DNA from: Caenispirillum bisanense
GTDB taxonomy: Bacteria; Pseudomonadota; Alphaproteobacteria; Rhodospirillales; UBA2165
Length of the DNA stretch: 64,000 nt
Reading direction: 5' to 3'
NCBI GenBank assembly: GCA_945877815.1
Contig: CAMDWJ010000014.1
Span: 1 to 64,000 of the forward strand
Shown: in pieces, positions 1-64,000 of the stretch
Numbering within the stretch: the first letter of the stretch is position 1
How the letters are laid out: each line of letters opens with the position of its first letter
The notes under the pieces: model-generated
The model's database searches: none
Seen by the model: the letters and a program-made list of their open reading frames with translations, nothing else
What the model was told of the DNA's origin: nothing
Program-made: the position numbers and the translations under genes

Positions 1-107
1 TTCCACGGAGATTCCAAGCCAAGCCCAAGGGCCAAAACGTCCCCAGCTTCCATCGACCAACCTCCCATGCTGAAACCAACCCAGCATGAAAGGCGCAAAA
101 CCCACTT

Positions 108-590
108 TCAACAGTTCTTCAATTCCATTCCAAACGTCGAGGAGCCAAAATCTTCCAAGAGCTCGTTGGTCTGGCGGATGCGCATGCAAAGCACGCGCAA
201 CAGATCGATGGTGAGCTTGGGGTTGTTTTCCAGGGTCTTGATAAAATCGTCGCGCTGCAGTGCCAGCACCTCGGTCGCCTCATTGGCAATGGCGTCGGTC
301 GAGCGCTCGTGGCCGTCTATCAGCGCGATTTCACCGAACACGTCGCCTGGGTTCATGGTGGCGAAGATGATCTTGTCGCCTTCGTGGCTGGGCGAGGATA
401 TCTGCACCCGGCCGTTGACCACGACCATCATATGGGCGGCCGCGTCGCCGCGCCGGAAAATCGTCTCGTCGGCCCCGAACGCCTTGATTTCGGCGCGTTT
501 GGCCAGCGCCGACAGGTCCTTCTCCGACAAATGCCGAAGCAAGAAATGTTCGGCCAATAATCGTTGTTTTTCGACGTCCGTCAGCGTCAT
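108..590 (-). CDS. Crp/Fnr-like cyclic-nucleotide-binding domain protein, apparently lacking a C-terminal HTH
   Basis: Protein has cNMP-binding beta-roll motifs (FRRGDAAAHMMVVVNGRVQIS, GDVFGEIALIDGHERSTDAIA); the ORF stops soon after the dimerisation helix (RIRQTNELLEDFGSS). Confidence 0.8.
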   Translation of the reverse strand: MTLTDVEKQRLLAEHFLLRHLSEKDLSALAKRAEIKAFGADETIFRRGDAAAHMMVVVNGRVQISSPSHEGDKIIFATMNPGDVFGEIALIDGHERSTDAIANEATEVLALQRDDFIKTLENNPKLTIDLLRVLCMRIRQTNELLEDFGSSTFGMELKNC

Positions 591-691
591 GTGCTGACAC
601 CCTCCGTGGCTTACGAGATGTGCATCCGCCGGGCGTCCCCTCGGTCAACTGCGTGTTTCCGAAGAGGCCAAGTCTAAAAAGAGTAATGCGC

Positions 692-1834
692 CTACTTTTT
701 CTCGAAAATTTCTTTCCAGTCGCGCGGATAACTCTCCTGATACTTCTCCCAATCGGCGATTCCGATCGTCCAGACCTGGCTCGCCGGTGGAAAGGTATAA
801 CTGCCCTGGGCGGGCGACGGGGCGGCGGGATGGGTCCCGTAGGAGCCCTGTTCGCTGACCTTGGAACTGCCCGCCTTGCTGAGCACATAACTCATATAAA
901 GCCGCGCGGCGTTGGGGTGTTTGGCGTTTGCGGTAACGTTCCCGATCTCGCCGAAGGCGGCCAGGCCCTCGGCCGGGAAGATGACCTTCACCGGGGCTTT
1001 GTTTTCGATTTCGCGGATATAGCCGGACGCGCCCGATACGCCGATGCTGGTGCGGCCGCGCACGAGGTCGGAGACGGTGGGTGCGGCGGTGGCATAGATG
1101 CGGGGCTCGTTGACGGCGAGCATTTGCCAGGCGTCCGGCGCAATTTTGAGGCGCAGAAAGGCGTACAGCGTGAGAGCGCTGCCGCCGGCATCCATCGAGG
1201 GCATGCCGATCTTGCCCTTCCATTTCGGATCGAACAGGTCGGTCCAACTCTTTGGATAGTCGACCTCCTTGACGGTCTCGGTATTGACCGCGATCGCCGT
1301 GATCGGCCGCACGACGTAATACCAACGCCCTTGTGCGTCTTTAAGTTCGGCTGGCAGGACATCGAAGGTGGGAACCTTGTAGGCGGCGAGGATGCCCTGA
1401 TCCATCCAGGCCTTGATCAGCGGCAGATCGGTGAGGCCGACATAATCGGCGTCGAGTTTCTTGGCGCCATGTTCCGCGAGCACGCGATCGTACATCTTGG
1501 CGGTCGGCAGGCGGATGTAATCATAGACGATCCCGGTTTCCTTCTTGAACTGATCGAGTGTGATGCTCATCGATTCGGTCGGGATGGTGCCGTAGAGAGT
1601 GAACTGTCCTTCTTTCTTGGCCGCCGCAAACAACGCGGCATCGGCGATTTTTTCGCCGTCAACGATGAAATCCTGGGCTTGGCCTGGTCGCGTCGCGGCG
1701 AGGGTGGCTATCGCCGAGACGACAAGCGCGACGGCGGCGGAACGTAATAGGGGGGCCTTGCTCACCGCGGTCCTTACTTTCGATTGAAGATCGTCTTCCA
1801 TTCGTCGACCCAGGTTTCGTGAATCTTGTCCCAT
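692..1834 (-). CDS. ABC transporter extracellular solute-binding protein, array copy 1 (start uncertain, may be an internal start near 1763-1801)
   Basis: Signal peptide and the shared motifs of the array: QxxxVDGEKIADAALFAAAKKEGQFTLYGT, KMYDRVLAE, YPKSWTDLFDPKWKGKIGMPSMDAGGSALTLYAFLR, AKHPNAARLYMSYVLSKAGS, GSYGTHP. Confidence 0.9.
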   Translation of the reverse strand: MGQDSRNLGRRMEDDLQSKVRTAVSKAPLLRSAAVALVVSAIATLAATRPGQAQDFIVDGEKIADAALFAAAKKEGQFTLYGTIPTESMSITLDQFKKETGIVYDYIRLPTAKMYDRVLAEHGAKKLDADYVGLTDLPLIKAWMDQGILAAYKVPTFDVLPAELKDAQGRWYYVVRPITAIAVNTETVKEVDYPKSWTDLFDPKWKGKIGMPSMDAGGSALTLYAFLRLKIAPDAWQMLAVNEPRIYATAAPTVSDLVRGRTSIGVSGASGYIREIENKAPVKVIFPAEGLAAFGEIGNVTANAKHPNAARLYMSYVLSKAGSSKVSEQGSYGTHPAAPSPAQGSYTFPPASQVWTIGIADWEKYQESYPRDWKEIFEKK

Positions 1835-2838
1835 TGCTCCGCCTCGATATTCCAGACTTTCTCCTGCGGCGGAAATTTGTAGCCCGATGCCTCGGGCGGG
1901 GGTGCCTCGGGATGCACGCCGTAGGATCCCGAATGTGCTATGAAGGTGCTACCGCGCTTGCTGGTCAGGTAGTTAACATACACGCGCGCGGCGTTGGGAT
2001 GTTTCGCCGTCGCCGTCAGGTTCCCCATTGCGCCAAAGGCTGCCATACCTTCGGCGGGCAGGATGATCTTGATTGGCGCGCCGTTCTCTATCTGATCGGA
2101 GAGTGTTGAGGCCGTCGCATAGGCTGCGGCGATGCGCCCGCGCACCAGATCGTTGATGACGGGCGCGATCGTCGCATAAGTGCGCGGCTCGTTGGCTGCG
2201 ATCTTTTCCCACGATTTCGGATCGACTTGCAGGCGCAGGAAGGCGAACAGCGTGAGTGCGCTGCCGCCCGCTTCGATCGACTGCATGCCAAACTTGCCTT
2301 TCCATTTGGGCTCGAATGTTTCGGCCCAGCTTTTCGGATAGTCTGCTTCCTTAACCATCTCGGTATTGACCGCGATGGTCTGGATGGCCCGCACCGTCGA
2401 GTACCAATGGCCGTCCTTGTCCTTCAGCGCGGGCGCGATCTTGTCATGCCACGGCACCTTGTGGGCGCCCAGAATGCCGCGCGACATCCATTCCTTGATC
2501 AGGGTGTGATCGGTGAGATCGGCGTAGTCGGCATCCAGCTTGCCGGCGGCGAATTCGGCGACCACGCGATCATAGAGTTTCGAAGTCGGGACGCGGACAT
2601 ATTCGACGGTGAGGCCGGTTTCCTTGCGGAACCCGTCCAACAGTTCGGCCATGCTCTCGCTTTGAATGACACCATAGGCATAAAGGCCGCCTTCGGCGCG
2701 CGCCGCCGCCATTAGCTTCACGTCGGCGATTTCTTCGCCGCCAACGACGACAGCCTGGGCGTGCGCTACGTGCTGCAACAGGATCGTAAAAGCGAGAGTA
2801 ATGGAGGCAGAACGCAGGACGGTATTGATCCGCTTCAT
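1774..2838 (-). CDS. ABC transporter extracellular solute-binding protein, array copy 2
   Basis: 354 aa, signal peptide, same motif set (GEEIADVKLMAAARAEGGLYAYG, DPKSWEKIAANEPRTYATIAPVINDLVRGR, GSYGVHP). Confidence 0.92.
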   Translation of the reverse strand: MKRINTVLRSASITLAFTILLQHVAHAQAVVVGGEEIADVKLMAAARAEGGLYAYGVIQSESMAELLDGFRKETGLTVEYVRVPTSKLYDRVVAEFAAGKLDADYADLTDHTLIKEWMSRGILGAHKVPWHDKIAPALKDKDGHWYSTVRAIQTIAVNTEMVKEADYPKSWAETFEPKWKGKFGMQSIEAGGSALTLFAFLRLQVDPKSWEKIAANEPRTYATIAPVINDLVRGRIAAAYATASTLSDQIENGAPIKIILPAEGMAAFGAMGNLTATAKHPNAARVYVNYLTSKRGSTFIAHSGSYGVHPEAPPPEASGYKFPPQEKVWNIEAEQWDKIHETWVDEWKTIFNRK

Positions 2839-2844
2839 TTCATC

Positions 2845-3909
2845 TCACTTTCGGTTGAACAGTACACGCCATTCCTCGGGCCAGGTTTCGTGAATTTGAT
2901 CCCACTGTTCCGGCGGTACGACCCAGACCTGATTTTGGGGTGGGAATTTGTAGCCCGCCGCTTCCGGAGCAGGCGAGTCGGGGTGCGTGCCGTAAGAGCC
3001 GCTGAGCGACATCAGGGTGCTGCCGCGTTTGCTGGTCATATAGTTGACGAAAATCTTGGCCGAATTCGGATGCTTGGCGGTCGATGTGACGTTGCCGAAC
3101 GCGCCGAAGGCGGCGATCCCTTCGGCGGGCAGGATGATCTTGAGCGGTGCTTTGTTCTCGATCTGCCCGGAAAAGGATGCCGCCCCGCCATAGGCCATGG
3201 CGACGCGTCCGCGCACCAGATCGTTCACGGCGGGCGCCATCGTTGCGTATGTGCGCGGATCGTTGGCCGCGATCTTCTCCCATGCTTTCGGGTCTACCTT
3301 GGTGCGTAGGAAGGCGAAAAGCGTGAGCGCACTTCCGCCCGCATCGATCGATTGCATGCCGATTTTGCCTTTCCACTTCGGATCGAAGGTGTCGGCCCAG
3401 CTCTTCGGATAGTCGGCTTCTTTCACCAGTTCGGTGTTCACCGCGATCGTCTGGATAGGTCGCACGATGTAATACCAATATCCGTCCTTGTCGCGCAGTT
3501 CGGGGGAGATCCTGTCATGCCACGGAACCTTGTGGGCCGCGAGGATGCCGCGGTTGACCCAATCTTGGATCAGCGTGAGATCGGTGAGGTCGACATAGTC
3601 CGCGTCGAGTTTTCCGGCTGAAAATTCGGCGATAACGCGGTCGTACAGTTTCGAGGTCGGTACTCGGACATAGTCGATCGCAAGGCCGGTATCCCTTTTG
3701 AACCCGTCGAGCGCGTCGCTCATGCTTTCGGTTGAGTAGGTGCCGTAGACGTTGAGCTCGCCTTCGGCCTTGGCGGCGGCGTACAGCTTGGCGTCGGCGA
3801 TTTCCTCGCCGTCGACAACGAGGGCTTGGGAACAAGCGGAGCTATAAGCGCCGGTGCCGAGAATGATGCCGGACATCGCGGCGATCGTTGCGAGGATCAT
3901 GCGGAACAT
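2845..3909 (-). CDS. ABC transporter extracellular solute-binding protein, array copy 3
   Basis: 354 aa, same motif set (GEEIADAKLYAAAKAEGELNVYGTYSTESM, GSYGTHPDSPAP). Confidence 0.92.
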   Translation of the reverse strand: MFRMILATIAAMSGIILGTGAYSSACSQALVVDGEEIADAKLYAAAKAEGELNVYGTYSTESMSDALDGFKRDTGLAIDYVRVPTSKLYDRVIAEFSAGKLDADYVDLTDLTLIQDWVNRGILAAHKVPWHDRISPELRDKDGYWYYIVRPIQTIAVNTELVKEADYPKSWADTFDPKWKGKIGMQSIDAGGSALTLFAFLRTKVDPKAWEKIAANDPRTYATMAPAVNDLVRGRVAMAYGGAASFSGQIENKAPLKIILPAEGIAAFGAFGNVTSTAKHPNSAKIFVNYMTSKRGSTLMSLSGSYGTHPDSPAPEAAGYKFPPQNQVWVVPPEQWDQIHETWPEEWRVLFNRK

Positions 3910-3958
3910 TTAGGCCTCCCGTGCGATGGGTGACATCGCGCTCTTTATCTTGTTCGAT

Positions 3959-5023
3959 CTACTTTCGATTGAAGATCGTCTTCCATTCGTCGAACCAGGA
4001 TTCGTGGATCGTGTCCCACTGCTCGGCGGTGACGATCCAGACCTTGTCCTGCGGCGGCAGCGGCGAGCCGGCGACGATCGGTACCGGCGAGTCCGGATGT
4101 GTGCCGTACGATCCCGTCTTCGAGATCAGGGTGCTTCCTTTTTTACTGGTCAAATAATTCACGTAAAGTTTTGCCGCGTTGGGGTGCTTCGCCGTTGTGG
4201 TCACATTGCCCATGCCGCCGAACGCCGCGACGCCCTCGGTTGGAACGATGATCTTGAGCGGTGCGCCGTTCTCCATTTGCTCAGTGAAGGAGGAAGCTCC
4301 GCCATAAGCCAACGCCGTGCGGCCGCGTACCAGATCGTTAATCGTAGGCGCGCTGCTGGTATAGGTGCGCGGATTGAGGGCTGCGACCTTTTTCCAGGCG
4401 TCGGGATCGACTTCGAGACGTAGGAAGGCGAAGAGTGTGCGTGCCGCACCGCCGCCATCGATGGAGGGCATGCCGGTCTTGTCCTTCCATTTGGGATCGA
4501 AGGTATCCTTCCAGCTTATCGGATAATCGGCTTCCTTGATGATCTCGGTGTTCACCGCGAACAACTGCACGGGGCGGTAAACGTAGACCCAGCGGCCATC
4601 CTTATCGCGCAGCTTCGGCGAAATGCGGTCGTGCCATGGCACCTTATGCACGCCCAGAATATCGCGCGACATCCATTCCTTGATGAGCGCGTAGTCCGTC
4701 AGGTCGATATAATCGACATCGAGCTTGCCCGCTGAAAATTCGGCGACGACCCGTTCGTAGAGGCGTGAGGAGCCGACGCGGATGTAGTCGATCTTGAGGC
4801 CGGTATCTTTGCGGAACTCATCTAATGTTTCGGCGATGGTTTCCGACGCATATGTTCCATAGACGCTGAGTTCCTTTTCCGCGCGCGCCGCAGCAAAGAG
4901 TTTCGCGTCTGCAATTTCCTCACCCTCAACCACGAGGGCTTGGGAAAAGGCGGGGCTATAAGCGCCGACGCCAAGAACGAAACAGGATGCAACGGCACCC
5001 GCTGCGAGGATCGTGCGAAGCAT
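3959..5023 (-). CDS. ABC transporter extracellular solute-binding protein, array copy 4
   Basis: 354 aa, same motif set (GEEIADAKLFAAARAEKELSVYGTYASETIAETLDEFRKDTGLKIDYIRV). Confidence 0.92.
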   Translation of the reverse strand: MLRTILAAGAVASCFVLGVGAYSPAFSQALVVEGEEIADAKLFAAARAEKELSVYGTYASETIAETLDEFRKDTGLKIDYIRVGSSRLYERVVAEFSAGKLDVDYIDLTDYALIKEWMSRDILGVHKVPWHDRISPKLRDKDGRWVYVYRPVQLFAVNTEIIKEADYPISWKDTFDPKWKDKTGMPSIDGGGAARTLFAFLRLEVDPDAWKKVAALNPRTYTSSAPTINDLVRGRTALAYGGASSFTEQMENGAPLKIIVPTEGVAAFGGMGNVTTTAKHPNAAKLYVNYLTSKKGSTLISKTGSYGTHPDSPVPIVAGSPLPPQDKVWIVTAEQWDTIHESWFDEWKTIFNRK

Positions 5024-5073
5024 ATGGGCCTCCCATGTGATCGGGCGGTACGCCGCCCGTTATTTCGTTCAAA

Positions 5074-6138
5074 TTATTTGCGGTTGAAGATGACCTTCCA
5101 TTCTTCGAACCATGTCTCGTGAATCTTGTCCCACTGCTCGGCGTCGATGTTCCAGACCTTATCGTGCGGCGGCAATTGCACGCCTGCGATGACCGGCGCC
5201 GGCGAATCCGGATGAGTGCCGTAGGAACCGCTTTTGGCGATCAATGTGCTGCCCTTCTTGCTGGTCATGTAGTTGACATAGACCTTCGCAGCGTTCGGAT
5301 GCTTCGCCGTACTGGTCACATTACCCATGCCGCCGAAAGCCGCGACACCTTCGGTGGGCAGGATGACTTTGAGAGGGGCGCCGTTCTCGATCTGCTCTGT
5401 GAAGGACGATGCACCGCCATAGGCCGCGCTGGTGCGTCCGCGCACCAGATCATTCACGTTGGGAGCACTGCTGGGATAGGTGCGGGGATTGAGTGCCGCG
5501 ATCTTTTTCCAAGAGTCGGGATCGACCTCCATTCGCAGGAAGGAAAAAAGAGTGAGGGCCGCGCCGCCGCCTTCGATGTTTGGCATGCCCATCTTGCCTT
5601 GCCACTTGGGATCGAAGGTATCCTTCCAGCTTTTCGGATAATCGGCTTCCTTCACCAGTTCGGTATTCACCGCGATGGTCTGTACGGGTCGATAGACGAA
5701 AACCCAATAACCGTCGTCGTTGCGCAGAGCATGCGGAAGCCTTTCGTGCCAGGGCGTCTTGTGCTTGGCCAGGATGCCACGCGACATCCATTCCTTGATC
5801 AGTGTGTGATCGGTCAGGTCGGCATAATCGACCTCCAGCTTGCCGGCCGAAAATTCGGCGAGCACGCGATCGTAAAGCCGCGACGTCGGAACGCGGATAT
5901 ATTCGATCTTGAGCCCCGTATCCTTGCGGAATCCATCGAGTGCATCGCTCAGATTGTCGCTGGGATAGGTTCCGTAGACATTCAGTTCTTTTTCCGCCCG
6001 TGCCGCCGCCATCAGCTTGGCATCTGCGATTTCCTCGCCATCGATGACGAGAGCCTGGGCGCGGACCTCGGAGAAGACGGCGGCGCTCAACATCAGGCCG
6101 ACCGCTACAAGAATTGCCGTTTGTGTGATGCGAGACAT
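5074..6138 (-). CDS. ABC transporter extracellular solute-binding protein, array copy 5
   Basis: Same motif set; start chosen at MSRITQTAILVAVGLML (signal peptide); the ORF is open to 6192. Confidence 0.92.
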   Translation of the reverse strand: MSRITQTAILVAVGLMLSAAVFSEVRAQALVIDGEEIADAKLMAAARAEKELNVYGTYPSDNLSDALDGFRKDTGLKIEYIRVPTSRLYDRVLAEFSAGKLEVDYADLTDHTLIKEWMSRGILAKHKTPWHERLPHALRNDDGYWVFVYRPVQTIAVNTELVKEADYPKSWKDTFDPKWQGKMGMPNIEGGGAALTLFSFLRMEVDPDSWKKIAALNPRTYPSSAPNVNDLVRGRTSAAYGGASSFTEQIENGAPLKVILPTEGVAAFGGMGNVTSTAKHPNAAKVYVNYMTSKKGSTLIAKSGSYGTHPDSPAPVIAGVQLPPHDKVWNIDAEQWDKIHETWFEEWKVIFNRK

Positions 6139-6164
6139 CGCTCGTCCTCCCAATATGTTCGTGA

Positions 6165-7223
6165 TTATTTCTTGAGAACCACGTCTTTCCATTCCTGCTG
6201 CCAGGGCTGCGAGATCTTGTCCCAGAGATCGGCCTGGATGGTCCAGACCTTGTCCTGCGGCGGGAAGGTGATGCCGGGAGCCGACGGCGGAGCGGCATCG
6301 GGATGCGTCCCGTAGGCGCCCGAGGTCGACATCAACGACGAGCCGTGTTTGCTGGTCACGTAGTTGATCCAGACCTTGCCCGCGTTCGGATGCTTGGCGG
6401 TCGAGGTGACATTGCCGAATGCGCCGAAGCTGGCGATGCCTTCGGCCGGAAAGATCGCCTTGAGCGGAGCGCCGTCCTTCGTTTGCGCGACGATGGAATT
6501 GGCATCGACGTAAGCGAGCGGCGTGCGACCGCGCACGAGATCGCTGATAACCGGTGCGATGGTCGCCTGGAAGCGCGGCTCATTCTGCGCGAGCAAATTC
6601 CATGCGTTGTCGGCGACCTTGATGCGAAGGAACGAATGAAGCGTGACGGCGCTGCCACCGGCGTCGATCGACTGCATGCCGACCTTGCCCTTCCACTTGG
6701 GTTCAAGCGTCTCCTTCCAGGTCTTCGGGTAATCTTTTTCCGAGACTTCGGCGGTATTGACGCCGATCACATAAATCGGGCGCACGATGTAATACCAGCG
6801 GCCATCGGGATGCTTGAGATTGTCCGCAATCTTGTCGTGCCAAGGAACCTTGTGGGCTGCCAGCACGCCGCGCGAGACCCATTCCTTGATGAGCGTCAGA
6901 TCGGTGAGATCGGCGTAATCGGCCTCAAGCTTGTTGGATGCGAATTCGGCGAGCACGCGGTCGTACATGCGCGACGAGGGGATGCGGACATATTCGAGCG
7001 CGATGCCCGTATCCTTCTTGAACCCGTCGAGCACCGGCTGGATGGCCTCGGTCGGATAGGCGCCGTAGACATCGACGCGGCCCTCTTTTTTTGCGGCAGC
7101 AAACAGTGTGGCATCCGCGATTTCTTCTCCGTTGACTACGAGGGCTTGGGCGCGTGCCTCGCCATAGGCGAGAGCGGAAACGGCGAGGCTCAGCGCCAGA
7201 CCGGTTAAAATATTTTTCGTCAT
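6165..7223 (-). CDS. ABC transporter extracellular solute-binding protein, array copy 6
   Basis: Same motif set; start chosen at MTKNILTGLALSLAVSALAYGEARAQ; the ORF is open to 7235. Confidence 0.92.
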   Translation of the reverse strand: MTKNILTGLALSLAVSALAYGEARAQALVVNGEEIADATLFAAAKKEGRVDVYGAYPTEAIQPVLDGFKKDTGIALEYVRIPSSRMYDRVLAEFASNKLEADYADLTDLTLIKEWVSRGVLAAHKVPWHDKIADNLKHPDGRWYYIVRPIYVIGVNTAEVSEKDYPKTWKETLEPKWKGKVGMQSIDAGGSAVTLHSFLRIKVADNAWNLLAQNEPRFQATIAPVISDLVRGRTPLAYVDANSIVAQTKDGAPLKAIFPAEGIASFGAFGNVTSTAKHPNAGKVWINYVTSKHGSSLMSTSGAYGTHPDAAPPSAPGITFPPQDKVWTIQADLWDKISQPWQQEWKDVVLKK

Positions 7224-7299
7224 GAATGCTCCCATTGGTTCGGCGCATTAATCGCCGGCTGCAATTACCTTCGACTCTAACATCTCAATCGAAATCGGA

Positions 7300-8355
7300 C
7301 TACTTCTGCTGGAATACCTGTTTCCACTCAGTGGGCCAGGATTCGTGATATTTCTCCCATTCGTCGGGCTTGATGGTCCAAACCTGCGCGGGCGGCGGAT
7401 AGGATTGTCCGCGAAACGACGGGGGCGCTGCCTCGCTGTGGGTTCCGTATGAGCCAGTTGCGGCCACCAATTGGCTTCCATGTTTGCTGGTCACGTAATT
7501 CATCCAAACCTTGGCCGCGTTCGGATGCTTCGCCTTGCTGGTGACGTTTCCGATGGACCCGAACGAGGCGAGTCCTTCGCTCGGAAAGATCATTTTGAGC
7601 GGCGCACCATTTTCAATTTGGCCTGTAATGGCCGATGCGCCGCAGTAACATATGGAAATGCGGCCGCGCACGAGATCGTTCGCGATGGGTGCCGCCGACG
7701 CATAAAGACGCGGCTCGTTCGCCGCGATCTTGGCCCACGCATCCTCGCCGATCTTCAGACGCTGAAACGAATAAAGCGTCAGCGCGCTGCCACCGGCATC
7801 GATGCTGACCGTTCCGATCTTGCCCTTCCATTTCGGATCGAATGTGTCGCGCCAACTTTTCGGATAGTCCTTCTCGGCGACCTCGGCGGTATTCACGCCG
7901 AGCACATAGGTCGGGCGGACGAGATAATACCAATAGCCGTCGGGATCGCGCAGTTCGTCGGGCAGCTTGGCGAAGGACGGCACTTTGTGCTCGACGAAGA
8001 TGCCGCGCTCTTTCCATATCTTCGCGAGGGAGAGATCGGTCAGGTCGGCGTAATCGGCGTCCATCTTATCGGCTTCGAATTCGCGGCTCAGCCGTTCGAA
8101 CATTTGGAAGCCCGGCAGGCGGACGTAATCGAGATCGAGCTTCGTGTCTTTCTTGAAGGCTTCGAGAACCGGTCCGATGGTTTCGCTGGGATAGGTGCCA
8201 TACAAATTAACGCGCCCTTCGGACTTGGCGGCGCCCATCAGTTTGGCGTCGGCGATTTCCTCGCCGCTGATGATAAGCGCCTGGGCCTGTGCGGGTATGT
8301 CTGCGAACAGTAGTGCAATCGCCGTTGCGCCGGCCATTGTGCATCTAAGCAGCAT
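7300..8355 (-). CDS. ABC transporter extracellular solute-binding protein, array copy 7
   Basis: 351 aa, same motif set (GEEIADAKLMGAAKSEGRVNLYGTYPSETIGPVLEAFKKDT). Confidence 0.92.
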   Translation of the reverse strand: MLLRCTMAGATAIALLFADIPAQAQALIISGEEIADAKLMGAAKSEGRVNLYGTYPSETIGPVLEAFKKDTKLDLDYVRLPGFQMFERLSREFEADKMDADYADLTDLSLAKIWKERGIFVEHKVPSFAKLPDELRDPDGYWYYLVRPTYVLGVNTAEVAEKDYPKSWRDTFDPKWKGKIGTVSIDAGGSALTLYSFQRLKIGEDAWAKIAANEPRLYASAAPIANDLVRGRISICYCGASAITGQIENGAPLKMIFPSEGLASFGSIGNVTSKAKHPNAAKVWMNYVTSKHGSQLVAATGSYGTHSEAAPPSFRGQSYPPPAQVWTIKPDEWEKYHESWPTEWKQVFQQK

Positions 8356-8385
8356 GGCGTTCCTCCCATTTATGACGGCGTTCGG

Positions 8386-9444
8386 TTATTTTTTTTCGAA
8401 AGCCGCGCGCCACTCCTGCGGATAATTGTCGACGATCTTGGACCAGGTATCGATATCGAGCGTGTAGACCTTATCTTGCGGCGGGAAGGTGTAGCCCGCG
8501 CCTTGCGGTGCCGGTGCATCCATGTGCGTGCCGTAGGATCCGGTCTTCGACATCAAGGTGCTGCCGTATTTGCTGGTGACATAGTTGACCCATACCTTGG
8601 CGGCGTTGGGGTGTTTTGCAGTTGCGGACACGTTGCCCATCGCGCCGAACGCTACTAGCCCCTCTTCGGGGATGATGATCTTGATGGGCGCCTTTTGCTC
8701 CTCGATCATCTGCAACATGCTGGATGCGCCGACCGTTGCGATTGAGGTGCGGCCGCGCTGCAGATCGTTTTGTACTGGAATCGCAGTTGCCTGGATGCGC
8801 GGTTCATTCGCGGCTAACTGCTTCCACGAGTCGGGACCGATCTTATTGCGCCAGAAGGCGTACAGCGCCAACGCGCTGCCCCCGGCGTCGAGATGAGGCA
8901 TGCCGATCAGGCCTTTGTATTTCGGGTTCAGCAAATCCCGCCAGGCTTTGGGATAATCGGCTTCCTTGAGAATTTCAGTATTTACGGCGATGACCTGAAT
9001 CGGTCGAACGATGTAATACCACCGTCCTCGCTCGTCGCGCAGGTTAGGGGCGATCTTGTCGAAGGCCGGCACCTTATGTTCGGCCAACACGCCGCGCTCC
9101 ATCCATCCTTTGATGAGTTGCAGATCGGTGAGATCCACGTAATCGGCTTCGAGCCGTCCGGCGGCGAATTCGGCGAGTACGCGATCGTACATGCGCGATG
9201 TTGGCAGGCGGACGTAGTCGAGCGCCAAGCCGGTATCCTTTTTGAACTGACCGAGTACGGACTGCAGCGACTCGCTGGGATAGGTGCCGTAGATGTCGAT
9301 GCGCCCTTCGGCTTTCGCGGCGGCCATCAATTTGGCGTCGGCGATTTCCTCGCCGTCCTTCACCAGGGCTTGCGCCTGGGCGCGAGGGGCCAAGGCGCAG
9401 AAGGCCAGTGCCGCGGCCGATACGGCAATTGCGAGACGGTTCAT
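8386..9444 (-). CDS. ABC transporter extracellular solute-binding protein, array copy 8 (closest to permease)
   Basis: Same motif set; start chosen at MNRLAIAVSAAALAFCALAPRAQAQ (signal peptide); the ORF is open to 9567, overlapping the permease. Confidence 0.92.
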   Translation of the reverse strand: MNRLAIAVSAAALAFCALAPRAQAQALVKDGEEIADAKLMAAAKAEGRIDIYGTYPSESLQSVLGQFKKDTGLALDYVRLPTSRMYDRVLAEFAAGRLEADYVDLTDLQLIKGWMERGVLAEHKVPAFDKIAPNLRDERGRWYYIVRPIQVIAVNTEILKEADYPKAWRDLLNPKYKGLIGMPHLDAGGSALALYAFWRNKIGPDSWKQLAANEPRIQATAIPVQNDLQRGRTSIATVGASSMLQMIEEQKAPIKIIIPEEGLVAFGAMGNVSATAKHPNAAKVWVNYVTSKYGSTLMSKTGSYGTHMDAPAPQGAGYTFPPQDKVYTLDIDTWSKIVDNYPQEWRAAFEKK

Positions 9445-9473
9445 CACTCTTCTCCCTGTTGCGGTGAAGCCGC

Positions 9474-11180
9474 CTAAAGCGCGGCCCTCATATATTTGCG
9501 CCCGACGAGTGCCAAGATGGCCAGCAGCAACGTATAGAGCAGGCTGACGGTGGCGGCGCCCGACCAAGAACCGTCATCCAGTTTCTCGAAGACGACGATC
9601 GAGAGAACGCGCGAATTCGCGGTGTAGAGGAACAGCGACGAAGTCAGTTCCCGCAGGCCGAAAATAATCATCAGGAACATGGCCGACACCACACCGCCGC
9701 GTAGCAGCGGCAAGGTGATGCGCCGGACCATCTGCGCGCGCGAGGCACCCGAAACCAGAGCGGCATGTTCGAGATCGTCGTGGATCTGATGCATCGAGGC
9801 GGAGATCACGCGGTAGCCGGCGGGCATGAACTTGCCGATGAAGGAGACGATGATCACCAAGATCGTGCCATAGATGGGCAACGGCACGGCAACCCAGGTC
9901 CACAGAATGCCGAGTGCCATCACGAGGCCGGGCACGGCGAGCGGCAGCATCGCGATATATTCGAGCCCTTGCCGGCCGGGCAGATCTGTGCGGTTCACCA
10001 CGTAACAGACGATGAAATACAGCCCGACGCCGAACACCGCGACCGTGCCGCCCGCGATCAGGCTGTTCAGCAATCCGGCGTAGACCGCGCGGTCGTTGAG
10101 GATATTGACGAAATTCTTGGTGGTCATCTGCGTAATATCGAACAGGGAGGCGAGATCGCGGATGAACAGATTGGGACGGAACGCACCCTGGATGAGCGCG
10201 AACAGCGGCAGGCCAACGGCGAGGATGAAGTAAAGCAGGACGAACGCCGCGGCGAACCAGCGCAACTTGCCGAGGGGGATCATCCGCGCCTGAGCGCCCT
10301 TGCCGGTCAATGTGCGATAGTCACGTCCCTTCAAGATTGCGCGTTGCGTGAAGACAAGGCAGCAGACAATGGCGGTCAAAAAGACCGCGACAGCGCTCGC
10401 CTGGTTGGGATTGGCGGGCGCGGTCGACATCAGACTGTAGATGCGAATCGACAGGGTCTCGATGCCGGCGGGAAAGCCCAAGATCTGCGGGATCGGGAAA
10501 TCCTCGACCATGAAGACGAAGATCAGCAGCATCGAGCCAATGATGGCGGGCTTCACGAGCGGAAAAGTAATCTTGCCGAGAATTCTGCGAGTCGTTCCGC
10601 CATGCACGGCGGCGGATTCCTCCATGTCGGGATTCACCAACGTCAACGCGCTATAGAGAAAGATATAGGGGAACGGGGTGAAATAGAGCCCGAGGAGAAA
10701 GGCCATACCGCCGATCGATTCGATCTCAAGCTCCAGCGGAATGCCAAGCTGGCGCAGGATCATGTTCAGATAGGCCGACTTGCCTGATGCGAGCAGCGCC
10801 CAGGCGACGGCGGCGATGAGCTGCGAGACGAAAATCGGCATGATGCCGGCGAGATGGATGAATGGCTTCCACGGAATGTCGCTGCGCGCGGCCAGCCAAG
10901 CCATGCCGCATCCGAAGATCATGGAAATCGCCGTCCCGATCACCGACATGATCAGGGTATTGGTCAGGGCGCGGGCATTTTCCGGCCGCCACAGGGCGGC
11001 GAAGTTGGCCAGAGTGAAGTTGGGCGCGCGGCTGGCCGAGAAGGGCGCGACATCGACAAACGACGTATAGAGCACCATGCAGCACGGCACTATGATGAGA
11101 ATCGCCAGGATGGCGTACAATAGGGCCGGGACCGAAATGCGGACCAGATTGCGGCCGAGCGCTGTGTGCGTGAACTGCAT
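9474..11180 (-). CDS. ABC transporter permease, two fused BPD_transp_1-type domains (FbpB-like architecture)
   Basis: 568 aa, many TM segments; two inner-membrane permease EAA-type regions (ESAAVHGGTTRRILGKITFPLVKPA and EHAALVSGASRAQMVRRITLPLLRGG). Confidence 0.93.
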   Translation of the reverse strand: MQFTHTALGRNLVRISVPALLYAILAILIIVPCCMVLYTSFVDVAPFSASRAPNFTLANFAALWRPENARALTNTLIMSVIGTAISMIFGCGMAWLAARSDIPWKPFIHLAGIMPIFVSQLIAAVAWALLASGKSAYLNMILRQLGIPLELEIESIGGMAFLLGLYFTPFPYIFLYSALTLVNPDMEESAAVHGGTTRRILGKITFPLVKPAIIGSMLLIFVFMVEDFPIPQILGFPAGIETLSIRIYSLMSTAPANPNQASAVAVFLTAIVCCLVFTQRAILKGRDYRTLTGKGAQARMIPLGKLRWFAAAFVLLYFILAVGLPLFALIQGAFRPNLFIRDLASLFDITQMTTKNFVNILNDRAVYAGLLNSLIAGGTVAVFGVGLYFIVCYVVNRTDLPGRQGLEYIAMLPLAVPGLVMALGILWTWVAVPLPIYGTILVIIVSFIGKFMPAGYRVISASMHQIHDDLEHAALVSGASRAQMVRRITLPLLRGGVVSAMFLMIIFGLRELTSSLFLYTANSRVLSIVVFEKLDDGSWSGAATVSLLYTLLLAILALVGRKYMRAAL

Positions 11181-11185
11181 TGGCG

Positions 11186-12289
11186 CTATTCCTTTGGCAG
11201 CAATAGCATGTTGCGTGGGACGACGGTGAGTGCCACGCGGGTTCCAATGCGGATGTCGGCGGTCACATCGCGTGCCAGCGCTTCCCAGATCAGATTGTCG
11301 TGCACCTTGATGCGGTATTGCATATGCGAGCCGATAAAGCTCGCCAGCAGGACATCGCCGACCAGGGTATTTTCCGGGAGGTCGGCGGTACTGGCGTTCG
11401 CGTCGATCTTGCGGATTTCGATATCGTCGGGACGGGCGCAGGCGACGATGCCGGCCGCACCCTCCGGGGGCGGTCCCTCGGCGCGCATTTTCTGCCCGTT
11501 CGCGGCCAGGGTCACGATCGTCGAATTGCCTTCGCGGCTGGTGACGGTCGCGTCGAAAATGTTGGAATAGCCGAGGAAGTCCGCGATCGTGCTGGTGCGC
11601 GGCCGGTGATAGAGCGTGACCGGATCGTCCTCCTGCATCACGTGGCCGAACTGCATCACCACGATCTTATCGGCCAAGGCCAGGGCTTCTTTTTGGTCGT
11701 GCGTGACGTAGACGCTCGTGATCTTGAGCTGGGTCTGCAATTCGCGCAGCTGCACGCGCAGATGGTCGCGCAGGCGGGCGTCAAGATTGGAGAGCGGCTC
11801 GTCGAACAGCAGGATTGACGGCTGCATGACGAGGCTGCGCGCCAGCGCCACCCGTTGCATTTGCCCGCCGGACAGGTAGCTGGCACCGCGATCGTCGAAG
11901 CCAGACAATCCAACGAGCTTCAGGATATCGGTGACACGGCGCTTGATCTCGCTCTTACTCACGTTGGCCATCTCGAGCGGGAAGGACACGTTCTGGAAGA
12001 CAGTCATGTGGGGCCAGATGGCGTAGGACTGGAAGACCATGCCGACCTTACGCTGGTTGGTCGGCACGTTTATGCCCTGTGCATGGTCGTAGACGATGCG
12101 CCCGCCGATGGCGATATGACCGGTGTCGGGGCTTTCCAGGCCGGCGATGCAGCGCATCGTCGTGGTCTTGCCGCAGCCGGAGGGCCCGAGCAGGACGAGC
12201 ATCTCGCCCTCGGCTATATCAATGTTGATTCCGGCAATCGCCGCAGTGTCCCCGTAGGTTTTGCGCAGGTTCTTGATTTCGATGGTCAT
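11186..12289 (-). CDS. ABC transporter ATP-binding protein (FbpC/PotA-like, with C-terminal TOBE-like region)
   Basis: Walker A GPSGCGKTTTMR, signature YLSGGQMQRVALARSLV, Walker B ILLFDEPLSNLD. Confidence 0.96.
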   Translation of the reverse strand: MTIEIKNLRKTYGDTAAIAGINIDIAEGEMLVLLGPSGCGKTTTMRCIAGLESPDTGHIAIGGRIVYDHAQGINVPTNQRKVGMVFQSYAIWPHMTVFQNVSFPLEMANVSKSEIKRRVTDILKLVGLSGFDDRGASYLSGGQMQRVALARSLVMQPSILLFDEPLSNLDARLRDHLRVQLRELQTQLKITSVYVTHDQKEALALADKIVVMQFGHVMQEDDPVTLYHRPRTSTIADFLGYSNIFDATVTSREGNSTIVTLAANGQKMRAEGPPPEGAAGIVACARPDDIEIRKIDANASTADLPENTLVGDVLLASFIGSHMQYRIKVHDNLIWEALARDVTADIRIGTRVALTVVPRNMLLLPKE

Positions 12290-12400
12290 TAGGCGAATTT
12301 CCTCCCCTCGTCAGGCCGCATCTTGGCCAGCATGCCCGATAATGTAAATATAGATCGAGATTAACTCTGTTATCGCCTTGCCTGCGGAGGAGAGCCCGTT

Positions 12401-12928
12401 ATGAGCGAAAAACCCCCTTATCGTTTCAGTTTCGAAAATGAGGTGAAGCCATACCGCATCCAGCCGCCGAAAAGCCCGAAGGATATCTTCCTTCGTATGG
12501 TCGAAGGCACTGATATCAGCATCATGCTGGCATCGCGTGACGCAGGCTACCACACCCAGCCCCATCAGCACGATGCCGAGCAGTTCAATTATATCGTCGA
12601 GGGCGAATTATGGATATTCGTCGAGGAGCACGGTTATCGTTGCGTGAAGGGCGATATCATGCGCGTGCCGCGCAATAAAATCCATTGGGCCTGGAACCGC
12701 GGTACCGGCCCGTGCGTGATGCTGGAAGCTCACACCCCGCCATTGACCGGCGAGGCGATGATCAAGATCGGCGCGGTGGCGATGCTGGCACCCGACGAGG
12801 TGGCGCTCGATGGCGTCACCAACTTGCAGGTTCCCTATCCGCAAATGGCAGAGGTCGAGGAGCGCGCGATCCGCGAACCTTTCGAAGCGAACCGCCAGCC
12901 GGTCCGCAGCCTCGTTCCGGCCGAATAG
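12401..12928 (+). CDS. Cupin-domain protein
   Basis: Cupin motif-like YHTQPHQHDAEQFNYIVEGELWIFVEE..GDIMRVPRNKIHW; divergent from the ABC operon. Confidence 0.85.
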   Translation: MSEKPPYRFSFENEVKPYRIQPPKSPKDIFLRMVEGTDISIMLASRDAGYHTQPHQHDAEQFNYIVEGELWIFVEEHGYRCVKGDIMRVPRNKIHWAWNRGTGPCVMLEAHTPPLTGEAMIKIGAVAMLAPDEVALDGVTNLQVPYPQMAEVEERAIREPFEANRQPVRSLVPAE

Positions 12929-12938
12929 GACCGAGTAG

Positions 12939-13139
12939 CTAGGCGAGAATAGGACGACCGCCTTTCGGTCCGAGCAGCAGACCGAGCAGCAGACCGAGCA
13001 GCGGGAAGACAAGGATAACGACGGTCCACAGCACCTTGGCGCCGGTCGAGGACGAGCTTTGGACTGTTTTAACAATGGCATAGATATCGAAGATGAGAAT
13101 GATCAGACCGATCAATCCGCCAACCTGTACGTCGATCAT
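12939..13139 (-). CDS. Small membrane protein, PLDc_N (phospholipase D nuclease N-terminal)-like
   Basis: 66 aa with two TM segments (GLIGLIILIFDIYAIVKTV.. KVLWTVVILVFPLLGLLLGLLLG). Confidence 0.7.
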   Translation of the reverse strand: MIDVQVGGLIGLIILIFDIYAIVKTVQSSSSTGAKVLWTVVILVFPLLGLLLGLLLGPKGGRPILA

Positions 13140-13202
13140 GGCGAAGTCCCGTCTATAGTTGCGTGCAGGAGGACAACCTCGCCGGGCGGCAAAGGTTCCG
13201 TC

Positions 13203-13967
13203 TCACCCGATAAAGTCGACCGTCACCATCTCGAAGGGGATCTCGCGTTCGCACACCGGCGGCGGTGGCATCGTGACCCGCTTGACGATGCGAAAGCGCG
13301 TCGTCGAGAGGCCATTCTCGGGGTAGCTGGGATCTGGACCCGCCCCCCAGCGCTGACGATAAAGAGCCTCGTTGCGGGCCGCGTCCGGTGTCGGGCTGTA
13401 ATCGTCGTTCTGGCCTTCGTTCTTGTGATCGAGCGCATCGAAGGTGCCCTTGCGGCGACCGAGCTTGAACCCGGCCGCGGTCAGGCGGTCGCGCAGATCG
13501 TGGTCTTCCCAACCCCATCCCCAGTAATCGGTGGCATAGCCGTTGGCCGCCTCGAACTGGCGGTTCTTGAGCAGCACCACGGTGGCGAACATCTCGTCGA
13601 GCGGGTTCTCGACGATGTTCTTCGAAACACCCGGATTGAGCGGCCGCGTCTCCGCGCCGTACCACACGATCATCGAGGGCAGGCTCGGCATCGAATAATC
13701 CGCCCAAATGGGAAGGTAATCGACGTCGTGGAAACAGACGTAATCGATCGACTCCTTGAGAAGCTGATAGCCGATGTTGCGTAGCAGCCCGCGGTTGAAC
13801 GGCAGGCCCGGGACCTGCTCGACGAAAACGAAGCGGACCGGAATATGGCGGTCGTTCTTATCGCGCGAGAAATAGGCCGCGAGGTGGGGAACGAAACGGC
13901 GCAGATGCTCCGCCCGATCGCGGTAGGGAATGACCACGCCGAGACGGGGCAGCCGCTTGGTGTTCAT
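13203..13967 (-). CDS. Galactosyltransferase-like protein, GT7 / beta-1,4-galactosyltransferase family
   Basis: Start at MNTKRLPRLGVVIPYRDRAEHL; contains VIPYRDRAEHL, PFNRGLLRNIGY, YVCFHDVDYLP and YWGWGWEDHDLRDRL, resembling animal beta4GalT motifs. Confidence 0.82.
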   Translation of the reverse strand: MNTKRLPRLGVVIPYRDRAEHLRRFVPHLAAYFSRDKNDRHIPVRFVFVEQVPGLPFNRGLLRNIGYQLLKESIDYVCFHDVDYLPIWADYSMPSLPSMIVWYGAETRPLNPGVSKNIVENPLDEMFATVVLLKNRQFEAANGYATDYWGWGWEDHDLRDRLTAAGFKLGRRKGTFDALDHKNEGQNDDYSPTPDAARNEALYRQRWGAGPDPSYPENGLSTTRFRIVKRVTMPPPPVCEREIPFEMVTVDFIG

Positions 13968-14812
13968 CGAAGGCTGTCTTCCAAAAGCGCGCGCAATTCG
14001 TTCGTTACCTCGGTCTCGATGCCGAACCAGGCCTTCCAGGCGGGGCGTCCTTGATGGAGCAGCATGCCGAGTCCGTTGACGGTCTGGTGACCGCGCGCGC
14101 GCGCCGCAGCCAGGAACGGCGTCTCCAGCGGAACATAGACGATATCGGCGACGACCGCCGAAGCGGGCAGCGCGTCGAGCCGAATATCGAGCGCCGGCTG
14201 GCCGACCATGCCCTGGCTGGTCGTGTTGACGACGATGGCCGCACCCGCCAGGGCATCGTGCCGCCAATCCCAGGGATGTGCCGCGAGGGGGGCGCCGAAA
14301 TCCGCGGCCAATTTCTGAGCGCGCTCGTTCGAACGGTTGACGATGCGGATCTCGGTTACGCCTGCTTGCATCAGTGCGAAGGCGACCGCCCGCGCACCGC
14401 CGCCGGCACCCAGCACGACCGCAGGCCCCGCATCGGCGCGCCAGGCCGGGATGGATTGGCGCAGGTTTTCGATGAAGCCGAAGCAATCGTTGTTGGTGCC
14501 GGCGAGCGCGCCGTCGGCCTTCACAGTGACGCAGCTGATCGCGCCGATGCGTTGGGCGACCTCGTCGACCTCGTCAACCAGTGCCATCGCCGCCTGTTTA
14601 TGCGGGATCGTCAGATTGCACCCAGAGAAACCGAGGGGCCCTAGCGCACGCAAGGCGGCGCCAAGCCCATCCGGCGCAATGGCGAGCGGCACGTAGGTTC
14701 CGGCCAAGCCATGTCGCTTGAACCAAAAATTATGCAGTAGCGGCGAGCGCGAATGCATCACCGGCCAACCCATCACGCCGGCGAGCAGGAAGCGCCGCGG
14801 CACTTCGGACAT
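13964..14812 (-). CDS. aroE: Shikimate dehydrogenase family protein
   Basis: GWPVMHSRSPLLHNFWF, NLTIPHKQAA, NNDCFGFIENL, VVLGAGGGARAVAFAL, VVNTTSQGMVGQP; overlaps the next gene by 4 bp. Confidence 0.88.
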   Translation of the reverse strand: MSEVPRRFLLAGVMGWPVMHSRSPLLHNFWFKRHGLAGTYVPLAIAPDGLGAALRALGPLGFSGCNLTIPHKQAAMALVDEVDEVAQRIGAISCVTVKADGALAGTNNDCFGFIENLRQSIPAWRADAGPAVVLGAGGGARAVAFALMQAGVTEIRIVNRSNERAQKLAADFGAPLAAHPWDWRHDALAGAAIVVNTTSQGMVGQPALDIRLDALPASAVVADIVYVPLETPFLAAARARGHQTVNGLGMLLHQGRPAWKAWFGIETEVTNELRALLEDSLR

Positions 14813-14820
14813 GTCAGCGA

Positions 14821-15528
14821 TCAGACCAGCTTGGAGTGGAAATGGTCCCAAGTGCGCTTGAACAGCGTGTCGGTCCACAGCTTCGCCTTGGCGGCGGCGC
14901 ATTCTTCCTCGGTGAACGCATAGGGCGTGCCGATCTGCATCGCCATATACTGACGATAGGCGTTCTCTTCGAGGTAATTGGCGAGCACGAAGGCATCGAC
15001 GATGCTTTTGCCGACGGTCACCGCGCCATGCGCCTTCATCATCGCGGCCGGGCGGTCGCCCAGCGTTTCGACGAGGCGGGCCGCCATCGCGAGATTGTTG
15101 ATCGAGTTCGGCGAATCCAGCACCGGCATCGGATAGACCAGCGAGCCTTGTGCGTAGACCGGCATGTAATCATGCCCGGTCATGGTGAGAAACGTCGACC
15201 ATTTCGGATGGGCATGCACGATGGCCTGCACATCGGGCCGCGCCTTATAGATGCCGGCATGCAGATGGAATTCCAACGGCGGCGCGCCGTTGCCCTCGAT
15301 TACCTTGCCGTCCATATCGATTGTGCAGATATCGTCGGTCGTCAGCTTCGCGCGCTGGCACGAGCCGATATTGATGAACATGCGGTCGGCGCCGACGCGG
15401 ATGCTGGCATGGCCGTTGTAATCGATGATATCGGAACTCTCGAGCATGCGAATGCAATCGACGAGCTGCTGTTTTTGCTTTTCCGCTTCGCTCGCGGCCA
15501 GGGCCGTCTTTGTCGATAGGGCGTCCAT
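14821..15528 (-). CDS. Class II aldolase/adducin family protein
   Basis: GHASIRVG, FHLHAGIYKARPDVQAIVHAHPKWS, MMKAHGAVTVGKS. Confidence 0.88.
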   Translation of the reverse strand: MDALSTKTALAASEAEKQKQQLVDCIRMLESSDIIDYNGHASIRVGADRMFINIGSCQRAKLTTDDICTIDMDGKVIEGNGAPPLEFHLHAGIYKARPDVQAIVHAHPKWSTFLTMTGHDYMPVYAQGSLVYPMPVLDSPNSINNLAMAARLVETLGDRPAAMMKAHGAVTVGKSIVDAFVLANYLEENAYRQYMAMQIGTPYAFTEEECAAAKAKLWTDTLFKRTWDHFHSKLV

Positions 15529-15549
15529 CGTCTCACCATCCTCCCCAGC

Positions 15550-16305
15550 TTACCAACTCATTTGGGCGCGGACCTGACCGCGCCATAGATCCCAGGCCCG
15601 CAGTGCCGCCGTCTGGTTGACGGCATCGGCGAGCAACCCTTCTTCCTCGTTCAATGCAGCTGCCGGTGCCCCGCCGCCGAGCGCGTGCGTCCAATGCTGA
15701 ACCCGCGCATTTACTTCCATATATACAGCCCGAAATACGGCGCTCTGCAAGGTCGGACCGCAGGCCACACTCCCGTGCGCCCGCATCAGGGCGACGTCCT
15801 TGTCGCCCAGGACCTGCACGAACGCCGCGCCTTTGGTTGCATTGCCGACCAGCATGTCGGTCGCGCCGAACCTCTCGGCGATATCGAACACCGGCACCCC
15901 GGCGGCAATGAACGCCGCGTTATGGAACATGGCCTGCATCGGCACATTGACCAACCCGAAGGGAATGACCGACGGCGAATGGCTGTGCACCACCGCCATC
16001 ACGTCGGGCCGCGCCGCATAGATCGCGCCGTGGATGAAACGTTCGAGGAAGCTGCCGCGCCCATTGGCGTTGCACGGATTGCAATCGAGATCGTATTCGA
16101 TGATGTCGTCGGGCATGACCAGCGCCGGCGCCTGCGCGCGCGACATCAGAAACCGGTCGGGTGCGCTCGGATGGCGCATGGAGACATGCCCCATACCGTC
16201 GACCACGCCTTGCATCGCCAGGATGCGCGCGGCGGCGGCGAGGTCTGCCAGCTGCGCCGGGTCGACCGGCCCGCCTGATTTGGGAATTGCGTCAGCCATC
16301 GTCAC
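15550..16305 (-). CDS. Class II aldolase/adducin family protein (second, tandem)
   Basis: GMGHVSMRHP, FIHGAIYAARPDVMAVVHSHSPSVI, LMRAHGSVACGP. Confidence 0.88.
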   Translation of the reverse strand: MTMADAIPKSGGPVDPAQLADLAAAARILAMQGVVDGMGHVSMRHPSAPDRFLMSRAQAPALVMPDDIIEYDLDCNPCNANGRGSFLERFIHGAIYAARPDVMAVVHSHSPSVIPFGLVNVPMQAMFHNAAFIAAGVPVFDIAERFGATDMLVGNATKGAAFVQVLGDKDVALMRAHGSVACGPTLQSAVFRAVYMEVNARVQHWTHALGGGAPAAALNEEEGLLADAVNQTAALRAWDLWRGQVRAQMSW

Positions 16306-16402
16306 ACTCGCTCGATCATGCGCATCGAATATAACCCGGTGCGTGCTTAAGCAAAGATTTTCACGGCGACACCGCGATCACGCCCAAATCGTCCGTGCCG
16401 CG

Positions 16403-16512
16403 ATCGACGTGGCATCGACATGGCATCGACAGCGGATCGACACGATATCGACATCGCATCGACATCGCATCGACATTGGATCGACAGGTTATCGACCGGA
16501 CATCGACGACTT
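16403..16512. repeat. Ten perfect tandem units of ATCGAC-N5, period 11 bp
   Basis: Read directly: atcgacgtggc atcgacatggc atcgacagcgg atcgacacgat atcgacatcgc atcgacatcgc atcgacattgg atcgacaggtt atcgaccggac atcgacgactt, followed by a degenerate ATCGGC at 16513. Confidence 0.97.
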
Positions 16513-16832
16513 ATCGGCCGAAACCCGACATTTTTTGTGGCTCGTCAGACCGTTCGTCGGGCCGGTCCGCATCTAATTCATTGATTTAGCTGGATATTTT
16601 TGGCGAGGTCGAAGTTAATGACGTCACGCCGGCATGCGCGGCGGTCGGGAGTCTATCGACAATGTCCAAGAGCGGTCGTCTATGGGGGAGGATTGGAACA
16701 AATAAAGAACATTACCTGGATTCCGGCCGCTCGGGTCAAGGTTCGTTGCCTCTCGCAATAATCCGCGATCTGCGGCACTCTTTCCCCCAACGTCCCGACC
16801 ACACATTAGGGTTAAACGGGGGGGGGGCACAC

Positions 16833-17228
16833 ATGGCAGGCACACGCACGATCGGCGGCCGCATCGATCTGTACGATTCCCACGCGCTATCCGAGCAATT
16901 GCATGGCTGGATCGACGAGGAAGGCGTCGTCGCTGCGGCCGTGCTGCAGAAGGCGCGGCTCTAAAACACCGACAAACGCTACATCCTCGATGCCCCCGAC
17001 TGGACCCGGCACGGCCGCTCCGCCCCGTTCAGGCGCAACGATCGGATGCAGGACGTTCCGCCGATCGGAATCATCGTCTTTCCCGAAACCGACATCCCGG
17101 TCCGTGCGCGCGCGGCCGGAAAGGGCTTTCCAACGCTCGATGGCTACATCGCCGCGATCGCCGCCGCGCACGGGTTCGCCGTCAATGCCGCCGGTCTGAA
17201 AGTGATCGATCCTTGGCCCGCGCGGTAG
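16833..17228 (+). pseudogene. ORF of unknown function interrupted by one in-frame TAA (16962-16964), preceded by a G10 tract
   Basis: [89 protein letters not shown]...IDPWPAR reads in a single frame apart from one TAA. Confidence 0.6.
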
Positions 17229-17251
17229 TGCCGATCCGTGGCCTCGCTCAG

Positions 17252-17357
17252 GGTTGATGTCGCGCACCTCGTTGACGATGCGGATGGAAACGCGCCCCAG
17301 GAAGTCCATATCGAACGTATAGAAATCCGCCGTCATGCCGTCGGTCGAGGTGACGGT
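17252..17357 (-). pseudogene. Relic of the guaA 3' region
   Basis: Ungapped DNA match to guaA at about 26385-26490 (same offset throughout); protein [34 protein letters not shown] vs Gua[35 protein letters not shown]. Confidence 0.9.
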
Positions 17358-17439
17358 GCGCGCCAATATTAGCGTCAAGTTCGCCTTGATAGATATGGGC
17401 GCGGTCCGCGAGCAGGACATCGCGCCCGACGCAGTGCTG

Positions 17440-17637
17440 CGCCGGGCGGTCGATGTCTGCGGCGCTGGCTTGGTGATATGGGGCTCCGATATCGGCACTT
17501 CGTCCGGCACCTATAAGGAGATTCTCGCGCGGGCGTACTAGTCTGCCAGCCTGCTCATCATCGCCGAGCGCCGCGAGGTGCTGCACGATACGGGGCGGCG
17601 GGTGCTGACGGGGTGGGGGTGGGTGAAGGACCATAGC
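17440..17637 (+). pseudogene. Amidohydrolase C-terminal relic
   Basis: [58 protein letters not shown] resembles the C-terminal end of amidohydrolase-2-type proteins (..DxFGxxxxxWGSD..); interrupted by TAG. Confidence 0.6.
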
Positions 17638-18769
17638 CGGCGGCGGTGGTCGGTCGGATCAAGATCGCGCCCAGGCGCGGGAGGGCGCCTGGGCGCGATC
17701 GATAGTCATCAGGGAGCCTCGGATGGCGAGCGGAAGGACGTGTTCCGATCGAATCCGCTAGCGGATTTGCTGGTGGGTGGTGAACGCTATCGTCGGTCGC
17801 GGTTGAGCGCGTCTTCCAAAGCGAGAACACGACGCCTCCCGCGATGAGGGACAAGGTCACTCCGAGCGAGATCGCGGGATCGAGTTTGCCGACGATCTGA
17901 TTCCAGAAAATCTTGAGACCGATGAAGACGAGCACGATGGCGAGCGCGTATTTCAAATACTCGAAGCGATGCACCATGGCGGCGAGGGCGAAATACAGCG
18001 CACGCAGGCCGAGGATCGCCATGATATTGGCCGTGAACACGATATAGGTATCGGTCGTGATGGCGAAGATCGCCGGCACCGAGTCGACCGCGAACACGAG
18101 ATCGGCGATGTTGATCACGACGAGCGCGAGGAACAGGGGCGTTGCGAAGCGCTCGAGCTTGCCCGTCTGCGGATCTGGCTTGCGAACAAAGAAGTGCGAA
18201 CCGTGCAATTCGGTCGAGATACGCATGCGCTTGGACAGAAAGCGCACGATCGGATTTTTCGAAACGTCCTGCTCGCTCTCTCCCATGACCAGCATCTTGA
18301 TCCCCGTGACGATCAGGAATGCGCCGAAGAAAAAGAGCACCCACTCGTACTGCTGCACGAGCGCCGCGCCGAGACCGATCATGATGCCGCGCAAGACCAG
18401 CACCGCGAGGATGCCCCACAGCAGCGCCCGGTACTGGTATTTGGCCGGAATGGCGAAATAGCTGAAGATGAGCGAGATGACGAAGACATTGTCGATCGAC
18501 AGGGCCTTCTCGAGGGCATAACCCGTGAAATATTCCATCCCGGAGGTCGGGCCCATCGACCACCACAGCCAGCCGCCGAACGCCGCCGCGATCGCGATGT
18601 AGAACGCGGATAGGATCAAGCTTTCGCCGACGCCGAGTTCCTTGTCCTCCTTGTGCAGAACGCCGAGGTCGAAGGCGAGCAGCGCCCCGACGAGGATGAG
18701 GAATACGAACCAGAGCCAAATCGACTTGCCGAGAAAGTCATTGGTCAGAAATTCAGCGATCTGTTCCAT
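17558..18769 (-). CDS. TerC/Alx-family integral membrane protein (C-terminal tail beyond about 17830 probably non-native)
   Basis: Multiple TM segments with GYALEKALSIDNVFVISLIFSYF and LADLVFAVDSVPAIFAIT-like motifs characteristic of TerC. Confidence 0.88.
   Translation of the reverse strand: MEQIAEFLTNDFLGKSIWLWFVFLILVGALLAFDLGVLHKEDKELGVGESLILSAFYIAIAAAFGGWLWWSMGPTSGMEYFTGYALEKALSIDNVFVISLIFSYFAIPAKYQYRALLWGILAVLVLRGIMIGLGAALVQQYEWVLFFFGAFLIVTGIKMLVMGESEQDVSKNPIVRFLSKRMRISTELHGSHFFVRKPDPQTGKLERFATPLFLALVVINIADLVFAVDSVPAIFAITTDTYIVFTANIMAILGLRALYFALAAMVHRFEYLKYALAIVLVFIGLKIFWNQIVGKLDPAISLGVTLSLIAGGVVFSLWKTRSTATDDSVHHPPANPLADSIGTRPSARHPRLPDDYRSRPGALPRLGAILIRPTTAAGYGPSPTPTPSAPAAPYRAAPRGARR
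17663..17700. terminator. Perfect 16-bp inverted repeat with 6-nt loop (GATCGCGCCCAGGCGC-GGGAGG-GCGCCTGGGCGCGATC); possible terminator or hairpin without a T-tract
   Basis: Arms 17663-17678 and 17685-17700 are exact reverse complements. Confidence 0.7.
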
Positions 18770-18852
18770 GCTTAACCCCTAGTTCTTATACAGTCGGGGG
18801 CGTGGTTCGCGCGTTGCTGGGCGCGCCCCGTTGCGTCCCGTGTTGATATCGC

Positions 18853-19320
18853 TCAATGAGAGAGGAGGACCGGCACCGGTGGATTGGCGACGATGGCTTT
18901 TGTCGCGCCGCCCAAGATGAAGTCGCGCATGCGCGAGTGCCCGTAGGCTCCCATGACGAGGAGATCGATCTCGTGCGCGCTCGCGTAGCCGTCGAGCGCC
19001 TGCCCGATCGTCCGACCGTCGGCGTCTTCCTCATCGATGACGACGTCGATGCCATGACAGGCGAGATGTGCCACCAGTTCCGCGCTTGACCGCCTCGTAT
19101 CGATGGTCTTCTCACGCATGATCGTCACCGCCCGCACTTTTTTGGCGAGTTGAAGGATCGGCAGGGCATCGGCCAGGGCCCGGGCGGCCGGTCGGCTGAA
19201 ATCCCAGGCCACGCCGACGACGTCGAACGACGAGGAGACGCCTCGCTTCGACACCTCGGGATAGACGATCGCCGGTCGTCCGGAGCCGAAGATCACGCTC
19301 TCGGCGATATATCGCTGGAG
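18853..19320 (-). pseudogene. Universal stress protein (UspA-like) C-terminal portion, N-terminally truncated
   Basis: VVGVAWDFSRPAARALADALPIL.. and EIDLLVMGAYGHSRMRDFILGGATKAIVANPPVPVLLSH are UspA-type; upstream of about 19340 the same ORF only reads antisense to an nhaR-like fragment. Confidence 0.7.
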
Positions 19321-19368
19321 GTCCGTCTGCTCGCCGACCGGCCGCTGCCGTCCGAATTGGGGGTGTAA

Positions 19369-22193
<2,825 letters not shown>

Positions 22194-22296
22194 AGGCTGA
22201 CGATTGCTAGCGACGCTGCCTCGGGCCACTGGCACCGGGGCGGCGGGCGCTGTCGGGGTGGACGGGGTGCGCCCCTTGAAATGACGGCTCAAAATA

Positions 22297-22316
22297 CGTA
22301 TCTTACGTAAGATACG
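22297..22316. promoter_or_regulatory. Perfect 20-bp palindrome CGTATCTTACGTAAGATACG, candidate TA operator
   Basis: Self reverse-complementary; lies just 5' of the Phd-like antitoxin ORF. Confidence 0.8.
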
Positions 22317-22333
22317 GAAAAGGATGCCCGCCA

Positions 22334-22584
22334 TGTCGGATAGTGTAACCGCCTCCGAGGTCCAAAAGAACTTCGGCGCCTATCATGATCGTGCGCTCGC
22401 CGAGCCCATTCGCGTCACCAAATATGGGCGCGAAACTGTCTATATCGTGTCGGCGAAGACCTTTCACGAAATGAAGCAGGCTCAACGCGATGTGATTGCC
22501 AGCGCGGAGCTGAGCGACGACGAAATGGCGCTCATCGACGAAGCCGAGATTCCGCCCGCGCAGCGATATCGGCTCGATAAGTAA
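22334..22584 (+). CDS. Phd/YefM-like type II antitoxin
   Basis: VTASEVQKNFGAYHDRALAEPIRVTKYGRETVYIVSAKTFHEMK. Confidence 0.85.
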
Positions 22585-22593
22585 CGCCGCTAC

Positions 22594-23025
22594 ATGGCTC
22601 TGCCCACGCCCGAGCCGGGCCTGGTCATCTCCTATACATATCTCTGGCGCGATCAGGCCCAATCTGGCGCGGAGGAAGGCCGTAAGGCGCGCCCTTGCGC
22701 GATCATCGTCGCCGCAGCCGACGACGACGGCGATATCCGGGTTTACGTCGCACCCATCACGCATGCGCAACCGGACGATCCCCATGCCGTCGAACTGCCG
22801 CCGGCCGTCAAACGCATGCTCGGTCTGGACGACGCGCGCTCCTGGATCGTGACGCGCGAACTGAACCGATTTGTTTGGCCGGGCTTCGATCTTCACCCCA
22901 TCGCGCGCGAGACGCCCGATACCTTCGCGTGGGGCTTTTTGCCGATCGAGATTTTCGACGCGGTGAAGCGCGGGATCGCGGCACATCACAGATCGCGACG
23001 CATGAACATAACGCCGCGCGACTAG
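22594..23025 (+). CDS. PemK-like plasmid-maintenance toxin / growth inhibitor
   Basis: PGLVISYTYLWRDQ..EEGRKARPCAIIVAA..VYVAPITHAQP.. AVELPPAVKRMLGLDDARSWIVTRELNRFVWPGFDL; directly follows the antitoxin. Confidence 0.72.
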   Translation: MALPTPEPGLVISYTYLWRDQAQSGAEEGRKARPCAIIVAAADDDGDIRVYVAPITHAQPDDPHAVELPPAVKRMLGLDDARSWIVTRELNRFVWPGFDLHPIARETPDTFAWGFLPIEIFDAVKRGIAAHHRSRRMNITPRD

Positions 23026-23089
23026 GATAGCCTGCGTGCGCGGCCTCGCGGTCGATGTCTTCGGGGCGGACACCTTCGCGTGCGTACGA

Positions 23090-23518
23090 CTATTCGTCGG
23101 AGGGAGGATCGAGTTTCGCCGTCGCCGTCTCCAGCAACCGTGCGCATCGGATCAACTCGGCGAGCAGGTGCCCGTCGATATCCATCCGGCCTTCGTATTC
23201 CGCAAGGTTACGCTCGTTGTGGGCCTTGAGCAGGATTTGGATGTCGGCAGCGCTCGTGCCGATCGTATGAACGAGAGTCTGAAAAACCGTGATCCGGTTT
23301 TCCGACCGGTATCCGCGATGCCGGAGTGCCGCGAGCGCGAAACGGTGGGCAGCACCATAGGCGAGATCGAAGCGGCTGTCGGGATCGAGACTTTCGTTTC
23401 GCGCATCGACGAGACGTTTGCGGGCGGCATCCAGCATGCCCATGAACTCGCTCCTCGACGCCGGTTCGGTCTTGAGCCGGCCGATCCTCACCAGATTGTC
23501 GAGTTCGGGTTTGCTCAT
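23090..23518 (-). CDS. HEPN-like protein (partner of MNT)
   Basis: Helical protein with MLDAARKRLVDARNESLDPDSRFDLAYGAAHRFALAALRHRGYR; overlaps the MNT gene by 4 bp. Confidence 0.65.
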   Translation of the reverse strand: MSKPELDNLVRIGRLKTEPASRSEFMGMLDAARKRLVDARNESLDPDSRFDLAYGAAHRFALAALRHRGYRSENRITVFQTLVHTIGTSAADIQILLKAHNERNLAEYEGRMDIDGHLLAELIRCARLLETATAKLDPPSDE

Positions 23519-24126
23519 ATCCGCAGATCGTCTTCCGAGCCGAGGATGAAGATTTTCGGCAATGCGCTTATCTTAGCGATGAACGACCCCTTGCGCGCGC
23601 CTTTGCGCCGCCATTCCTCCTCGGACAGAAAGGTCGCGTTGATCTTGCGCCGCAGCGCGTCTTCCGCGTCCTGCAGGGCGGTATAGAGGTCCGAATAGCC
23701 GAAGTCGCTTCCGATTACCATGAGGTCGATGTCGCTGCACGCGGTGTCGGCACCCTTCGCGACCGATCCGTACACGAATGCCGCCTTGATGCCCGAATCC
23801 TTGAAGGGTGCCAGCGCCGTCTTGAGCGGTTCGCTCAATGCTACCGTTTTCAGGACCAGGCTTCGCAACTCGTCGAAAATCGGCGACTCGCGATTGGCCC
23901 GGTAATGCGTCTGATTGCCGATCCGCTCCATCGAAACGAGTCCGCTGCGGCGCAACCGCGACAATTCGCGCTCGACCGCGCCGGTTCCGGATTCGACGAT
24001 CCGCATGATCTCGGATGTATAGAAGCTGCGCTCGGATTGGCCGAAAATGAGCGCGAGCACGCGCTGCTGCACTTTCGAAAACAGGGCGTTGGAGAGGCTG
24101 ACGGTGTCCGTGTCGATCGTACCCAT
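23515..24126 (-). CDS. wHTH-fused minimal nucleotidyltransferase (MNT/NTP_transf_2) antitoxin candidate
   Basis: N-terminal wHTH (SEIMRIVESGTGAVERELSRLRRSGLVSMERIGNQTHYRAN) followed by MNT motif VYGSVAKGADTACSDIDLMVIG; the ORF is open to 24162 but that start lies inside the operator repeats. Confidence 0.8.
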   Translation of the reverse strand: MGTIDTDTVSLSNALFSKVQQRVLALIFGQSERSFYTSEIMRIVESGTGAVERELSRLRRSGLVSMERIGNQTHYRANRESPIFDELRSLVLKTVALSEPLKTALAPFKDSGIKAAFVYGSVAKGADTACSDIDLMVIGSDFGYSDLYTALQDAEDALRRKINATFLSEEEWRRKGARKGSFIAKISALPKIFILGSEDDLRI

Positions 24127-24154
24127 ATTGGGTAGGATAGTACCCATATTGGGT
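24121..24154. promoter_or_regulatory. Two copies of ACCCATATTGGGT, 21 bp apart, candidate operator
   Basis: Copies at 24121-24133 and 24142-24154; each is an inverted repeat ACCCA-TAT-TGGGT. Confidence 0.8.
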
Positions 24155-24159
24155 GAGAT

Positions 24160-24216
24160 CAATAGGGGCGTGCTCGATGTCTTCGGCGCTGGCTTGGCAA
24201 TGTGGGGCTCGGATAC
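24160..24216 (+). pseudogene. Second amidohydrolase C-terminal motif relic
   Basis: GVLDVFGAGLAMWGSDTH; DNA tcgatgtcttcggcgctggcttggcaatgtggggctcggata closely matches 17447-17490. Confidence 0.6.
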
Positions 24217-24273
24217 ACACCGTTGTCAATATGCGGCTACAGACATCGCTCCACCCGCCTCACTTCGTCCTCC

Positions 24274-25902
24274 CTATCCCCCCGGATGCAGCCCCGGCGC
24301 TTCCTGGCCGGTGCTCGCCACATATTCGCTGTAACCGCCGCCATATTGGTGAACACCCTCGGGTGTGAGTTCCAGCACGCGGTTGGAAAGCGCGGCCAGG
24401 AAGTGGCGGTCGTGCGAGACGAACAGCATCGTGCCCTCGAAATCCGCCAGGGCCGCGACCAGCATCTCCTTGGTCGCCATGTCGAGATGGTTGGTCGGCT
24501 CGTCGAGCACCAGGAAGTTGGGCGGATCGTACAGCATCTTGGCCATGACAAGCCGCGCCTTCTCGCCGCCCGATAGCACGCGGCAGGGCTTTTCCACATC
24601 GTCGCCGGAAAAGCCGAAGCAGCCGGCGAGCGTGCGCAGCTGCCCCTGGTTGGCCTGCGGGAATGAGTCTTCGAGGGATTCGAATAAAGTATCGTCGCCG
24701 TCCAGCAAATCCATCGAATGCTGGGCGAAATAGCCCATGCGCACATTGGCACCGACGGCGACGCTGCCCGCATCCGCCGCGATCTCGCCCGCCACCAGTT
24801 TCAGCAGGGTGGATTTCCCGGCCCCGTTGGCGCCCAGCACGCACCAGCGTTCCTTGCGGCGCACCTTGAAATCGAGCCCGGCATAGATCGGCTGGCTGCC
24901 GTAGGATTTGTGCACGCCTTTGAAGTTCGCGACATCGTCGCCCGAGCGCGGCGGGCTGCGGAAGTCGAATGCGACAGCCTGGCGGCGGCGCGGCGGTTCC
25001 ACCCGTTCGATCTTGTCGAGTTTTTTCACGCGACTTTGCACCTGTGCCGCGTGGCTGGCGCGCGCCTTGAAGCGCTCGATGAACTTGATCTCCTTGGCGA
25101 GCATCGCCTGCTGGCGCTCGAATTGCGCCTGGCGTTGCTTCTCGCTCAGTGCGCGCTGCTGCTCATAAAAATCGTAATTGCCGGAATAGGTGGTGAGCGA
25201 GCCGCCGTCGATCTCCACGATCTTGCCGACGATGCGGTTCATGAATTCGCGGTCGTGCGAGGTCATGAGCAACGCGCCGTCGTAGCGTTTGAGGAAGTCC
25301 TCCAGCCAGATCAGGCTTTCGAGATCGAGATGGTTGCTGGGCTCGTCGAGCAGCATGGCGTCGGGCCGCATCAGCAGGATGCGGGCGAGTGCGACGCGCA
25401 TCTTCCAGCCGCCGGACAGCGTGCCAACGTCGCCGTCCATGCGGTCCTGGCTGAAGCTGAGCCCGGCGAGCACCTCGCGCGCGCGGGCCTCCAGCGCATA
25501 GCCGTCCAATTCCTCGAAGCGCTGCTGCACCTCGCCGTAGCGCTCGATGATGGCATCCATATCGTCGGCTTGCGCGGGGTCGACCATCGCGGCTTCGAGC
25601 TTGCTCATTTCGGCGGCGAGCGCGCTCACCGGCCCCACGCCATCCATCACCGCCATCACGGCACTTTGGCCCGACATCTCGCCGACATCCTGGCTGAAAT
25701 AGCCGATCGTCGTGCCGGGATCGACCGACACAATCCCGTCGTCGGGCGGCTCTTCGCCGGTGATCATGCGAAACAGCGTCGTCTTGCCGGCGCCATTGGG
25801 CCCGACGAGGCCGACCTTCTCGCCCTTCTGCAGCCCCATCGAGGCATCGATGAACAGGATCTGGTGGCCGTTCTGCTTAATGATGTTGTCGAGGCGGATC
25901 AT
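24274..25902 (-). CDS. ABC-F family ATPase
   Basis: Two ABC domains: GPNGAGKTTLFR and GANGAGKSTLLK, TLSGGWKMRVALARILL and LSGGEKARLVMAKML; no TM segments. Confidence 0.95.
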   Translation of the reverse strand: MIRLDNIIKQNGHQILFIDASMGLQKGEKVGLVGPNGAGKTTLFRMITGEEPPDDGIVSVDPGTTIGYFSQDVGEMSGQSAVMAVMDGVGPVSALAAEMSKLEAAMVDPAQADDMDAIIERYGEVQQRFEELDGYALEARAREVLAGLSFSQDRMDGDVGTLSGGWKMRVALARILLMRPDAMLLDEPSNHLDLESLIWLEDFLKRYDGALLMTSHDREFMNRIVGKIVEIDGGSLTTYSGNYDFYEQQRALSEKQRQAQFERQQAMLAKEIKFIERFKARASHAAQVQSRVKKLDKIERVEPPRRRQAVAFDFRSPPRSGDDVANFKGVHKSYGSQPIYAGLDFKVRRKERWCVLGANGAGKSTLLKLVAGEIAADAGSVAVGANVRMGYFAQHSMDLLDGDDTLFESLEDSFPQANQGQLRTLAGCFGFSGDDVEKPCRVLSGGEKARLVMAKMLYDPPNFLVLDEPTNHLDMATKEMLVAALADFEGTMLFVSHDRHFLAALSNRVLELTPEGVHQYGGGYSEYVASTGQEAPGLHPGG

Positions 25903-25994
25903 GAGGCACTTACTTTGGCGACGCGAGGTCGCGTTGCGCGTTTATTTCAGGCGAGAATGCGGTGCCGTTGCGTGCAACAGGCCCCGGCCGTCGT

Positions 25995-26327
25995 TCACCC
26001 GGCGGAGAAAATCTCGATGCCCAGCGGCGCACCGCCCGCCACAATCGCAAACAGGCGATCGATGTTCGGATGTGCGCTCGGGCGGTTACGCGCATCGGCA
26101 GTGTACTCAGCGAAGACGGCCAAGCCGTGTTCAGCCGCTCTGACATCTAGCTTGCCGAAAGCTTGCTTGAGGTACTGGTAAACCGCGAGCGAGCCCTGTT
26201 TACCCGGCTGATTCTCGATGCTGGCAACTATACGGCCGGCGCCGTCGATCAGGTCGATGCGTTCCACGCCATCGATGGGAGGCAATTGCCGAAGGTTTTC
26301 TTTGAATACCGCGCCTGCTTGAATCAC
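25995..26327 (-). CDS. Small hypothetical protein
   Basis: 110-aa ORF directly downstream of guaA; no recognisable motif. Confidence 0.5.
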   Translation of the reverse strand: MIQAGAVFKENLRQLPPIDGVERIDLIDGAGRIVASIENQPGKQGSLAVYQYLKQAFGKLDVRAAEHGLAVFAEYTADARNRPSAHPNIDRLFAIVAGGAPLGIEIFSAG

Positions 26328-26331
26328 GGCC

Positions 26332-27900
26332 TTATTCCCACTCGATCGTGCCGGGCGGCTTCGAGGTCACGTCGTAGACGACGCGGTTGATGCCTTTGAC
26401 CTCGTTGACGATACGGTTGGAGACGCGCCCGAGGAATTCCATATCGAAGTGATAGAAGTCCGCCGTCATGCCGTCGGTCGAGGTGACGGCGCGCAAGGCG
26501 CAGACATTGTCGTAGGTGCGCGCATCGCCCATCACGCCGACGGTTTGGACCGGCAGCAGCACGGCGAAGGCCTGCCAGATGGCATCGTAGAGGCCGGCAT
26601 TGCGGATCTCTTCCAAATAAATCGTATCGGCCTTGCGCAGCACCGAGAGTTTCTCCGCCGTGATCGTGCCGGGGATGCGGATCGCGAGGCCGGGTCCTGG
26701 GAAGGGATGACGGCCGACGAAGCTGTGCGGCAATCCCAGTTCCTGTCCGAGCGCGCGAACCTCGTCCTTGAACAATTCGCGCAAGGGTTCGACCAGCTTC
26801 ATGTTCATGCGTTCGGGCAGGCCGCCGACATTGTGGTGCGACTTGATGGTCACACTCGGTCCGCCCGCGAAGGAAACCGATTCGATCACGTCCGGGTACA
26901 GCGTGCCTTGAGCGAGGAAATCCGCGCCGCCGATTTTTTTCGCTTCTTCCTCGAACACGTCAATAAAGGTGGCACCGATGATCTTGCGCTTGCGCTCCGG
27001 GTCGCTGACACCGTCGAGCTTGCCGAGGAACATCGCCGAGGCATCGCGGTGCACCAGTGGAATGTTGTAGTGATTGCGGAACAGGCTCACGACCTCTTCG
27101 GATTCGCCCGCGCGCATCATTCCGGTATCGACGAAGACGCAAGTCAGCTGATCGCCGAGCGCCTCGTGCAATAGAACCGCGACGACCGAGGAATCGACCC
27201 CGCCCGAGAGGCCGCAAATGACGCGGCCCTTGCCCACTTGTTTGCGCGCGGCCGCGATCGCCTGATCCTTGAAGGCGGCCATGGTCCAGGTGCCGGAGCA
27301 GCCGCAGATGTCGCGCGCGAAGGTTGCGAGCAGTTGGCCGCCGTGCGGGGTATGCACGACCTCGGGATGGAACATGACGCCGTAGAAGCGCCGCGCCTCG
27401 TCGGCGACGACCGCGAAGGGGGCGCCTTCGGAATGGGCCACGACACGAAAACCGGGCGGCAGGGCATCGACCCGGTCGCCGTGGCTCATCCACACCTGCT
27501 CGCGCCCGCCGACCGTCCATGGCCCGTCGGATGCACCGCCGAACAGGGTGCAATCAGCGGATATATCGAGCACCGCACGTCCGAATTCGCGATGCTCCGA
27601 GCTTTGCACCCGCCCGCCCAGTTGAGCGACCATCGTTTGTTGGCCGTAGCAGATGCCGAGCACCGGCAGGCCGAGAGTGAAGACCACATCGGGCGCGCGC
27701 GGGGTATCGGTCGACAGCACAGAGGCAGGCCCGCCCGACAGGATGATCCCCTTGGGATTAAAGGCTTTGATGGTCTCGGCGGTGACCTTATTGAAGGGCT
27801 GGATTTCGCTATAGACACCGGCCTCGCGCACGCGCCGCGCGATCAGCTGGGTGACCTGCGATCCGAAGTCGATGATGAGGATTTTTTCGTCGGCGGACAT
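26332..27900 (-). CDS. guaA: GMP synthase (glutamine-hydrolysing)
   Basis: GATase [11 protein letters not shown]-loop [19 protein letters not shown]-terminal [51 protein letters not shown]. Confidence 0.98.
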
Positions 27901-27951
27901 GGCGGTTTTGTACGTGAGTCCGGCCTCGGAGGAAAGGGGGCGCTTACCCCA

Positions 27952-28494
27952 TCAGTCGACCTTAAGCATGCGGCGCAAGGTGCCGTCCTTATCGACGAAT
28001 GAGCGTTTCAGGGCGGCCGCGACATGCAGGGCGAGGATGGCGACGAAAATATGGCTGGCCCAGCTGTGGATTTCTTCGCTGCCCGAGTGAAGCGGCCCGC
28101 CCTGGCCGAGGAAATTCGGGATCGAAAACAGGCCGAGCACGTTGGCAGGGCTCCGGCCGGTCACAATCTCCACGAAGCCGATGGCGGCGAGGCCGACGAT
28201 CAGGATCAGCAGCGCCCAATGCGCGGTGCGGGCGGCATGGCGCTGCCAGGTCGGGCCGGTCAGCGCGGGCAGGGGGTTGGCGAGACGCCATCCGACGCGC
28301 GCGACGATGGCAAGGATCGTGATCCAACCAATGGCGAGATGGGCTGCCAGCGCCGCACCTTTTTCCGGCCCCCGCGGCAGGACCATGAAATCGTATCCGG
28401 TCCAGATGAGAGTGAGGCCCAGCGCTGCGACGATCCAATGAAGCAGGATCGATCCGTATCCATAGCGCAGTTTGGTATCGGCAATCGTGCTCAT
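27952..28494 (-). CDS. Cytochrome b561-family protein
   Basis: LRYGYGSILLHWIVAALGL, HLAIGWITILAIVARVGWR, SWASHIFVAILALHVAAALKR. Confidence 0.85.
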   Translation of the reverse strand: MSTIADTKLRYGYGSILLHWIVAALGLTLIWTGYDFMVLPRGPEKGAALAAHLAIGWITILAIVARVGWRLANPLPALTGPTWQRHAARTAHWALLILIVGLAAIGFVEIVTGRSPANVLGLFSIPNFLGQGGPLHSGSEEIHSWASHIFVAILALHVAAALKRSFVDKDGTLRRMLKVD

Positions 28495-28503
28495 TTTATT
28501 TTA

Positions 28504-29718
28504 CTATTCCGCAGGTTCGGGTGCCCGCGTGCCAAGCACGACGGAGGCATTCGAGGGCAACATCAGGGCGATGACAAAGACGGCGGCGGCGCACACGGCC
28601 AGGATCGCGAACAGCAGATCGAAGCCCGAGGTGCCATAGACCCAGGCAATCATCGGGATTGCGGTGGCGCTGACCATGAAGCTGACGACATATTTCATGG
28701 CGAAGATGCGCGAGCGCCAGGGCCCGCGCGCCATCCGTCCGACCAGCACGTCGGTGATCGGGATCTGGCCGAAAACCGCGAACATGAAGCCGCCGGCGAC
28801 GATCAGCGCGAGCGAGCCGGTCAATTGCTGCATCGTCCAGAACAAGATCGCCTGAGTCAGCGCCACGATGGCGAACACCGTGCGCGCCGAATGGCGGTCG
28901 ATCAGTGTGCCGACCACAAGCTGGGCGATGGAGGCGATGGCGAGCACGACGAAGGCATACCAGCCCACTTGCGTGGCGGTGGTGGCGAGCCCGTCCAGCC
29001 GCTCGTCGAAAATCTTCGGCAGGGCAAAGGTCGCGGCCTGGAAGATCAAGCCGCCGATGGCGGTCGACAGCAGGATCACGGCATAGACGCGCAACGCCGC
29101 CTCGCGCGACATCTCGGCCCGCGTGTTGACGGCGGCCGGATGCGTCGGGGCGGCGATCTTGGAATCCGACCAGGATTTCGCGATATGCGCCCAATAGGCG
29201 AGCCCGACGGCGACGGCGACAAGGCCCGGAACCGCGAAGGCCCAACGCCAACCCAAGGTGTCGATGAACAATGCGGTGACCAGAGCGGCGCTGGCGACAC
29301 CCAAATTGCCGAACACGCCGTTGACCGCGAGCGCCACGCCGGTCCGTTGGTGCGTTTCCACAACCAGTGCGATGCCGACAGGGTGATAGATCGCGGCGAA
29401 AGCGCCGACGGCCAGCAGGCCGCAGCCGACCTCGAAGGGGGTGTCGGCCAGGGCCGTGAGCGCGGTCGCCCCGCCGATGCCGATGAAGAAGATCACCATC
29501 ATCCCCTTGCGGCTCCACTTGTCGGCGAGCCAGCCGGCCGGGATGGCGCCGAGGCCGAAGGCGATGAAGCCTGGTGTCGCATAGGGGATCAGTTCCGCGT
29601 AGCTCAGCCCCCATTCCGTTGCGAGTACCAGGGCGGCGGCCGTCGCGAAAATGAGAATCGAGAAATGGTCAAAGAAGTGACCGATATTGAGGAAGAAGAA
29701 ATCTGCGCGTTTTTGCAT
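28504..29718 (-). CDS. MFS transporter
   Basis: 404 aa, about 12 TM segments; GLGAIPAGWLADKWSRKGMM-type motif. Confidence 0.9.
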   Translation of the reverse strand: MQKRADFFFLNIGHFFDHFSILIFATAAALVLATEWGLSYAELIPYATPGFIAFGLGAIPAGWLADKWSRKGMMVIFFIGIGGATALTALADTPFEVGCGLLAVGAFAAIYHPVGIALVVETHQRTGVALAVNGVFGNLGVASAALVTALFIDTLGWRWAFAVPGLVAVAVGLAYWAHIAKSWSDSKIAAPTHPAAVNTRAEMSREAALRVYAVILLSTAIGGLIFQAATFALPKIFDERLDGLATTATQVGWYAFVVLAIASIAQLVVGTLIDRHSARTVFAIVALTQAILFWTMQQLTGSLALIVAGGFMFAVFGQIPITDVLVGRMARGPWRSRIFAMKYVVSFMVSATAIPMIAWVYGTSGFDLLFAILAVCAAAVFVIALMLPSNASVVLGTRAPEPAE

Positions 29719-29843
29719 GGCCCGAGGATAACTCGCTGGGCGGCGGCGAATAAAGCATTGCCTCCTGTGGATTTGCCGCGGCCGACCGGCTATAGTCTTG
29801 GAAATTCCCCGGAAATCCGGGACAATTTGGATCGGGAGGACCT

Positions 29844-30821
29844 ATGAACAGAATTCTCACAGCCGCCGTATTCGCCGCTTGCACCGTCGCCGCCGCTTGG
29901 AGCGCCATTCCGGCGCAGGCGCAGCAAACGCGTAATCTGTCGATCGTCACAGGCGGCACCGGCGGCGTCTATTATCCGCTGGGCGGCGGATTGGCCAATC
30001 TGCTGACCAAATATGTGCCGGGCTGGCAGGTAACCTCGGAAGTCACCGGCGGCTCGGTCGACAATCTCAAGCTGATCGGCACGCAAAAAGCCGATATCGG
30101 CTTCACCATGGCGGATGCCTCCCTCGATGCCATGCGCGGCGAGGACAAATTCAAAGGTGCGGCCGTTCAGCATCTGACCCTGGCCGTGCTTTATCCGAAC
30201 AACATGCATGTCGTGACGACAGCCGCGACCGGCATCACCAAGATGTCGGACCTTAAAGGTAAGCGCGTTTCCACCGGATCGGCGGGCAGCGCCACCGAGG
30301 TCATGGCCTTCCGTGTCATCGATGCCGCGGGGCTCGACAAGGACAAGGACATGACCCGCGAGCGCCTGGGTGCGGCGGAATCGACCAACGCGCTGAAAGA
30401 CCGCAAGATCGACGCATATTTCTGGGTTGGCGGAATTCCGACGGCGGCGGTGACCGATCTCGCCGCCACGCCGGGCACCAAGATCGTCATGGTGGACCAT
30501 GCCGAGACGGTCGCGAAGATGAACGAGAAATACGGCCCGCTATATGCGCCGGGCAAAATCCCGTCGTCCATGTATCCCGGAATGGATAAGGACAATGCGA
30601 TCGCCACCGTGTGGAATATCCTGGTGGTTTCGCCGTCCATGCCGGACGACGTCGCCTACAACATCACCAAAACGATCTTCGAGAAAAACGCCGAATGGGC
30701 GACCGTTCATGCGGAAGCGAAGAACGTGACTCTGGACAATCAGAAAGCGGCGAATTCGCCGGTGAAGTTCCATCCAGGTGCTCTGCGCTTTTTCACCGAG
30801 AAAGGCATCAAGGTCAACTGA
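29844..30821 (+). CDS. TAXI-family TRAP transporter solute-binding protein
   Basis: Signal peptide; LSIVTGGTGGVYYPLGGGLANLL.. and TGSAGSATEVMAFRV. Confidence 0.95.
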   Translation: MNRILTAAVFAACTVAAAWSAIPAQAQQTRNLSIVTGGTGGVYYPLGGGLANLLTKYVPGWQVTSEVTGGSVDNLKLIGTQKADIGFTMADASLDAMRGEDKFKGAAVQHLTLAVLYPNNMHVVTTAATGITKMSDLKGKRVSTGSAGSATEVMAFRVIDAAGLDKDKDMTRERLGAAESTNALKDRKIDAYFWVGGIPTAAVTDLAATPGTKIVMVDHAETVAKMNEKYGPLYAPGKIPSSMYPGMDKDNAIATVWNILVVSPSMPDDVAYNITKTIFEKNAEWATVHAEAKNVTLDNQKAANSPVKFHPGALRFFTEKGIKVN

Positions 30822-30845
30822 TCCGGCCCGATTCGGATCGATAAG

Positions 30846-30885
30846 AATCCCGTTTCCGATTTTGTTGGGAACGGGATTTTTATTT
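30846..30885 (+). terminator. Hairpin plus T-rich run between TAXI SBP and TRAP permease
   Basis: aatcccgtttcc-gattttgtt-gggaacgggatt followed by tttattt; 12-bp stem with one G-T wobble. Confidence 0.75.
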
Positions 30886-30914
30886 GGGATACGCACTCCA
30901 TATGAAAGCAGCAT

Positions 30915-32921
30915 ATGACGCAAAATAACGGCGCAGCGGTGATGGTCGATGCCGAGGCTCTGAAAAAGGCCGAGGAATTCGTCGAACAGGAAGAAGGGCC
31001 ATCCAACCGGCTGGGCGGTTGGGTCGGCATTGTTGTGACCGTGCTCGCCGTCGTCATGTCGGTGTATCATCTCTATACGGCTTACGGCATCGTGTCCGCC
31101 CAGGTGCTGCGGCCGGTCCATGTCGGCTTTGTGCTGGTGCTCTGCTTCTTACTGTTCCCGATGTTGACGCGGTTTCGCCATTCTGTGCGCGTGTGGGACT
31201 GGGCACTCGCCGCCCTTTCGATCTATGTCATCTGGTACATGGTCATCGGCGGCGACGATCTGATGGATCGCAATACCTCGCCGAACCAAACCGACATGAT
31301 CGTGGGCGTGGTCTTCGTCGCCCTGGTGCTGGAGGCGACGCGCCGCGCGACCGGTTGGATCATGCCCTTTATCTGTTTGTGCTTCATCGCCTATGCCTTG
31401 TTCGGGCCCTACCTGCCGCCGCCCTGGACGCACAGGGGCTACGATATTGGCCGATTGATCGGCCATCTTTTCATGACGCTCGAAGGCGTTTTCGGCTCCG
31501 CCGTTGACGTCTCCTCCAGCCTCATCATCCTGTTCACCATTTTCGGTGCGGTGCTGCATTATTCGGGAGCGGGAAAATTCTTCATCGATTTTTCGTTCGC
31601 CGCACTCGGGGGCAAGCCGACCAGCGCCGGCCGTGCGATCGTGCTGTCCTCGTTCCTGCTGGGTGGTCCTTCGGGCTCCGGTGTGGCGACGACCGTGACG
31701 CTCGGTTCGGTCGCCTATCCGATGCTGGCCAAGGCCGGTTACGGCAAGAACGACGCAGGGGGGCTTTTGGCGGCGGGTGGCATGGGCGCCATTCTGTCGC
31801 CGCCCGTGCTGGGTGCCGCCGCCTTCTTGATCGCCGAGTTCCTCAAGATTTCCTATCTCGACGTGATCCAAATGGCGATCATACCGACCTGCCTCTATTA
31901 CTTCGCGCTCCTGGTGATGGTTGAACTCGATGCCGGCAAGTTCGGCATCCAACAAGTGACCGTCGAGAAACGCGACAGCCTGTGGGATCTCACACGGCGC
32001 TATGGGTTCCACTTCACTTCGCTGATCACGGTCGTCGTCTTCATGGTGTACGGATTCTCGCCGGTGCTGTCGGTCTTCTGGGCGACGGTTTTCGCGGCGG
32101 CGGTGAGTTTCGTGCGGCCCGAGACGGCGTTGTGGCCGCGCAAGCTGATCAAGGCGTTGGAAGCCGGTTCGGTCGGTGTGCTCGGCGTTGCCGCGACCTG
32201 CGCCGCAGCGGGCATCATCGTCGGCGTCGTGACATTGACCGGCCTCGGCCTCAAATTCAGCTCGATCGCCATCGCCTATGCCGGCGGCAGCTTGCTCCTG
32301 ACGGCGATCTATACCTCGCTGATCGTGTGGATCGTCGGCTTGGCCGTGCCGGTGACGGCGTCCTACATCATTTGCGCGGTAATCGCCGCGCCGGCGCTGA
32401 TCCAGTTGGGCGTGCCGAATTACGCGGCACACATGTTCATCTTCTATTACGCAGTATTGTCCGAAGTCTCGCCGCCGACCGCGCTCTCGCCCTTCGCGGC
32501 CGCCGCGATCACGGGCGGCGATCCTTATAAGACAACGCTACAATCGTGGAAATATACCTTGCCCGCGTTTCTGGTGCCCTTTGTGTTCGTGATGGATCCG
32601 CTGGGCATCGGGTTGCTGCTGAAGATTCCGGCGAACGGCTCGTATTGGGATATCGTCTATATCTCGGCGACGACCGCGATCGGTATCTTCGCCCTTGGCG
32701 TCGCGGCGCAGGGTTGGCTGATGGGCCGCATGGACGCGGTCGGCCGCGCGCTCATGCTGATCGGCGGCCTGCTGATGGTGTTCTCGACATTGATGGAAGC
32801 GTTGTACGAGGCGGCGACACCCTGGCATCTGCATTATACGGACGGGCTCGGCGTCGTTTTCATTTCAGCTTCGATTGGGGGGCAGTGGGGACGACGGCGG
32901 AAGCTCCGGTCGCGATCCTGA
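30915..32921 (+). CDS. TRAP transporter fused permease
   Basis: 668 aa polytopic; GGPSGSGVATTVTLGSVAYPMLAKAGY, GGMGAILSPPVLGAAAFLIAEFL. Confidence 0.95.
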   Translation: MTQNNGAAVMVDAEALKKAEEFVEQEEGPSNRLGGWVGIVVTVLAVVMSVYHLYTAYGIVSAQVLRPVHVGFVLVLCFLLFPMLTRFRHSVRVWDWALAALSIYVIWYMVIGGDDLMDRNTSPNQTDMIVGVVFVALVLEATRRATGWIMPFICLCFIAYALFGPYLPPPWTHRGYDIGRLIGHLFMTLEGVFGSAVDVSSSLIILFTIFGAVLHYSGAGKFFIDFSFAALGGKPTSAGRAIVLSSFLLGGPSGSGVATTVTLGSVAYPMLAKAGYGKNDAGGLLAAGGMGAILSPPVLGAAAFLIAEFLKISYLDVIQMAIIPTCLYYFALLVMVELDAGKFGIQQVTVEKRDSLWDLTRRYGFHFTSLITVVVFMVYGFSPVLSVFWATVFAAAVSFVRPETALWPRKLIKALEAGSVGVLGVAATCAAAGIIVGVVTLTGLGLKFSSIAIAYAGGSLLLTAIYTSLIVWIVGLAVPVTASYIICAVIAAPALIQLGVPNYAAHMFIFYYAVLSEVSPPTALSPFAAAAITGGDPYKTTLQSWKYTLPAFLVPFVFVMDPLGIGLLLKIPANGSYWDIVYISATTAIGIFALGVAAQGWLMGRMDAVGRALMLIGGLLMVFSTLMEALYEAATPWHLHYTDGLGVVFISASIGGQWGRRRKLRSRS

Positions 32922-32922
32922 T

Positions 32923-33459
32923 TTAATTCGTGCCGCGCCCGATGCGCAGGCCCGCAGCCAAATCGGGCCAGCCGTAGGCGATTTCGCGCAGCTTCGTGCC
33001 CCACATCTTTTCCTCGCGCTCGCCGACCCGCTTTCCTCCCATGGCCTCGTAGAAAAATCGCGACGGGTTCGAGGCCAAGACCCAGATGATCGCCGAGGTG
33101 AGGTGCCGCGCCTGGAGTTCGACAAAAACATGCATGAGAAGTCGTTCGCCGATGCCCCGGTTTTGATGATCCGGATGGACGTACAGGGTATAAACCTCGC
33201 CGGCGTAAGTACCGCTGCGCGCCCGATTGGGCCCCGCAGAACCGACAGCGACGATGCCGTCCGCGTCATCTTCGGCGACGCAGACGATTTCGCCGTCGAG
33301 GCGGACCGCGCGCGTCCAATAACCTTGCTGCCGTTCGGTGGACATATTGATGAGCACGCGATCAGGCACAGTTCCCACGTAGGTCGAACGCCATGTCTCG
33401 ACATAGATGTCGGCGATCCGCGCGGCATCTGCTTCGCGCGCGAGGCGGATCAGCGCCAT
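32923..33459 (-). CDS. GNAT-family N-acetyltransferase
   Basis: IRLAREADAARIADIYVETWRSTY.. LYVHPDHQNRGIGERLL. Confidence 0.92.
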   Translation of the reverse strand: MALIRLAREADAARIADIYVETWRSTYVGTVPDRVLINMSTERQQGYWTRAVRLDGEIVCVAEDDADGIVAVGSAGPNRARSGTYAGEVYTLYVHPDHQNRGIGERLLMHVFVELQARHLTSAIIWVLASNPSRFFYEAMGGKRVGEREEKMWGTKLREIAYGWPDLAAGLRIGRGTN

Positions 33460-33462
33460 CGA

Positions 33463-34758
33463 TCAGTCCTCGACCTTCTCGAACACGGCCACGAAAAATC
33501 CGTCGGTTGCATTGCGGGCGGGCGTCAGCGTCAAATAAGTCTCGTCGGTGGGGGCGTTCCCGCGCACGGTTGTCTTCCAAACCTCGGCGATGGGGATGGC
33601 GCGGAACTCGGGGTTTGAATCCAAAAACAGATCGGCCTGTGCTTGGTTCTCGCCGTCGAAGATCGAACAGGTCACATAAATGAGCCGCCCGCCGGGGGCG
33701 ACGAGGTTCGCCGCCGCCGTAAGGATGCGCCGTTGTTCGGCCATCAATTGGTCGAGCCGCTCCGGCGTCAAACGCCAACGCGCACCCGGATTGCGCCGCC
33801 ATGCGCCCGAGCCCGAGCAGGGCGCATCAACCAGGACACGCACGGCGCGGTCTTCAAGTGCTGCGAGTGCCGGATCGTCGAGCCCGGTGAGATGCTTGCG
33901 CGTGACGTTGCTGATACCGGCGCGCTTGAGACGCGCCTCGATCGCGTGCAGGCGGCGCTTGTCGGTATCGCAGGCGATCAGCGGGCCTCCGTCCTTCATC
34001 ATGGCGGCGAGCGCCAAAGTTTTGCCGCCGGCCCCCGCGCACAAATCGATGGTCATCCGGTCGGCCTTGGCGCCGGTCAGAAGGGCCGCGATCTGCGAGG
34101 CTTCGTCCTGCACTTCGACCAGACCATCTTTGTAGGCGCGCGCGACGGTCAGATTGGCGCGCTCGTTGACACGCAATCCAATGGGCGACATCGTCGTCGC
34201 AACTGCGACGATCTCATCTTCGGCCAGGCGCGCGATGGCGTCGGCGCGATTGCCTTTGAGTGTATTGACTCGGAGATCGAGAGGGGCCGGTCGGTTGAGT
34301 GCGGTTATTTCGCGGGCGGCATGCTCGCCCCACATCGTTTGCAGGATATCCAGAATCCACTCGGGCATCTCAAACTGTACGGCGGGCGGCATGTCGGACG
34401 CATCGACCGGAAGCCCGGCCAGGCGTTCGGCCATGATGCGTTCGTCTGGGCTCAGCGGAGCGGGACCGAAACGTCCGCCGTCGAACAATTCGTCAATGGC
34501 ATCGACGGTGAGCCGGTCGTTGAGGGCTAGATCGGCGATGACACGTGCCCGCGGTTCGTTCGATCGCGTCCACCAATCGAGATGCGCGCGCTTGCGCTCG
34601 ATCGCGAATGCGCGCTCAGAAATGGCGCGGCGATCTTTCGATCCGATATAGCGCCGACTACGGAAATAGGCGGTGACCAGCTCGTCGCCCGGCCGGGCGT
34701 TGGCGTCGATCGTTTCCAGGACTTCGATTGCCGCCGCGATGCGCGCAGCCGGGGTCAC
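33463..34758 (-). CDS. RsmB/NOP-family rRNA cytosine-C5 methyltransferase
   Basis: DLCAGAGGKTLALAAMM, VLVDAPCSGSGAWRRNPGARWRLTPERL, LIYVTCSIFDGENQAQ. Confidence 0.93.
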   Translation of the reverse strand: MTPAARIAAAIEVLETIDANARPGDELVTAYFRSRRYIGSKDRRAISERAFAIERKRAHLDWWTRSNEPRARVIADLALNDRLTVDAIDELFDGGRFGPAPLSPDERIMAERLAGLPVDASDMPPAVQFEMPEWILDILQTMWGEHAAREITALNRPAPLDLRVNTLKGNRADAIARLAEDEIVAVATTMSPIGLRVNERANLTVARAYKDGLVEVQDEASQIAALLTGAKADRMTIDLCAGAGGKTLALAAMMKDGGPLIACDTDKRRLHAIEARLKRAGISNVTRKHLTGLDDPALAALEDRAVRVLVDAPCSGSGAWRRNPGARWRLTPERLDQLMAEQRRILTAAANLVAPGGRLIYVTCSIFDGENQAQADLFLDSNPEFRAIPIAEVWKTTVRGNAPTDETYLTLTPARNATDGFFVAVFEKVED

Positions 34759-34764
34759 GTCCTC

Positions 34765-37035
<2,271 letters not shown>

Positions 37036-37039
<4 letters not shown>

Positions 37040-38112
37040 TGGACGGCGTCCGTACCGGGCGTAGGCAGGCCCGCGACGGTGCAACCGTCGGCGGCCATCA
37101 GTTCCATGAGAATTCCTTCGCGCAAGCCGCGGTCGGCCACGGTCAGCTTGCCGACCGGCCATGAGCGGCAGATCGCGTCCAGGATGGCGCAGCCGGGCAC
37201 CACCAATTCCGCGCGCTCGCTGCCGATGCAGGGAATGGCGGCGCGGCCGCCGAAATCAAGGCTGGCGACATAGCGCGAGGCTTCGTCGAGCGATTGAAAA
37301 TCGATAACCAGCCCGTCGACGCGCTGCCTCGAATATTGAGGCAGGCGAAGATAGACGGCGCCCAGCGTCGTGACGGTGCCCGACGTGCCGACCATCTGCA
37401 CCTCGCCGCGTTCGACATGGGCGCGGATATCGTTCCTGGCGCAGAAGGGCGGGATGCGCGCGGCGATTTCGTCGACCATTTCGGCATAGGCCGCCGCGTC
37501 GATTTCGCAGCCGGATTTTTCCGCAAGATTGACGACGCCGACCGGCATCGACATGACGTCGAGGATCTCGAAACTTTCGCCGTTGCGGCGATGGGCCCAG
37601 GTCAGCTCCGTCGAGCCGCCCCCGATGTCGAATACCACGGCATAGGGGGCGTCGCTCTTCAACAGGCTTTGGCAGCCAAGCAGCGCTAGGCGCGCTTCTT
37701 CCTCGCAGGTAATGGTTTCGAATTCGAGCCCGGTTTCGGCCTTGATGCGGGCGAGAAACCCGTCGCAGTTGGCGGCGCGTCGGCAGGCCTCGGTGGCGAT
37801 ATTGCGGGTCCGCACGACACCCAGATCGTTCAATTTGGCGGCACAGACCGACAAGGCATCGATCGTGCGCGCCATTGCGGTCTCGATGAGGGTTCCGGTG
37901 CGACTGACGCCCTCGCCGAGGCGCACGATGCGCGAAAACGAGGCAACGACACGGAATCCGCCTGCATCGGGCCGCGCAATCAGCAGCCGGCAATTGTTGG
38001 TGCCGAGATCCAGCGCCCCGTACAATGGATCGCGGCGCTTCTGGCTGAGTCCAAATTTGGATCTCCGCCGCCAATTGGCGGTGGTTCCGCGCGTCATGTC
38101 TCGGTCATCCAA
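37036..38112 (-). CDS. Ppx/GppA-family exopolyphosphatase
   Basis: ALDLGTNNCRLLIARP, VFDIGGGSTELTW, GTSGTVTTLGAVYL. Confidence 0.94.
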
Positions 38113-38209
38113 TGTTCACGGGCGAGGGTAGCCCGGAATTCCGCAGATTAGAACCCGCAAATGATCCCCTTCAAATTCCCGGACTGGCATGCTAAAGAGC
38201 GCGCCTTGC

Positions 38210-38286
38210 TGGGGAGTAGCTCAACTGGCTAGAGCGTCGGATTCTGACTCCGAAGGTTGAGGGTTCAATTCCTTCCTCCCCAGCCA
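38210..38286 (+). tRNA. tRNA-Gln (anticodon CTG), CCA encoded
   Basis: Cloverleaf by eye: acceptor TGGGGAG/CTCCCCA, anticodon stem-loop TCGGA-TTCTGAC-TCCGA, T-arm GGTTCAATTCC, 3' GCCA. Confidence 0.95.
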
Positions 38287-38412
38287 ACATCGCCGATCGC
38301 CACTCGTCGCAATTTCAACGTGTAGGCCGACCGATTTTTATCCCCTCGCAAAATTCAATCGATTCGCTTAATTGTCTAATTAAGCAATATGCGAATAATG
38401 CTGGGGTGATGG

Positions 38413-39378
38413 GTGGGCGACACTGCGGCAATTGACAGCGGGGCCCCCAGCCCTGAGATCGACGTGTCGTTCGTTGTGACGGTCTACAACAAGGCCCCCT
38501 TCATTTCCGGCATGGTCGAATCGCTGCGCCGTCAAGGCGACCCGGCCCGCTTCGAGTATATCTTTGTCGATGACGGGTCGATCGACGGTTCCGGCGAACG
38601 GATTGCGGGTGCGACGCGGGACCTGCCGCGCGTGACGATCGTTCGCCAGGAGAATGCCGGCCCGGCCATATCGACGAATGTCGGCGTGAGGCATGCGCGC
38701 GGGACATATGTTAAGTTGCTGGATGCCGACGATCGCCTGGTGACCGGGATCACGCCCTTGCTCCGTGACGAGTTGCACAGCAGCGGCGCCGATCTGTTGA
38801 TTGGGCATCTCGCCACCTATCGATTGGGCGGAATCATGTCCGATGACGTGCCGTCGGTCGGCCGGGTTCAGGAACTGGAAGACCCATTGATGACCATTCT
38901 TGAAACGGGTCTGAGCAATACCAGCGCCACAATCTTCCGGCGCGAAGCCTGTCTCGCGGCCGGCGGATGCGATGAAACAGTCTTTGTTCAAGACTATTCG
39001 ATGTTTCTTCGCATGGCGCGTCGCAGCCGATTTTTGACCTCCAATGCGGTTTTTGCGTATGTGCCTGAGAATGCTACCGGACGGGTCTCCAGCATGGCCG
39101 GGCAGACCTTGCACGACACGAATCGCGCCTTATCGAATCTTATTGTCTCCGAGCCGGACCTTCCCGCGCGTTACAAGCTGGTGGCGATGCGCCGTGCGGC
39201 GGGCCGCGCATGGAAATGGGCGCTGCGCCATCGCGGCGCGACCCTGTTGTCGTGTCCCTTCTTCGTCCACGCGATCAGCCGGCTGCCGATCGCGGCTTTG
39301 GCGCCTTGGGTCCTGCGCCATGCTTGCCGTCCGTTTAGGGCCGATACCGCGTTGCGTTTTCCGGGGCCGCCGGTATGA
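38413..39378 (+). CDS. Glycosyltransferase family 2
   Basis: VSFVVTVYNKAPFISGMVESLRRQ..EYIFVDDGSIDGSGE, KLLDADDRL. Confidence 0.93.
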   Translation: MGDTAAIDSGAPSPEIDVSFVVTVYNKAPFISGMVESLRRQGDPARFEYIFVDDGSIDGSGERIAGATRDLPRVTIVRQENAGPAISTNVGVRHARGTYVKLLDADDRLVTGITPLLRDELHSSGADLLIGHLATYRLGGIMSDDVPSVGRVQELEDPLMTILETGLSNTSATIFRREACLAAGGCDETVFVQDYSMFLRMARRSRFLTSNAVFAYVPENATGRVSSMAGQTLHDTNRALSNLIVSEPDLPARYKLVAMRRAAGRAWKWALRHRGATLLSCPFFVHAISRLPIAALAPWVLRHACRPFRADTALRFPGPPV

Positions 39379-40088
39379 CCTTCGGCGCGACGCTCGATAA
39401 ACTCGTCCGCACCGCGCGCGGTCTTCCGGTTCCCGTCCTCCATCGTTTATCAGAGGCCGGTGGGGTTGCCTTGACGATCGACGACGGACCGACACCTGAC
39501 GCGACGCCAGGCATTCTCGAAGCGTTGCGGCGCCATAAAGCGGTTGCGACCTTTTTCGTCAGCGGCGAGCGTGCCGCCGCTCAGCCGGAGTTGTTGGCTG
39601 CAATGGTCGGCGATGGCCATCGGGTCTGCAATCATGGCTTCGCCCATCTGCGTCTCGATCAATTGGATGAAGCGGCGGTCGCAGCCGATCTGGATCGGGC
39701 GGAAAAGGTGCTGGGGCGGGCGAGACCAGCACCATCGCCATATCCGCTGCGCCTGCCGTTCGGCGAGGGATGGCGTTCGCGCTCGCTCCATCGCGCGCTT
39801 CTCGCCTGGCACTCCGATGTCCGCATCGTACATTGGACCCGGCACGCCCACGATTGGGAAATTGTGGGGCGATGCCAATCCTCGGCCGATCTCGGTCACG
39901 AATGTCGCCGTGCCGCAGCTGAACTGACCGCGTCCAAAGGTTTGCCCGGCGCTATTTTGCTAGCCCACGATCGGCCGATCGATGCGACTCATCCCTTGAG
40001 CGGGGCGGCATCCGTGATCTTCATCGAGCATGTGTTGGAGATGCTCGCACAAGCGGCAATTCCAACGCTTCCTTTGCGAGTGCAGTAA
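39375..40088 (+). CDS. Polysaccharide deacetylase (NodB-like)
   Basis: VALTIDDGPTPDATPGILEALRRHKAVATFFVSGERA, VCNHGFAH. Confidence 0.9.
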   Translation: MTFGATLDKLVRTARGLPVPVLHRLSEAGGVALTIDDGPTPDATPGILEALRRHKAVATFFVSGERAAAQPELLAAMVGDGHRVCNHGFAHLRLDQLDEAAVAADLDRAEKVLGRARPAPSPYPLRLPFGEGWRSRSLHRALLAWHSDVRIVHWTRHAHDWEIVGRCQSSADLGHECRRAAAELTASKGLPGAILLAHDRPIDATHPLSGAASVIFIEHVLEMLAQAAIPTLPLRVQ

Positions 40089-40092
40089 TTCA

Positions 40093-40716
40093 ATGCCCAG
40101 ACCCTATTATCTTCGAAAGAAATTCCTGAAGCGCAAACTCGAGGAGAAAATTCTTTTCCCTCTCGGATTCTTGAACGTTCATTGGACGCGCGTGATCCAG
40201 TATCGCGATTGTTTCGATTTCATCCGCACGCTGGGGCCCGAGAACCTCGACGTTCTGGAGATATCCGCGGGCCACTATTGGCGTGAGGAATTCGCCTTCA
40301 AGAGCTTCAGCGAAACTCAGTATCCGGACTACGATCTGGAAAAGGGACCGCTGCCCCGGCAGTTCGATCTTATTATCGCCGACCACGTCCTGCTGCATCT
40401 CGATCATCCGGTGCAGGGCGTCGCCAACATGCACGCAATGCTCAAGGAGGGCGGCCACTGCATCGTGACGACACCGTTCCTCATCAAGGCGAACCTGCCG
40501 CCACAGGATGTGTCGCGCTGGACCGAACGGGGCCTCGCCAATGTAATGGAGGATGGCGGGTTCGAGCGGGCTAATATCCGCACCGCGTCGTGGGGCAATC
40601 GCGCCTGCGTGGTCTCCAACTTCCGGCGCTGGACGCCCTACGGCTTCGGCTGGTTCAAATCGTTGAAAAATGAGCCAGATTTTCCTGTCTCGGTGTGGGC
40701 AATCGCGAAGCGCTGA
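40093..40716 (+). CDS. Class I SAM-dependent methyltransferase-like protein
   Basis: LDVLEISAGHYWREEF, FDLIIADHVLLHLDHPVQGVANMHAMLKEGGHCIVTTPFL. Confidence 0.85.
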   Translation: MPRPYYLRKKFLKRKLEEKILFPLGFLNVHWTRVIQYRDCFDFIRTLGPENLDVLEISAGHYWREEFAFKSFSETQYPDYDLEKGPLPRQFDLIIADHVLLHLDHPVQGVANMHAMLKEGGHCIVTTPFLIKANLPPQDVSRWTERGLANVMEDGGFERANIRTASWGNRACVVSNFRRWTPYGFGWFKSLKNEPDFPVSVWAIAKR

Positions 40717-40754
40717 GGCATTATGCCCCCGGCCGGAAAATGCAGGAGGGCGCC

Positions 40755-41687
40755 ATGGGAACATCCGATAGAATGGGCGGGGTTTATTCTCCGGTCATTA
40801 CGCCATTCGATCGTAATTTGAATCCCGACGCGGCGCGCCTCGTCGCTCAGTGCCGCTGGCTGCTAACCCAGAATGTCGGTCTCGCGGTGTTCGGCACCAA
40901 CAGCGAAGCCAATTCGCTGTCGGTGGATGAAAAAATCGACCTGTTAGATGCACTGGTCGATGCCGGCCTGCCGCCGGCCCGCATGATGCCGGGAACCGGC
41001 TGCTGTGCCGTAACCGAGTCCGCGCGATTGACCGCGCATGCCGTGAAACTTGGTTGTGCCGGTGTCTTGATGCTGCCGCCCTTCTATTACAAAGGCGTCA
41101 GCGACGATGGCTTGTTCGCGTCTTTTTCCCAGGTGATCGAACGGGTCGCCGATTCCAAGCTGCGGGTCTATCTCTACCATATCCCGCCGGTCTCCAACGT
41201 ACCGCTATCGCTCGCTCTGATCGAACGATTGATCAAGGCCTATCCCGACATGGTCGTCGGCATCAAGGATTCGTCGGGCGACTGGGCGAACACCAAGGCG
41301 ATGCTGGACGCCGGATGGGACAATTTCGCGATCTTTCCGGGCTCCGAGAATTTCCTGCTCGCAGCACTTCGGCTTGGCGGTGCCGGCTGCATCTCAGCGA
41401 CGGCCAATGTCAATCCGGCGGCGATCCATGCGCTCTATGCCAACTGGCAAGCGCCGGACGCCGATCAGCAACAGGCTGCGCTCGACAAGATCCGCTCGCT
41501 GTTCTCCGGCTATGTCATGATCCCGGCGCTCAAGGCTGCGGTCGCACACTATTCGGGCGATCCGACTTGGATGAAGGTGCGCCCGCCGCTCGATGCCATG
41601 ACTGCGGCGCAGCAAAGGGCTTTGGTGGACAATCTCGATGTGGCCGGATTCAAGATGCCGGGGCTGATGGCTCGGGCCGCGGAATAG
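40755..41687 (+). CDS. Dihydrodipicolinate synthase/DapA-family aldolase
   Basis: GVYSPVITPFDRNLNPD, FGTNSEANSLSVDEK, LYHIPPVSNVPLS, VVGIKDSSGDWANTKAML. Confidence 0.93.
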   Translation: MGTSDRMGGVYSPVITPFDRNLNPDAARLVAQCRWLLTQNVGLAVFGTNSEANSLSVDEKIDLLDALVDAGLPPARMMPGTGCCAVTESARLTAHAVKLGCAGVLMLPPFYYKGVSDDGLFASFSQVIERVADSKLRVYLYHIPPVSNVPLSLALIERLIKAYPDMVVGIKDSSGDWANTKAMLDAGWDNFAIFPGSENFLLAALRLGGAGCISATANVNPAAIHALYANWQAPDADQQQAALDKIRSLFSGYVMIPALKAAVAHYSGDPTWMKVRPPLDAMTAAQQRALVDNLDVAGFKMPGLMARAAE

Positions 41688-41690
41688 ACG

Positions 41691-42527
41691 ATGGCCTATC
41701 GCTATGCCAGCGGCGCCAAGGCGCGCGTCGTTGCGCCGCCGCGCGCCACAGATACGCATATGCATATCTATGAGCCGGGCTATGCCATGGCGTCGAGCGC
41801 GATCATCCCACCGCAGGACGGTCCCCTCGCCGATTACCGCGAACTGCAATCACGTCTCGGCCTCAGCCGTGTCGTCGTCGTACAGCCTTCGACCTATGGA
41901 TTGGATAATAGCTGCACCTTGGATGCGGTGGCGAAGATCGGCGTCGGCGCGCGTGCGGTTATTTGCGCCAACGATAAAACGAGTGACGCTGAGCTACGAC
42001 GCTTCCACGACCAAGGTGCGCGCGGCATCCGATTTTTCATGATGCCCGGTGGACCGGTCGGTTGGGAGATGCTGGACGGGTTGGCGTCGCGCGCGCGCGA
42101 TCTCGGCTGGCATATTCAGTTGCAACTGGATGGACGGACTTTGCCGGATCGTATGCCCCAGCTTGCGCCCATCTCCGATCTTTTGGTCATCGATCACGTG
42201 GGGCGCTTCATGGAGCCGGTCGCCACGGACAGCGATGGCTTTAAGGCCCTGTTGCGTCTGGTCGACGGCGGAGCCTGGGTGAAACTCAGCGCGCCCTATG
42301 AAAGCTCGAAAGCAAAAGCGCCGTGGTCCGACATCGGACTGCTCGCCAAAGCTTTGGTGAAACGCGCGCCCGACCGCATGGTCTGGGCGACCAATTGGCC
42401 GCACCCGATGCAAGAGCCCAAGCCGGACGATGCGATCCTGCTCGATATGCTGCTCGATTGGGTCCCGGACGAAACGATGCGCGCAAAAATCCTCACCGAC
42501 AATCCAGCCAAGCTTTACGGTTTTTAG
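41691..42527 (+). CDS. Amidohydrolase-2 family protein (LigI-like)
   Basis: ATDTHMHIYEPGYAMA, DHVGRFMEPV, VWATNWPHP. Confidence 0.88.
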   Translation: MAYRYASGAKARVVAPPRATDTHMHIYEPGYAMASSAIIPPQDGPLADYRELQSRLGLSRVVVVQPSTYGLDNSCTLDAVAKIGVGARAVICANDKTSDAELRRFHDQGARGIRFFMMPGGPVGWEMLDGLASRARDLGWHIQLQLDGRTLPDRMPQLAPISDLLVIDHVGRFMEPVATDSDGFKALLRLVDGGAWVKLSAPYESSKAKAPWSDIGLLAKALVKRAPDRMVWATNWPHPMQEPKPDDAILLDMLLDWVPDETMRAKILTDNPAKLYGF

Positions 42528-42997
42528 AACCAGGATCTGATCTTCGCCTCGATCACCATCGTGGTCGCGATTTCGCCCTTTGCCGTTTCCTCGGGCACGA
42601 CGACGACGTTCGTCAGTTTATCGTTCAATCCGGGCTGATCCTTTACCTCGACGAGATAACGCAGATAGGTATTGCCGCCGCTGGTTATGTCGATCGCGAG
42701 ATCGACCTTGCCAGTCGGCGAGAGATAGCTGACCGTGTGGCGACCGGCTGAGACGTCGACGTAGAAGACCGTATTGTAATAGGTTTCAGCGACATCGTTG
42801 CCGTCCAGGACGAATGTGCGCGACATCGGATAGGGCGCCGCAGCGCTCGGACGATAGACCCAGATACGGCCCTCGCCGGCTTTGACTGCCGGAATGCTCG
42901 ATTGGATCTCAGAATATCTCGGACCCGCCACGCAGGCGGACAGCAATAAGAATATCGCAACGGCCGCCGCGGCGGCGCGCGCCAGTCTGTAGGTCAT
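42524..42997 (-). CDS. DUF2846-like lipoprotein
   Basis: Lipobox LLLSACVAG; EGRIWVYRPSAAAPYPMSRTFVLDGN. Confidence 0.75.
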   Translation of the reverse strand: MTYRLARAAAAAVAIFLLLSACVAGPRYSEIQSSIPAVKAGEGRIWVYRPSAAAPYPMSRTFVLDGNDVAETYYNTVFYVDVSAGRHTVSYLSPTGKVDLAIDITSGGNTYLRYLVEVKDQPGLNDKLTNVVVVPEETAKGEIATTMVIEAKIRSWF

Positions 42998-43073
42998 GAT
43001 TTTCCCCCAATTTGAAGACTGCCCGCTTTCATTCTACAAGACGTCATAAGCACGAACAAACGGGAGACTTCAT

Positions 43074-44117
43074 ATGCTGTTCAAATGCGCCCCTCATGCG
43101 CCGGCGGCCGATCACGGCGGATCGATCGTTGCCCGCAAGGGCAATAAAAGCCGCATTGTCGATATTCATTGTCATCGCGAATGCAAACGCGCCGACGATT
43201 TCATGAAGGTGCCGGCCTTTCCGGTCGGCAGCGCCATCACGCGAGAGGTCAATCGCCAACAAATGGCCGATATTCGCCCGCATATGGAATCAGTCGATAA
43301 GCGCTTGGCCGATATGGATCGGATGGGTGTCGATATCCAAGCGGTTTCGGTAGCACCCTATCAATATTACTATGCGGCCGAGGCTGAGGCCGCGCGCGTC
43401 GCCGCCTGCACGATCAACGACGACATCGCCGATCTGGTCGGCGATCATCCGGATCGCTTCGTCGGTATCGGGACTTTGCCTTTGCAGAATACCGAAATGG
43501 CCGTCACCGAGATGCGGCGCGGCGTGCGCGATCTGGGATTGCGCGGCATCGAAATCGGCACACACGTGAACGGCGAGGAATTGTCCTCGCTGCGTCTGGC
43601 GCCCATTTGGGCCTTGGCTGAAGAGCTTGACGTCATCGTCTTCATCCATCCGTCTGGTGCCACGCATCCGCAGCGGTTGGGTGAACATTATCTCGCCAAT
43701 CTTGTCGGCAATCCGCTCGAATCCACGCTGGCGGTCAGCCATCTGATTTTCGAAGGCGTGATGGAACGCCATTCCGGTCTCAAAGTTGTGGTCGCGCATG
43801 GCGGCGGATTCCTCGCCGCCTATCCCGGGCGTATGGATCACGGCTATCACGCGCGCCGCGACGTGAGCGAGAATCTGCCGAAGCCGCCGAGCGAATATCT
43901 CAAGCGCTTCTATTTCGACACGATGGTGTTCGAGCCCGACCAATTGGATTGGCTGATCCGCAAATACGGATCCGATCACATTCTGCTCGGTACGGATTAT
44001 CCGTTCGACATGGGCGAGGACGATCCGCGCGGATTGATTGGACGCGTCGAGGGGCTCGACGAGGCCGAGATCGCAGCAATTTCCGGCGGCAATGCGGCGC
44101 GGCTGCTCAAGCTTTAG
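43074..44117 (+). CDS. Amidohydrolase (ACMSD-like)
   Basis: IVDIHCHREC, VVVAHGGGFLAAYPGRMDHGY, LLGTDYPFDMGEDDP. Confidence 0.9.
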   Translation: MLFKCAPHAPAADHGGSIVARKGNKSRIVDIHCHRECKRADDFMKVPAFPVGSAITREVNRQQMADIRPHMESVDKRLADMDRMGVDIQAVSVAPYQYYYAAEAEAARVAACTINDDIADLVGDHPDRFVGIGTLPLQNTEMAVTEMRRGVRDLGLRGIEIGTHVNGEELSSLRLAPIWALAEELDVIVFIHPSGATHPQRLGEHYLANLVGNPLESTLAVSHLIFEGVMERHSGLKVVVAHGGGFLAAYPGRMDHGYHARRDVSENLPKPPSEYLKRFYFDTMVFEPDQLDWLIRKYGSDHILLGTDYPFDMGEDDPRGLIGRVEGLDEAEIAAISGGNAARLLKL

Positions 44118-44156
44118 CCGCCTCGGATTGGGCGCCTACTTGATATGCCATTTTGG

Positions 44157-44206
44157 TATATATCGTTTCGATATATAATTCTTGACCATATATCGGATTG
44201 ATATAT
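44157..44206. promoter_or_regulatory. Two AT-rich inverted repeats, candidate PadR operator
   Basis: TATATATCG-TTT-CGATATATA (44157-44177) and ATATATC-GGATT-GATATAT (44188-44206), upstream of the PadR ORF. Confidence 0.85.
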
Positions 44207-44233
44207 AACGCCTGCCTCACCTCGGTGGTTGGC

Positions 44234-44791
44234 ATGTCATTCGATATCAAGACGATCTGTCTGGGTGCCCTCAGCTTGGGGGACGCGACTGGCTACGAAA
44301 TCCGCAAGCAGTTCGAGGAAGGGCCTTTTGCCTATTTCTACGATGCCAGCTTCGGATCGATCTATCCGGCGCTCAACAAGCTGTTGGCCGACGGGCTCGT
44401 CACCTGCACGAGCGAGGCCCATCCCGGCCGTCCGACGAAAAAAATCTATAGCCTCACCGCGTCGGGCGAAGCGGCCTTGCGGGCGGCATTGAGTGTGGGG
44501 TCGGCCGATCACAAGGTGCGCTCCGATTTTCTGGCGATCTTGTTTTTTGCCCATCTGGTCGATCCGGCGCAGCGCGTAAAAGTCTACGACGCCTATTGCG
44601 CATTCTATCGCACGGCACTCGCCAAATTGGCCGATGCCGTCGACTGCGACGAAAAATTCGGTCATCAGCTGGTCCAAGGCTTCGGCGTCCACGTATACAC
44701 ATCGGCGCTCGACTATCTGGAACGCAATCGCGAACAGTTTCTGCAAGGGGACATGCCGGTGGCAGAGCCACGGCGTGCGGTGGGGAAATGA
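44234..44791 (+). CDS. PadR-family transcriptional regulator
   Basis: CLGALSLGDATGYEIRKQFEEGPFAYFYDASFGSIYPALNKLLADGLVTCTSEAHPGRPTKKIYSLTASGEAAL. Confidence 0.93.
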   Translation: MSFDIKTICLGALSLGDATGYEIRKQFEEGPFAYFYDASFGSIYPALNKLLADGLVTCTSEAHPGRPTKKIYSLTASGEAALRAALSVGSADHKVRSDFLAILFFAHLVDPAQRVKVYDAYCAFYRTALAKLADAVDCDEKFGHQLVQGFGVHVYTSALDYLERNREQFLQGDMPVAEPRRAVGK

Positions 44792-45879
44792 CGAAAATTA
44801 AGACGAGCCACGTTGTCGCCGGCATATTGGTCGTGGCGGCAACCATCTGGATCGCGTCGGGTGTTATCGGTCGCGGCGATCATGTGGCAAACCCGCAGGC
44901 AGAGCCGTCGGCCGCGACGCCCGGCGAACACGCGCGTTTCAAGGTGAGCGTCATGGAAGTCAAGACCGAGGCGCATGCGCCGAGTCTGGTCGTTTCGGGA
45001 CGCACGGAAGCCGATCGCCGCGCCAGCGCCATTGCGCGGACATCTGGCGTCATCGTTGAACTCAAGGTGCGCCGTGGATCCATCGTGAAACCCGGCCAGG
45101 TGATCGCGGTGTTGTCCGACGAAGCGCGCAAATCGCAGATGGATCAGGCCAAGGCGCGTTTGGAACAGCGTCAGGTCGAACTGCGCGCGCGCCTCAAGCT
45201 GATCGAACAGGGCGTTTATCCTGCCATCAATCAATCCTCGCTCGAGGCCGAATTGCGTGCCGCCGAGGCCGGCGTGGCGCAGGCGCGCGCCGAAGGCGAG
45301 AAGGGCCTCGTGGTGGCGCCGCTGGGCGGCTTGGTCAACACGGTGCCCGTCGAGACGGGTCAAGCCTTGCAGATCGGGGCCGTTGTCGCCGAAATCGTTG
45401 CGCTCGATCCAATGCTGGCGGTCATCGAAATATCGGAAAGGCTTCTGGCCGGGCTGCATGTCGGCGATCCGACCGAGGTCAAATTGGTGACCGGAGACCG
45501 GGCCAACGGCGTCATCCGGTTCATTTCCCGCAGCGCCAGCCCACAGACGCGCACCTATCGTGTCGACATCGAGATTCCCAATCCGACCGGCGCCATCGCG
45601 GACGGGGTCACCAGCACGGTGACCTTGCGCCTTGCGCAGACGCCGGCCGTTCATCTGCCGCGCTCGGCCCTGACCTTCTCGGCCGAGGGGCGATTGATCG
45701 TCCGCACCGTGGGCACGGACGGTAAGGTGGGCGCCACGCCGGTAACCATTGTCGAGGATACGATCGACAAGCTCTGGCTCGCCGAAATTCCGGATGGGAC
45801 CCGTGTGATCGTCCAAGGCCAGGATTTCGTCAAAGAAGGCGAAATGGTCGAACCGATCCCCATCGCCCAGAATTTGTGA
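44788..45879 (+). CDS. RND efflux periplasmic adaptor (HlyD/MFP family)
   Basis: VVSGRTEADRRASAIARTSGVIVELKVRRGSIVKPGQVIAVL; ATGA overlap with padR; the ORF is open upstream to 44596. Confidence 0.93.
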   Translation: MTKIKTSHVVAGILVVAATIWIASGVIGRGDHVANPQAEPSAATPGEHARFKVSVMEVKTEAHAPSLVVSGRTEADRRASAIARTSGVIVELKVRRGSIVKPGQVIAVLSDEARKSQMDQAKARLEQRQVELRARLKLIEQGVYPAINQSSLEAELRAAEAGVAQARAEGEKGLVVAPLGGLVNTVPVETGQALQIGAVVAEIVALDPMLAVIEISERLLAGLHVGDPTEVKLVTGDRANGVIRFISRSASPQTRTYRVDIEIPNPTGAIADGVTSTVTLRLAQTPAVHLPRSALTFSAEGRLIVRTVGTDGKVGATPVTIVEDTIDKLWLAEIPDGTRVIVQGQDFVKEGEMVEPIPIAQNL

Positions 45880-45889
45880 GAACGATTTT

Positions 45890-48800
45890 ATGGGTAATCC
45901 CGTCGATTATGCGATATCGCACGCGCGCCTCACGATTGCGATCCTCGTTTTCCTGCTGATTGCCGGATTGTCGGCTTATTTCTCTATCCCGAAGGAAGCG
46001 GAACCCGACGTTCGGATTCCGATTATTTATGTCAATGTCACGCAGCGCGGCATTAGCCCGGAAGATGCCGAACGGCTGATCTTGCGTCCGCTCGAAACGC
46101 AGCTGAAATCGGTCGCCAACATCAAGGAAATGCGCTCGGCGGCATTCGAGGGCGGCGGATATGTTCTGGTCGAATTCGAGGCCGGGTTCGATTCTTCGCG
46201 CGCACTCGCCGACGTGCGCGCGAAGGTCGACGATGCCGGGCGCGATCTTCCGCGCGATGCGGATGAGCCGCAGGTTCAGGAGGTCAATCTGTCCCTGTTC
46301 CCGGTTCTGGTCGTCTCGCTCGGCGGCGATGTGCCGGAACGCACGCTCCTGCAGTTTGCGCGCCAAGCCAAAACCGCGGTGGAGCAGGTGCCCGGCGTCC
46401 TGGCCGCCGAGATGCGCGGCTCGCGCGACGAGGCCATTGAGATCAATGTCGAACCCAGCCTGTTGAAAAGCTACGGCGTGGCGCTCGATCAACTGATCTC
46501 TTCCTTCACCGCAGGCAACAGCCTGGTGGCCGCCGGCGCGCTCGAAAGTGCCACCGGGCGCTTTGCCGTGAAGGTGCCCTCGATCATCGAAAAGCCGCGC
46601 GACGTTCTATCTTTCCCCGTTGCGGCATCTGGTGCGGCCAGCGTCTCGCTCGGCGACGTGGCCGAAGTGCGCCCGACCTTCAAGGATTGGACTTCGATCA
46701 CCCGCGTCAACGGCAAGCCCGCGATCGCCATTGAAGTCACCAAGCGGACCGGCGCGAACCTGATCGATACGGTCGATGCAGCCAAGCGCGCGATGGGGCA
46801 GTTGCAAAAGTCCTTCCCTCAGACGGTTGAGGTCAGTTATTCGCAGGACAAATCGACCGATATCCGGACCATGCTGCACGAGTTGCAAAATAGCGTCATC
46901 ACCGCGGTCCTTCTGGTCATCGTGATCATGCTGCTCGTCCTGGGCGGTCGTGCGTCACTCTTCATCGGGATTGCCATTCCGACCTCGTTCCTGGCGGGAA
47001 TTTTGGCGCTGCAATTGGCCGGTCTTACCGTCAATATCGTGGTGTTGTTCTCGCTCATCCTCGCCGTCGGCATGCTGGTGGACGACGCGATCATCGTGTC
47101 GGAATTCGCCGAGCGCCGCATGTCGGAAGGCATGCCGGCGCCAGCTGCCTATTCTTTGGCGGCCAAGCGCATGGCCGGCCCCGTGATCGCGGCGACTGCG
47201 ACCCGCGTTGCCGCCTTTTCACCGCTGATGTTCTGGCCGGGCACTGTCGGGCAATTCATGTTCTATATGCCGATCACGCTGATCGCGACGCTGTCGGCAT
47301 CCTTGGTGGCGGCCTTGTTTTTCACTCCGACGCTCGGCGCCTTGCTCGGGCGCTCGGCGCCGGCACGCGACGACACGATGAAACCGCAGGGCTTTTATAT
47401 GCGCGCCGTGCGTTTCGTTTTGCGGTTCCCGGGATCGACGCTTCTGGCCACGGCAGGCCTGTTGTTAGTGATCATCTTTGCCTACGCGAAGTTCGGCAAC
47501 GGCGTGGAATTCTTCCCCGAGGTCGAGCCCGATTACGGTCTCGTTCAGGTCCGCGCGCGCGGCAACTTGTCGCTGGTGGAAAAAGACCGGCTGGTGCGTG
47601 CGGTGGAGATGAAAGTTCTCGACATGAAGGAAATCTCGAACGTCTATGCGCGCTCGGGTGAGCGCCAACGCGGCTCGAACGAGGTCACCGAGGATACGGT
47701 CGGCACCATCCAATTCGAATTCGTCGACTGGCGCCTGCGTCGCAAGGCAAGCGCGATCATGGACGATATCCGCGAGGCAACGAAGGATATGCCAGGGGTG
47801 ATCATTGAGGTGACCAAGCCACGCGCCGGGCCGCCCACGGGCAAGCCCATCACGTTGCGAATCGCATCGCTCGATCCGGATAAACTGCTCCCCGCGGCGC
47901 GCAAGGCGTCAGATATCGTGCGCGCCATTCCCGGCACGCGCGACGTCGACGACGGCTTGGCACTTCCGGGCATCGATTGGCGCATCGAAGTGAATCGGCC
48001 GGAAGCGGCGAAATACGGGCTAAGCCCGGCGGCCGTCGGTACGGCGGTGCAACTCGTTACCAACGGCGTGAAGGTGTCCGAATACCGCCCGAACGATACC
48101 GACAAGGAAGTCGATATCCTGGTGCGCTTCCCGGAAGATAAGCGCAATTTGAACCAGATCGACGAATTGCGGATCAACACTCCGAATGGCGCGGTGCCGA
48201 TCGGAAATTTCGTCGAGCGTAAGGCCACGGAAAAAGTCGGCCTGATCAATCGCGTGGGCGGGCAGCGCGTGATTACTGTGACGGCCAACGTGGATGAAGG
48301 GGTACAGAGCGCCATCGTGCACAAGGCGGTCGTGGATGCGATTGCGCAAGGCGATCTCGGGACCGGCGTCACTTTTAAGCTGATCGGCGAGGATGAGGAG
48401 CGGGCCAAGGCAGGCGCCTTCCTGGTGAAGGCGTTCGGCGCGGCGATGTTTTTGATTTTTGCGATCCTGCTGGCGCAATTCAATAAATTCTCCAGCGTCG
48501 TGATCGTGCTTTCGGCAGTGATCTTGTCGACCATCGGAGTTTTGATCGGCCTACTCGTGATGGGGCAGGCATTTGGCACGGTGATGACCGGAATCGGCAT
48601 CATCGCCAATGCCGGCGTGATCGTGAACAACAACATCGTTCTGATCGATACCTATGACCGGCTCAGGCGAGAAGGGGTCGCGGCGTACGACGCGATCTTG
48701 GAAACCTGCCGCGAGCGCGCACGGCCAGTGGTGCTGACGGCGGTGACGGCGGTGCTCGGCGTGCTCGCGATTGCCTTCGGCATTAATATCGATTTCGTGA

Positions 48801-48997
48801 CCCGCGATGTGTTCGTCGGTGCTCCCTCGACGCAATGGTGGGTGCATCTGTCGGTCGCCATCGTCTTTGGGCTCGGGTTCGCGACCGCGCTGACCTTGCT
48901 GGTCACGCCGGCGACCTTGATGTGCTTCGCCCAATTGAGCGGTTGGTTGGAAGCGCGCAGGGCGCGTCGCAGGACGGCCGCCGCCGCGGCCGCCTGA
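45890..48997 (+). CDS. RND-family efflux permease (AcrB/HAE1-like)
   Basis: 1035 aa; PKEAEPDVRIPIIYV, LAVGMLVDDAIIVSEFAERR, GIIANAGVIVNNNIVLIDTYDRLR. Confidence 0.97.
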   Translation: MGNPVDYAISHARLTIAILVFLLIAGLSAYFSIPKEAEPDVRIPIIYVNVTQRGISPEDAERLILRPLETQLKSVANIKEMRSAAFEGGGYVLVEFEAGFDSSRALADVRAKVDDAGRDLPRDADEPQVQEVNLSLFPVLVVSLGGDVPERTLLQFARQAKTAVEQVPGVLAAEMRGSRDEAIEINVEPSLLKSYGVALDQLISSFTAGNSLVAAGALESATGRFAVKVPSIIEKPRDVLSFPVAASGAASVSLGDVAEVRPTFKDWTSITRVNGKPAIAIEVTKRTGANLIDTVDAAKRAMGQLQKSFPQTVEVSYSQDKSTDIRTMLHELQNSVITAVLLVIVIMLLVLGGRASLFIGIAIPTSFLAGILALQLAGLTVNIVVLFSLILAVGMLVDDAIIVSEFAERRMSEGMPAPAAYSLAAKRMAGPVIAATATRVAAFSPLMFWPGTVGQFMFYMPITLIATLSASLVAALFFTPTLGALLGRSAPARDDTMKPQGFYMRAVRFVLRFPGSTLLATAGLLLVIIFAYAKFGNGVEFFPEVEPDYGLVQVRARGNLSLVEKDRLVRAVEMKVLDMKEISNVYARSGERQRGSNEVTEDTVGTIQFEFVDWRLRRKASAIMDDIREATKDMPGVIIEVTKPRAGPPTGKPITLRIASLDPDKLLPAARKASDIVRAIPGTRDVDDGLALPGIDWRIEVNRPEAAKYGLSPAAVGTAVQLVTNGVKVSEYRPNDTDKEVDILVRFPEDKRNLNQIDELRINTPNGAVPIGNFVERKATEKVGLINRVGGQRVITVTANVDEGVQSAIVHKAVVDAIAQGDLGTGVTFKLIGEDEERAKAGAFLVKAFGAAMFLIFAILLAQFNKFSSVVIVLSAVILSTIGVLIGLLVMGQAFGTVMTGIGIIANAGVIVNNNIVLIDTYDRLRREGVAAYDAILETCRERARPVVLTAVTAVLGVLAIAFGINIDFVTRDVFVGAPSTQWWVHLSVAIVFGLGFATALTLLVTPATLMCFAQLSGWLEARRARRRTAAAAAA

Positions 48998-49004
48998 GCG
49001 GCGA

Positions 49005-49817
49005 TTAATGCGTGGGGGGCGAACCGGCGGCTTCGGGCTGCACGCCGCCTTGCGTATGAAAATCATCCGCCTCGCGTTTGAGTCGGCTGAACGAGCGCCA
49101 GCCGAACGGCAGCAGCACGATATAAGTGACGATCAGAGTGGTAAGAGTCAGCCATGGTGCGGCGACGGCGACCGCGGCGAGCGCGGCAACGATCAGCATC
49201 ATGAACAGCGCGAAGCGATGCGGGACGCGAACGTTTTTGAAGGAGAAGGTGGGCAGCCGGCTGACCACCAGCGCGGCGACCACGATCAGGCAAATCGCCG
49301 ACACGACCGGATGGTGCACGATAGCGAGATCGGTCTGGAACGACACGATCATCGGGGTCAGCACCAGTCCGGCCGCTGCCGGAGCCGGTACGCCGGTGAA
49401 ATAGTTCTTCGCCCACAAGGGCAGGCTCGGCGATTCCAGCATCGTATTGAAGCGCGCCAGCCGCAACGCCATGCAAACGCTATAGAGCAGCGCGAGAATC
49501 CAGCCCAGGCTGCCGGCTTCGTGCAGCGACCATAGATACATCATCATGGCAGGGGCCACGCCGAAGGCGAAGAAATCCGACAGGCTATCGAGTTCGGCCC
49601 CGAATTTGCTGGAATGGCCGAGCAAGCGCGCGATACGCCCGTCCAGCGCATCCAAGACGGCGGCGATCACGATGCATAGGACGGCAGGTTCCCATTTCTG
49701 GTCGAACGCGAAGCGAAACGCCGTCAGTCCGGAGCACAGCGCCAGCATGGTCAGGATATTGGGAATCATTCGGTTGAAGGATTGCCCTTTCAGGCGCTCG
49801 CGTCTCGGCCGGAACAT
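49005..49817 (-). CDS. pssA: CDP-diacylglycerol-serine O-phosphatidyltransferase
   Basis: CDP-alcohol phosphotransferase motif DALDGRIARLLGHSSKFGAELDSLSDFFAFGVAPA. Confidence 0.93.
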   Translation of the reverse strand: MFRPRRERLKGQSFNRMIPNILTMLALCSGLTAFRFAFDQKWEPAVLCIVIAAVLDALDGRIARLLGHSSKFGAELDSLSDFFAFGVAPAMMMYLWSLHEAGSLGWILALLYSVCMALRLARFNTMLESPSLPLWAKNYFTGVPAPAAAGLVLTPMIVSFQTDLAIVHHPVVSAICLIVVAALVVSRLPTFSFKNVRVPHRFALFMMLIVAALAAVAVAAPWLTLTTLIVTYIVLLPFGWRSFSRLKREADDFHTQGGVQPEAAGSPPTH

Positions 49818-50504
49818 CTAGCGATACTCACCTGTGCGGGACGATTCCGTCGAGCGCAAATCGGCGAGGACTGTCTCGCCAGCATAGGCATGTTGTCCGG
49901 GTGCTACCATGATTGCAATTTCAGCCGGCAGGAAGACGTCAAGGCGACTGCCGAAGCGGATCAGGCCGTAACGTTGCCCGGTGCGAACGTCTTGGTTTTC
50001 GTGTAGGTCGCACGAAATGCGCCGCGCCACCAATCCGGCGATCTGGACCACACCGATGCGCACGCCGTCCGGCGTGAGCAGGGCGACCGAGTGGCGCTCG
50101 TTATGCTCGCTTGCCTTGTCCAAGGCGGCATTCACGAATTTACCGGGACGATAATGGCTCGCGGTGACGCGTCCGGCGATGGGGATACGATTCACGTGGA
50201 CGTCGAATACATCCATGAAGATCGAGACGCGATTGTAAGGAACGTCCGGCAGGCCGAGTTCGGGCGGCGGGGTGCTGCGCCCGACGGTTTGCACCAGCCC
50301 GTCGGCCGGGCTGATGACTAACCCTTCGCGCGCGGGCGTCACACGTTCCGGGTCGCGGAAGAAATAGATGGACCAAGCGGTAACCAGAAATCCGATCCAA
50401 CCCAAAGGCTGGCTGTATGAGGCGCCTACGACGGCTAAGATCGCGAAGATCGCGATGAACGGCCATCCGGCACGATTGATGGGAACCATATAGGTACGCA
50501 GCAC
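49818..50504 (-). CDS. psd: Phosphatidylserine decarboxylase
   Basis: FFRDPERVTPAREGLVISPADGLVQTV, YNRVSIFMDVFDVHVNRIPIAG; GS-type cleavage motif FGSRLDVFLP. Confidence 0.94.
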   Translation of the reverse strand: MLRTYMVPINRAGWPFIAIFAILAVVGASYSQPLGWIGFLVTAWSIYFFRDPERVTPAREGLVISPADGLVQTVGRSTPPPELGLPDVPYNRVSIFMDVFDVHVNRIPIAGRVTASHYRPGKFVNAALDKASEHNERHSVALLTPDGVRIGVVQIAGLVARRISCDLHENQDVRTGQRYGLIRFGSRLDVFLPAEIAIMVAPGQHAYAGETVLADLRSTESSRTGEYR

Positions 50505-50563
50505 GGTGCGGGTCTTCCTCTTAAGTTTTCAGTATCCGGTAAGCGGGCGTTGAGGCGATACGC

Positions 50564-51193
50564 TCACTCTTCGCACGAAAAGGAATCGAGAGACATGACC
50601 GTGCGCAGCAGGTCCGCCACGGTCTTTGCTTGAATTTTCTCCATCACGCGCGCGCGATGAACCTCGACAGTGCGTTGGGTGATGCCAAGTTCGAAGGCGA
50701 TCTGTTTGTTCAATTTGCCCTGAGCGATCATACGCAGGACGTCCGTTTCGCGCGGCGTCAGAAGATCCAAGCGTTTCTGGATCGATTCCTGTTCGCGGAT
50801 CTCGGCGCCGATGCGTCGGCTCTCGGTTAGGGCCTTATTGACCGTATCGAGCAATACCTGATTGTTGATCGGTTTCTCGACGAAATCGAATGCGCCTTCT
50901 TTCATCGCACGCACTGCCATCTGGGTATCCCCGTGCGCGGTGACGATAATGATCGGCAGATCGAGCTTTTGCTCGGATAATTTGGATTGCAAATCTAGGC
51001 CGCTGATTCCCGGCATGCGGACGTCAAGCAGGATACAACCCGGCCCGCGCATGGGCATGGCGGCGAGAAATGCGTCGCCAGACGGAAACAGCTCCACCTT
51101 CAAGTCTACCGACTCGAAGAGATCTTTCATAAGTTGGCGGTTTGTTTCGTCATCTTCGACGACGAAAACCGTGGGTTCTTCGGTCGACAGCAT
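50564..51193 (-). CDS. FixJ/NarL-type response regulator
   Basis: REC domain (VFVVEDDETNRQLMKDLF, LLDVRMPGISGLDLQ) and LuxR HTH (LTPRETDVLRMIAQGKLNKQIAFELGITQRTVEVHRARVMEK). Confidence 0.95.
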   Translation of the reverse strand: MLSTEEPTVFVVEDDETNRQLMKDLFESVDLKVELFPSGDAFLAAMPMRGPGCILLDVRMPGISGLDLQSKLSEQKLDLPIIIVTAHGDTQMAVRAMKEGAFDFVEKPINNQVLLDTVNKALTESRRIGAEIREQESIQKRLDLLTPRETDVLRMIAQGKLNKQIAFELGITQRTVEVHRARVMEKIQAKTVADLLRTVMSLDSFSCEE

Positions 51194-51297
51194 CTGCTCC
51201 GCTTCGACGTGATTGTTATGTTTCGGGTCTGTTTTGACGCGTAGAGCTTAGGATACGGTTTTTACACCATTTTTTCAACTATTGCTCGCCATCTGGG

Positions 51298-54200
51298 TTA
51301 ATCGACATCCTTGCGTCCGAGTGCACGGTCGATTGTTCCCAGCAGGTCGTCGATGACGAAGGGTTTCGTGAGGTAACTGAAAAATCCGGCTTCGGCGCCT
51401 TTTTGGATGTCTTTGGACATGGCCGCCGCGGACAACGCGATCACCGGGATGTTATTGGTCTCCGGTTCGCGTTTCAGTTTGGCCAGCGCTTCGAACCCAT
51501 TCATGCCCGGCAGATTGATATCCATGACGATGATGTCCGGGTGGGTTTCGCGTGCGATGCGGATGCCGTTCTCCGCATCCGTCGCCGACAGTAGCGACAA
51601 ATTTGGGATGTGACTGACGACTTCTTCGAGGAGACGAAGGTTCGACTCGTCGTCCTCGACATAGAGCAGTTTGCGCCGCCCGCCGGTCGACAGTTTGAAG
51701 GCCGGCTCGATTTCCGGGGTATTCACGATTTGCGTTCTGCTTTCTTCGCCATGAGGGTCCGCCGTCGACGGCACCTCGATCCAGAATGTGCTGCCGACGC
51801 CTACCTCGCTCGTAAATCCGATTTTGCCGTCCATGCGTTCGATCAGCTGCTTGGAAATGGCGAGGCCGATGCCCGTTCCTTCGATTCCGCGCTGAGTCGC
51901 ATCGAGCCGGCTGAACGGTTCGAACAATTCGCGTTGGCGCGCCAAGGCGATACCGTTGCCGGTATCCTCGATCGCGATGCGGATCGATCCATCGGGACGT
52001 TCCTCGCAATCGACCGTGACCTTGCCGCCTATCCGATTGAATTTGATGGCGTTGGACAAGAGATTGACCATTGCTTGTTTGAGTCGGACATCGTCGCAAT
52101 GGACGATGAACGGCGACTTCGCGAGCGTTTTGTCGTTGATCGTGATCCGGTTGCGGGCCGCCAGCGATTCCACCAAGCTCAGACATTCCGCGATCACCTT
52201 GTTGAGCGCCAGATCCTTGATGGCCAGCTCGACGCGGCCGGATTCGATACGGCTCAGGTCGAGAATGTCGTTGATCAGATTGAGAAGATGTTGGCCGCTT
52301 TTGAGGATTTGATTGAGCTGGCGCTGTTGGCGTACGCTGACGGGCTCTTTCTTGTTCTGAAGCAGCAGCTGAGTATAGCCGAGCACGGCGTTCATGGGCG
52401 TACGCAACTCGTGGCTCATACTCGACAAAAATTCGGTTTTCGCACGATTGGCCGTTTCGGCATCGAGTTTCGCGCGTTCCAGTGCGGCTTGAATCCGTTT
52501 CTGCGCGGTGATGTCCTGGATGCTGCCGATCAGCTTCAGCGGCTGTCCGTCGGCGTCGTAGGTGTATTCGCCGCTCGTCGTCACATTGCGCTCAACCCCG
52601 TCGGGGCGCACCGCGCGATATTCGAATGAATAACTGCGCTGACGGGTGCGAACCGCATTTTCGAGAACGCGTTGCACGCGACCACGATCGCCCGGATGGA
52701 TGTGCTGCAAGAACCGATCCATGGTGATGGGCGGGCCGGCGGGATCGAGGCCGTGGATGCGATAAAGCTCCTGCGTCCAGTAGAAATAGTCCGTATCGAA
52801 CGTCCGCTCGAAGCTGCCGACATGGGCGAGCCTTTGTGCCGCCTCCAAGGCGAGGCGCGTACGTTCGCGCTCCAATTCGGCGCTTTTGCGTTCGGTGACG
52901 TCGAGCGACATGACGAAGAAACCAACAACCTCGCCATTCTCGTCGCGATCGGGGATCAGCGTCGATTCCGTTTGAACGATCGTTCCGTCGAGGGCCATCA
53001 GATCGTTGCCATGGCGCGTAATTTCGCCTTTCAGCGCGCGCTCGACATAGGGTTGGGACCGTTTTGCCATTTCCGGGCCGAAGACTTCGGCGATGGTGCG
53101 GCCGATCAAAGTATCGAATTCGTCGCCGGCGATGCGTCGGTAGAAGCTGTTCGCGTAACGAAACCGGGTTTCCCTATCGTGGTAGCCGATGAAGGCGGGG
53201 ACGGATTCGGTAGTCAGCCTGAGCAAGTTTTGAATGCCCTCGGCCTCTTGGCGGGCCGATACCTCTGCGGTTTCGTCAACGGTCGTGCCGCGGTATCCGC
53301 CGAAGACGCCGTTGGCGTCGAAGGTGGGTACCCCATTGATGCGCAAATAACGGATGGCCCCCGAGGAATCTTTCGCGCGGCAGCGGAAGTTGCGGATGGG
53401 AACATGATGCTCCATGTCCCTGCGTAGATCGGCCCATTGGGTTTTATCGGCCTCGAAGACAGGCATGTCCCATCGCAGGCGCCCCATCATTCCGCCTTCG
53501 CGCCACATCACGTAACGCTCGCGCGGCGCGGACGTGAAGATAATGCGATGATTTCGGTCCGTTTCCCAAAAACGGTCCGCTGCGGATTGGGCAAAATCGC
53601 GGAAGCGCTGTTCGCTCTCGGTCAACGCGGCTTGCGCTTGCTTGTAGTCGGTTGTGTCGAAGACCGAAATAAGCTCCGCATCGCGATCTTCCCACTCAAT
53701 GATCGTCGCGTAATTCATGGATTGAAATATGCTGTGGTCCAGGCGACGCCGCTGGAATTCCAGCCCACTCTTGCGCCGGTCTTCGCGATCTGCGGTGGCC
53801 CGCCATTGTCGCATCCTTTCGAGATCTTCAGGATGCACGAAAGCAACGGGATTGAGGCCGATCAGTGCTTCGGGCGTCTCTGCGCCGAATAGCTTGGCGG
53901 CGGCGTCGTTGGCAAATCGGACGGCCGCATTCTGGATCACCAGCATGGCATGCGGGGATCGCTCGACGAGCATCCGGTAGCGGCGTTCCCCCTCGCGCAA
54001 GGCATATTCCGCGGCGCGCCGATCTGTATCATCGTCGGCGGTGCCGCGTGCGCCGAGATAGGTTCCGGTTTCGAGGTCGAACACCGGGATGCCGCTGATT
54101 CGAAATGTATGAGCGTGCGATTGCTTGTCGAGAATGACAAAGCGACGATTGCGAAACGCGCGGCGGAAAATGTCGGGTGCGGAAATCGGCGCTTCGTCTT

Positions 54201-54453
54201 CGAAACTGCCGAGTTCGAGGATAGATTTTCCGATCAGTTCGCGCGGGATGAAGCCGAGAATATCGAATACGCGTTCTGAAATGTAGGACAGGCGCAAATC
54301 CGGGTCGATATCCCACACGAGGTCCGAGACAAGACGGGTCAGGTCGTCGAGCCGCTGTTCGAGCTCGATGATCCGAGCCTGATAGGGGGCTATGGCAAAG
54401 GTCAAATCTTCGGATGAAGGACGACTGGGCTTGTCCTGCTCACGCGGCGTCAT
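51298..54453 (-). CDS. Multi-PAS hybrid sensor histidine kinase with C-terminal receiver
   Basis: Repeated PAS/PAC segments, FLSSMSHELRTPMNAVLGYTQLLL H-box, GTGIGLAISKQLIERMDGKIG, REC IIVMDINLPGMNGFEAL. Confidence 0.96.
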   Translation of the reverse strand: MTPREQDKPSRPSSEDLTFAIAPYQARIIELEQRLDDLTRLVSDLVWDIDPDLRLSYISERVFDILGFIPRELIGKSILELGSFEDEAPISAPDIFRRAFRNRRFVILDKQSHAHTFRISGIPVFDLETGTYLGARGTADDDTDRRAAEYALREGERRYRMLVERSPHAMLVIQNAAVRFANDAAAKLFGAETPEALIGLNPVAFVHPEDLERMRQWRATADREDRRKSGLEFQRRRLDHSIFQSMNYATIIEWEDRDAELISVFDTTDYKQAQAALTESEQRFRDFAQSAADRFWETDRNHRIIFTSAPRERYVMWREGGMMGRLRWDMPVFEADKTQWADLRRDMEHHVPIRNFRCRAKDSSGAIRYLRINGVPTFDANGVFGGYRGTTVDETAEVSARQEAEGIQNLLRLTTESVPAFIGYHDRETRFRYANSFYRRIAGDEFDTLIGRTIAEVFGPEMAKRSQPYVERALKGEITRHGNDLMALDGTIVQTESTLIPDRDENGEVVGFFVMSLDVTERKSAELERERTRLALEAAQRLAHVGSFERTFDTDYFYWTQELYRIHGLDPAGPPITMDRFLQHIHPGDRGRVQRVLENAVRTRQRSYSFEYRAVRPDGVERNVTTSGEYTYDADGQPLKLIGSIQDITAQKRIQAALERAKLDAETANRAKTEFLSSMSHELRTPMNAVLGYTQLLLQNKKEPVSVRQQRQLNQILKSGQHLLNLINDILDLSRIESGRVELAIKDLALNKVIAECLSLVESLAARNRITINDKTLAKSPFIVHCDDVRLKQAMVNLLSNAIKFNRIGGKVTVDCEERPDGSIRIAIEDTGNGIALARQRELFEPFSRLDATQRGIEGTGIGLAISKQLIERMDGKIGFTSEVGVGSTFWIEVPSTADPHGEESRTQIVNTPEIEPAFKLSTGGRRKLLYVEDDESNLRLLEEVVSHIPNLSLLSATDAENGIRIARETHPDIIVMDINLPGMNGFEALAKLKREPETNNIPVIALSAAAMSKDIQKGAEAGFFSYLTKPFVIDDLLGTIDRALGRKDVD

Positions 54454-55567
54454 TGCGGGCCTGCTCGACCAGCCTTATCGCGCTAAGGTATTCGGTATTG
54501 CGCAGCCAATGACGTATGACCTCTTCGGCGGTTTCCCGCTTCATCTTGTCGTAAAGCCCCTCTACAGCGACGGGTGGAACCGGTGCTGCGCTCGCGCGGG
54601 TGGCGCGAGCCTTGCTCGTGAGGCGGAAAATCTCGAGGAAATGTTCCTTGGCGAGGCCGAGGGATTTGCAGGTTATGGCGAGGCCTTCCCCGCTGGCTTC
54701 CAAAAGGAAGCGCGTGATCAGGGTGCGACGCAGTCCGGTCGCCTTAACGAGCATGGATACGAAGAGATGAACGTGCCGATCCTTCAATGCTTGGATCAGA
54801 AGTTCGTGATTGATCAATCCGTCGTCATGCAGTTCGGTCGCAAGATCTTTACGTTCATGGGTCGAGGCATCGATCGCGGCCCGTTCGGCGCCGACCAGAC
54901 CGGCATTCTCGAACAAATCGTCGACCGTCGCCGAGTCGAGCTTGAATTTTTGCAATATGTAGCTGCGTAGCGCCGCAGAAACCCACATGAACATCTTCGC
55001 GGCCAGTTCAGGGTCGAGTTCTTCGCGCCGAAGAATAGGTTGCTGGAAGGTGTCGACACGCCTTGATTTCTCGACGAGATAGGCGAGGGTCGATTTCGCG
55101 ATTCGCGCGCCGGAATTTTCAAGCAGGCTCACGATCACGTCCCGGTTTCCCGTCGCCACCAGCTCGCTGGAGACGCGCTCGCTGACGTCGTAGCGCAGCG
55201 CGACGGCCAGTTGATGTTCAAAGGCGCGGTTACGGATGATCTCGACCAGATCGGCGTCTTTGAGCGCGTGGCACCGCGTCAGGATGGGGTATGCGACCTC
55301 GATGGTGTCGTCGGCGAGGATGCGGGCAAGCTCGCGCGGCACATCGGCCCGTTCGGCGACTTGCGCCGAAATGATCTCGCGCACCGCCCTTTCGGTTTCG
55401 CGCACCAAATGCTGAAGGATTCCGTACATCAAGGTTTTTTCGCGATCGCTCAGATTGCGATTTTGATCCTCGAAAAGATCCGCGATCGTGTCCGCCAATT
55501 GCGACCGCCCCGATTTGGATCGGTCGCGTGCCATTGCGAGCAATTGATTGGCGTCGAAGTCTTTCAT
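54440..55567 (-). CDS. DUF2336 family protein
   Basis: DFDANQLLAMARDRSKSGRSQLADTIADLFED..LSDREKTLMYGILQHLVRETERAVRE. Confidence 0.85.
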   Translation of the reverse strand: MKDFDANQLLAMARDRSKSGRSQLADTIADLFEDQNRNLSDREKTLMYGILQHLVRETERAVREIISAQVAERADVPRELARILADDTIEVAYPILTRCHALKDADLVEIIRNRAFEHQLAVALRYDVSERVSSELVATGNRDVIVSLLENSGARIAKSTLAYLVEKSRRVDTFQQPILRREELDPELAAKMFMWVSAALRSYILQKFKLDSATVDDLFENAGLVGAERAAIDASTHERKDLATELHDDGLINHELLIQALKDRHVHLFVSMLVKATGLRRTLITRFLLEASGEGLAITCKSLGLAKEHFLEIFRLTSKARATRASAAPVPPVAVEGLYDKMKRETAEEVIRHWLRNTEYLSAIRLVEQARNDAA

Positions 55568-55599
55568 CGTATTCGCTGCTCCTTAACGGGGCGGCTGAG

Positions 55600-56598
55600 T
55601 CAGTTTATTCCGGGCAGTTTAAAGACCTGTCCGGGGAAAATCAGGTTCGCGTCTTTGATCTGGTCGCGGTTTTCATTGAAAATCGAGGTGAACTTGAAGC
55701 CATCACCATAGGTGCTGCGTGCGATACGCCACAGACTGTTGCCATCCTTCACGACGACGAGCGATCCGGGCTTCACGTCCTTGAGAGGTTCGAGGCGCGC
55801 GAATTGTACTTCCAAGCGCGCGACGACTTTGCCGTCCGCTTGGATTTGGTCGGCGCGCAGCACGTAGTTCCCGGTGCCCACCGGCTTGCTTGGCTTGAAC
55901 GACCATTGACCGCGTGCGTCGGATTGAACGCGCCCAAGAAATTGGTTGTCGAGATAGAGCTGCACGAGACTGCCGGGCGGCGCTTTCCCGACGATGTCGA
56001 GCATCCCGGCCGCGTCGTAATCGACAGCATCGACGGCAAATTTCAAGACGCCCGCCTGGCCCGTCGGATCTTCTCCCGGCCGTTGCAGGATTTCGACCGA
56101 ACCGGGCTGCCCTTCTTTGGGAACACGCATCGCGACGGCTTGGTTTTCCGATCCGCGCTCCGGCACGATGACCACGACATCGGACGAGGAGGGAATACCG
56201 CTTTCGTCCTTTTCGCGCATGATCAGCGACAATCTTCGATTTCCGGGTGCCAGGGGTGTTTCGGGCACGAACACCCATTCGCCACGGCGATCGCTCTCGA
56301 CCTCGCCGATTTTCTTGTCGCCGTCGTAGATTTCAACGCGCGCACCGGGTTTGGCGCGTCCCGCCATGACCGTATCGCCCTGGGGATTGACGCGCACGAC
56401 GTCGAATGACGGCGCATCGGTTGCGTTCCCCGCCGGTTGCACGGCGGGTGCGGCAGGTTTGGCTGTTTCACCGCGTTCGGCGGTCACCGTCGTGCGGCGC
56501 GAGGAACCCTCGTCGCCCCAATCCAACGTGAAATTGAGGACAATTGCCGCGGCCACAACGAAAACGCCCAGTATCGAAATCAGAACCGGTTTGTTCAC
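55600..56598 (-). CDS. LysM-domain, Ig-like repeat protein with N-terminal TM (GTG start proposed)
   Basis: VNKPVLISILGVFVVAAAIVLNF TM; C-terminal LysM VVKDGNSLWRIARSTYGDGFKFTSIFNENRDQIKDANLIFPGQVFKLP. Confidence 0.85.
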   Translation of the reverse strand: MNKPVLISILGVFVVAAAIVLNFTLDWGDEGSSRRTTVTAERGETAKPAAPAVQPAGNATDAPSFDVVRVNPQGDTVMAGRAKPGARVEIYDGDKKIGEVESDRRGEWVFVPETPLAPGNRRLSLIMREKDESGIPSSSDVVVIVPERGSENQAVAMRVPKEGQPGSVEILQRPGEDPTGQAGVLKFAVDAVDYDAAGMLDIVGKAPPGSLVQLYLDNQFLGRVQSDARGQWSFKPSKPVGTGNYVLRADQIQADGKVVARLEVQFARLEPLKDVKPGSLVVVKDGNSLWRIARSTYGDGFKFTSIFNENRDQIKDANLIFPGQVFKLPGIN

Positions 56599-56681
56599 AA
56601 GGTTTGCCTGCACCACCAATGATGGCTTCACCCTAATACCTCGGAAATCCGGGCGCAACGGCGGTCGGTGGGGGCCGGAGG

Positions 56682-57524
56682 TTAACTTGCCTCGAAGTTT
56701 ACGCCGACATGGGCCGCCAGCGCTGCAAGCACAATGGGTAGGAGCGACGCGACGGCAGCCAGAACGGGTATCAGCCAACGTCGCCGCCCTTTCCGGTCTG
56801 CGAGCAGTTTTCTGACCGGCGCATCGGAGAAGAAGATAAAGCCGAGTATGAGCAAGGCGGGCACCATCGCATGCGTTGACATTGCCAGCCGCACGCCCGT
56901 GACAAGAAGCGCACCGGCGCCCGTCAGCATCAAAGTCATGCCGAATCGCATCGTCGGATTGATCCAATTCAGCACGAAATATCCGGCGGCCGCCGCCGCG
57001 AGTTGGAAGGCCAGCGTGGTTTCAAGGCCGGCCGCCCAGGCGGCGGCACCCAGGCCGGCCGCAGCAAGCGCCAGCATTGCCGAGGCGACCGGCGATGCGT
57101 CCTTGGCGACAACGTAAAGGCGCGCAACCACGGTGACCCAGGCGCCCAGCAGAACGAGCGTCCAGATATCGAATGCGATGCGCAACGAATAGACGGCGCC
57201 GAGCCCAAAGAATATCGCGATGCCGAGGTCCAGCCGCGGCATGGTCCGCTCGATCTTGGTGCGCAGGAAATCGATCGGCACGCCGATCAGAAGCCCGGCC
57301 GCGATCATGTAGAACATATTGTTGTCGTCGCCCGACGGCGGGAAAAGGATTGCGCCCAATTCATAGGCCGAAGTCCAGGCGAAGACGATGCCGAGTGCCG
57401 CGCCGGTCGTCTGCTCACCCCGATTGCCGGCGCCGACCCAGCGGATCAACCCAGCGAGGATCAGGGTCGCGACAAAGGGAATGGCAAAATAGCGGACGAT
57501 CGGATCGTTCAGGACCGCGGGCAT
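56682..57524 (-). CDS. Hypothetical polytopic membrane protein
   Basis: 280 aa with multiple hydrophobic segments. Confidence 0.7.
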   Translation of the reverse strand: MPAVLNDPIVRYFAIPFVATLILAGLIRWVGAGNRGEQTTGAALGIVFAWTSAYELGAILFPPSGDDNNMFYMIAAGLLIGVPIDFLRTKIERTMPRLDLGIAIFFGLGAVYSLRIAFDIWTLVLLGAWVTVVARLYVVAKDASPVASAMLALAAAGLGAAAWAAGLETTLAFQLAAAAAGYFVLNWINPTMRFGMTLMLTGAGALLVTGVRLAMSTHAMVPALLILGFIFFSDAPVRKLLADRKGRRRWLIPVLAAVASLLPIVLAALAAHVGVNFEAS

Positions 57525-57542
57525 GACGATCTAATGAACGCG

Positions 57543-58469
57543 TTATTGGGCTTTGGCGGCGCGCGGCGGCGTACGGACCGGTGGCAACGATTTGAGGAAG
57601 ACGGCGATGGCCATGCGGTCCTCCTCGGTCAGCTTGCTTGTATTCGCGACGACCTCGCCCATGCTGGCGCTGACGACGTCGCCTTCGGGCGTAAGGCCCG
57701 ACGACAGCGTCTCGGCGATCTCGTCGAGCGCCCATTTACCGATGCCCGTCTGCTCGTCCGGGGTGATGTTGGGCACCGAGCCGCCTTCAGGACCAGTGGG
57801 CGAGCCGCCGAGTTCTCGATCGCGCCGGGTCGCACCCAAAATATTACGTTCGGTGTGACATTCGCCGCAATGGGTCGCCGCGCGTACGAGGTAGGAGCCG
57901 CGGTTCCATTGCGCATCGTGCGCGGGATCGGGCGCAAGCGGCCCCTTGTCCAGGAACAACAGCTTCCAGCCGACCATGGTAAAGCGGAAGCCGAAGGGGA
58001 ATTTGATGTCGTGCGGGATATCGGCGCGCGCCACGGCGGGCCGTGAAAAGATATATGCCTTGATGTCCAGGATGTCGCGGTCGGTCATCTTGGTGAAGGA
58101 CGTATAGGGGAAGACCGGGAAATAATGTTCGCCCGCCGGCGAAACGCCGTCGCGCAACGCGCGCAGGAAATCTGCGTCGGTCCAATTGCCGATGCCGTGG
58201 GTTTTATCCGGCGTGATGTTGGGGCCGTAATAGGTCCCGAACGGGGTGTGCAACGGACCGCCGCCGGCGAGCTTCTCGCCTTTGTTCTTGGTATCGGTAT
58301 GGCAACCTTCGCAGCCGGCGGCGATATAGAGATATTGCCCGCGCTCGATCGCGGCCGGGTCTTGCGCAAAGGCAGGCGAGGCGAGGGTCATGACACCCGC
58401 CGCGACCGCACATAAAAATGGCACCAACGCTTTCATCATGGAAGCGTTGGTGCCATGAAACGCGATCAA
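57543..58469 (-). CDS. Diheme cytochrome c
   Basis: Two CXXCH motifs: AAGCEGCHTDTKN and ATHCGECHTERN; signal peptide. Confidence 0.93.
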   Translation of the reverse strand: MIAFHGTNASMMKALVPFLCAVAAGVMTLASPAFAQDPAAIERGQYLYIAAGCEGCHTDTKNKGEKLAGGGPLHTPFGTYYGPNITPDKTHGIGNWTDADFLRALRDGVSPAGEHYFPVFPYTSFTKMTDRDILDIKAYIFSRPAVARADIPHDIKFPFGFRFTMVGWKLLFLDKGPLAPDPAHDAQWNRGSYLVRAATHCGECHTERNILGATRRDRELGGSPTGPEGGSVPNITPDEQTGIGKWALDEIAETLSSGLTPEGDVVSASMGEVVANTSKLTEEDRMAIAVFLKSLPPVRTPPRAAKAQ

Positions 58470-58504
58470 AGGGAAGGCGGTTTGATGAACCGTCGATTCC
58501 CGCC

Positions 58505-58957
58505 TTATTGCTTAGCCGGCCCGCGATAGACGTCGTGGCAGACATTGCAGGCCGCGACGACATTCTTCACATGACCTTTGGTGCCATCGAGATCGCCCTT
58601 TTCGGAGCTGGCGACGGCGGAGGCGGCATGCGTTTGGGCGGCCGTCAATTTTGCCTTGAAATCGTCGTTCATCGACCAGATTTCAGGCTTGGCGCGCGAT
58701 TCGGGCGTCATCGAGCCGGCGGGGAAAAGGCCGCCCAGCTTTTGCAGATTGGCCTGGATCAGCTTGGCATCTTCGACCGTCGCCTTGGCGTCGTCGGCCT
58801 TATTGATGCGGCCGGCGGCACCGCCCATTCCCTTCATCAGGGCGGAACGCTCCTTAACGGACGCTGCGGCGTCCTGGGCCTGGCCCTGGGTCGCGAAGCC
58901 GGTCGCGAGCAGCGCAACGGCCGCCGCCGCGATCATGGTGGTGGACAAAAATTTCAT
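58505..58957 (-). CDS. Cytochrome c'-like protein
   Basis: Signal peptide; C-terminal VVAACNVCHDVYRG heme motif. Confidence 0.92.
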   Translation of the reverse strand: MKFLSTTMIAAAAVALLATGFATQGQAQDAAASVKERSALMKGMGGAAGRINKADDAKATVEDAKLIQANLQKLGGLFPAGSMTPESRAKPEIWSMNDDFKAKLTAAQTHAASAVASSEKGDLDGTKGHVKNVVAACNVCHDVYRGPAKQ

Positions 58958-59052
58958 TCAATCTCTCCTGCGCGAGCATAGCCGTATGGGTTTACGGCGT
59001 CCTGGGGTAAACAATGACCGGGCAATTCTATTCCGGCAAGATGGAGCGAATT

Positions 59053-59637
59053 ATGAACCATATTGGCTCGGTCGCGGTTTTTTGCGGTTCTCGCCCCGGT
59101 GCGCGGCCGGCTTTCCGGCAGGCCGCCGAGGCGTTCGGCGATATTCTCGCCCGCGCCGGGGTCGGGCTCGTCTATGGCGGCGGCCGCGTCGGCCTGATGG
59201 GTATCATCGCCGATCGGGTCCTGTCGGGCGGTGGGCACGTCGTCGGTGTGATCCCGGATTTCCTGATGGAGCGCGAGGTCGGCCATGGCAGCGTGAGCGA
59301 GCTGATCCGCGTGCCCACCATGCATGAGCGCAAATACAAGATGTTCGACCGCGCCGATGGGTTCGTGGTTCTGCCGGGCGGGCTCGGCACGCTCGAAGAG
59401 GCGATGGAGATCATCACCTGGAAACAGCTGCATCTGCATGCCAAGCCGATCGTATTGCTGGATACGGAGGGTTATTGGCAGCCGCTCTTACGTGTGTGCG
59501 AATCGGTCATCGCCGAAGGGTTTGCCCACGACCGCATTCGCGATCTCTTCACGCTCGTCGCAACCCCTGAAGAGGTGCTGCCGGCTCTCGCGCTACAGCC
59601 GGGTCCGGACCGCATCGTTCTGGAAAGTCATCTATAA
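59053..59637 (+). CDS. LOG-family (TIGR00730-like) Rossmann-fold protein
   Basis: [72 protein letters not shown]. Confidence 0.95.
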
Positions 59638-59783
59638 GGCCAAACAGCCCTGGGGCCTCGCCCAAATCCGGGCTTGCGGCTTTGGGCCTCAGTCCTCTTG
59701 AATTGCCGAAATCGCCCCCGTATGGTCCCGGCCTCCGCAGGGGGAATGTTGCCGTCGTCCATTGCTGGGGAGTCGTATTAGAA

Positions 59784-60998
59784 ATGAGCAAGATCAAAGT
59801 CGCCAAGCCCGTCGTCGAGCTCGACGGCGACGAAATGACGCGGATCATCTGGAAGTTCATCAAGGACAAGCTGATCCTGCCATACCTCGATATCGATCTG
59901 CTCTATTACGATCTCGGGATGGAAAAGCGCGACGAGACCAACGACCAGATCACGATCGATGCGGCCAACGCGATCCTCAAACACGGCGTCGGCGTCAAAT
60001 GCGCGACCATCACCCCGGACGAGGCGCGGGTGAAGGAATTCAACCTCAAGGAAATGTATCGTTCGCCCAACGGCACCATCCGCAACATCATGGATGGAAC
60101 GATTTTCCGCGCCCCCATCATTTGCAAGAACGTGCCGCGCCTGGTGCCGGGCTGGACCAAGCCCATCGTCATCGGCCGTCACGGCTTCGGCGATCAATAC
60201 CGCGCCACCGATTTCGTCGTCCCCGGCCCGGGTACGCTGACCATCAAGTTCGTGCCCAAGGACGGCGGCCCGACGATCGAGAAAAAGGTGTTCGATTTCC
60301 CGGGCGGTGGCCCCGCCATGGCGATGTACAATCTCGACGAATCGATCCGCGGGTTCGCGCGCGCCTGTATGGCCTATTCGGTCGATCTCGGCTGGCCGCT
60401 GTACCTTTCGACCAAGAACACGATCCTCAAGGCCTATGACGGCCGCTTTAAGGACCTGTTCCAGGAAGTCTTCGATACCGAATTCAAGGCCAAGTTCGCC
60501 GAGAAGAAGATCACCTACGAGCATCGCCTGATCGACGATATGGTCGCCTCCGCGCTCAAGTGGGAAGGCGCGTTCGTTTGGGCCTGCAAGAACTACGACG
60601 GCGACGTGCAGTCCGACACTCTGGCTCAGGGCTTCGGCAGCTTGGGCATGATGACCTCGGTCCTTATGGCGCCGGACGGCAAGTCGGTAGAAGCCGAGGC
60701 GGCGCACGGCACGGTCACGCGCCACTATCGCCAGCACCAGCAGGGCAAGGAAACCTCGACCAATCCGATCGCCTCGATCTTCGCCTGGACGCGCGGTCTC
60801 GCCTGGCGCGGCAAGTTCGACAACACTCCGGATGTCGTCAGATTCGCCGAAACCCTGGAAAAGGTCTGCGTCGATACCGTCGAAGCCGGCTTCATGACCA
60901 AGGATCTGGCCATCCTGATCGGCCCCGATCAGTCTTGGATGACGACCCAGAAGTTCCTCGACAAGCTCGATGCGGGCCTCAAGGTCGCGATGAAATAG
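59784..60998 (+). CDS. icd: Dimeric-type NADP-dependent isocitrate dehydrogenase
   Basis: [69 protein letters not shown]. Confidence 0.97.
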
Positions 60999-61011
60999 GA
61001 TAGCCAAAAGT

Positions 61012-61049
61012 TATCCGCATGTTATAACTTTCGATATAACATGCGGATA
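61012..61049. promoter_or_regulatory. Perfect 15-bp inverted repeat (TATCCGCATGTTATA-N8-TATAACATGCGGATA), candidate operator or bifunctional icd terminator
   Basis: Arms 61012-61026 and 61035-61049 exact reverse complements, between the icd stop and the AbrB-like start. Confidence 0.85.
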
Positions 61050-61054
61050 CGGCA

Positions 61055-61279
61055 ATGAACTCCATCACGCTTCGCAAGATCGGCAATTCTCTCGGTTTCA
61101 TCGTCCCTAAGGGCGATCTCGATGCGCTCGGGCTCAGCGAGGGCGACAAGATGGTCCTCGTGCGCGGACCGGATGGTCTGCGCCTGATCCCCTACGATCC
61201 GAAGTTCGCCGACGCTGTCGAGGACGCCTGCGGCTACATGCGCCGCCATCGCGACGCCATGCGCGAGCTCGCGAAGTAG
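61055..61279 (+). CDS. AbrB/MazE-like antitoxin
   Basis: MNSITLRKIGNSLGFIVPKGDLDALGLSEGDKMVLVRGPDGLRLIPYD. Confidence 0.9.
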   Translation: MNSITLRKIGNSLGFIVPKGDLDALGLSEGDKMVLVRGPDGLRLIPYDPKFADAVEDACGYMRRHRDAMRELAK

Positions 61280-61285
61280 CTCTCA

Positions 61286-61684
61286 ATGCCGGAGCCGTAC
61301 TGGGTCTCGGCGGACCTCGCCGAGGTTCTGCACGGCGAACAATTGGCGCTTTTCGGCGGCGGTAGCGGCCTGCGCGACCGGGGGCTGCTTGAAAGTGCCA
61401 TCGCCCGCCCGCAGAACAAATATGCCGATGAACCAGATAGCGAATTGCCTGCGCTGGCGGCTTCGCTCGCTTACGGGGTGATCCGCAATCACCCCTTCGT
61501 CGATGGCAACAAGCGGACCGGCGATCTGTGTATTCGCGCCTTTATGTTCTTGAACGGCTTCGAATTCGAACCCGCCCAGACGGAGGAAGTCGCGATTATC
61601 CAAGGGATGGCCGCTGGCGAGGTGTCCGAGGGCGAACTGGCGGCCTGGATCGCCGCCAATTCCATGGCCAAAACTGGCCTGTGA
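61286..61684 (+). CDS. Doc-family (Fic-fold) toxin
   Basis: GLRDRGLLESAIARPQNKYADEP..; Fic motif HPFVDGNKRTG. Confidence 0.93.
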   Translation: MPEPYWVSADLAEVLHGEQLALFGGGSGLRDRGLLESAIARPQNKYADEPDSELPALAASLAYGVIRNHPFVDGNKRTGDLCIRAFMFLNGFEFEPAQTEEVAIIQGMAAGEVSEGELAAWIAANSMAKTGL

Positions 61685-61764
61685 ACGCAGTCTAAGCCTT
61701 GACGAAGCGGGCGGGGGCCCCTAAAACCCTCGCTCCGCGCCACTTCAGCAGAACGGATAGTATC

Positions 61765-62061
61765 ATGTCACGACGTTGCGAAATCACCGGCAAGGGCGTT
61801 CTCGCCGGCAACAACGTGAGCCACGCGAACAACAAGTCGCGCCGCCGCTATCTGCCGAATGTGCAAAAGCGCATGCTCTACAGCGACGTTCTGGGCCCGA
61901 TCCGCATGGATTGCACCCCGGCCGGCCTGCGTACGGTCGAGCATAACGGCGGCCTCGATGCCTTTTTGCTGAGCACGTCGGACACCAAGCTTCCGCCCGA
62001 AAGCCTGAAGATTAAGCGCCGTCTGGTGAAGGCGCTGGCCAAGCGGGCGGCCGCCGCCTAG
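61765..62061 (+). CDS. rpmB: 50S ribosomal protein L28
   Basis: [35 protein letters not shown]. Confidence 0.97.
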
Positions 62062-62183
62062 CCTTGCTCTCGGCTTTTTGGGCCTTTACGGCTTCATTAC
62101 CAACATCGTCTACGGTTATCCCGGATGATTCGGCGCACGCCGAAGGGCTATACTGCGTCCGGACATGCCTAAGAGGGTAACAC

Positions 62184-62456
62184 ATGACTAAATTTCTCGT
62201 CTCCGACGAAAACACGACGGGCTACAAGCTCGAAGATATCCTGCTCGCCCTCCGCTCCGATATCGTCAAGCGCTGTGAAAAGGTGGCGGACGATCATCGC
62301 GCCGAGGCGCTGCATGTCATGGCGAACAATATGAAGATTCTCGGGATGATGACCGAGTGCATCCATCTCGCGATGGATTCGTCCAATGTGCTGAACAAAG
62401 CCTTCGGTCCGAGCAAATCCGGCGCCGGCGGCCCGCCACGTATCGGAAAACCCTAA
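62184..62456 (+). CDS. Small hypothetical protein
   Basis: 90-aa ORF with preceding purine-rich stretch; no motif recognised. Confidence 0.6.
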   Translation: MTKFLVSDENTTGYKLEDILLALRSDIVKRCEKVADDHRAEALHVMANNMKILGMMTECIHLAMDSSNVLNKAFGPSKSGAGGPPRIGKP

Positions 62457-63085
62457 GGCGCGCGCGGGGCGCGCTTGTTTCGGCGGCGCTCTGCGCGGCC
62501 GGTCCTGCGTTGGCTGATCCCTGGTCGGATTCCTACGATCCGTCCGCCAAAACTCGCTTCATCCCGGTCGAACTGTGGACGGGAAGTCCGTGGGACGGTG
62601 TGCGGACGATCAATCTTCCCAAGGCCGATCTTCATTTCGACGGCACCAACAAGCACATCACCGGTCCGCTCGAATGGACCGACTCGATCGACGGAACCAC
62701 GCGGCTCGTCTATCTGCGTTACACCGCGCGCGACCGTAAGACGCAGCGCTTTGCGGTGCGTGAGGACGGAACCGGGATCGGGCGCGTCGACGATTCGCGT
62801 TGGCAACGCGAAATCCAGCGCGGCGAATCCAAATTTCCGCTCGGCCTTTGGACGCAGGGCGAAACCCGCGTCTATCCGATCGAAGCATTCGGCATCAACA
62901 ACAAGAAACCGATCTCCCTGCCGATGCAGGTGACGATCATCATGGAGAATATCGAGCACCGTTATGCCGGCAACGATCATTGCATGACGTTCCGCTGGCG
63001 GCTCACAATCCGTGAGCGGCTGGCCGACAACAACGCCTATACCTATTGCCCGGGGAAAGGCCTCGCGAGCCTCGACGACGATTAG
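62357..63085 (+). CDS. Hypothetical secreted protein (true start likely around 62440, not resolved)
   Basis: Hydrophobic leader [18 protein letters not shown] followed by a soluble domain; 5' part overlaps the previous ORF. Confidence 0.65.
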
Positions 63086-64000
63086 TTCAAAAAGCCGCGG
63101 CGCGGCGGGCGTTGGGCTTTTTCATCGAATAGATCGATCAGGTTCTGCATCATCGTGCCGCCGAGCTCTTCGGCATCGTTGATGGTGACCGCGCGGCGAT
63201 AGTAGCGCGTCACGTCGTGGCCGATGCCGATCGCGGTGATTTCGATCGATGTCCGCGTCTCGATGAAATTGATCGCGTCGCGCAGATGCCGTTCGAGATA
63301 GTTGCCCGGATTGACCGATAGAGTCGCATCGTCGACGGGTGCGCCGTCCGAAATCACCATCAGGATGCGCCGCTGCTCGGGCCGTGCGATCAGGCGGTTG
63401 TAGGCCCACAACAGGGCCTCGCCGTCGATATTCTCCTTCAGCAATCCTTCGCGCAGCATCAGGCCGATATTCTTGCGCGCGCGCCGCCACGGCGCGTCGG
63501 CTGATTTATAGATGATGTGGCGCAGATCGTTGAGCCGGCCCGGATTGGCGGCCTTGCCGTCGGCGACCCACTTTTCCCGCGCTTGCCCGCCCTTCCAGGC
63601 GCGCGTCGTGAAGCCCAGCACCTCGACCTTGACGGCGCAGCGCTCCAGCGTGCGCGCCATGATATCGGCGCTCATCGCGGCGACCGAGATCGGCCGGCCG
63701 CGCATCGAGCCTGAATTGTCGATCAGCAGGGTGACGATCGTGTCGCGGAAATTGGCTTCTTTTTCGATCTTGTAGCTCAAGGGATGCTGCGGATCGGTTA
63801 TGACGCGGCTCAAGCGCCCCGCATCCAGGATGCCTTCGTCGAGATCGAATTCCCACCAGCGCTGCTGCTGCGCCATCAGGCGGCGCTGCAAACGGTTGGC
63901 GAGGCGCGCGACCACGCCTTGCATGTTGGAGAGCTGCTGGTCGAGCTGGGCGCGCAGACGCGTCATTTCGTCCGGGTCGCACAAATCCTCGGCCTTGGTC
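63082..64000 (-). CDS. cobT: Cobaltochelatase subunit CobT (partial, runs off window edge)
   Basis: VWA region [49 protein letters not shown]. Confidence 0.9.

Follow-up and report, generated by a model that had tools for sequence, protein, structure and literature searches.

A contiguous array of eight paralogous binding-protein genes beside a single ABC translocator in Caenispirillum bisanense

We describe an ABC importer locus of a freshwater-type bacterium in which one ATPase gene and one fused permease gene are followed by eight paralogous solute-binding protein (SBP) genes. Our analysis suggests, and we consider it likely, that these eight SBPs are interchangeable periplasmic receptors of one importer, delivering distinct, related organic anions to the same permease. 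The small organic anions captured would be chemically related, a different one for each SBP; carboxylates, aromatic acids included, are the likeliest candidates, and all eight SBPs would dock on the same permease. An ancestral ATPase-permease-SBP system would have been extended into an array by tandem duplication, each copy then settling on its own ligand. The original prediction had offered three ideas, namely many receptors competing for one translocator, a diversified ligand repertoire and dosage amplification; a diversified repertoire feeding one translocator is the best fit among them, given the orthologue conservation and the cleft positions described below.

Organisation of the array and its proteins

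The array occupies the minus strand at positions 692–12289 of the window (the whole 64,000-nucleotide stretch of DNA that was analysed) and runs head to tail, in transcription order, from the ATPase through the fused permease to SBP1–8 (S1–S8). The first gene of this putative operon (11186..12289) encodes the ABC transporter ATPase, with ABC_tran and TOBE_2 domains, and is followed after 5 nt by the gene for the fused two-half permease (9474..11180; 568 aa), which contains two BPD_transp_1 stretches. The SBP genes are S1 (8386..9447), S2 (7300..8355), S3 (6165..7223), S4 (5074..6138), S5 (3959..5023), S6 (2845..3909), S7 (1774..2838) and S8 (692..1765), all of which are intact minus-strand ORFs according to the ORF list and the alignment. 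The predicted 1:1:8 ratio of ATPase, permease and SBPs is thus borne out by ORFs and domain matches, and the shared motifs quoted with it, such as GSYGTHP, are present in the SBP alignment. Of the predicted SBP length of 350–380 aa, the lower figure stands and the upper end does not, as better start codons give about 350–357 aa. For S8, the start is most likely the GTG at 1765, preceded by AAGGA and situated 8 nt beyond the S7 stop, rather than the ATG at 1834, because the former has a Shine-Dalgarno sequence and the latter would overlap the preceding gene.

The remaining genes of the array are separated by gaps of 6–76 nt, and a GGGAGG-like Shine-Dalgarno site precedes most SBP genes. Internal terminators within the array were at chance level, showing no excess over shuffled sequence and no good candidates, while a sigma-70 promoter scan returned fewer hits than in shuffles and an Rfam scan returned tRNA only. 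The array is probably co-transcribed. GC-rich hairpins are found at 5042–5059 in the S4–S5 gap (−18.9 kcal/mol) and at 3921–3941 in the S5–S6 gap, and larger hairpins occur in the gaps flanking the S4 orthologue of a sister species; such gap hairpins may tune SBP mRNA stability.

Downstream of S8 lies a CRP/FNR-like gene with a cyclic-nucleotide domain (108..590, minus strand), which is cut short near the contig edge that forms position 1 of the window (3.98-Mb assembly). Within positions 1–150 the reading frame of this gene breaks down and the DNA-binding part is lost, while its sister-species homologue, also placed after the array, is intact and full-length (234 aa); the contig-edge sequence at the window start looks unreliable. 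Elsewhere in the window, a 207-aa ORF (16887–17510) matches the C-terminal domain of GMP synthase over about 40 residues only and, as the full guaA gene lies 9 kb away (26332–27900), appears to be an incomplete second copy of it.

All SBPs scanned match SBP_bac_6, SBP_bac_8 and SBP_bac_11 at or far above Pfam cut-offs, and a genome profile search with SBP_bac_6 recovers all eight array members. With SBP, permease and ATPase domains all exceeding Pfam cut-offs, the locus is assigned to ABC importers with an SBP_bac_6-type (class II) SBP. As read from the sequence, the N-terminus of every SBP resembles a signal peptide that ends in A/S-x-A/S-Q and lacks a lipobox, in agreement with the predicted signal peptides. 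An AlphaFold model of S6 (pLDDT 90, pTM 0.84) shows the two-lobed class II SBP fold, matching MctA, FbpA and AfuA with E-values down to 1e-24; the best match is MctA (7f6n, TM 0.76). By sequence, the best solved relatives are 6wce, 8x1a and 4r72 (E 1e-25 to 1e-23). The array SBPs thus have fold and sequence family in common with the AfuA, P5PA and MctA-type class II (cluster D) SBPs, to which they are about 20% identical.

Sister-species array, translocator and orphan receptors

The other genome of the genus examined, a separately assembled MAG of a sister species, carries a collinear array of nine SBP genes, of which eight are complete and one is truncated at the contig end; the CRP-like gene follows here too. 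In a maximum-likelihood tree, S1 pairs with a1 (together with its lineage duplicate a2), S2 with a4 (87% identical), S3 with a5 (84%), S4 with a6 (83%), S6 with a7 (76%), S7 with a8 (83%) and S8 with a9 (79%). Seven of the eight window SBPs therefore have a sister orthologue; S5, which is close to S4, is found in the window genome only, and a2 and the extra S3-like copy a3 in the sister only. Judged by these orthologue pairs, most of the array is older than the species split, with single copies gained or lost later. The sister contig breaks inside the first SBP gene, before any permease or ATPase, and the array permease and ATPase were not found elsewhere in this 90%-complete MAG.

The window genome encodes a further dozen permeases of this kind, none of them above 31% identity (about 26–31%) to the array permease. 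Closer permeases, 54–58% identical, occur in Xanthobacteraceae and Beijerinckiaceae MAGs, where they are found with an ATPase beside or near one SBP, and these relatives have just one SBP of the array family per genome. Since relatives carry one SBP per similar permease, the array is best described as a 1:1:1 system that expanded within this lineage. Across 60 related genomes, both members of the genus had 22 SBP_bac_6 matches apiece versus mostly 0–5 elsewhere, and among the matches listed for these genomes, no other genome had three or more adjacent copies. In a class-wide sample of 385 genomes, with the best five candidates per genome scored, no other genome yielded the array SBP family at E 1e-60, and the best permeases in plasmid records were only 31–35% identical to that of the array.

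The window genome contains a second array on contig C16 (56000–72000, at 5423–15461 therein), with genes for a Rieske oxygenase (LigXa_C), an ATPase, a permease and five SBPs, all in the same orientation and followed by a short-chain dehydrogenase gene; the orthologous locus of the sister species has four SBPs. This array is separate from and independent of the eight-SBP array, and receptor multiplication appears to be a habit of the genus and not a single accident. SBP genes of both groups also occur apart from any permease. On contig C7 (54000–70000, at 2593–11689 therein), three Rieske/LigXa_C-type oxygenase genes are each followed by an SBP gene of the second-array group, with no permease among them; a galactarate/altronate dehydratase-like gene lies between these pairs. 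In both species, a ninth paralogue of the array SBPs is encoded singly on a different contig (L045, 12665–16266; L046, 8369–11867), with no close permease, next to a gene for an FAD-dependent aromatic hydroxylase and, in the sister, also an enoyl-CoA hydratase gene.

These four orphans, together with the CRP-like gene that ends the array in both species, would suit a reading in which several SBPs act partly as sensors, or deliver to other permeases or signalling receptors and not to the neighbouring permease alone. We consider this unlikely, given the tight spacing of the array genes and the low identity of the other fused permeases, and regard the sharing of one permease by all eight SBPs as the probable arrangement. 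More tentatively, and with some doubt on our part, both arrays may exemplify genus-wide 'receptor arrays', that is, single importers with growing lineage-specific SBP cassettes (8–9 and 4–5 members) adapted to different dissolved aromatic or humic-type organic acids, the same importers also being supplied by orphan SBPs that are each paired with one catabolic enzyme.

Selection, binding clefts and probable ligands

The mature array SBPs are 53–77% identical to one another, S4–S7 forming the closest group, so that copies within one genome differ more than orthologues across species (76–87%). For the seven direct orthologue pairs named above (S1 being compared with a1), dN/dS ranges from 0.075 to 0.163, at dS values of 0.7–1.2 that are near saturation and bear on these ratios. 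The lineage duplicates gave higher values, 0.185 for a2 versus S1 and 0.277 for a3 versus S3. On these estimates, purifying selection acts on each array copy separately.

Cleft positions were assigned by reference to the residues that contact ligand in AfuA and P5PA (PMC4546632, PMC8427247). Among paralogues, identity at these positions is 61% versus 60% for the rest of the protein; among orthologues, it is 95% versus 85% overall. At the 16 variable cleft positions, orthologue identity was 0.943 versus 0.831 in columns chosen to match them in paralogue diversity (P about 0.0006). Position sets shifted by 1–3 residues scored almost the same (0.92–0.95), so the cleft signal is regional, not residue-exact. 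A GG(S/A) anion-binding turn, the counterpart of the phosphate-binding SGT in AfuA (PMC4546632), and an Arg (R150 in S6) are kept in every copy, and the ring-side positions vary, which we take to mean that a common type of anchor is combined with ligand bodies that differ. A cleft conserved among orthologues and differing among paralogues suggests distinct ligands, and argues against dosage amplification.

SBPs usually need to outnumber translocators, and the two species do not have the same number of copies, as might be expected if the array held redundant SBPs for the same ligand that raise receptor concentration in a dilute habitat. We nevertheless find this dosage explanation improbable, and do not retain it from the original prediction: the copies are divergent, each has been preserved as a separate orthologue at low dN/dS, and the cleft residues in which they differ are fixed per orthologue. 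An assembly artefact, with array copies duplicated in silico, can be dismissed as having a negligible chance despite the contig edge at which the window begins and the unreliable-looking last bases there, since the copies differ at 23–47% of residues and a collinear array is present in a separately assembled genome; chance or collapsed and expanded repeats are likewise excluded by the pairwise identities.

The ligands of the eight SBPs are predicted to be organic, partly aromatic, carboxylates, a best guess to which we give an even chance. The aromatic hydroxylase and enoyl-CoA hydratase genes next to the orphan ninth paralogue count towards this class. SBP neighbours in the relatives include CoA-ligase, enoyl-CoA hydratase and acyl-CoA dehydrogenase genes, and we count the best structural match, the Mg-citrate-binding MctA, towards carboxylates; genes of a known ligand pathway are absent from the array itself. 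The genes flanking the array in the window (those for a cupin, shikimate dehydrogenase and two class II aldolases) were rejected as a guide to the substrate, the cupin and aldolase flank not being syntenic in the sister species.

Other functions were also considered. The nearest-model annotation of iron import is not supported; AfuA offers a precedent for mis-annotation as an iron SBP (PMC4546632). FbpA binds ferric iron through adjacent tyrosines in its second lobe; in the sequence alignment, region 238–250 of the array SBPs shows no such Tyr-Tyr pair in any copy. The ring ligands of AfuA itself, His205, Asp206 and Glu229 (PMC4546632), are replaced by S/N/A, S/A/T/G and A/V, respectively, in an alignment of roughly 20% identity, which speaks against an AfuA-like sugar-phosphate importer. 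The nearest curated models for all three parts are NCBIfam PhnS2, PhnU2 and PhnT2, which describe a putative 2-aminoethylphosphonate importer with the same design of ATPase, fused permease and SBP. All components score far below the equivalog cut-offs: the ATPase scores 329.6 bits against the PhnT2 cut-off of 457.7, the SBPs 35–86 of 392.75 bits (PhnS2) and the permease 136 of 593 (PhnU2). SBPs of this kind annotated as 'iron' or 'aminoethylphosphonate' proteins are thus probably neither.

Comparison with known multi-receptor importers

Should the eight SBPs share a permease yet bind different ligands, the locus would be a natural experiment with one importer and many receptors, in which the evolution of SBP specificity after duplication could be traced through collinear orthologues in two species. 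It would also explain how many dissolved organic acids can be scavenged through one importer.

That one ABC translocator can be served by many SBPs is already known, and the description of the locus as an undescribed system was therefore overstated. In Pseudomonas aeruginosa, DppA1–A5 share the DppBCDF translocator and have distinct thermal-shift profiles (PMC4206461, PMC12728205); DppA1–A4 adjoin the transporter genes, the fifth being encoded elsewhere. Streptococcus pneumoniae Ami, with AmiA and AliA–AliD, and Borrelia Opp, with OppA1–5, likewise place several lipoprotein SBPs on one oligopeptide permease (PMC11192437, PMC12830385). As in these systems, the genes for several paralogous SBPs are linked here to those of one translocator. 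Dpp differs from the present array in having a dipeptide SBP family with known ligands, five SBPs and a four-gene translocator. The SBPs of Ami and Borrelia Opp are peptide binders from a different family (SBP_bac_5 in the case of Ami), number five at most and are in part scattered over the genome. In the literature searched, we found no case with as many receptors in one contiguous array. What sets the present locus apart is how many SBP genes lie side by side, that the array is conserved in a sister species and that its genome carries another array, independent of the first; relative to Dpp, Ami and Opp, the new elements are eight or more contiguous SBPs, the evolution of such arrays twice over and the probable organic or aromatic acid ligands.
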